33,266 bases of DNA from contig LGFT01000023.1 in the NCBI GenBank assembly GCA_001509375.1, forward strand, positions 1 through 33,266, in the 5' to 3' direction. Under the pieces are notes generated by a model. It ran no database searches, was not told the DNA's origin, and saw nothing but the letters and a program-made list of their open reading frames with translations. Shown piece by piece: positions 1 to 33,266 of the stretch. The DNA is from Methanothrix harundinacea. GTDB lineage: Archaea > Halobacteriota > Methanosarcinia > Methanotrichales > Methanotrichaceae. How positions within the stretch are numbered: position 1 is the stretch's first letter; each line of letters opens with the position of its first letter. The position numbers and the translations under genes were made by a program.

Positions 1-114
1 ATAAGAAGATATTAATGATGAATTATATATCTCTTCTGGTCGAGGTGGATTCTCGTCAATTCGCATCATTTTTGTAGGTGCTAAACACATACATTTTTTA
101 TATCTTGCTGCTTT
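1..114. other. AT-rich non-coding edge of window
   Basis: This short AT-rich stretch lies downstream of the minus-strand pentapeptide-repeat gene. I see no gene, repeat or clear terminator in it. Confidence 0.4.
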
Positions 115-825
115 TCAACCCCGGGGATCTAAACGGGCGCTGTAGAAGTTGGCGATCTCGAAGAAACGGGCCTCCCCCAGGTGGGACCTTCCGCTGAACC
201 GGGCCCGTCCAAAGTAGGCGTAGCCGCCAAACTCGGACCCCCCGAAGTCTGCATCATCTCTGAACTCTGCCCCGCCGAAGAATGCCTCGCTCGTGAACTG
301 ATCGCCGGAGAAGTAGACTCCGCCGTCGAACTGGGCAGCTTTGAAGTTGGCGTCGCCGCCGAACTGGGTATACAAAAAGGCTGCATGATTGGCGAACCTC
401 GCCTCAGCGAAGCTGGCGTTTCCGGTGATGTCGGTGCCGGCAAAGCTCACTGGCCCGGCGAAGGTGATCTTATCGAAGTGGACGTTCCCTCTGATCACGG
501 AGTTGGTTATGCTTATCGGAGAAACGATCAACTTCACCCCCCCGGCCAGGGCAGGGTGCTTGATCTCAGGTTCCTCGCCCATCGCCGACCTAGGCCCGAG
601 ACCCGCTCCCAATCCCGGTCTGAGGTCAGAAACCGATTCCAGGCCGATCTCGCTGAGGTTCAGATCTCCTTCGACGATCAGGTTGTCGACGGAGATGGCC
701 TCCCCCCTCTCGATTTTTGACAAAATATCGGTAGCTTGTACCACCTCACGGGCATTGGGCGTGCCAGACGATGCGCTTGCCGTCAAAAGGAGCGCTGTAA
801 GGACCAAGGCAGAGATCATCTTCAT
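115..825 (-). CDS. Secreted pentapeptide-repeat protein
   Basis: From the ATG at 825 the protein has 236 residues. It opens with a signal-peptide-like stretch (MKMISALVLTALLLTASASS), so export is likely. The C-terminal half is a run of degenerate repeats with a phenylalanine every five residues (FGG/FKA/FDG/FSG types), as in the F-rich class of pentapeptide repeats, which should fold as a right-handed quadrilateral beta-helix. The ATG at 825 is chosen because AGGAGAT lies 7-8 bases before it and the signal peptide begins there. An in-frame GTG at 894 overlaps the stop of the upstream TPR gene (GTGA), so a longer product is possible. It is probably co-transcribed with the TPR gene. No enzymatic motif is seen and the specific role is unknown. 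Confidence 0.75.
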   Translation of the reverse strand: MKMISALVLTALLLTASASSGTPNAREVVQATDILSKIERGEAISVDNLIVEGDLNLSEIGLESVSDLRPGLGAGLGPRSAMGEEPEIKHPALAGGVKLIVSPISITNSVIRGNVHFDKITFAGPVSFAGTDITGNASFAEARFANHAAFLYTQFGGDANFKAAQFDGGVYFSGDQFTSEAFFGGAEFRDDADFGGSEFGGYAYFGRARFSGRSHLGEARFFEIANFYSARLDPRG

Positions 826-890
826 CGTTCTATCTCCTGGAGCCCATCCGTTGCTATCTTCAAAATAGCTTTTGACGTTAGGACCGCCGT

Positions 891-1286
891 TCACAGATCC
901 GCTCCCAGGGATCTCGCCCTTTGGAACGCCTCTTCCGCCTCTATTCGTCTTTCGAGTTTTTCAAAGACCAGCCCCTTGTTATGCCAGGCCTCGCCCAGGT
1001 CAGGGTTCAGAGTGAGGGCCTCCTCCAGACGGTCGAGGGCCTCGTCATACTGGCCGAGCTGATATAGGGCCAGGCCCCAGTTGTTCCAAGCGTGGACGTA
1101 GAAGAGATATATCTTGACGGCCCTCTCGCAGCATCGTGCAGCCCTCTCGTATCTCCCCCAATCGGCGAGGATGATGCCCATCGACATCCAGAAGTCGGAG
1201 TTTTCGAGGATGAACTTTTTGGCCACCGCAAGGATGGCGACCGAGGCGAGGACGAGGCCAATGAGGATCAGAATAAGCGGATCCAT
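891..1286 (-). CDS. Membrane-anchored TPR protein
   Basis: The product has 131 residues from the ATG at 1286, which has GGAG six bases upstream; a TTG at 1343 would add 19 residues. One hydrophobic segment near the N-terminus (PLILILIGLVLASVAILAVA) is followed by about three tetratricopeptide repeats with the usual W/G/Y/A/P pattern, including AWNNWGLALYQLGQYDEALD and AWHNKGLVFEKLERRIEAEE. TPRs form helical protein-protein docking surfaces, so this is likely a small membrane-tethered scaffold. It is the first gene of a two-gene unit with the secreted pentapeptide-repeat protein. The partner is unknown. Confidence 0.8.
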   Translation of the reverse strand: MDPLILILIGLVLASVAILAVAKKFILENSDFWMSMGIILADWGRYERAARCCERAVKIYLFYVHAWNNWGLALYQLGQYDEALDRLEEALTLNPDLGEAWHNKGLVFEKLERRIEAEEAFQRARSLGADL

Positions 1287-1680
1287 GCGGGACTCCAAGG
1301 CTTTGACCTTCAATATACTTTTTGCAGAGTCGCGGCCTTCCAATGTAGTGGGTCCTGAACATGAAGTAATTCAAATGACACTGATTCCTATCGATTGTAT
1401 TCAGGACCACTGGGAAGTTTATCATAACTACATATATATCTTAGATTAAGGATAATCAAGTTCAATCTGCATGCATAAAACAGCGAAGGGTCATCTCTAA
1501 TATATGACCTACATAACATACAAATTCTCATATATGAAACTTCGTCAGAATATAGATTACAAAAATAGTTGTGTAGGCCTTTTACGCCACCATAAGAGAT
1601 TAAATGGTGGATGCATCCTCTTTGTTTTGACATACTCAACACCAAGAGATCTATAATTTCCACAATGGGAGGTAAGGCGT
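1287..1680. other. AT-rich intergenic region between divergent units
   Basis: About 390 bases separate the minus-strand TPR gene from the plus-strand flavoenzyme operon. The stretch is much more AT-rich than its surroundings and has TATA-like runs near 1428-1441. A 91-codon ORF on the minus strand here has no recognisable content and looks like chance. Both promoters are expected here but I cannot place them firmly. Confidence 0.4.
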
Positions 1681-3621
1681 ATGTATGAAAAACTGTTCAG
1701 CGAAGGGCGGATTGGGCGAGTTGAGATTAAGAACCGGGTTGTTATGACGCCGATGGGCACGGTAATTGCAGCGCCCGGCGGGGGCGTGAACGACGACATC
1801 ATTGCCTACTACGAGGCGCGCGCTAAAGGCGGTGTAGGGCTCATCGAAAGTGAGCTCTGCCGTGTGCTCGATGGTGCTGGAGCGGCAGAGCCCTGCCAGC
1901 TCGCGGCAAGAGACTTCGCAGACCTTGCTGGATTGGCGCGTCTTGTTGATACGGTGCACAAGTACGGTACGAAAATGTTCATTCAGCTCCACCATCCCGG
2001 AGGCCAGGGATCTTCTGCAATCGGTGGCGAACCGATAGTAGCCGCGTCGGCAGTAAAAACTTCTTTAGAGACGCCACGCGCGCTCGAGGTCGGTGAGATA
2101 ACAGAAATCGAATCCGCCTTCGTCAACGGTGCGATGCTCACGAAGATGGCAGGCGCTGACGGAGTTCTGCTTCATGGCGCACATGGCTATTTAATCAACA
2201 GCTTCCTTTCGCCATATCTGAACAAACGAATTGACGACTACGGTGGGAACCCAGAAAACAGAATGCGATTTCTCCTCGAGATCATTAAAGGCATCCGAGA
2301 ACAGTGCGGAGAAGACTTCCCCCTGGGCGTACGGCTTTCCGTCGAAGAGTTCCTCGGGAAAGAGGGAAACGGCCTCGAGGAAAGCTGCAGGATCTGTGAG
2401 AGGTTGGAAGAAGCAGGAGTCGACTTCATTGACGTTAGCTGTGGCGGTATCCCTGGAAGCTCCGATGTCTGCGCCACAATAGAGCCCGGTACCTACGAGC
2501 AGTGCTGGAAGAGTTACATGGCTGCAGAGGTGAAGAAGCATGTAAACATCCCAGTGATAGCGGTCTGCAACATCAAGGAGCCCGATGTGGCCGAGCAGAT
2601 ACTTGAGGATGGCTGCTGCGACTTTGTCGGAGTGGCCCGTGGGCATCTGGCCGACCCCGAATGGTGCAATAAGGCCCGAGCGGGAAAGGCCGAGACTATT
2701 CGCAAATGCATTGGATGCCTTTGTTGTTTCCAGGAAATAGTGAACTTCCGGCATGTCAAGTGTGCAGTGAACCCGAAACTGGGACGAGAGCGAGAGTTCC
2801 AGAATCCTAAATATAACGGCGAAGGACGAACGGTCGTGGTCATCGGTGGCGGACCTGCTGGCATCGAGGCAGCGCTACTTCTCGACAGACGCGGATTTGA
2901 TGTTGTGCTCTTCGATCGTCCAGAACGTTTGGGAGGCACTCTAAACGTCGCTGACAAGGGTGTGGGCAAGGAGAAGATAACCAGGCTAGTCGACGGTATG
3001 ATCGCGCAGGTAGAGGCAAGCGATATCGAACTGAGGATGGGCGAAGAGGCAACGGTCGAGAAGGTCAAGGCCCTATCTCCCTGTGGAGTTTTCATAGCCT
3101 GCGGTGCAATGCCGATGAAACCTCCCATACCCGGCATCGACGGGAAGAATGTCGTCACCGCCGAGGATGTGCTGATGGGAAGAGCTGAGCCCAAGGGCAA
3201 TTGCATAATTCTCGGCTCCGGAATGACCGGTCTCGAGACTGCCGAGGTTGTACTGAAGGCCGGGCACAGGACAACGATTGTCGATATGCTACCAGAAATA
3301 GGCCAGGGCATCTCATTCGTGGTTATCTTCGATATCAAACGGCGCCTGGCAAAATATGGCCCAACCTATATGCTGGGTCATGAGGTGTTGGAGATAACCA
3401 AAGACGGAGTCGCCTTGGGGCGCATGGACGATGGTGAGAAGGTGTTCGTCAATGCCGAGACGATTATCCTGGCGCTCGGGGTTCGACCACGCAAAGATGT
3501 AGTGGAGGCTTTCAAAGCCGCTTTTCGGGAGGCGCATATCCTCGGGGATGCGAACCGCGGAGGGAGGGTTCTGGAGGCAACACAGGACGCATATGGTCAG
3601 GCATTCGTCTTTGAATCCTGA
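1681..3621 (+). CDS. NADH:flavin oxidoreductase, 2,4-dienoyl-CoA reductase/Old Yellow Enzyme family
   Basis: This 646-residue flavoprotein has the full FadH/enoate-reductase architecture. Residues 1 to about 330 form an FMN-binding TIM barrel with the family motifs HGAHGYLINSFLSP and DDYGGNPENR. A [4Fe-4S] cysteine set follows (C343, C346, C349, C361). A two-dinucleotide-domain reductase module comes last, with GGGPAG at 389-394 and a second nucleotide site LGSGMTGLE near 510. Such enzymes pass hydride from NAD(P)H through FAD and Fe-S to FMN to reduce activated C=C bonds of enones, enoates or dienoyl-CoA. The start is firm, with GGGAGGT seven bases before the ATG. It is the first of three tightly spaced genes, with the acetoacetate-decarboxylase-like and SDR genes. 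The actual substrate cannot be read from sequence. An amine dehydrogenase or bile-acid-type BaiCD role are alternatives in the same family. Confidence 0.9.
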   Translation: MYEKLFSEGRIGRVEIKNRVVMTPMGTVIAAPGGGVNDDIIAYYEARAKGGVGLIESELCRVLDGAGAAEPCQLAARDFADLAGLARLVDTVHKYGTKMFIQLHHPGGQGSSAIGGEPIVAASAVKTSLETPRALEVGEITEIESAFVNGAMLTKMAGADGVLLHGAHGYLINSFLSPYLNKRIDDYGGNPENRMRFLLEIIKGIREQCGEDFPLGVRLSVEEFLGKEGNGLEESCRICERLEEAGVDFIDVSCGGIPGSSDVCATIEPGTYEQCWKSYMAAEVKKHVNIPVIAVCNIKEPDVAEQILEDGCCDFVGVARGHLADPEWCNKARAGKAETIRKCIGCLCCFQEIVNFRHVKCAVNPKLGREREFQNPKYNGEGRTVVVIGGGPAGIEAALLLDRRGFDVVLFDRPERLGGTLNVADKGVGKEKITRLVDGMIAQVEASDIELRMGEEATVEKVKALSPCGVFIACGAMPMKPPIPGIDGKNVVTAEDVLMGRAEPKGNCIILGSGMTGLETAEVVLKAGHRTTIVDMLPEIGQGISFVVIFDIKRRLAKYGPTYMLGHEVLEITKDGVALGRMDDGEKVFVNAETIILALGVRPRKDVVEAFKAAFREAHILGDANRGGRVLEATQDAYGQAFVFES

Positions 3622-3671
3622 CGTTTAAATAGGTCTGACTTAAAAGGTTCAAAAAGGAGGCATATCTTACC

Positions 3672-4541
3672 ATGAAGAACGGAAGTTATTTCGTAGAACG
3701 TGAGAAACTCCACTCGTTTATGAAGGGGGCTGCGATGAACGAGGAAGAGGGTCTCTACATATACTGGGAGACCGATCCAAAGGTCGCGCGACGCGTACTG
3801 CCGCCGCAATTTGGATTGGCAGATCCCGAACATCCTCTCGTATATTCCTACTTCGTCAACATTAGAGAGCCAACCTTTGCGCCATGGTATATGGAAGCAG
3901 GTATCGGATTACTTGGTGCCCAGTACAAAGAACATAGCGGCCTGTATTTCTGCAACCTGCAATTGAGCGGGCCGGGCGCCCAGATGGGTTTATTAAGTGG
4001 CCGGGAAGGCTCGGGACTTCCAAAAAAAATGTGTGAGAAGATCGTTGTTGAGCGAAACGACGATATCGCACATACCATAGTTGAGGCGAAGGGCAGGCGT
4101 ATCTTCGAGGCTGAGATAGAGATTGGAGACCATGACGAACCAATGATAGAAGCGGCCTTCCCAAAAATTGACCCTGGTGCGAGCGCAGACGGTTACTGTT
4201 TTCTATTCAAATATGAAATCGGTGCGGATTCAGAAGGGCGTATGACTCTGCCGAAAACCACTCTCATCGGGTATGATAGTGTTACGGACTATAGAAGCTA
4301 TGAGCATGCCTCCATAAAATCGATATCAATGGAGTCATCGTTGGACGATCCTTGGTCCGAGCTGGTCGTCGTCAAGCCACTGGGCGCTGCGTACTCCATC
4401 AATTCCAATTGGGTGCGGGGAGTACACCCACTTGCAACATTCGAGGGAAAGGAATCCGATGACCTCTTCAGCTACCTATTCGCCGGTCGTTACGATCGCT
4501 CGACCATCTGCACGGGTCATCAGCGTTACGGACAATACTAA
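3672..4541 (+). CDS. Acetoacetate decarboxylase family protein
   Basis: The product has 289 residues, slightly longer than classical acetoacetate decarboxylase (about 245). The core motif GREGSGLPKKM at 110-120 places paired lysines K118/K119 where the Schiff-base lysine and its neighbour sit in the family, with the typical G-R-E turn before them. The family includes true decarboxylases and also relatives that use the same lysine for aldol/dehydratase or hydrolase chemistry, so decarboxylation of a beta-keto acid is likely but not certain. AAAGGAGG lies about 12 bases before the ATG. It begins 50 bases after the flavoenzyme and ends 25 bases before the SDR, so the three form an operon and probably act on the same carbonyl compound. 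Confidence 0.82.
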   Translation: MKNGSYFVEREKLHSFMKGAAMNEEEGLYIYWETDPKVARRVLPPQFGLADPEHPLVYSYFVNIREPTFAPWYMEAGIGLLGAQYKEHSGLYFCNLQLSGPGAQMGLLSGREGSGLPKKMCEKIVVERNDDIAHTIVEAKGRRIFEAEIEIGDHDEPMIEAAFPKIDPGASADGYCFLFKYEIGADSEGRMTLPKTTLIGYDSVTDYRSYEHASIKSISMESSLDDPWSELVVVKPLGAAYSINSNWVRGVHPLATFEGKESDDLFSYLFAGRYDRSTICTGHQRYGQY

Positions 4542-4566
4542 TCGCGATTCAAGAGGAGGATAAAGA

Positions 4567-5379
4567 ATGAGTGAGACGAAAAAATACTACGAGAACAAGG
4601 TGGCTGTCGTCACCGGCGGCGCATCAGGAATAGGGCTGGCTCTCTGTGAGGCGATGCTTGCCTTTGGTGCCAAAAAGGTCGTCTTGGCCGATATCAACAA
4701 AGAGAAACTCGAAGGCGAAGCTGCACGACTTGATGGAGAATATCCAGGCAACGTGCTCGGCTTGATCTGCGATGTTACCAACGAGGAAAACGTAAAGGAT
4801 ATGATTGCTAAATCTGCGGCGTTTGGAGAAGGGCGTATCGATGTCCTCTTCAACAACGCAGGAGTGGGTTTGTCAGGGCTCTTCGAAGAACAGACAACAA
4901 AGGACTGGGAGAAAGCCTTTGCGATTAACTTTTACAGCGCTGTATATGGCATACGCGCCGCGATTCCAATTATGAAGGCCCAGGGTGGTGGACATATCAT
5001 AGATGTGATATCGGGTATCGCTTTCTCCCCCATGGCTCAGCAGACGATGTATTCAGCAACTAAAGCCGCACTGAACGGTTTGACCCTGGCCCTTCGTTAC
5101 GAATATTGGGATGAGAATATCTGCTTCACCTCGGCGACACCTGGCACCACGATCACGGCTATTTGGGGGGAGAACAAGCCGCCAGAAGGCGCTCAGACTG
5201 CCGAACAGTCGGCGAGCAGAATCCTAGAAGGGGTCGCGAGGAGAGAACGTCTCGTGCTGGGGGATGATGGTGATGTCAGTGGCGCGACCAACTGCTTCAA
5301 TCCTCTTACCGCAGAGGGAGTGGACGCTTATCTACTCGATGTGGCCCGCAAGCGCAGAAGTGGTGAGTGGGTTGTCTAG
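4567..5379 (+). CDS. Short-chain dehydrogenase/reductase (SDR)
   Basis: This 270-residue classical SDR has the cofactor motif TGGASGIG at 16-23, NNAG at 96-99 and a catalytic S149/Y162/K166 set (YSATK). ADINKEK at the end of the second beta-strand carries an acidic residue, which favours NAD(H) over NADP(H). It would interconvert a ketone and a secondary alcohol. GAGGAGG lies close before the ATG. As the last gene of the three-gene operon it plausibly oxidises or reduces the carbonyl handled by the two upstream enzymes. The exact substrate cannot be told from sequence. Confidence 0.9.
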   Translation: MSETKKYYENKVAVVTGGASGIGLALCEAMLAFGAKKVVLADINKEKLEGEAARLDGEYPGNVLGLICDVTNEENVKDMIAKSAAFGEGRIDVLFNNAGVGLSGLFEEQTTKDWEKAFAINFYSAVYGIRAAIPIMKAQGGGHIIDVISGIAFSPMAQQTMYSATKAALNGLTLALRYEYWDENICFTSATPGTTITAIWGENKPPEGAQTAEQSASRILEGVARRERLVLGDDGDVSGATNCFNPLTAEGVDAYLLDVARKRRSGEWVV

Positions 5380-5390
5380 CCAGTGAACTA

Positions 5391-5410
5391 CCCTACCCTA
5401 CCCTACCCTA
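5391..5410. repeat. CCCTA tandem repeat (four units)
   Basis: Four exact head-to-tail copies of CCCTA follow 11 bases after the SDR stop codon, preceded by a partial ACTA. The array starts inside the last readable codons of the TnpB remnant on the other strand (reading TAGGG), so it sits at the point where transposon homology ends. It could be a slippage product at an old break. Confidence 0.9.
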
Positions 5411-5984
5411 AGAAGGAACACCGTTGTGAAGTGTTACTTGGGTCTACCACTATCAGCTTTCGACCAGCACTTTGAGCCCTGTACGAAAGCATGAACATGA
5501 ACCTTGATCAGGAGGCGCCGTGTATGTTTTTATGGACCCGTTATCGTTGCCCTTTTTCCTTCAAGCCCTCGACATCCAGATCCTCAGCACAAATGATATC
5601 ATATCTGTTGACGTACATCCTGGAGAGCTTATGGAGGAAATCGGCCCTCTGGTTATCGATCCGTTCGTGGGCCTTGTCCAGCTTATCCGCGAGTTTTCGG
5701 CGGTTATTGGAGCCTTTTTGAGCTCTAGAAAGCTTTTTCTGGATGTTCTTGACCTTTGTAGCATCCTTCTCTGCGACTCTTGTATTCTCCACCGAATTTC
5801 CATCGCTATCCACGACAAAGGATGTCAAGCCAACATCCAGACCTACGGCGTTACCTGTTTCAGATAACCGCTTTGGTTCTTGCTCTGCCTGAATCAAAGC
5901 AAACCATCTATCACCTGCACGCTTGATGAATACCGCCTTGATATTGCCTTCAACCTTCCGATGGAGCTTCTGGAGACCGCCATG
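5403..5984 (-). pseudogene. TnpB-family (IS200/IS605-type) remnant with in-frame stops
   Basis: On the minus strand one continuous frame from 5984 to 5403 reads as the middle and C-terminal part of an IS605-type TnpB. Visible landmarks are LHRKVEGNIKAVFIKR, the RuvC-I aspartate in GLDVG, the KKLSRAQKGSNNRRKLADK helix, the RuvC-II glutamate in CAEDLDVEGLK, and the pre-zinc-finger segment AGRKLIVVDPSNTSQRCS. The frame is broken by TAA at 5541-5543 and TGA at 5508-5510, both without a shift. The N-terminal third is missing beyond a TGA at 5985-5987. The second half of the zinc finger and the last catalytic Asp are absent, since the frame ends CSFLG then stop inside the CCCTA repeat. It cannot make an active nuclease. 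No TnpA or clear ends are seen. Confidence 0.85.
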
Positions 5985-5995
5985 TCACCATGGGT

Positions 5996-7303
5996 TTATC
6001 CAGCCTGCTGAAGTTTCTGGGTGATGGAGACCATGATTAACGACAGGAATCCCATGATGATGACGAGCAGAGGGATAAGGATGGCATAAACGACAATCCC
6101 GAGCAGGCCAGGTAGGAGGAGTGGTGCGAGCATATTGATTCCAAATAGGATAGTCACGATCCCTGTGGCTGTCAGTACACGGAAGAGTCGCTTGACAATC
6201 GGAGGAAGGGTAACTGGTTCTTCTGAGGGGGACCTAATCCCATATAAGGTTGGGGCGATGATCTTGGTGGCGAGCAGCAGCACCCCAGTGATAATGTTCT
6301 GGATTCCGAGGAGGGGCTGGATCACACCGCTCAAGATTCCCGGGACGATGCACGAGAAGGACCCTGCTGCTGCACACAGGATCCCAAAGGCAATCACCAA
6401 CCATGATCGGGTTACCTGGCTTCCCACGAACTGCCCCAGGGCGAGCAACTGGAGGGATGTCAGTACCAGCAGAAGGCCAAGCTGGCCATCAGAGTTAAAC
6501 GATGGCAGTATGCCAAGGATCATGAATAGGACGAGGATTCCAAGCAGTATCAAGAGAAATCCCTGATAAATGTTGAAAGTATTGTCTACCGTTAAAGCGG
6601 CCTCTTCTAACAGGAAAAACATTTTTTTCCGTGGGGATCGGCTAGGTACCATCTTCTCGCTTGAGGAGCTGTACTGTTGGGTTGCAATGTGGATACACCG
6701 AGCAAGGAAGAAGAGGCTTGCACCAAAGATGAGAAGCAGCATTGCTGTTAGCAGATTGGGCATTATGCCAGGGAGAAATGTAATAATCCCTAACGCTATC
6801 TCGATACCATATACCAGGACACAGGCGACCGTAAGTTGCTGCAGAATCCCGGGGACCTTCACCCACGTTCTGGCCTTATCCTTCGAGATGAATAATTGCA
6901 GCAGCCCCGAAGCTCCAGAGATCAGAACTATGAGACCAGCGAGGATACGGATCGTAACGCTCAGGTATCCGGGGTAAAAGATGGCCAAGGTTCCTATCAT
7001 CGCCGTTAAAAGTCCAACGATCACGACCAACCATGAGCGTAGGACATCTCCGAAGGGTGTCTTTCCCATCGTGATGATCTGCATCGATACGAGGACAACG
7101 AAAAGCCCGTACATGCTACCCTCGCTGTAGGGCAGCATCCCTCTCTCGATCAAAAACAGCAGCACTCCAAAGAGGAGGAAGAAGACTCCACCAACAATCA
7201 GAAGGACAACTTCTGTGGAGAGTGAAATCTCTGCACTCTTTGCAATATAGCGCTTCAATTGCTGCTGAGCCGAAGATTCCGACCGGAGGTTCTTGTTGCT
7301 CAT
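5996..7303 (-). CDS. Polytopic membrane protein with internal duplication (HdeD/DUF308-like)
   Basis: The 435-residue protein has about 10-12 hydrophobic segments. It is built from two copies of a roughly 210-residue unit: RSWLVVIVG at 89-97 matches RSWLVIAFG at 299-307, with VSMQIITMG/TSLQLLALG and YPGYLS/VPGILS in register around them. A further pair of segments near 155-199 and 376-420 also matches. A polar linker (about 208-235) joins the halves. The short paired helices with a PG turn resemble the DUF308/HdeD group of small membrane proteins, but I assign that only tentatively. It starts at an ATG at 7303 with a weak GGTGG. It is transcribed away from the DUF362-like pseudogene. Function is unknown. 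Confidence 0.7.
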   Translation of the reverse strand: MSNKNLRSESSAQQQLKRYIAKSAEISLSTEVVLLIVGGVFFLLFGVLLFLIERGMLPYSEGSMYGLFVVLVSMQIITMGKTPFGDVLRSWLVVIVGLLTAMIGTLAIFYPGYLSVTIRILAGLIVLISGASGLLQLFISKDKARTWVKVPGILQQLTVACVLVYGIEIALGIITFLPGIMPNLLTAMLLLIFGASLFFLARCIHIATQQYSSSSEKMVPSRSPRKKMFFLLEEAALTVDNTFNIYQGFLLILLGILVLFMILGILPSFNSDGQLGLLLVLTSLQLLALGQFVGSQVTRSWLVIAFGILCAAAGSFSCIVPGILSGVIQPLLGIQNIITGVLLLATKIIAPTLYGIRSPSEEPVTLPPIVKRLFRVLTATGIVTILFGINMLAPLLLPGLLGIVVYAILIPLLVIIMGFLSLIMVSITQKLQQAG

Positions 7304-7456
7304 TCCAATCCACCGAATTACATGTTAGCTGTCAGTTCAATCAATCCAATGATGATCTGGTATCAAGAAGCGACTATAATAGTAAGGTATTAATCTTTAT
7401 GGTCTAGACGACTACCGCTATGGACCGATCTGACAACACCGCCTCGAACACCTGTC

Positions 7457-9044
7457 ATGAAGATCCGAGATCCCCGGCTGGCGGCGCCCCCTACTACAGC
7501 GACATCAGCCGGTCGATGGGAAAAAATTAGCTCGGACATGAGACAGATTCAGGTTACCGGGGTGCAAGGAACAAGCATTTCTGCATTATACGCCAATACG
7601 AGTACCCGACGCAGCATTCCCCCAGATACTCCCTTACCAATAGTGGGATTTTCATGCATGGTCAGGGAACCCGCCGACGATAAGATACCTCGTCTTGTCG
7701 ATGATGCCATCGCTCAGGTGCTGGGCCCACGTGGTTTGTCAGAGATAATCAAGCAGGGGGACAGAGTCGTCATTAAGGTCAACATCGTCGGGTCAAGCCA
7801 GGGTCTTCCAGGCGAGAAAGGACGGGGGATCATAACGGATCCGAGGGTCGTTAGATATGTCGCCGGCAAAGTACGAGAGATCATCGGATTTGATGGCAGC
7901 GCGGATCTGAAGGTCATCGATGCAACATTCACACCCGAGAAAAATCCTTCAGATAAAAACGACCCCCAAAGCTTTTATTATGCCCGTTTGCAGCGGAATG
8001 CGGGGAGATCCGTCGATGCGAACGATATCTGCTACGATTATGATGCCGATGGTATTCTCGATGGAGGATCCAGGGCTGAAATAGTCAACCTCGATTCAGT
8101 CCAGATGTCAGACCGGTTCCTTACTGTTATCGATGAGCCGATCCGAGGGAGGAGCGAGGTTTGGCTTCCCAAATTCTTGCGGACGAAGGAACAAGCACAA
8201 GGCGAGGCAGAATACTGCGATGTATACATCGGAATACCCAGTGATGAAAAGCCACGGATTCTGCGGAATGACGGGGGCACTCAAACTACACTGGGGATCG
8301 ATGCTCGGGCTCCTTGAAAAACAGGAGCATGCAGGATATGGATTCGGCACAGGGGACGTCCGCCTGTTCCTTGATTACCTATGTGCGATGAACCGCGCAC
8401 GAGCATTCGACATTGTGATCATGGATGCACTTACCGCAAACCGGAGCGGCCCACAGAACAAAGTGGCCGACTTTGATGCCAAGACAGATTTTATCCTAGT
8501 AAATGCAATCCTCTGTTCGAGGGATTCAGTCGCAATTGATACGGTAGAAACGCTTCTTGGTGGATATCAACTGGATTCGATTCCTCTTCTCGAATCAGCA
8601 TTCAGGGACGGGATAGGGATCAACAAGCCGGCCTATATCGACCTAAAAGGATTCGATAAATTCACCAAACATAAGCAATGGTTACGTGAAAGCTATCCAG
8701 GCTGCGACGCTGGGAGTTATCCGCTAGAGAATGGGTGAGGAAACGCAAAGACCCAAGAAGATTTCAATGCGCCGTTTGATGTAACAGCCACCTGCAAGAA
8801 AGCGGGAACCGAATATGTGTTAGATTACACTGCATCGGAGCCAATCCCTTGTAATCACAAGCTTGCGAGGATCGATCTCCTGGTAAATGGGATGGTGTCG
8901 CAGCGCATCTTTGACAATCTGACGAGTGGAACCGTGACTATTAATCTCGAGAAGCACAGGAACCAGAAATTGCGGTTCCGTATTGCCGCCTGGGATATGG
9001 CGTTCAATTGCACGCTCTCGGAAGAGAAGGAATTTATGGTTTAG
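7457..9044 (+). pseudogene. DUF362-family gene broken by frameshift and in-frame stop
   Basis: Two overlapping frames make one DUF362-like protein. The first frame (7457 to about 8239) contains GDRVVIKVNIVG and ends its homology at CDVYIGIP. Homology continues directly as VMKSHGFCGMTGALKLHWG in the next frame from 8241. One surplus base, the A at 8240 after CCC, explains the shift. The second frame stops at TGA 8736-8738 but stays open on the same frame to 9044 and encodes a beta-rich tail (DYTASEPIPCNHKLARIDL onward), so the TGA looks like a nonsense mutation. DUF362 proteins are of unknown function and are often linked to Fe-S biology. The N-terminal start is uncertain: the first 60 residues look unlike the family, and residues around PIVGFSC may be nearer the true beginning. 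Confidence 0.8.
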
Positions 9045-9134
9045 GAGCCATATAGGCCCATCTCGGACTATGAGCTTCAGCCTTCAACATGCTTTATGCA
9101 AGATCTCAGTCTCCATGTCCGGTGCAGGCCGAAG

Positions 9135-9142
9135 ATTTAAAT
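9135..9142 (+). promoter_or_regulatory. Candidate TATA box for the cation efflux gene
   Basis: ATTTAAAT lies about 38 bases before the ATG at 9176. Archaeal transcription usually starts about 25 bases past the box, so this supports 9176 over the upstream ATG at 9089, which would precede the promoter. Confidence 0.45.
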
Positions 9143-9175
9143 CGTCGGAATTACGAAGCTGGTCCGGATCGCTCT

Positions 9176-10201
9176 ATGCTCCAAATGATCGACCCCCATA
9201 GCTCAGATGGCCCTTCCAAGAACGGACAACAGCACCACCACCTTCACGCCCATGGTCCCGCCGATCCAGCCCTTCTCGCAGCCGAGAGAGGGATCTGGGC
9301 CATAAAAATATCCTTTCTCGCCCTTCTCGCGACGGCCCTGGTCCAGGTGGCGATAGTTCTCTTCTCCGGAAGCATGGCGCTCCTCGCTGACACCGTCCAC
9401 AACCTGGGAGATGCGGCGACGGCCGTACCCCTCTGGATCGCCTTCAGGCTAGGCAAGCGGCCGGCCACGAACCAGTTCACCTACGGCTATGGCAGGGCTG
9501 AGGATCTGGCAGGGCTCTTCATAGTCCTGGTGATCGTCGCAAGCGCCCTATTCACAGGCTACGAGTCGGCGATGAGGCTCTTTTCTCCCCAGCCCATCAG
9601 TTTTCTCCGGGCGGTAATTATCGCCTCGCTGATCGGATTTCTCGGAAACGAGGCCGTGGCCGTCTTTCGGATGAAGGTGGGGCGAGAGATAGGAAGCGCC
9701 GCCCTGGTGGCCGACGGCCACCACGCGAGGGCCGACGGCCTGACCAGCCTCGCGGTCTTGATCGGCGCGGTCGGGGTCTGGGCTGGCTACCCCCGGGCAG
9801 ACCCCCTGGTGGGTTTTCTCATAGCCATCGTCATCCTCAGGATCGGCTGGAGCTCTGGGCGGACGGTTCTGGCGAGGCTGATCGACGGCGTCGACCCCGG
9901 GGTGGTCGAGGAGGTGAGGGCCGCTGCGGCCCGCGCCTCCGGCGTTGAGGGGGTGGCGGGAGTGAGGGTGAGGTGGCTCGGCCACCGGCTCCACGCCGAG
10001 ATCGACGTGATCGTCGATCCTGACATCACCGTCGAGGAGGGGCACGATATCGCAAAGGAGGTCGGCCACCAGCTCCTCAGCGGCCTCCCCTACCTCACGG
10101 AGGCCATGGTCCACGTCGATCCGCCCGGGGCTCCCGGCGAGGCTTACCATCGGGCCGAGAACCACCGCCACGACGACCTGCCCGAGGCCTCCCATCGTTG
10201 A
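9176..10201 (+). CDS. Cation diffusion facilitator (CDF) family metal efflux protein
   Basis: With the ATG at 9176 the product has 341 residues. A His-rich N-terminus (HHHLHAHG) is followed by six transmembrane segments and a cytosolic C-terminal domain, the CDF layout. The transport site is visible as H75/D79 in TVHNLGD (TM2) and H183/D187 in HHARADG (TM5), a set that usually goes with Zn2+ and related divalent metals moved out by proton antiport. A second His-rich tail (YHRAENHRHDD) ends the protein. An ATG at 9089 has no ribosome site and lies before the likely TATA box, so it was not used; 9185 is another possible start. The OsmC-like gene begins about 58 bases after its stop. Metal specificity is inferred. 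Confidence 0.88.
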   Translation: MLQMIDPHSSDGPSKNGQQHHHLHAHGPADPALLAAERGIWAIKISFLALLATALVQVAIVLFSGSMALLADTVHNLGDAATAVPLWIAFRLGKRPATNQFTYGYGRAEDLAGLFIVLVIVASALFTGYESAMRLFSPQPISFLRAVIIASLIGFLGNEAVAVFRMKVGREIGSAALVADGHHARADGLTSLAVLIGAVGVWAGYPRADPLVGFLIAIVILRIGWSSGRTVLARLIDGVDPGVVEEVRAAAARASGVEGVAGVRVRWLGHRLHAEIDVIVDPDITVEEGHDIAKEVGHQLLSGLPYLTEAMVHVDPPGAPGEAYHRAENHRHDDLPEASHR

Positions 10202-10259
10202 CCCTTCAGCCGAAAATTGTAGGAAAGTGATAATTACCAATAGTAGCAAACCTGGGATC

Positions 10260-10685
10260 ATGACCGATGAGATATCCTTCAAAAACCAGGTGAGATGGAC
10301 CGAAGGGGCGAAAGGCGAGATCGCCTTTCCCTCCAATCAGATTATCGAGTTCGCCCTGCCGGCGGAGTTCGGCGGCGTCGGGGGCTTCCCGTCACCAGAG
10401 GACATCTACGTCGCCGCCGCCAACGCCTGCCTCCTCACCACCACCCTGGCCAGGGCGAAGAGGCACGATGTCGTACTCCGATCCTACCGGTCGGAGGCGG
10501 TGGGGGTCATGGAGAGGGTGGGGGATGGCCGGGAGGTGACCCGGATCGAGATTAAGGTCCGCCTGGCCGCCGACGGCGATCCCGAGACGATCATGGAGAT
10601 GCTCTCGGATGTGGCGGGAAGGGTGCCAGTCATTCGGTCGATGAGCACCTCGGTTAGCATCGATTTTGATGTAGAGGAGGAATGA
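10260..10685 (+). CDS. OsmC/Ohr-like protein lacking the second cysteine
   Basis: The 141-residue product has the OsmC fold signature: an N-terminal beta region, PSPEDIYVAAANACLLTTTLA with the first conserved Cys, and a C-terminal helix-strand unit. OsmC and Ohr proteins reduce organic hydroperoxides with two cysteines. Here the second position, normally a CP in the late helix, reads RVPVIRSM, so the resolving Cys is a Val and a full peroxidase cycle is doubtful. The start at 10260 has GGGA two bases upstream. A GTG at 10227 with AGGAAA before it would add 11 residues and is about as likely. It follows the CDF gene and may be co-transcribed. Confidence 0.8.
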   Translation: MTDEISFKNQVRWTEGAKGEIAFPSNQIIEFALPAEFGGVGGFPSPEDIYVAAANACLLTTTLARAKRHDVVLRSYRSEAVGVMERVGDGREVTRIEIKVRLAADGDPETIMEMLSDVAGRVPVIRSMSTSVSIDFDVEEE

Positions 10686-10776
10686 GGGCCACCGCCCTGG
10701 TCCCGATCGCCCTGGCGACCCCGGCGTCGTCCTTCCCGACAGAATGTCTGGAAGACTGGGGAAAATGACTTTTGCG

Positions 10777-10822
10777 GACCTCCGGCCTTCAGCTTCAGGT
10801 CAGACATCAGCTGATGGAGGTC
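10777..10822. terminator. Possible stem-loop between convergent genes
   Basis: GACCTCC at 10777-10783 pairs with GGAGGTC at 10816-10822, and a 12-base palindrome CATCAGCTGATG (10805-10816) partly overlaps the right arm. It lies between the OsmC-like gene and the convergent methyltransferase gene. There is no long T run, so termination is only a guess. Confidence 0.25.
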
Positions 10823-10826
10823 AAGT

Positions 10827-11462
10827 TCAGCGGTCGCCCGCGGCCTCGAACTTCGTCTCAGGGTAGCGGCAGCGGAGGCGGGGTACGATCCTGGGAACCC
10901 ACCTCTGGTAGTCGCGGTAGGCTTCGCCGAACTTCTCGGCCAGCATCCTCTCCTCGTGGATTGATCCGAGGTGGAAGTAGACGGTGGCGAGGAGGTAGAG
11001 GACGAGGAGGTTTTCGGTCATGACTGGAGTGAGCCAGAGGAAGATCAGGGCGAAGAGGAAGAGCGGGTGTCTCACTCTGCAGTAGACGCCCTGGACGATC
11101 AGCTCGTCTGCACCTTCACCCTCGCTGTTGCCGGGCCTGATCCCAAGAAACTGGAGGGGCCCCGTCTCCATGAAGGTCTTGCTGAAAGCGAGGGCCGCTG
11201 CGACCTGCCCTGCCACCATCAGCCATCGCCAGGGCGAGGGGACGACGTAGAGGACCTCGCCCGGAAAGAGATAGAGCAGGTACAGGAGCGGGATGGCGGT
11301 GACGACCGCCACGATGGTGAAGAAGAGCCGATACCACCTCATCGCCCTCCCGCCAAAGGCCCGCTGAGCTCTGCGTTTGATCCAGGTTCCCGCCAGAAGG
11401 CTGTGCAGGCTCGCAAAGCAGGCGAGGTATAAGGCGAGGATGAGAGTGTATTTCGTGAACAT
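10827..11462 (-). CDS. Isoprenylcysteine carboxyl methyltransferase-like membrane protein (copy A)
   Basis: The 211-residue membrane protein has about five hydrophobic segments and ends with the ICMT/phospholipid-methyltransferase signature GVYCRVRHPLFLFAL, then an E-rich amphipathic part (HEERMLAEKFGEAYRDYQRW) and VPRIVP. In this superfamily the RHP motif and the later E-E pair bind S-adenosylmethionine at the membrane face, and the enzymes methylate lipid or protein thiol/carboxyl groups. The ATG at 11462 has AGGTG five bases upstream. An in-frame GTG at 11525 overlaps the stop of copy B (GTGA) and would add a charged 21-residue extension. It is the last gene of the minus-strand group that starts at 13516. 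The substrate is unknown. Confidence 0.75.
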   Translation of the reverse strand: MFTKYTLILALYLACFASLHSLLAGTWIKRRAQRAFGGRAMRWYRLFFTIVAVVTAIPLLYLLYLFPGEVLYVVPSPWRWLMVAGQVAAALAFSKTFMETGPLQFLGIRPGNSEGEGADELIVQGVYCRVRHPLFLFALIFLWLTPVMTENLLVLYLLATVYFHLGSIHEERMLAEKFGEAYRDYQRWVPRIVPRLRCRYPETKFEAAGDR

Positions 11463-11521
11463 GCCGGCACCTTTTTCGAGACGGGCTTCCTTTTTTTTCT
11501 CCTCTTCTCTGCTGTTCGCCT

Positions 11522-12136
11522 TCACCTGCCGGGGCAGACCCTCCCCCGCCAGGGGACCATCCTTGGAACGCGGCTCCGGTACGCTCGGTACTCGTCACCG
11601 AACTGGGCGAGGAGCCGCCTCTCCCAGTGGAGCGACCCCAGGCAGAGGTAGACGGTGACGATAGCATAGAGGATGAGGATGTTCGTCGTCATGAAGGGCG
11701 TCAGCCAGATGAGAAGAAAGCCCGAAAGAAGGAACGGATCTCTTATCCAGCAGTATATCCCCCTCGGAGCCAAACGCTCTGCTTCAGAGGCCCGAGGACC
11801 CGCGAGCTGGAGGGGAACCTTGAACCGATGGGGCCCATCGGTGAAAGCCCTGACAGAGAGAAGCCCCGCCAGCACCTGGCCCATCACCATCGCCCACCGC
11901 CAGGGCGAGGGGACGACGTAGAGGATCCTTCCGGGGAACAGGTAGACCAGGTACACCAAAGGCAGGACCATGGCAATGGCGGCGACCGAGAAGAGTGCCG
12001 GATACCAGGGGTCCATCCGATGCCCTAGAACCTTCTGGACCCTTCTCTTGAAGGGGAAGCTCGCCATCAGGCTGTGGATGACGGCAAAGAGGGCTAGGTA
12101 GATGACCAGGAAGAGGGCGCTCTCTTGGGGGAACAT
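11522..12136 (-). CDS. Isoprenylcysteine carboxyl methyltransferase-like membrane protein (copy B, altered motif)
   Basis: This 204-residue protein is a tandem paralogue of copy A along its whole length. Shared blocks include LFPG(E/R)xLYVVPSPWRW, the LTPxMTxNxLxLY segment and the terminal VPR(I/M)VP. The key motif reads GIYCWIRDPFLL, so the His of the usual RHP is Asp, while copy A keeps RHP. The following E-R-R-L-L-A-QFGDEYRAYRSRV part is intact. Loss of that His suggests changed or lost SAM chemistry, perhaps in a heterodimer with copy A, which is inference. It starts at an ATG at 12136 without a clear ribosome site, 49 bases after the cobaltochelatase gene. Confidence 0.75.
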   Translation of the reverse strand: MFPQESALFLVIYLALFAVIHSLMASFPFKRRVQKVLGHRMDPWYPALFSVAAIAMVLPLVYLVYLFPGRILYVVPSPWRWAMVMGQVLAGLLSVRAFTDGPHRFKVPLQLAGPRASEAERLAPRGIYCWIRDPFLLSGFLLIWLTPFMTTNILILYAIVTVYLCLGSLHWERRLLAQFGDEYRAYRSRVPRMVPWRGRVCPGR

Positions 12137-12185
12137 CGGGATTTTATTTTCGTCGGGATGGTATTTGGGGCTGATGGTGAGGGCA

Positions 12186-13037
12186 TCAGACGCCCGTCCG
12201 AAATCTTTCGCCGGGCAGTCTCGTGTGCTCTTCGAAGACCTCCACCACTCGGGGGTTCTCCCCCATCCCCCGAAGGTTTAAATCTACCTCGAAGCCGGCC
12301 CGCCCAAAGCTGCTCTTCCAGGATTTGGGGTCGTCTCCGGCCATCTCTTTTTTGGCGTGGCCTCCGGCCACCAACAGAAAGGGGATCAGCCTTACCTTTT
12401 CGACTCCTGCCCCTCTCACGCCAGCCATCGCCTCATCGAGCCCCGGAAAGCCGTCGATCGTCCCCAAGAAGACGTTCCTGTGATCCCGTTTGAGGATCAA
12501 AGCCATCCGGGAGTAGGCACAGTCGGCGGGGTGGTCGGTCCCGTGGCCCATCAGGACGACGGCCGTCTCCTCCGGATCTCGGAGGCTGTTTTTGACCTCG
12601 CCGTCGACGGTGATCCGATCGAACTCCTGGGCGAGAGCTTCTGATACAGCATCGAAATCATGGCTACTGGCGAGGAGGGGCATCCCCATCGCGAGGTTCC
12701 TGAAGCCGAACTTTCCCCGGACGGTCCCGAGGGCGCTGACGACGGCTCCGACCTCGTGAAACTCAGAGCCCGGGGCGACGTGGAGGGACTGGACGACGAC
12801 GTCGGTGTAGCCCTCGTCGTGAAGCTCCGCCAGAGCCATCAGGGGGCTTTTGGCCAGCTCGCCACCATCTCTCGCGATCTTTCGCCGGATGAAATCGGCA
12901 GAGAAGGCAATCTGGACCGCCGATCTGGGAAACTCGCGTCTATAGGCGGTCCTGATCTTCCCGTAGGTCTTCCTCGCCTCGAGGTCGAGGCTTCCATAAG
13001 CCACCAGGACGATGGCTGGCGAATCCTGAAACTCCAT
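12186..13037 (-). CDS. cbiK: Anaerobic sirohydrochlorin cobaltochelatase, CbiK type
   Basis: The 283-residue product matches CbiK, which inserts Co2+ into sirohydrochlorin or precorrin-2 at the start of oxygen-independent cobalamin synthesis. It begins IVLVAYGS, has QSLHVAPGSE (H86) and carries MGHGTDHP (H165) and AGGHAKKEMAGDD (H227). The 62-residue spacing of H165 and H227 equals that of the two metal-site histidines of known CbiK enzymes, which supports activity. It is full length, about twice the size of the archaeal short CbiX form. The ATG at 13037 has GAGG just before it. A TTG at 13094, overlapping the stop of the upstream gene (TTGA), would add 19 residues. Cobalamin is needed for methanogenic methyl transfer and for the ribonucleotide reductase in this window. 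Confidence 0.88.
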   Translation of the reverse strand: MEFQDSPAIVLVAYGSLDLEARKTYGKIRTAYRREFPRSAVQIAFSADFIRRKIARDGGELAKSPLMALAELHDEGYTDVVVQSLHVAPGSEFHEVGAVVSALGTVRGKFGFRNLAMGMPLLASSHDFDAVSEALAQEFDRITVDGEVKNSLRDPEETAVVLMGHGTDHPADCAYSRMALILKRDHRNVFLGTIDGFPGLDEAMAGVRGAGVEKVRLIPFLLVAGGHAKKEMAGDDPKSWKSSFGRAGFEVDLNLRGMGENPRVVEVFEEHTRLPGERFRTGV

Positions 13038-13090
13038 GTCCTCAAGCCTTCTCTTCAAGAGAGATCTGTCCACTTGACTTTTGAGCCGTT

Positions 13091-13516
13091 TCAATCATCG
13101 AAGGGCTCCTCCACCTTTCGCCCCTCGAAGATCTCGTGAAAGGTTCTGAGGGACGGCGCCAGGACCCTCGTCTGGCCGATGGCCGAGGCGATGAATAAGA
13201 CGTCCAGGATCTCGTCCCGGGTGGCTCCGGCCCTCAGTGCGGCGTTGATGTGGACCTTGAGGCACTTCTCAGCTCCGGCTCCCGCGGCTGCGGCGATGGT
13301 CACCAGCTCTGCGGTCTTGGCGTCCAAGCTCTCCGGCCTCATGGCGTAGAAGTCCTTGAGGCTTGAGAACACGAAGAATTCGGGCCTCTCCCTCATGATC
13401 CTGAGGATCGGCGGAACGCACCCGAAGAGCTCTTCGCTATCCTCCAAGATGTCCTCCCCCATGGAGTCGGCGCTCTCTAGGAACTTTCGGATCAGGTCTC
13501 TATTTTCAGGCTTCAT
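13091..13516 (-). CDS. Carboxymuconolactone decarboxylase/AhpD-like protein
   Basis: The 141-residue all-helical protein carries the CMD core: E70, then EKCLKVH with C85 and H89, then the ALRAGATRDEILDVL helix. AhpD-type enzymes have CxxCxxxH; here the first Cys position is Ala, so only the second Cys remains and a disulfide peroxidase cycle is unlikely. This one-Cys form is common in archaeal CMD proteins of unknown substrate. The ATG at 13516 has GGAGTGA upstream. It is the first gene of the minus-strand group with cbiK and the two membrane methyltransferase-like genes. Confidence 0.85.
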   Translation of the reverse strand: MKPENRDLIRKFLESADSMGEDILEDSEELFGCVPPILRIMRERPEFFVFSSLKDFYAMRPESLDAKTAELVTIAAAAGAGAEKCLKVHINAALRAGATRDEILDVLFIASAIGQTRVLAPSLRTFHEIFEGRKVEEPFDD

Positions 13517-13701
13517 CGCTGGTCACTCCATCTGGCATACGATAAAACCCATCCGGAGGTTCATTCCGGATGGCTCGTCATTGGGCCCATCGTCCCGGAT
13601 CTATCCGCTCCTCCCCTCTCCTGGCATCTTCCCGACCCTCAAAGCGGAGATGATTCAAAAGTTATTTATCATCAGAAAATTCATTAAGTTTGGAGGTTAC
13701 T

Positions 13702-14223
13702 ATGAATCTAAAGCTAAATGGTGAGAATTGGCCTTTGAATTTGTTCAGTGCTGCTGGACTTACGATGGCGCTCTTGGCCACGGTGAGTCTATGTCTCGCA
13801 TCTCCTCAGGCAGAGGACGACATAAGCCCGTCTATGATCTCCGAGGACGAAGCATCCCAAATGATCATCGACACACTCGTCAAAAATCTGGCCGAGAGTT
13901 CGGAGCTTGAGATGGGCCTCCGAGTCAATCAGTACCAGGATCTGCTGGATGCTGGCACCCAGGTGAGAGAGGCAAACCAGGATGAACTTGAGTCGTCTGG
14001 AGTCCTAGTCTGCCAGAATGCCAGCTGGCTCTTCTTCTTGGACTTGGCCCCCGGTGCTCATTTCGCCCATCCGGTGATAATAGCAGTGCTTGATGCCGTA
14101 ACTGGGGACGTCCAATTCATGGATGGCCAGTGGTGGCCGATCATAATGCAGCCCGCCTTTGAGAACGAGACGGTGAGGCGGGACTCGGAGACTATCATCT
14201 TTGAGAAGGAGCCGAATTTTTAA
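13702..14223 (+). CDS. Secreted protein related to the N-terminal domain of the adjacent peptidase
   Basis: The 173-residue protein has a signal-like hydrophobic stretch at about 17-37 (LFSAAGLTMALLATVSLCLA). Its mature part, from about residue 45, lines up over its whole length with residues 69-198 of the following peptidase. Shared features are an EA/ETA-rich helix, GLRV followed by a QY/QH-D-(L/M)L segment, QNxSWLF, PGAHFAHPV, DA(V/I)TG and WWP. GGAGGT is placed four bases before the ATG at 13702, so the start is firm; a TTG at 13690 is not needed. It ends 112 bases before the peptidase start and is probably co-transcribed with it. A role as free propeptide-like inhibitor or chaperone is a hypothesis. 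Confidence 0.75.
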   Translation: MNLKLNGENWPLNLFSAAGLTMALLATVSLCLASPQAEDDISPSMISEDEASQMIIDTLVKNLAESSELEMGLRVNQYQDLLDAGTQVREANQDELESSGVLVCQNASWLFFLDLAPGAHFAHPVIIAVLDAVTGDVQFMDGQWWPIIMQPAFENETVRRDSETIIFEKEPNF

Positions 14224-14335
14224 GAAAATGGGTGGGGGACCAAAGGATGGTCGCCGTCGTATCTCCAAGGCTGATCCCACGGCAGAAAGACCATCTAGCT
14301 CCCTATGTGATGACGTATTATGGAAGGTCTTTGAG

Positions 14336-16207
14336 ATGAGATCAAATGAATTTCGTAAGTTATTGGCAGCCACGACCTGGGCGGCGACCGTATCTCTGCT
14401 GATCCTATGCCCAGCAGGCCTATCCCTGGGCGCATCCCTAGAATCGACGGACGACGTGAAGGAGACGACCGCCGTCCTCAAAGCCGGCCCTATGCTGAAG
14501 AGAGCTGAGCTGATTCAGACATCACCTGCCATCGGCAGCATGGAACTCCTGAACAAGGAGACGGCTGCCCAACTGGTCCAAAATGCCGTCGTAGCTCCCC
14601 TGTGGGAGCGAGCCGACCAAAGCAAGGGCCTGAGGGTGCTGCAGCACGACGAGATGCTGGCTGAAGGGGTCGTGATAGAGCCGGCCTTTGCCCCCTTGGG
14701 CGGTTCCACCAGGAGGATGGTGGCTCAGAATCAAAGCTGGCTATTCATGATCGACGAGTTGCCTGGAGCCCACTTCGCCCATCCTGTCAAGCTAGTTTTG
14801 GTGGATGCGATCACAGGAGAGCGGCAGGAAATGGAGACCGACTGGTGGCCAAAGGTCAACGATGTCCAGCTTTTCGATACGGAGCCTGCTCGAACCGATC
14901 CAAAACTCACAACCTTTTACATTAGGCCCACCGCTGAGGTGAAGCTCAGCACCTCTTCTGGGGTATTAGGTCAGCTCGAAAGAATCAAGCCCAAGATCAA
15001 CTGCGACGTCTGGGCGGTTCTGGTCTGCGGGTACAATGACCTGCCCGACACCTTCGACGACGATACCAACGGAATGTATAGCGTCCTCAGAAACTTGGGA
15101 GTTCCCGATGATCACATATTCTACGTCAGTCCCCATGCGGGCCATGCAGGTGTGGACAGGCCGACGAGCAGGAGCAACGTCCAGTGGGCCATCAATGAGG
15201 TCGCAGCCCAGTCCGACATCAAGGACAAGGTGCTATTTCTCTACAGCTCTCACGGTAACGTCAACTTTGTATCCTGCGTGCCAGACATCCCGGATGGAGG
15301 TTCTATAACGGCCAGTGAGATGGACACATGGTTGGACGCCATAAGCTGTAAGGAGATGGCCATCATCATAGAGGCATGTCATAGTGGTAGCTTCATAGGC
15401 AAGTACAAGGACGGAACCTACATAGCCGGAGAGAACGAGCTGACCGGCGACGGTGAGACCAACCGGGTGGTTTTCACCTCGGCATCCACTGACACCTCCT
15501 CTTGGCCCGATATCGACGGTGGCTCAGATCCAAACCCGGCGGACACCGGAAGCGAGAGCATATACGGCTACATGATGGCTTTCAGCATCGCCTCTGCAGA
15601 CACGAATGGAGACGGCCGGATATCCTTTGGCGAAGCCCACCAGTATGCTTGGGACAACGACGTCACTCGCATCCTCGGCTGGAATGTGCCCCAACTGATC
15701 GAGAGCGGTCTGAACAAGGCCAACGTCTACCACCAGTGTCTCCAATACGAGTGCTACTCCAACCTTCCAAGCCCCAAGCTGACCTTGATCGGAACCGAGG
15801 ACTATACCACCAGCGGCGGGGAGTATACCAGGTACAAGCTCTCTGTGACCAACTGGAACGCCTATCCTGCAGAGCTGTTCGAATCCGCTCCGGACCTGCC
15901 AGCCTGCGGCCTGAACACAGAGTCCTCTAGGACGTGGGTGGATATCTACGACGACAGTGGAAAACGACTGTACGGCTTCTGCGCTCTGTCGTCCCCATCG
16001 GATCTGCAGAATCTGTGGTTTGCAGTGAAAAAGGGTGAGACACCACCCAAGAGGGTATATGTGGTGCTGAAAGACCGGAGGTGCGATGAGGAGTACACGT
16101 CAAACCAAGTGACTACAGAGCAAAAAATTCTAGCCATCGCTCCCGCGAATATGAACGTGGTCCAGATTAAGGAGCCCATGAGCGTTGTAGGAAAAATGCT
16201 TGCGTAG
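14336..16207 (+). CDS. Secreted caspase/legumain-like (clan CD, C13-type) peptidase with EF-hand-like loop
   Basis: The product has 623 residues from the ATG at 14336, preceded by GGAAGGT; an ATG-less extension to 14201 overlaps the upstream gene and is disfavoured. In order it shows a signal peptide (about 1-32), the domain shared with the upstream gene (69-198), and a clan CD cysteine peptidase domain (about 220-475). The catalytic His is H306 in YSSHGN and the catalytic Cys is C348 in IIEACHSGSF. A calcium-loop-like segment DTNGDGRISFGE occupies 422-433, with D, N, D, S and E at coordinating places. The rest (about 480-620) is a beta-rich domain of adhesion or CARDB style. The arrangement indicates an exported zymogen, perhaps calcium dependent. 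Legumain-type cleavage after Asn/Asp or gingipain-type after Arg/Lys cannot be told apart here. Confidence 0.85.
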   Translation: MRSNEFRKLLAATTWAATVSLLILCPAGLSLGASLESTDDVKETTAVLKAGPMLKRAELIQTSPAIGSMELLNKETAAQLVQNAVVAPLWERADQSKGLRVLQHDEMLAEGVVIEPAFAPLGGSTRRMVAQNQSWLFMIDELPGAHFAHPVKLVLVDAITGERQEMETDWWPKVNDVQLFDTEPARTDPKLTTFYIRPTAEVKLSTSSGVLGQLERIKPKINCDVWAVLVCGYNDLPDTFDDDTNGMYSVLRNLGVPDDHIFYVSPHAGHAGVDRPTSRSNVQWAINEVAAQSDIKDKVLFLYSSHGNVNFVSCVPDIPDGGSITASEMDTWLDAISCKEMAIIIEACHSGSFIGKYKDGTYIAGENELTGDGETNRVVFTSASTDTSSWPDIDGGSDPNPADTGSESIYGYMMAFSIASADTNGDGRISFGEAHQYAWDNDVTRILGWNVPQLIESGLNKANVYHQCLQYECYSNLPSPKLTLIGTEDYTTSGGEYTRYKLSVTNWNAYPAELFESAPDLPACGLNTESSRTWVDIYDDSGKRLYGFCALSSPSDLQNLWFAVKKGETPPKRVYVVLKDRRCDEEYTSNQVTTEQKILAIAPANMNVVQIKEPMSVVGKMLA

Positions 16208-16419
16208 CTGGAGTTCATCCCCAGGGGCTTGATTCGAGAGAATGGTCGGCTGGCCCGATGCCAGTCGATTCTTTCTCATTCACGTTTTTTACATATCGCA
16301 GCTCGGTGCTGGGTGCTTTTTTGACCCATACCTGCAGCTATTTTGCATAGTGAGTTCGGCAGATCTTACAGCATACGAATATCAAAAGCATGTTCAAGAA
16401 CCATCGCAAAGTTCTGCCG
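16208..16419. other. Intergenic region between convergent genes
   Basis: This gap separates the peptidase from the convergent HMG-CoA synthase gene. I see no gene or strong stem-loop in it. Confidence 0.4.
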
Positions 16420-17829
16420 TCAGACGACGAAGTCGTAGCGCCGATACCCGTCCCCTTCGATCTCGACCAGGGCGAACTCTCCCGACGGCGAGATCACGCT
16501 CTCGTTCTTCTCCCCCTCGTGGAGGAGCTGGTAGTCCGCAAGGCCTATCTCGACTCGCTCATTGAGCGTTTTGAGGAATTTTCCCTTGGCCATCGACTCG
16601 ACGCCCTCTCCGACCACCCCCGAGAAGAAGGCGGCAGAGCAGCCGCTCCCGTAGGATCCAAGGCCGATCCGCGTCCCGGGAACGAGGAGGTCCTGCTCCA
16701 GAAGGCTCGCAAGCCCCAGGTATATCGAGCCGGTGTAGATATTTCCCACCACCGACGATATGAGAGTAGAAGGTTTAACCTTCCTTCCGTAGGCCTCCAA
16801 GAACTTTCCAGACTTGGAGAACCTCCTCTTGTAATCTCCCTCGGCCAAGAGGTACTCCTTCTGGCCTTCAAAATCCTCGCTTTTGGGCTCGGGTCCCATC
16901 TCCTCCTCGATCGTCCGCCATCGGGGCAGGTCCCTCCACTCCCGCTGGAATATCGAAGCGGCTGCGTACTCCGCCATCCGGGGGTAGGGAATGTGGAAGA
17001 TGATATGAGATAGATGGTCGGATGTGCATTCGTCATCCGCGAGGCGGATCATCCCTCGGCCAAGGACTCTTTTTTTGTAAGAGTAGAAGGCGCCGTCCAT
17101 CGCCGCCAGGTAGCAGAGGTTGCTGTACTTGCCGTTTACCACGGCGCACTTCATCCCGATAGGCCTAAAGAAGTCGTTCTCGTCCCTGGTGAAGACCCCC
17201 ATGACGGGGTCGAGGACCATAAGCCTCGGGTTCCTTTTGACGAGTAGGGCGACAGAACCTGCCCCCTGGGTGTACTCGCCCGGGGAGTTCAGATCGTACC
17301 GGGCGATGTCCGTCGCCACCACGATCCCGACCCTGCCCCCTCTCCGGCTCGAATCTTCGTAGCCTTCCTCGTCGCCCTCGCCATTCTCCTCTTCCATCCC
17401 CTCCACCCTCAGCCAGTATGCTGCGTTCTCCAGAGCGAAGGTTGCGGCGATGCAGGCCGACTTGAACTCGACGGTGGAACACTCCTGAAAGGAGCCGGGG
17501 CCATAGACACGTTCCAGCATTCCGATGACGTAGGTCCCGATCGCCTTCGCCTCGTCAACGCCGGACTCAGTCCCGATGTAGATCCTCCCCACCTCCTCGG
17601 GCGAAAGGTCGTTTCTCTTCATCAGCTCAAGGACCGAGGATGCTGCCATGGTGGCTGCGTCTTCGTGGGCGTCGGGGACGGCCATCTTCTCAACGCCGAT
17701 CCCCCGGGCGAGCTTCGCGGGCTCAATCCCTCTCGCTTCCGCGAACTCGCCGAGGGTCGATATGAAGAGCTTAGGCACGTGGAGGGCGACGTCGTCTATG
17801 CCGACGGCTGTGTTTGGTGCTAGAATCAT
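16420..17829 (-). CDS. mvaS: Hydroxymethylglutaryl-CoA synthase
   Basis: The 469-residue enzyme condenses acetyl-CoA with acetoacetyl-CoA to HMG-CoA, the second step of the mevalonate route that supplies archaeal isoprenoid lipids. The thiolase-fold sites are present: E88 in GTESGVDEAK, the nucleophile C126 in FKSACIAAT, and H279 in HIPYPRM, plus TQGAGSVALLV. It is longer than the common archaeal form (about 350) and resembles the long eukaryal/bacterial type. A Glu/Gly-rich acidic insert at about 144-165 has low complexity. GAGGAGAT lies four bases before the ATG. A TATA-like GATAAATA sits about 50 bases upstream. It is divergent from the small gene at 17956. Confidence 0.9.
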   Translation of the reverse strand: MILAPNTAVGIDDVALHVPKLFISTLGEFAEARGIEPAKLARGIGVEKMAVPDAHEDAATMAASSVLELMKRNDLSPEEVGRIYIGTESGVDEAKAIGTYVIGMLERVYGPGSFQECSTVEFKSACIAATFALENAAYWLRVEGMEEENGEGDEEGYEDSSRRGGRVGIVVATDIARYDLNSPGEYTQGAGSVALLVKRNPRLMVLDPVMGVFTRDENDFFRPIGMKCAVVNGKYSNLCYLAAMDGAFYSYKKRVLGRGMIRLADDECTSDHLSHIIFHIPYPRMAEYAAASIFQREWRDLPRWRTIEEEMGPEPKSEDFEGQKEYLLAEGDYKRRFSKSGKFLEAYGRKVKPSTLISSVVGNIYTGSIYLGLASLLEQDLLVPGTRIGLGSYGSGCSAAFFSGVVGEGVESMAKGKFLKTLNERVEIGLADYQLLHEGEKNESVISPSGEFALVEIEGDGYRRYDFVV

Positions 17830-17877
17830 GGAGATCTCCTCAGATGAGCGGTATGTCCGGAAAGGTTGGCATCGATC

Positions 17878-17886
17878 GTATTTATC
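17878..17886 (-). promoter_or_regulatory. Candidate TATA box for mvaS
   Basis: On the minus strand this reads GATAAATAC, about 50 bases before the mvaS ATG. Transcription starting about 25 bases on would leave a short leader just holding the GAGGAGAT ribosome site. Confidence 0.4.
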
Positions 17887-17955
17887 GCCTCGGGTTCGTT
17901 CAAAAGCCGGTAAGATCTATATCTCATCCGCCCGACCAGCTATCTGAGGTTCACC

Positions 17956-18207
17956 ATGATGGAAGAGATCGAGCGGCTGGTGGAGAGGTTTGAGGGCCTG
18001 AAAGAGAGGGAGCGAGCCGAGACAGCGGCGATACTGAGAAGGTACGCCGACGGGGAGATGGACTTGGAGGAGGTCCACTACACCCTTCTGGACGAGGGGC
18101 TGATTCCGATGCCATCACGGTGCACCATGTATCACAAGCCGAAACGGAGTTCCGAGGCGGAGGAGGCTCTGAGGGCCCTAATAAAAGAGAGGATCCCGGG
18201 GCTGTAA
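17956..18207 (+). CDS. Small conserved-looking protein of unknown function
   Basis: The 83-residue protein is rich in Glu, Arg and Lys. Two long helices are likely (residues 1-45 and 68-80), separated by a short segment with C56 and a PSRCTMYHKPK patch. A GAGGT ribosome site precedes two adjacent ATG codons at 17956 and 17959. There is no signal peptide or membrane segment. It is divergent from mvaS and precedes the FMN-binding protein gene. I do not recognise a family. Confidence 0.65.
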   Translation: MMEEIERLVERFEGLKERERAETAAILRRYADGEMDLEEVHYTLLDEGLIPMPSRCTMYHKPKRSSEAEEALRALIKERIPGL

Positions 18208-18313
18208 CGAGCCCCTGACGTCCTGAATTCTCATCTGAGAAGAAGGTGCGGGGCTCTGAGTTTTCCATCCATCGCTCATACCTCGCCCGTATATCGATCC
18301 GGCCTCCACTATG

Positions 18314-18346
18314 CCAGAATTCTCCATATTCTGGATCATTTAAATA
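18314..18346 (+). promoter_or_regulatory. Inverted repeat and TATA box before the FMN-binding protein gene
   Basis: CCAGAAT at 18314-18320 and ATTCTGG at 18328-18334 form a perfect 7-base inverted repeat around a 7-base spacer. ATTTAAATA at 18338-18346 follows four bases later and fits a TATA box for the gene at 18392. The repeat could be an operator next to the box or a stem-loop ending the preceding small gene. Confidence 0.5.
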
Positions 18347-18391
18347 GAATCCGATCCGAACCACGTCAAGAACTTGCTCTGAGGAGATGAG

Positions 18392-18883
18392 ATGGCACCG
18401 GAAGTTGTGAAGATCCCGAAGATGAATAAGAGGGAATATGACCGGCTGATCGAGGAGGAGCACGTATGCAGAATCGCCTTCAAGGGAGATAGGTACCCTT
18501 ACATTGTCCCTTTCGTCTACGTCTTCGACGGCCGGTTCATGTACTTCCTCTCGACGAAGTACGGGAAGAAGATCGATCAATTCCGACGAGATCCCCACGT
18601 CTCGGTGGAGGTGGAACGGTACGCTCCAGACCTCTCAAGCTATCGCTTCGTCACCTTGAGGGGCCGCCTCGTAGAGGCCAGCGACTCCGAGGAGAGAGGG
18701 GCGGTCCGGAGGCGGTTCGTCGCCCTGATCGAAAATAAGAACCTTTCAAGAAACGTCCTTTCGGCCCTTGGCCACTCTCCCTCTGACCCCCTCGACTCAA
18801 TCGTGGAAGAGGAGAGGTCCCTCGTCTGGAAGCTCGTCGAAGTCGAGAAGATAGTGGGACTAAAAGATGGCGAGATGATTTGA
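18392..18883 (+). CDS. Pyridoxamine 5'-phosphate oxidase-like FMN-binding protein
   Basis: The 163-residue protein has the split-barrel flavin fold pattern of the NimA/PNPOx-like group. It starts MNKREYDRLIEEEHVCRIAF, has YPYIVPFVYVFDGRFMYFLS and KIDQFRRDPHVSVEVE, and ends with the typical WKLVEVEKIVG strand. Members bind FMN or F420 as dimers and act in detoxification or redox side reactions. A true PdxH role is unlikely because the PLP-site residues of that enzyme are not apparent. GAGGAGATGAG directly precedes the ATG. The substrate is unknown. Confidence 0.85.
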   Translation: MAPEVVKIPKMNKREYDRLIEEEHVCRIAFKGDRYPYIVPFVYVFDGRFMYFLSTKYGKKIDQFRRDPHVSVEVERYAPDLSSYRFVTLRGRLVEASDSEERGAVRRRFVALIENKNLSRNVLSALGHSPSDPLDSIVEEERSLVWKLVEVEKIVGLKDGEMI

Positions 18884-19003
18884 CATTACAGCAATCTTCG
18901 GGCAAAAATATTTCGGGCCCGACCGTTTTTATATTTATCTGGATGTTGCAATATAAATAGATAAATTCTATATATTAAATTTGACTCGTATTACGCAGAA
19001 AAA

Positions 19004-19012
19004 TTTATATAA
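19004..19012 (+). promoter_or_regulatory. Candidate TATA box for the glutamate-synthase-type gene
   Basis: TTTATATAA lies in a very AT-rich stretch about 90 bases before the ATG at 19102. Transcription would begin near 19037-19040, just ahead of the inverted repeat at 19046. Other TATA-like runs (about 18949-18980) make the choice uncertain. Confidence 0.4.
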
Positions 19013-19045
19013 TAGAAAGTAGGAAACAATCTGCTGACAGGGGAC

Positions 19046-19073
19046 TATCCGCCCCCATTTCGCTCGGCGGATA
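19046..19073 (+). promoter_or_regulatory. Perfect 8-base inverted repeat in the glutamate-synthase leader
   Basis: TATCCGCC at 19046-19053 and GGCGGATA at 19066-19073 are exact reverse complements with a 12-base spacer. The repeat ends 28 bases before the ATG and sits close to the predicted transcription start. It could be a repressor site or an mRNA hairpin controlling nitrogen assimilation. It is not the GGAA-N-TTCC pattern known for NrpR. Confidence 0.5.
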
Positions 19074-19101
19074 TTAAAATAATAAAGAGAAAGGGCTAAT
19101 T

Positions 19102-20691
19102 ATGAATCTAAGACGGCCGAACTCCAACGAAGCAATCGGGACTTACAACCGGTCGAGAGACGTCACCCCGATGTCAGGGATCTGCACCCGATGTGTCGAC
19201 GGCTGCAGGGGTGGTTGTGATATTTGGTTATCCTCTTTCAGGGGCCGGGAGGTCCTCTATCCCGGCCCCTTCGGCGAGATCACCGCTGGCGCTGACAAGG
19301 ACTACCCCCTGGATTACTCTCACATAAATATCCAGGGGTATGCCGTCGGTGCCAAGGGCCTCCCCGAGGGGGTCGAAGGTAACCCCGACACCGCCGTATT
19401 CCACGAGGTGAATACCGAGACTGAGTATGGATGGGACAGAACGGTGAAGATGAAAATTCCGATATTCACCGGCGCCCTCGGCTCGACCGACATCGCCGGA
19501 GCCAACTGGGAGCACTTCGCCATCGGTGCCGCCATATCCGGGATAACCCTCGTCTGTGGCGAAAACGTCTGCGGCGTCGACCCGAATCTGGATTTAGACA
19601 ATAAAGGCAAGATCGTCAAGTCCCCAGAGATGGACAGGAGGATAGAGACCTACAGGCAGTTCCATGAAGGGTACGGAGAGATCCTGGTGCAGATGAACGT
19701 CGAGGACACACGGCTTGGAACCGCTGAGTACGTATCCCAAAAGCATGAGCTGGATACCCTGGAGCTGAAGTGGGGGCAGGGAGCAAAGTGCATCGGTGGC
19801 GAGATCAAAGTCAGGTCCCTCGAAAGGGCTCTGGAGCTGCAGAATAGGGGCTACATAGTGAGGCCCGATCCCTCCAGAAAGGAGGTCCAGATGGCCTTCA
19901 AGGACGGAGCCATAAAGGAGTTTGAAAGACACTCCCGTCTCGGCTTCGTCACAAAAGAGGGGTTCCTCGAAGAGGTAGACAGGCTCAGAGAACTGGGATA
20001 CAAAAGGATCACCCTCAAGACCGGGGCCTATTCCATGACCGAACTCGCCATGGCCCTACGCTACGGGTCGGAGGCGAGGATAGACCTCCTCACCATAGAC
20101 GGCGCCCCCGGTGGCACGGGGATGAGCCCCTGGCCGATGATGAACGAGTGGGGAGTTCCGACCTTCTACCTCCAGGCCCTGACCTATGAGTTTGCGGAGA
20201 AGCTTCATAAGAGGGGCTTGAGGGTGCCAGACCTCGCCATGGCCGGAGGCTTCTCTTCTGAGGACGGCGTCTTCAAGGCGATCGCCATGGGCGCCCCCTA
20301 CTTCAAGGCTGTCTGCATGGGCAGAGCCCTTATGATCCCGGGGATGGTCGGAAGGAACATTCAAAAGTGGATCGAGGCGGGAGAGCTTCCAAAGTCCGTC
20401 TCCAAGTACGGAACTAACGCCAAGCAGCTCTTCGTCACCTACGAGGAGCTGGTCGAGAAATACGGCAAAGATGTCGAGAAGATTCCTCTGGGTGCCATGG
20501 GCATCTACACCTATGCCCAGAGGTTCCAGATCGGCCTGCAGCAGCTTATGGCCGGGAGCAGAAACTTCAGCCTCAAGACGGTCTCCAGAGATGACCTGAT
20601 GGCCCTCACCGAAGAGGCGGCCAAGGTCTCGGGGATCGACTACGTCATGGACGCCTACAGGGACGTCGCCGAGGGAATCCTGGAGAGTTGA
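19102..20691 (+). CDS. FMN-binding glutamate synthase-type protein (GltB central domain, Fe-S N-terminus)
   Basis: The 529-residue protein corresponds to the FMN/Fe-S synthase domain of glutamate synthase large subunits. Four N-terminal cysteines (C28, C31, C35, C39) can hold an Fe-S cluster. The TIM-barrel has GQGAKCIGGEIK and the phosphate-site region TIDGAPGGTGMSPWPMM from about 332. The Ntn-type amidotransferase domain is absent, as in split archaeal enzymes, so ammonia must come from a separate GltB1-like subunit or from solution. It would convert 2-oxoglutarate and ammonia equivalents to glutamate with electrons from ferredoxin or a GltD-like partner. Glutamate dehydrogenase follows 560 bases downstream. 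Some members of this family have no proven glutamate synthase activity. Confidence 0.85.
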   Translation: MNLRRPNSNEAIGTYNRSRDVTPMSGICTRCVDGCRGGCDIWLSSFRGREVLYPGPFGEITAGADKDYPLDYSHINIQGYAVGAKGLPEGVEGNPDTAVFHEVNTETEYGWDRTVKMKIPIFTGALGSTDIAGANWEHFAIGAAISGITLVCGENVCGVDPNLDLDNKGKIVKSPEMDRRIETYRQFHEGYGEILVQMNVEDTRLGTAEYVSQKHELDTLELKWGQGAKCIGGEIKVRSLERALELQNRGYIVRPDPSRKEVQMAFKDGAIKEFERHSRLGFVTKEGFLEEVDRLRELGYKRITLKTGAYSMTELAMALRYGSEARIDLLTIDGAPGGTGMSPWPMMNEWGVPTFYLQALTYEFAEKLHKRGLRVPDLAMAGGFSSEDGVFKAIAMGAPYFKAVCMGRALMIPGMVGRNIQKWIEAGELPKSVSKYGTNAKQLFVTYEELVEKYGKDVEKIPLGAMGIYTYAQRFQIGLQQLMAGSRNFSLKTVSRDDLMALTEEAAKVSGIDYVMDAYRDVAEGILES

Positions 20692-20753
20692 GGGAATGAA
20701 ACGCTGAGCTGAGCAGGCCAGAGCAAAGATGATCTTTTGCCGCCGCAGCGAGG

Positions 20754-20783
20754 GGTGTATGTGCCCTACATGGCACATACACC
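20754..20783. terminator. Perfect 12-base-pair stem-loop after the glutamate-synthase gene
   Basis: GGTGTATGTGCC at 20754-20765 and GGCACATACACC at 20772-20783 pair perfectly around a six-base loop, 62 bases after the stop codon. There is no T run after it, so it could be a 3' end stabiliser or protein site rather than a classical terminator. Confidence 0.55.
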
Positions 20784-21251
20784 AATAAATTATCTTGGTG
20801 GAAACTTAAACTCAGAAAAATATGCGATTTTTAAGATATGATTCAGCCATAAAAAGGCACCAGTTGATATTGAAGTCATCCATATATAAATTGAGTATAC
20901 GACATTTTGAGCAGCGTTGAGCTCGCAGCATCCCTTTTTCGACATTTCAACGTCGCTGAGTTCACTAAAAGTTCAAAGAAGAATTGAATATATCATGCCA
21001 AATGTAGCGCCAATTTTAATAAGCATCTGGCAGAAATAAGATTGAAAACAGTCAAAATTTAATTACAATTTCGGATAAGTTTGGTGCCGCAGCTTTTCAG
21101 AAATGCTTAAATATCAATATCCGGATGTTATGGCCCGTTTCATTATAAATAAATGTAACTCATAAGATTTAACTAGGCGATGCTGACATGGGCTTCCTCC
21201 GAACTCCTGATGATCGAGTTTTTGGTAGAAGCCAAAAAGGGTGATAAAGGG
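20784..21251. other. Long AT-rich region before glutamate dehydrogenase
   Basis: About 470 bases without a convincing gene. The base composition is much more AT-rich than the flanking genes. TTATAAATA at 21143-21151 is a good TATA box for gdhA, giving a start near 21175 and a leader of about 75 bases. The remainder (20790-21130) holds no ORF of note; an untranslated RNA is possible but nothing identifies one. Confidence 0.45.
21143..21151 (+). promoter_or_regulatory. Candidate TATA box for gdhA
   Basis: TTATAAATA lies about 100 bases before the preferred ATG at 21252 and 37 bases before the alternative ATG at 21180. Confidence 0.45.
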
Positions 21252-22514
21252 ATGGCAGAACTGAACCCGTTTGAGATAGCTCAAAAGCAGCTAGACAATT
21301 GTATAAAAATACTGAAGTTGGATGATGACGTGCGCGAGGTACTTCGAAATCCCATGCGCGAACTCCACGTATCAATCCCGGTCCGGATGGACAATGGAAG
21401 AACGAAGGTCTTCAAGGGTTTCCGAGTCCAGTACAACGACGCCAAGGGGCCAACAAAGGGAGGCATCAGGTTCCACCCCGAGGAGACGATCGATACCGTC
21501 AGAGCCCTGGCAGCATGGATGACCTGGAAGTGCTCTCTTCTCGACCTCCCCCTCGGCGGAGGAAAGGGCGGCGTCATCTGCAACCCCAAAGAGCTCTCCG
21601 AAAACGAGCTGGAACGCCTGAGCAGAGGGTACATCGATCAGATATGGCAGTTCATAGGCCCCAACAAGGACATCCCGGCCCCTGACGTCTATACCACCCC
21701 CCAGATCATGGCCTGGATGATGGACGAATACTCGAAGATCACAGGAAGCAACGAATTCGGTTGCATCACCGGCAAACCTGTCTGCATAGGGGGCTCCTGT
21801 GGGCGCGATGATGCGACCGCCCGAGGCGGCATGTACACCATCCGTGAGGCGGCAAAGGAGCTCGACATAGACCTCTCCAAGGCCACCGTCGCCATCCAGG
21901 GCTACGGGAATGCCGGATGCAATGCAGGATTCCTCGTAAGAGATCTCTTCGGCTCCAAGGTGGTGGCGATCAGCGACTCTAAGGGTGGCATATACAACAA
22001 GGACGGCCTAGACCTCGAGCTCGCCTGCAGCGTCAAGAAGGACACCCGCACGGTGACGAAATCCCCGAGGGAGACGACCCAGAAGATCTCCAACGAAGAG
22101 CTGATCGAGCTCGACGTGGACGTCCTGATCACTGCAGCTCTCGAGAACGTCATCACCAAAAAGAACGCGCCCAACGTCAAGGCCAAGATCATCGCAGAGC
22201 TCGCCAACGGACCGACGACCCCCGAGGCGGACGAGATCCTCTTCAAAAATGGAGTTCACATCATCCCCGACTTCCTCTGCAACGCCGGCGGCGTCACCGT
22301 CTCCTACTTTGAGATGGTCCAGAACATCGATCGGTACTGCTGGGACGTTGAAGACGTCTACAAGCGGCTGGACGACAGGATGACCCGGGCCTATCATACC
22401 GTCCTCGACACCTCCAAGGCTTACAACATAAACATGCGTCAAGCAGCTTACGTGGTGGCCGTCAACCGCGTCGTCGAGGCGATGAAGATGCGCGGCTGGA
22501 TCAAGATGGCCTAG
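21252..22514 (+). CDS. gdhA: Glutamate dehydrogenase
   Basis: The 420-residue hexameric-type GDH interconverts glutamate with 2-oxoglutarate and ammonia using NAD(P). The substrate site shows KGGIRFHP (K69) and the catalytic lysine K105 in PLGGGKGGV, with PAPDVYT following. The Rossmann motif GYGNAG lies near 218. The length is normal. The start at 21252 ([15 protein letters not shown]) has GGTGAT eight bases upstream. An ATG at 21180 would add an atypical 24-residue leader. A hairpin with a T run follows the stop. Next to the glutamate-synthase-type gene it marks an ammonia-assimilation locus. Confidence 0.93.
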
Positions 22515-22556
22515 ATCGTGTTCGTCTATTCGATCTCCAACGCTTAAGAAGCGCCG

Positions 22557-22595
22557 TGGAGGACGATGACAGTCCTCCATCATCAAATCATTTTT
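22557..22595 (+). terminator. Likely terminator of gdhA
   Basis: TGGAGGAC at 22557-22564 pairs with GTCCTCCA at 22572-22579 around a seven-base loop, and five T residues follow at 22591-22595. It lies about 40 bases after the gdhA stop. Confidence 0.55.
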
Positions 22596-22777
22596 AGAGC
22601 GGTTGACGTTATAGAGCGGCGAGCCCCCTCGAATCCTGGATCTCTAACCCACAATCCAGAGATTCCGACCTTCGCGCCGATCCTCCAGAAGGAAAGAAGC
22701 TGCCTTTTGGCTAAATATATCATTTTCCCCTCAGAATGCACCACCACCATAGAAAATTGTCAGCAAATGGATAAGGG

Positions 22778-22786
22778 ATATATAAA
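22778..22786 (+). promoter_or_regulatory. Candidate TATA box for the HicB-like gene
   Basis: ATATATAAA lies about 54 bases before the HicB-like ATG at 22840, leaving a short leader that contains the GGAGG ribosome site. Confidence 0.45.
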
Positions 22787-22839
22787 GAGAAGGGACATAG
22801 CCAATAATTGTGAAAGTTTGCCCTGGAGGAACGATAGAG

Positions 22840-23073
22840 ATGAAACTGAACCTCACTTTTGAGATATGGGAAGGGGATCGAGCGTATATCTCGAAACGCC
22901 CCGAGCTGGGGATATCGAGTTTTGGCGCCACCCCCGAAGAGGCACTAGACAACCTGGAAGAAGCTGCCTGGTTTTACCTCGACGATGCTGAAAGCCGGGA
23001 GATCATCGCTGACGTTGAGGCGGCAGCAGCTTCACCCCACAAGTTCGCCTCGATGATAGAGATGGTCAGATAA
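22840..23073 (+). CDS. HicB-like antitoxin-family protein (orphan)
   Basis: The 77-residue protein has the partial RNase-H-like HicB fold: two strands (LNLTFEIWEGDRAYISKRPE), then SSFGATPEEALDNLEEAAWF with the family's TPEEAL-NL-EA helix. HicB proteins neutralise HicA mRNA interferases, but no HicA-like ORF lies on either side, and no DNA-binding C-terminus is present. It may be a solitary member of this widespread archaeal group. GGAGG is placed nine bases before the ATG at 22840; a GTG at 22810 is less likely. It has its own TATA box. Confidence 0.75.
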   Translation: MKLNLTFEIWEGDRAYISKRPELGISSFGATPEEALDNLEEAAWFYLDDAESREIIADVEAAAASPHKFASMIEMVR

Positions 23074-23102
23074 AAAGAACAATCTAAATGGTTTCCGACT
23101 AT

Positions 23103-23120
23103 TCTGGGACGTCGCCCAGA
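23103..23120. terminator. Small stem-loop between convergent genes
   Basis: TCTGGG at 23103-23108 pairs with CCCAGA at 23115-23120 around a six-base loop. It lies between the HicB-like gene and the convergent nfnA end and may end transcription from one or both sides. The evidence is only the stem. Confidence 0.3.
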
Positions 23121-23166
23121 TAAAGACGGAGAAGAAAAGTAAGATACTTCTCCAAAATCTGACCGT

Positions 23167-24087
23167 CTAGCTCGAAGAGACCGCCTTCTTCTTCTCTTTC
23201 CCCTCGCCTCTACCCAGGGTCGGGTTTAAGGCCTGAGGCGCCGTCTCCACCAACCGGTGCCAGTTATCCCTCTCCCAAAGCATGGCAGATCGATCCTCCT
23301 CGGGGATGAATTGGCGGAGCCGGAGAGTCAGGGTATCCCAGTTGACTTCATGACCATCGAAGTCGGGGCCGTCGACGCAGGCGAACTTCGTCACGCCGCC
23401 CACCTCGACTCTGCACGCGCCGCACATCCCGGTCCCGTCGACCATCAGGGGAGTGAGGCTGACGATCGTCTTGACGCCGTAGGGCTCGCTGGCCTTGGAG
23501 GTCTCCATCATCATGAAGGGACAGCCGTGGGCGAAGATCCGATCGACCTTCTTCCCCCCCTCCAGGTATCGAGATACGAAGTCGTTCGTCCACCCCTCCT
23601 CGCCACAGCCGCCGCTTCCCGCGAGGATGTGAAGCTCGTCGCTTTCTGCCCTCAACTTCTCCTCCCAGAAGATAAACTCCCGGCTCCGCCCCTCCACGAT
23701 GGTTATGACGTAGTTCCCGGCCTCTTTAAGCGCCTTGATGAGGGGCATGCTGGGCCCGATGCCGAAGCAGCCGCAGGCGCAGATGACGGTCCCGAAGTTA
23801 TCGATCTCCGTCGGTTTTCCCAGGGGGCCTGCCAGGTTCATTATGGAGTCGCCCTCCCTCAGAGTGCCGAGCTTCATGGTGCTGGTCCCGAGGACGTAGA
23901 AGACGATATCGATGGTTCCTTCCTCCACGTCCCAGCCCGCAAGCCCCATGGGGATCCGCTCGCCGGTCTCGTCCACCCTGATGATCACAAACTGGCCAGG
24001 GCGGGCAGCTTTCGCCACCTTGGGCGCTTTTATCTTGAGGTAGATGATGTTGGGGACTAAAACTTCCTTCTCCACTATCTGGTACAT
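23167..24087 (-). CDS. nfnA: NfnA-type ferredoxin:NADP+ oxidoreductase small subunit
   Basis: The 306-residue protein has a ferredoxin-reductase-like FAD domain (PGQFVIIRV near 30-38), an NAD-binding domain (GCFGIGPSMPLIKAL near 106-120) and a C-terminal [2Fe-2S] site, MVDGTGMCGACRVEVGG with D217, C222, C225 and C237. An Asp plus three Cys is the ligand set described for NfnA of electron-bifurcating transhydrogenase. Together with NfnB it couples NADH and ferredoxin to NADP. GGTGA spans the stop of the formate dehydrogenase gene, six bases before the ATG at 24087, so the two are translationally coupled. A TTG at 24093 is an alternative. A dihydroorotate-dehydrogenase PyrK or sulfide-dehydrogenase SudB assignment is possible in the same family. 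Confidence 0.85.
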   Translation of the reverse strand: MYQIVEKEVLVPNIIYLKIKAPKVAKAARPGQFVIIRVDETGERIPMGLAGWDVEEGTIDIVFYVLGTSTMKLGTLREGDSIMNLAGPLGKPTEIDNFGTVICACGCFGIGPSMPLIKALKEAGNYVITIVEGRSREFIFWEEKLRAESDELHILAGSGGCGEEGWTNDFVSRYLEGGKKVDRIFAHGCPFMMMETSKASEPYGVKTIVSLTPLMVDGTGMCGACRVEVGGVTKFACVDGPDFDGHEVNWDTLTLRLRQFIPEEDRSAMLWERDNWHRLVETAPQALNPTLGRGEGKEKKKAVSSS

Positions 24088-24089
24088 CT

Positions 24090-26849
24090 TCAATCACCGC
24101 CCGCTTTGCTGAGCTTTACGGCACAGACCTTCAACTCCGGTATCTTGGCCACGGGATCGAGAGCGGGGTTGGTGAGAACGTTCGTCGGCGTCTCGGCGAA
24201 GTGAAAGGTCATGAAGGCCACCCCCTCCGACGACTTCTCCGTAATTTTCGCCTTCGCTCTGACGGTTCCCCTCCTCGACGAGACCTCGACGATGTCGCCG
24301 TCCTCGACACCGATAGCTCGCCCGTCCTTCGGGTTGATCTCTACCAGCTCTTCGTTCCGGAGGTAGTTCAGCCCCGGCACCTTCCTGGTCATGGTGCCGG
24401 TGTGGAAGTGGCAGAGAACTCTGCCGGTGGTGAGGATGAAGGGATACTCATCATCGGGAAGCTCCATGGAGGGCCTGTAATCGACCACCGAAAAGAGGCC
24501 CTTTCCTCGGGTGAACCCCGTTTTGTGGAGGTATGGCGTTCCGGGGTGGTCCGGGTTCGGGCATGGCCACTGAAGGCCAGTTTTTTCGATCCTCCCGTAG
24601 TTTATCCCTCCATAGCTGGGAGTGAGGGAGGCGATCTCATCCATGATCTCCGAGGGGCTCTCGTAAGAAAACTCTTCCTCGCAGCCCATCCTCCTACCGA
24701 TCTCCGATATGATCATCCAGTCGGGCCTCGCGTCACCGATGGGCTCCAGCACCTCTCTCACCCGCTGAACCCGCCGTTCCGTGTTGGTGAAGGTCCCATC
24801 CTTCTCCGCAAAGGAGGTGGCTGGCAGGACCACGTCCGCGAGGCTCGCCGTCTCCGAGAGGAATATCTCCTGGACCACCAGGAAGTCCAGCTTCTCCAGG
24901 GCCTCGGCGACGTGGGTCGCGTCGGGGTCGCTGATCCGGGGGTTCTCGCCGATGATGTACATGACGTCGATCTTTCCGTCGTGGACTCCATCGAAGATCT
25001 CCATCAGAGTCAGACCCGGCTTTTCGGGGAGCTTTTTGCCCCATCTATCCTCGAACTTCCTCCGCAGATCCTCGTTCGTCACCGCCTGATAGCCGGGGAA
25101 GACGTTCGGCAGAGCCCCCATATCGCAGGCTCCCTGAACGTTGTTTTGGCCCCTCAGAGGATTAATCCCACTCCCGGGCTTGCCGAGGTTTCCCGTCATC
25201 ATAGCCAGGTTTGCGAGGGCCAGGATGTTGTCGGTGCCGTGAGAGTGCTGGGTTATGCCCATGGAATAGACTATGGATGATGGACCGTTTCGGGCGTAAA
25301 CCTGGGCAGCGTCTCTTATCAGAGACACCTCCACGCCGGTGATCTCGGCGACCTCTTCTAGAAATATGCCAGCGAGAGAGGCTCTGAACACTTCAAACCC
25401 CTCACACCGATCCTCGATAAAACCATAGTCGACGAGGCCCTCCTCCAGGATCACCTTGCAGATCCCCTGAATCAGGGGGACGTCTGTACCGGGCTCCTGC
25501 CTCAGCCAGACGTCGGCGATCTTGCAGAGCTCGATCCATCGGGGGTTTGCGACGATGATCTTAGCACCCCTCGTCTTCGCCTCCTTGATCTTGAGGGCGA
25601 TTACAGGATGCTGCTCTGTGGTGTTCGATCCGGTGATGAATATGCAGCCAGCGTCCTTAAGCTCCTCGATGGAGTTGGTCATAGCCCCGCTCCCGAAGGC
25701 CGCGGCGAGGGCGGCGACTGTGGATGCGTGACAGAGCCGGGCACAGTGGTCGACGTTGTTCGTCTCCATCACAAGACGGGATAATTTCTGGGCCAGGTAG
25801 TTCTCCTCGTTGGTGCATTTGGCAGAGGAAAGAAGGGCGAAACGGTCGCCTTTAGCTCGGGAGAACTTCTCGACGATGAGGGCCATCGCCTCGTCCCAGC
25901 TGGCGGGGACTAGCTGGCCGTCCTTTCTGATCAGTGGCGTCTTCAACCTCTCAGGACTCTCGACGAAGTCGAGGCCGAACCGGCCTTTTACGCAGAGCTG
26001 ACCGTTGTTAGGGCTACCGCCCCTTTTTCCTCGAACCCGGGCTATGTGGCCGTCCAAAACTCCGATCTTCATAACACAGCCGACGCCGCAAAAGGGGCAT
26101 GTGGTGACGACAGAATGGCTCGGCCTCCCCCACCTCTCGGACCGGGCATACAGGGCACCGGTGGGACAGACATCGACACAGGCGCCGCAGAACTTGCAGT
26201 CCGACTCCGTCAGGGATACGGGCCCTATGGCATGTTGTCGATGGTAGTCCACCTCGAAAGAGAGGACGCCTTCTCCCCTCACCTCGCTGCAGGTCCTGAC
26301 GCATCGGCTGCAGAGGATGCAGAGGTTGTAGTCGCGGTCGAAGAAAGGCTCCCTGCGAACCGGAAGGTTGCGGTAAGCGGTGGAGTATCTCATCCCCTCA
26401 AGGCCGGTATAAATCACGGCGTCCTGAAGCTCGCATTCGCCGTCGTTGGGACAGTACTTGCACCCCACTGCCAGGGGGAACTTTCTCATGCACTCACGGA
26501 GGTCGGTGCACTCGTCTTTCCGATCGCAGAAGAGGCAGCTCGTCGGGTGGTTTGTCAACGCCAGGAGCAGTTCCAGGGCGTTCCTCCTCATCTCCTGGAG
26601 CTCGTCGGTCTTCGTCCTCACCACCATCCCCCCCTCGGCGATGGTGGTGCAGGAGGTGGGGCGGTCGTTTCGCCCCTCTATCTCGACGATGCAGAGCTTG
26701 CACGAACCGATGGGAGAGAGGTCCGGATAGTCGCATAAGGCGGGTATGTAGATGCCGGTCTGCCGAGCCGCTTCGAGAACTGTGGATCCCTTCTGAGTCC
26801 TGACCGTTCGTCCATCAATGGTTAGTCCGATCTCCTCCACTTTCACCAC
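24090..26849 (-). CDS. fdhA: Formate dehydrogenase alpha subunit with NuoG-like Fe-S head (Cys type)
   Basis: This 919-residue molybdenum/tungsten bis-MGD enzyme carries an iron-sulfur chain. It has a [2Fe-2S] ferredoxin domain (C39, C50, C53, C67) and a NuoG-like His/Cys segment (H101, C105, C108, C114), followed by an extra CxxCx5C set (C130, C133, C139). Two [4Fe-4S] sets follow (C177-C187, C218-C228) and then the catalytic domain's own cluster (C251, C254, C258, C286). The active-site loop DHCARLCHAS puts Cys373 where formate dehydrogenase H has selenocysteine, with H374 next to it; SMGITQHSHGTDN is also formate-dehydrogenase typical. It starts at GTG 26849. No beta subunit (F420 or NAD site) accompanies it. 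The nfnA gene follows without a gap, so NfnA is the likely electron partner. Confidence 0.9.
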   Translation of the reverse strand: MVKVEEIGLTIDGRTVRTQKGSTVLEAARQTGIYIPALCDYPDLSPIGSCKLCIVEIEGRNDRPTSCTTIAEGGMVVRTKTDELQEMRRNALELLLALTNHPTSCLFCDRKDECTDLRECMRKFPLAVGCKYCPNDGECELQDAVIYTGLEGMRYSTAYRNLPVRREPFFDRDYNLCILCSRCVRTCSEVRGEGVLSFEVDYHRQHAIGPVSLTESDCKFCGACVDVCPTGALYARSERWGRPSHSVVTTCPFCGVGCVMKIGVLDGHIARVRGKRGGSPNNGQLCVKGRFGLDFVESPERLKTPLIRKDGQLVPASWDEAMALIVEKFSRAKGDRFALLSSAKCTNEENYLAQKLSRLVMETNNVDHCARLCHASTVAALAAAFGSGAMTNSIEELKDAGCIFITGSNTTEQHPVIALKIKEAKTRGAKIIVANPRWIELCKIADVWLRQEPGTDVPLIQGICKVILEEGLVDYGFIEDRCEGFEVFRASLAGIFLEEVAEITGVEVSLIRDAAQVYARNGPSSIVYSMGITQHSHGTDNILALANLAMMTGNLGKPGSGINPLRGQNNVQGACDMGALPNVFPGYQAVTNEDLRRKFEDRWGKKLPEKPGLTLMEIFDGVHDGKIDVMYIIGENPRISDPDATHVAEALEKLDFLVVQEIFLSETASLADVVLPATSFAEKDGTFTNTERRVQRVREVLEPIGDARPDWMIISEIGRRMGCEEEFSYESPSEIMDEIASLTPSYGGINYGRIEKTGLQWPCPNPDHPGTPYLHKTGFTRGKGLFSVVDYRPSMELPDDEYPFILTTGRVLCHFHTGTMTRKVPGLNYLRNEELVEINPKDGRAIGVEDGDIVEVSSRRGTVRAKAKITEKSSEGVAFMTFHFAETPTNVLTNPALDPVAKIPELKVCAVKLSKAGGD

Positions 26850-26893
26850 CGCGTTATTTTAGGAGCTTCAAAGTCATATTTCAAGATTGCTCT

Positions 26894-26910
26894 ATTTTCC
26901 GACGGAAAAT
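26894..26910. promoter_or_regulatory. Operator-like palindrome upstream of fdhA
   Basis: ATTTTCC at 26894-26900 and GGAAAAT at 26904-26910 are exact reverse complements with a three-base centre. The site lies about 45 bases before the fdhA GTG, in the range of archaeal promoter/operator positions. The cognate regulator is unknown. Confidence 0.5.
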
Positions 26911-27134
26911 GGACGACTCCGCGGGATATTTGATACAAATGGGGCCTGACTTCCCTGGTTAAGAGGGTTTATGTATAAGCGAACCGGAAGGCTCCATCCG
27001 GCCAGCCCGCAAATGCAGATCTCAAAAAGCGCTGAAGGCCTTAAAGCGCGAGCCAGGGCGATAAGACGGAAATGTGGCTGAAGGTCAAAAATATGCGACG
27101 GGATTTGGTTTAGCAGAGGCGAAAACCGAAAAGA

Positions 27135-27143
27135 TTTAAATAT
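27135..27143 (+). promoter_or_regulatory. Candidate TATA box for nfnB
   Basis: TTTAAATAT predicts a start near 27168 and a leader of about 160 bases before the nfnB ATG at 27331. Confidence 0.45.
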
Positions 27144-27200
27144 CGAGGCATAGGTTGAATGCCACTGTCCAACGCTAGGATAAATATCGATGTCGGTCGG

Positions 27201-27219
27201 TCACCGTCGAAGACGGTGA
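27201..27219 (+). promoter_or_regulatory. Hairpin in the nfnB leader
   Basis: TCACCGTC at 27201-27208 and GACGGTGA at 27212-27219 pair perfectly around a GAA triloop, in the predicted untranslated leader about 110 bases before nfnB. It may be an RNA control element. No known riboswitch consensus is recognised. Confidence 0.45.
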
Positions 27220-27330
27220 TGGACTCAAAACTGCGATGGCCACGCCAGCCGGGGGCTATTGCCTCGAACTTTGACGACGAGCACGGATCATCCGAAAAGG
27301 CAGCAGAGCCACAATATCGAGCGGGATACG

Positions 27331-28788
27331 ATGTCTGGTAAGAAGAAGAAGCTGAACTTAAATCGGGTTTCCATGCCCAAACAGTCTCCCGAGGAGAGGC
27401 GCCATAACTTCCTCGAGGTGGCTTGTGGCTATTCCGAAGAGCAGGCCATCGAAGAGGCCAATCGATGCCTGCAGTGCAAGAAGCCCAGGTGCATGGAAGG
27501 CTGTCCTGTGGGAATAGAGATCCCCGATTTTATAAGGGCTATACAGGACGGCGAGATGGAAAATGCGGTCAGGATCATCAAGGCCAAAAACAGCCTGCCC
27601 GGCATTTGTGGAAGGGTATGCCCCCAGGAGGTCCAGTGCGAGAGCCGATGCGTCCTGGAAAAGAAAGGCGCGCCCATCGCCATCGGTCGCCTGGAGAGGT
27701 TCGTGGCGGACTGGGAGGCTGGTCATAGCCACCAAGACGAGCACTCCGACTCGGAGGCATCAGTTGGGGAAGAACTTTCGACCGAGGTTCAACCTTCATC
27801 AGGGAAGAAGGTGGCCGTCGTGGGGGCAGGTCCTGCTGGTCTCACCTGTGCTGCAGATCTTGCCAAGAGAGGCCACAAGGTCACCGTCTTCGAGGCGCTC
27901 CATGATGCCGGAGGGGTTCTGATCTATGGTATCCCCGAGTTTCGGCTGCCAAAAGATATCGTCCGGTCAGAGGTGGAGTACGTCAAACGCCTGGGCGTCG
28001 AGTTCGAGCTGGACTCCGTCGTCGGGAGGCTGGTTCAGGTCGATGAACTTTTGAAGAACGGCTTTGACGCCGTATTTCTGGGGATCGGGGCAGGAGCACC
28101 GCGATTTCTCAACATCCCCGGAGAGAACCTCAACGGGGTCTACTCCGCCAACGAGTATCTCACCCGCGTCAACCTGATGAAGGCCTACAAGTTTCCAGAG
28201 TACGATACCCCCATCCGCCAAGGCGATAGGGTGGCGGTTGTGGGAGGCGGAAACGTCGCCATGGACGCCGCCCGATGCGCCGTAAGGCTCGGAGCAGAGG
28301 AGGTTCACGTGATCTACCGCCGGTCCGAGGCCGAGATGCCGGCGAGGCTCGAGGAGATCGAGAACGCAAAAGAAGAGGGCGTCATCTTCGACTTTCTTAC
28401 AAATCCCACCAGGTTCATAGGAGACGATCGAGGACGGGTCGCGCAGATGGAGGTGGTGAATATGGTTCTGGGGGAGCCGGACGCCAGCGGCAGGCGGAGG
28501 CCCGTGGCCGAGAAGGGGTCTGAGCACATGGTGGACGTGGACACCGTCATCATAGCCGTGGGCACCATCCCCAACCCCCTGGTTCCGGGAAATACTCCAG
28601 GGCTTGAGACCACCAAATGGGGAACCCTAGTGGCGGACGAAGACGGTAGAACCACCCGGGAGAGGGTCTGGGCTGGAGGAGACATAACCACCGGAGGGGC
28701 CACTGTCATCAGCGCCATGGGCGCGGGGAAGAAGGCAGCTGAGGATATCGATCGATGGCTCCGAGAGGACGGCCCTTGGAGCCGCTGA
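27331..28788 (+). CDS. nfnB: NfnB/GltD-type NADPH oxidoreductase (two [4Fe-4S], FAD)
   Basis: The 485-residue protein has the GltD/NfnB layout. The N-terminal helical domain carries two [4Fe-4S] sets (C46, C49, C54, C58 and C93, C97, C103, C107). The FAD site is GAGPAG at 165-170, and an NADPH domain has VVGGGNVAMDAARCA near 300. A His/Glu/Ser-rich linker at about 131-157 separates the two parts. The start at 27331 gives MSGKKKK; an upstream ATG at 27259 lies in the leader. GltD and NfnB cannot be separated by motif alone. The nearby nfnA favours NfnB (NADPH-ferredoxin-NADH bifurcation). The glutamate-synthase-type protein at 19102 keeps a GltD role possible, or it may serve both. Confidence 0.85.
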   Translation: MSGKKKKLNLNRVSMPKQSPEERRHNFLEVACGYSEEQAIEEANRCLQCKKPRCMEGCPVGIEIPDFIRAIQDGEMENAVRIIKAKNSLPGICGRVCPQEVQCESRCVLEKKGAPIAIGRLERFVADWEAGHSHQDEHSDSEASVGEELSTEVQPSSGKKVAVVGAGPAGLTCAADLAKRGHKVTVFEALHDAGGVLIYGIPEFRLPKDIVRSEVEYVKRLGVEFELDSVVGRLVQVDELLKNGFDAVFLGIGAGAPRFLNIPGENLNGVYSANEYLTRVNLMKAYKFPEYDTPIRQGDRVAVVGGGNVAMDAARCAVRLGAEEVHVIYRRSEAEMPARLEEIENAKEEGVIFDFLTNPTRFIGDDRGRVAQMEVVNMVLGEPDASGRRRPVAEKGSEHMVDVDTVIIAVGTIPNPLVPGNTPGLETTKWGTLVADEDGRTTRERVWAGGDITTGGATVISAMGAGKKAAEDIDRWLREDGPWSR

Positions 28789-28933
28789 CGGCCCTTCTCA
28801 TGATAAGCGGCCCCCAAACCGTCCCGCCAGGGGGGGCCATCGGCCGGGTCCCTCCATTTTTGTCGGAATGGGGCGGCATGGGATTACGCCGCCATCGGCT
28901 CGTTTTTATCAGAGATCTTAGGGAGAAAGATAG

Positions 28934-29719
28934 ATGGGATTCAAATCACCAAAAGAGACGACCTGCTCAGTCGACAACATCGGCTGTAACAAGATCGAGA
29001 TGGCCTTTGGACCGCTTCTGACCTTGGGCTTTTTGGCCGGCGCTTTCATCGCCTTCGGAGGGTTATTGGCGGTGATAGTCGGTGGTGGGGTTCCCGGCCT
29101 CCGGGCGGACAACCCCGGCCTGCAGAAGTTCATCTTCGGCGCGGTCTTCCCTGTGGGGCTCATCCTGGTGGTGGTGGCCGGGGCGGAGCTCTTCACCGGC
29201 AATACCGCCTGCTGCATCCCGGCGGTCCTCTCCAGGAAGGCCTCGTGGTCGGGGCTCGCTCGAAACTGGACGGTATCTTACGTAGGAAACTTCATCGGCT
29301 CTATATTTGTGGTATTCTTCCTGACATATCTGACGGGCCTTTTGGCCTCCGATCCATGGCTTGAGACCATCACCGGCATCGCTGAGTCGAAGGTCTCCCA
29401 AGGATTCTGGCCGCTCTTCTTCAAGGGGGTCGGCTGCAACTGGCTCGTCTGCCTCTCGGTCTGGCTCGCCATCGCCTCCGACGACGTGGTCAGCAAGGTT
29501 CTTGGGGTATGGTTTCCGATCATGGCCTTCGTGGCCATCGGATTTGAGCACAGCGTCGCTAACATGTTCTTCATTCCCTCGGGGATTATGTACGGGGCTA
29601 GCGTCACCTGGTCCGATTTCTTCGTCGTCAACCTGATCCCGGTGACCCTGGGAAACATCGTCGGCGGTGGGCTATTCGTGGGCGCCATCTACTGGTACGC
29701 ATACAGCCGCCAGCGATAA
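28934..29719 (+). CDS. fdhC: Formate/nitrite transporter family channel
   Basis: The 261-residue FNT protein has six membrane segments. The family signatures are PVGLILVVVAGAELFTGN, the GCNWLVCLSVW region and FEHSVANMFFIP with the central pore His. FNT pentamers move formate, nitrite or HS- with protons. Placement 145 bases after nfnB and close to the formate dehydrogenase gene makes formate the likely substrate, so the symbol fdhC is used by context. GGGAGAAAG lies about six bases before the ATG. Confidence 0.92.
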   Translation: MGFKSPKETTCSVDNIGCNKIEMAFGPLLTLGFLAGAFIAFGGLLAVIVGGGVPGLRADNPGLQKFIFGAVFPVGLILVVVAGAELFTGNTACCIPAVLSRKASWSGLARNWTVSYVGNFIGSIFVVFFLTYLTGLLASDPWLETITGIAESKVSQGFWPLFFKGVGCNWLVCLSVWLAIASDDVVSKVLGVWFPIMAFVAIGFEHSVANMFFIPSGIMYGASVTWSDFFVVNLIPVTLGNIVGGGLFVGAIYWYAYSRQR

Positions 29720-29817
29720 TCAAAAAATTTTGAGGAATGTTGCCAGGTCGAAAGCTCCAAAAGTTTTCGACCCATCGTTTCAGTTTGGCATTTTTGCCGG
29801 CAGATTCTGATCCTCGG

Positions 29818-30141
29818 TCATTCTCTGATGGAGATCACGTTTTCGCAGTAGCCATCTCCAGAACACATCCTTTTGGTATATATCTGGGTACACCGAGGGT
29901 TGAGGTTCTCCACGGCAGATCTACAGTAAGATTGACACGCCTCTGAAAGCTCTGCATATTGCTCCTTCCCGCGAACCTCTTTCAGAAGAGGGCATCGGGT
30001 GATCATCATCACCAGCTTGTCTTCGGCAGAGTCTGAAATCTCCCACTTGAAGTTGGGGCCAAAAATCACGCCCGATATGACGTTAAAGACCTCATAGATT
30101 TCGGAAGTACCCTTATAATATCTCCTACCTAAAGCGTCCAC
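29818..30141 (-). CDS. Cys-rich small protein, possibly ATC-hydrolase-like
   Basis: The 107-residue product starts at a GTG at 30141 with GAGGTG eight bases upstream. The frame stays open further upstream without a good start, so it may be the remaining part of a longer gene. It has a conserved-looking cysteine pattern: ITRCPLLKE, CQSYCRSAV, NLNPRCTQIYTKRMCSGDGYCE. The CP, C-x3-C, NP and GD-x-C order resembles the L-2-amino-thiazoline-4-carboxylate hydrolase-like family of archaeal and bacterial proteins, which I offer tentatively. A role in binding metal or a corrinoid is another possibility. It converges with fdhC and lies downstream of cooC on the same strand. Confidence 0.55.
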   Translation of the reverse strand: MDALGRRYYKGTSEIYEVFNVISGVIFGPNFKWEISDSAEDKLVMMITRCPLLKEVRGKEQYAELSEACQSYCRSAVENLNPRCTQIYTKRMCSGDGYCENVISIRE

Positions 30142-30307
30142 GTCTCGGCACCTCAAAGAGATTATTCGGGGCGGGACGATTTGTATCTGTTTGAGATGTT
30201 TTCACAAATGGTATGAAATGTTAAGAAAGATCATAGACGCTGGAAAGGAACAGACGCTCTTGACAGCAGATTTTTTATGGAAGTGGAAAACGGTGAGCGG
30301 AGGCGAC

Positions 30308-31096
30308 CTAAGCCATTTTTTCTGCCGCCTCCTTAGCCATAGTCCCAAAGAGCTCCTCGAGCTTCATCTTGATCTCCTTTATCGCCTCGACGCCCGGCCC
30401 GCCGACGTCGAGGGGCGACTTGCCCGCGAGATCTGCATCCATGAAGTTTCTGTCATAGGGTATCGTCCCGAGGACGGGAACATCCATCTCCGCCAGCTTC
30501 TCTTTTATGATCGTCTGCTCCTCGGGGGCCTTACTTATCACGGCCATAACCTTCTCGATCCCCAGGTCTGATGCGAGTTTTTTGATCCTCTCCAGGGTCT
30601 CGATGGACCGAAGACCCGGCTCGACGACGGCGATCATGACGTCTACCCCCCTCGTCGTTCCGCGGCCCAGATGCTCAATTCCCGCCTCCATGTCCAGAAT
30701 CACCAAATCTTTCTCCTTCAGGATGACATGCCTTAAGAGAGCTCGGAGGAAGGCGGTCTCAGGGCACATGCAGCCACTCCCGCCGGTGTCAACCGTCCCC
30801 ATCACAGCGAGCTTGACGCCGTCGGGGCCGACGCAGCCGCACTTCCCAATGACGTCGTCGACCTTCGGATTGAGCTTGAACATCCCGAACTCGGCGCTCG
30901 CCCTCTCCTGGACCATCTCCTTGTAATCGGTGATGGGCCGCGGGTTCTCGGAGACACCCAGCGCGGACGCCAGGTTCATGTCCGGGTCTGCGTCTATCGC
31001 GATGACGTTGTAACCGTCGCGAGCAAAGAGGCGGGCGAGGGTTCCGGCGAGGGTCGTCTTCCCGACGCCCCCTTTTCCAGTGATGGCTATCTTGAT
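30308..31096 (-). CDS. cooC: CooC-type CO dehydrogenase maturation ATPase
   Basis: This 262-residue MinD/Mrp-type ATPase has the deviant Walker A GKGGVGKTT at 7-15. Cysteine pairs C86/C88 (KCGCVG) and C109/C111 (GCMCPE) are present; the second matches the metal-binding CxC of CooC dimers. CooC loads nickel into CO dehydrogenase, which in aceticlastic methanogens is part of the acetyl-CoA-splitting CODH/ACS complex. The start is odd. GGAGGT lies six bases before an ATC codon at 31094-31096, exactly where homologues begin MKIA. No ATG or GTG occurs nearby, and the only standard alternative is a TTG at 31144 adding 16 residues. TATA-like runs lie near 31160-31185. Confidence 0.85.
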   Translation of the reverse strand: MKIAITGKGGVGKTTLAGTLARLFARDGYNVIAIDADPDMNLASALGVSENPRPITDYKEMVQERASAEFGMFKLNPKVDDVIGKCGCVGPDGVKLAVMGTVDTGGSGCMCPETAFLRALLRHVILKEKDLVILDMEAGIEHLGRGTTRGVDVMIAVVEPGLRSIETLERIKKLASDLGIEKVMAVISKAPEEQTIIKEKLAEMDVPVLGTIPYDRNFMDADLAGKSPLDVGGPGVEAIKEIKMKLEELFGTMAKEAAEKMA

Positions 31097-31231
31097 GGTA
31101 AGACCTCCAGGAGTTGACTTCGATCTCCAAACTTCGATATTCAATCTTCGATCTTCAGATATATATGGGAAGATCAGAGTTTATATCGCTTCTGGAGACT
31201 TTGACGGAGAGAGGATCGAAGATTGGAGGGG

Positions 31232-33127
31232 ATGGAGGAGGTGGGTCAGGTGAAAGATCATGAGACGATGAGGGTGGACAAAGTCGGAGATGAAAGACGA
31301 AGCGCCCTGGAAGAGCCCGGCCACGATCTCGCCCCCACTCTCGGTCTTTTCGCCCCGGAGCTTCTTCGAAAGAGGTACCTCCGGCGGGACGAACTCGGGA
31401 ACGTCTCCGAAACCCCGGAGGAGATGTTCAGCCGGGTGGCGAGGCACGTCGCTCAGGCCGAGGGGAGGTTCGGCGGCGACCGCGGCGCAGTAGCGTCAAA
31501 GTTCAGGGACGTCATGAGCCAGGGGCTCTTCCTCCCCAACTCCCCAACCCTGATGAACGCCGGCCTCTCCTTGGGGCAGCTCTCGGCCTGCTTCGTCCTG
31601 CCGGTGGAGGACTCGATGGACGGGATCTTCGGGGCCCTGAAGGAGATGGCGAAGATCCACCAGAGCGGTGGAGGGACCGGCTTCTCCTTCTCGAGCCTCC
31701 GGCCGAAGGGCGATCCGGTGCGGGCGACCGGCGGGATCGCCAGCGGCCCAGTCTCCTTCATGGAGGTCTTCGACGCCGCCACCGAGGTGATAAAGCAGGG
31801 CGGCCGCAGACGCGGAGCGAACATGGCGGTCCTCCGGGCCGACCACCCCGACATCCTGGAGTTCGTCCGGGCCAAGGAGACGCCGGGGAGGCTTCAGAAC
31901 TTCAACCTCTCCGTGGGGATCACCGACGATCAGATGGCGAAGGCACGATCGGGTGGCGGAATCGACCTCGTGAACCCGAGGTCCGGCCTGGTCACGGAGA
32001 CGATCGACGCCTCCGGCCTCCTCCGAGAGATCGCGACCCACGCCTGGCACCGAGGCGACCCCGGCGTCCTCTTCCTCGACAGGATAAATGAAAGACACCC
32101 CCTGTCGGGGACGATCGAGGCGACTAACCCCTGCGGCGAGCAGCCGCTTCTCCCCTACGAGTCCTGCAATCTCGGCTCCATCAACCTCTCCCGTTTCGTC
32201 GAAGGGGGCGAGGTCGAGTGGGACCGGCTTTCTGAGACGGCCCGGCTGGCGGTGCGGTTCCTCGACGACGTCATCGAGGTGAACCGCTTCCCCCTCAGAA
32301 AGATCCGGGATGCGACTTTGAGGTCGAGAAAGATCGGCCTGGGGGTGATGGGGTTTGCGGAGATGCTGATCGAGCTTGGCATATCCTACAACTCGGAAGA
32401 GGCGATCCGGCTCGCCGAGGAGACTATGAAATCCATTGCGGAGACGGCCCGGGACGAGTCCCAAAAGCTCGGCGAGGAGAGGGGGTCGTTCCCCCTCCTC
32501 GAAGAGAGCAGCCTCAAGTACAACGCCATGAGGAACGCCACCGTCACCACCGTCGCGCCGACGGGCTCCATCAGCATTATCGCCGGGACCAGTCCCGGCA
32601 TAGAACCCTTATTCGGCCTCTCCTTCTCCCGGGACCTCATCGGCGACGAAATGGTGGTCACTAGCCCCCTCTTCGAGAGGATAACGAAGGAGAGGGGTGT
32701 ATACAGCGAGACCCTGATGCGGGAGGTGGCAAGAAGGGGGACCCTCTCGGGCGTCGGCGGAGTCCCCAACGACCTGCGCGACTTATTCGTCACGGCGATG
32801 GAGGTCCCGCCCGCTCAGCACGTTAAAATCCAGGCGGCCTTCCAGAGGTACACCGACAACGGCGTATCCAAAACCGTGAACCTCCCGCAGGAAGCGACGG
32901 TCGAGGACGTCCTCGGAATCTTCACCCTCGCCTTCGAGCTCGGCTGTAAAGGTATCACAGTCTACCGGTACGGCTGCCGGGACCAGCTCCTCTATCTGGG
33001 AGAGGGGGGACGAAAGGAGAAGAGAGGAAAGGAGAGGGAGACGAGGAGGGCGAAGGATATGGTGACGGATGCGGTGACCGATGTGAAGACAGTGACCGGC
33101 ACCGGAAGGTGCAGCCTCTGCGACTGA
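31232..33127 (+). CDS. nrdJ: Adenosylcobalamin-dependent ribonucleotide reductase (class II)
   Basis: The product has about 631 residues. It reduces ribonucleotides to deoxyribonucleotides using a cobalamin-generated thiyl radical. Class II marks are NSPTLMNAG with the nearby SACFVLPVEDS cysteine, the active loop NPCGEQPLLPYESCNLGS, and APTGSISIIAGTSPGIEP. A basic/charged linker leads to a C-terminal CxxC (RCSLC) that re-reduces the active-site disulfide. It is shorter than many class II enzymes and has no obvious ATP-cone domain at the N-terminus. The start is uncertain among TTG 31223, ATG 31232 and ATG 31268. It is divergent from cooC. Confidence 0.92.
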   Translation: MEEVGQVKDHETMRVDKVGDERRSALEEPGHDLAPTLGLFAPELLRKRYLRRDELGNVSETPEEMFSRVARHVAQAEGRFGGDRGAVASKFRDVMSQGLFLPNSPTLMNAGLSLGQLSACFVLPVEDSMDGIFGALKEMAKIHQSGGGTGFSFSSLRPKGDPVRATGGIASGPVSFMEVFDAATEVIKQGGRRRGANMAVLRADHPDILEFVRAKETPGRLQNFNLSVGITDDQMAKARSGGGIDLVNPRSGLVTETIDASGLLREIATHAWHRGDPGVLFLDRINERHPLSGTIEATNPCGEQPLLPYESCNLGSINLSRFVEGGEVEWDRLSETARLAVRFLDDVIEVNRFPLRKIRDATLRSRKIGLGVMGFAEMLIELGISYNSEEAIRLAEETMKSIAETARDESQKLGEERGSFPLLEESSLKYNAMRNATVTTVAPTGSISIIAGTSPGIEPLFGLSFSRDLIGDEMVVTSPLFERITKERGVYSETLMREVARRGTLSGVGGVPNDLRDLFVTAMEVPPAQHVKIQAAFQRYTDNGVSKTVNLPQEATVEDVLGIFTLAFELGCKGITVYRYGCRDQLLYLGEGGRKEKRGKERETRRAKDMVTDAVTDVKTVTGTGRCSLCD

Positions 33128-33173
33128 CGCCGTCTCGATAAGCCTTAAACCCCCGAAGATATATCCAACAAAC

Positions 33174-33266
33174 ATGAAGATCGGGATCGCCGACACGAAC
33201 TTCGCCCGATACGACATGGCCCGGGCCGCCATAAAGGAGCTGAAGAGGGGCTGCTCCGCCGAGATC
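33174..33266 (+). CDS. ribC: Archaeal riboflavin synthase, N-terminal part (runs off window)
   Basis: The last 31 codons read MKIGIADTNFARYDMARAA and on, the characteristic opening of the archaeal-type riboflavin synthase (lumazine-synthase-like fold). This enzyme dismutates 6,7-dimethyl-8-ribityllumazine to riboflavin. No GGAGG precedes the ATG, but CTTAAAC at 33144-33150 could be a TATA box giving a leaderless message. The gene is cut by the window end. Flavin supply fits the many flavoproteins here. Confidence 0.75.
   Translation, partial: MKIGIADTNFARYDMARAAIKELKRGCSAEI

Follow-up and report, generated by a model that had tools for sequence, protein, structure and literature searches.

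Why would a methanogen encode, just upstream of an exported cysteine peptidase, a small exported protein that duplicates the peptidase's own N-terminal domain as a separate product? This question is raised by a locus on contig LGFT01000023.1 of Methanothrix harundinacea (the whole stretch of 33,266 nucleotides that was analysed is referred to below as the window), the features of which are collected in Table 1. Other methanogens have this pair too, and on that ground the probable role of the small protein is to bind and inhibit the peptidase as its dedicated partner.

Table 1. Coordinates (window numbering) of the features of the free-domain/peptidase locus
Feature	Position	Strand	Basis or remark
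TATA-like A/T-rich stretch TTATTTAT	13662..13669	+	5' of small gene; weak; read from sequence
GGAGGT, ribosome-binding-like	13692..13697	+	5' of small gene, ending 4 bases before its ATG; read from sequence
Free-domain protein P0001, 173 aa, opening with ATG 13702, N-terminal signal-type hydrophobic segment	13702..14223	+	Putative trans-acting regulator/inhibitor
Free copy of shared domain, aa 42-173	13825..14220	+	Fused twin at 14537-14929
Cys104 of free copy	14011..14013	+	Alignment of Methanotrichaceae copies
HFAHP core motif of domain, aa 120-124	14059..14073	+	Alignment of copies
Exported clan CD cysteine peptidase P0002, 623 aa, opening with ATG 14336, 112 bp past the small gene	14336..16207	+	Pfam, alignment, signal-type segment
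Fused copy of shared domain, aa 68-198, propeptide position	14537..14929	+	Genome search, alignment
Caspase/legumain-type catalytic domain, aa 221-473	14996..15754	+	Pfam C13 7e-7, C14 2e-6; PDB profile matches
Predicted catalytic His306 (SSHG)	15251..15253	+	Invariant in 9 relatives
Predicted catalytic Cys348 (EACHSG)	15377..15379	+	Invariant in 9 relatives
EF-hand-like loop DTNGDGRISFGE, possible Ca2+ site	15599..15634	+	Weak Pfam EF-hand; pattern in 9/9 aligned peptidases
C-terminal module, optional	15749..16105	+	Missing from G022 and G545 peptidases; present in other secreted proteins

The preliminary description of this DNA had proposed that residues 45-173 of the small protein match residues 69-198 of the adjacent peptidase, and both reading frames were found in place, with the two ranges correct within a few residues. 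When the whole genome was searched with the small protein, only the protein itself and the N-terminus of the peptidase were recovered (the next match had an E-value of 0.32), the latter through an alignment of residues 42-168 to window positions 14537-14920 (127 residues, 36% identical, E 4.9e-23). Within each of six Methanotrichaceae pairs, the free copy is 32-41% identical to the fused one, and this similar identity in all six, together with the purifying selection acting on the free gene (dN/dS of ~0.23 against the nearest relative, G006, the value for the peptidase being 0.15), argues that the resemblance is not due to chance. The same observations bear on the most sceptical view of the locus, which is that the free copy is a neutral leftover of a tandem duplication. 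The adjacency of free and fused copies is what a tandem partial duplication would be expected to leave behind, but a leftover would hardly be kept under selection across Methanotrichaceae pairs, occur repeatedly and independently, or possess its own start and signal segment, and we consider this view the least probable of those discussed here.

By profile comparison, the shared domain belongs to an unrecognised family. No model of Pfam, NCBIfam or PHROGs detects it, and Pfam scans of its copies return no Inhibitor_I29, which leaves it outside that family of propeptide-like inhibitors. A PepSY propeptide domain was considered because the domain has DAxTGE at its end and is predicted to run from a helix into strands, and was rejected, as none of the copies matches a PepSY profile in Pfam and PF03413 was not found in 13 genomes, including this one. 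Profiles of the domain match no PDB chain at meaningful E-values, the prodomain of the gingipain RgpB (family C25) being among the chains covered, and a structure model built from eight usable sequences (one helix followed by four strands, pLDDT of 66) finds no fold match among solved structures.

The one family that surfaced in these comparisons is CueP, a periplasmic copper chaperone, and with it comes the possibility of a metal-sensing domain that tunes the peptidase by binding metal, in cis or in trans. The NCBIfam CueP model matches the fused copy of Methanomethylovorans hollandica with an E-value of 0.003, the highest-scoring non-members in a profile search of 4860 ORFs are two CueP proteins, and hhalign probability rises from 10% to 29% (P 0.0006) as domain copies are added, the comparisons having been made with ten real, retrieved CueP proteins. 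The match, however, spans only about 30-35 columns at a probability below 30%, and is centred on a short stretch, AP..N..HPC, which takes the form AP..N..H(P/D)C in some of the domain copies; an isolated His, Pro and Asp alone come close to being invariant. The M. hollandica copies alone are clearly CueP-like, with an HPCxxH that resembles the HxCxxH of CueP, whereas the window copies score at shuffle level with the CueP profile and lack the Cys/His ligand set (H-x-C-x-x-H and TC). Membership in the chaperone family was therefore rejected, a remote CueP link is at best faint and unproven, and a metal-sensing role for the domain seems a remote prospect.

The peptidase itself can be placed at the level of the clan. 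The proposal that a clan CD His/Cys pair follows the domain proved right, as His306 (SSHG) and Cys348 (EACHSG) lie on a caspase-like core and are conserved in nine relatives, and Pfam C13 and C14 both pass their cut-offs (29.4 bits for a cut-off of 22.8, and 28.2 bits for a cut-off of 21.4, respectively). A profile of the nine relatives matches metacaspase-4 and legumains in the PDB with E-values of ~1e-12, and so legumain (C13) and metacaspases (C14) are sequence relatives of the catalytic domain; unlike the archaeal protein, they contain no relative of its N-terminal domain. This domain sits, as had been supposed, where a propeptide would, that is, after the signal segment and before the catalytic domain, although a search for a conserved cleavage site between the two domains identified none. 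The small protein and the peptidase each display a single signal-peptide-type hydrophobic segment, which is located at the N-terminus. A model of the whole peptidase was unusable (pLDDT of 37). The EF-hand-like loop, which lies 3' of the codon for the catalytic Cys, makes a dependence on calcium possible. Involvement in a defence system was also entertained and set aside, as a generic caspase model was the sole PADLOC match.

How widespread is this arrangement? Profile searches of relatives, of the class and of the phylum Halobacteriota, extended to the class of one distant carrier, identified 23 copies of the domain in 14 genomes of Halobacteriota (13 fused and 10 free). Every one of the 13 fused copies, which are found in six Methanotrichaceae, M. 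hollandica, G121, G704, G708 (two copies), G710 and G714, is directly N-terminal to a clan CD catalytic domain, several of these peptidases being confirmed as C13 by Pfam. As for the free copies, one (in G546) ends at a contig edge, and all nine with complete context adjoin a clan CD peptidase, in at least three archaeal families. In the six Methanotrichaceae with complete context both copies lie side by side in the order free then fused, an order also seen on a plasmid of M. hollandica (pMETHO01), where the free-domain gene (L031 5995-6330), located 5' of a C13 peptidase, is missing from the PLSDB gene table. The preliminary description had named as fatal to its proposal a domain occurring mostly in proteins unrelated to peptidases; in the searches of relatives, class and phylum within Halobacteriota, no copy was found outside a peptidase setting, an exclusivity that also covers plasmid, phage and viral collections. 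An exact-pattern genome scan for bacterial relatives matched the C-terminal module of the peptidase only, and the domain is absent from 19 genomes in the phylum of that bacterial match. A viral origin was discarded, as viral contigs, phages and PHROGs yielded no relatives. Other C13-type peptidases of the phylum are devoid of the domain, which therefore marks one peptidase subset. Export is matched as well, with both partners exported in seven of the nine pairs and neither in the other two. In G121, G704 and G708 the fused copy has no free copy nearby, and the free form must thus be dispensable in some lineages.

Particularly informative is G213 (Methanomicrobia), in which the domain exists in trans only: its gene lies 3 bp 5' of the gene for a peptidase whose sequence begins directly with the catalytic domain. 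That a free copy adjoins a peptidase without the domain supports an interaction between domain and catalytic domain, and it also weighs on three other explanations of the small protein. According to one, the free copy is a homotypic adaptor that pairs with the fused domain and controls dimerisation or recruitment, the active site being left unblocked. CARD-only proteins, for example, pair with the prodomains of caspases. Free and fused copies do share one domain and one compartment, and it is dimerisation by way of N-terminal domains that activates initiator caspases (PMC4357240). In G213, however, there is no fused copy to act as mate, so domain-domain pairing is not the general role, and we regard an adaptor as unlikely.

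A helper in folding or secretion, in which the free copy is an intermolecular chaperone of the catalytic domain and inhibits nothing, would by contrast suit G213, where the domain lies in trans only beside the peptidase, and propeptides are often foldases (PMC6993865, PMC3677877). Wherever a cis copy exists such a helper would be redundant, which is hard to reconcile with the purifying selection on the free copy and with its class-specific residues, and this explanation appears unlikely. Finally, the free copy could be a substrate of the peptidase, or a signal released by it. The two share an operon-like neighbourhood and a compartment, and the G213 locus contains a gene for a radical SAM/SPASM protein, a type of enzyme that modifies peptides. 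That gene occurs at one locus only, though, the free copy has no repeated or conserved cleavage motif, and the peptidase itself contains the domain, all of which makes a substrate or signal very unlikely. Concerning the G213 locus itself (L026 2084-5200), the domain gene, the peptidase gene and the maturase-like radical SAM/SPASM gene (best NCBIfam match TIGR03974, below cut-off) are consecutive on one strand, and the tail of the peptidase has a series of repeated motifs of the CxPxSRxI type, which give this peptidase the look of a peptide-modification target.

A different layout is seen in G710. There the free copy is anchored, and its gene follows that of the peptidase at a distance of 92 bp (the 5' part of the peptidase gene is on a second contig, which overlaps the first with 98% identity across 643 bp). 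This free copy (L125 1794-2618) has an extra region of 110 aa and ends with PGFG and a hydrophobic segment, in the manner of archaeal surface anchors.

The class-specific residues bring us to how the pairs arose. A Cys, Cys104 in the window, is found in all seven Methanotrichaceae free copies, while the six fused copies have Ala or Ser there, which suggests that the free form has specialised; free copies of M. hollandica, G213 and G710 have no equivalent. In trees, the resolution of which is limited by long branches and short alignments, Methanotrichaceae free copies cluster apart from their fused copies, and those of G710 and M. hollandica fall outside the Methanotrichaceae free group. A common origin for the free copies as a whole is rejected (AU p 1.8e-5; p 0.014 in a narrower test), and with it a single ancient duplication. 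These trees are most simply read as showing that the pairing arose repeatedly and independently.

Stand-alone copies of a prodomain beside the corresponding protease are already known; what differs here is the clan, the archaeal host and an unrecognised domain. In Streptococcus pyogenes, the propeptide analogue Spi inhibits the family C10 protease SpeB, and the two genes are adjacent (PMC2873492). The likeness to our locus is a protease gene beside a gene for a propeptide analogue; the differences are that SpeB is a bacterial, papain-like clan CA enzyme, that the domain is unrelated, and that inhibition is experimental there and inferred here. Similarly, Plasmodium has SUB1-ProM, a propeptide-like protein that stands alone, is encoded next to genes for subtilisin-like proteases and potently inhibits SUB1 (PMC6993865). 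Our pair has in common with this system the stand-alone propeptide-like protein, the shared compartment and the syntenic locus, although SUB1 is a serine protease of a eukaryote and the domain is again unrelated. Inhibitors of the I29 type (CTLA-2alpha, crammer, BCPI) are likewise free copies of a cysteine protease prodomain, albeit of another sequence family and with papain-type (clan CA) partners. Among them, CTLA-2alpha relies on a Cys and is able to join cathepsin L through a disulfide (PMC4089206), which offers a parallel to Cys104 of the free copy. Within clan CD, the nearest parallel is offered by the gingipains (family C25), which also have an N-terminal prodomain ahead of the catalytic domain, and for which the part of PMC3677877 drawn on here describes inhibition of the cognate enzymes in trans by the isolated RgpB and Kgp propeptides and, in contrast with the archaeal pairs, reports no natural stand-alone copy.

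By the standards of such stand-alone inhibitors, homology to the N-terminal domain of the protease is present, and adjacency and a matched compartment are found in 9/9 pairs. A clan CD His/Cys peptidase with a free prodomain copy would thus amount to an arrangement like Spi/SpeB and SUB1-ProM, inhibition being what the analogy predicts. The preliminary description had foreseen either an inhibitor or an immunity-like partner. The notion of a partner is upheld, the domain being dedicated to clan CD peptidases and the free copies adjacent to them, whereas the immunity-like half has no specific support, because the peptidase has its own cis copy and no toxin-delivery context was seen.

The mechanism that we propose is as follows. 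The peptidase would be synthesised with the domain placed after the signal peptide and ahead of the clan CD catalytic domain, and a separate free copy would be exported along with it. This free copy would dock on the catalytic domain as the cis copy does and, once the latter has been displaced or cut off, would hold the catalytic domain inactive or set the share that is active. Three steps of this scheme we infer from homology, position and pairing: that the free copy binds the catalytic domain, that it thereby inhibits it, and that the cis copy is removed. On this reading the small protein acts in trans, as a separate version of the regulatory (pro)domain of the peptidase, and restrains the catalytic domain; for and against it we find the scales evenly poised. 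Going further, this would be an undescribed domain family of methanogens, and it may be a dedicated regulator of caspase/legumain-like peptidases that has shifted repeatedly among cis, trans and both, with the Cys of the Methanotrichaceae free form acting on the active-site Cys, a scenario that we put forward tentatively and with some doubt.

If the inhibitor reading is correct, archaea would possess a naturally occurring system in which a stand-alone prodomain inhibits clan CD peptidases. Our literature search found no report of a stand-alone prodomain beside its protease in clan CD or in archaea. To our knowledge, few dedicated protein regulators are known for prokaryotic caspase-like peptidases. 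With a small, conserved and unannotated partner in hand, the control of archaeal clan CD peptidases becomes testable with two recombinant proteins, and the three architectures (cis only, trans only and both) represent a natural experiment in how a prodomain becomes a free inhibitor.

Two minor observations concern the surroundings of the pair. The C-terminal module of the peptidase is also found in small secreted proteins of the genus (L114, L115 and L116), as well as in a long multidomain bacterial protein (L007). In the window (13091-17829), the pair splits a junction between cobalt-chelatase-like/CMD and HMG-CoA synthase genes that is otherwise conserved in the genus. In five congeners the cobalt-chelatase-like and HMG-CoA synthase flanking genes are close together with neither gene of the pair between them, and it is because both are missing at the same junction that the pair appears to be gained or lost as a unit.
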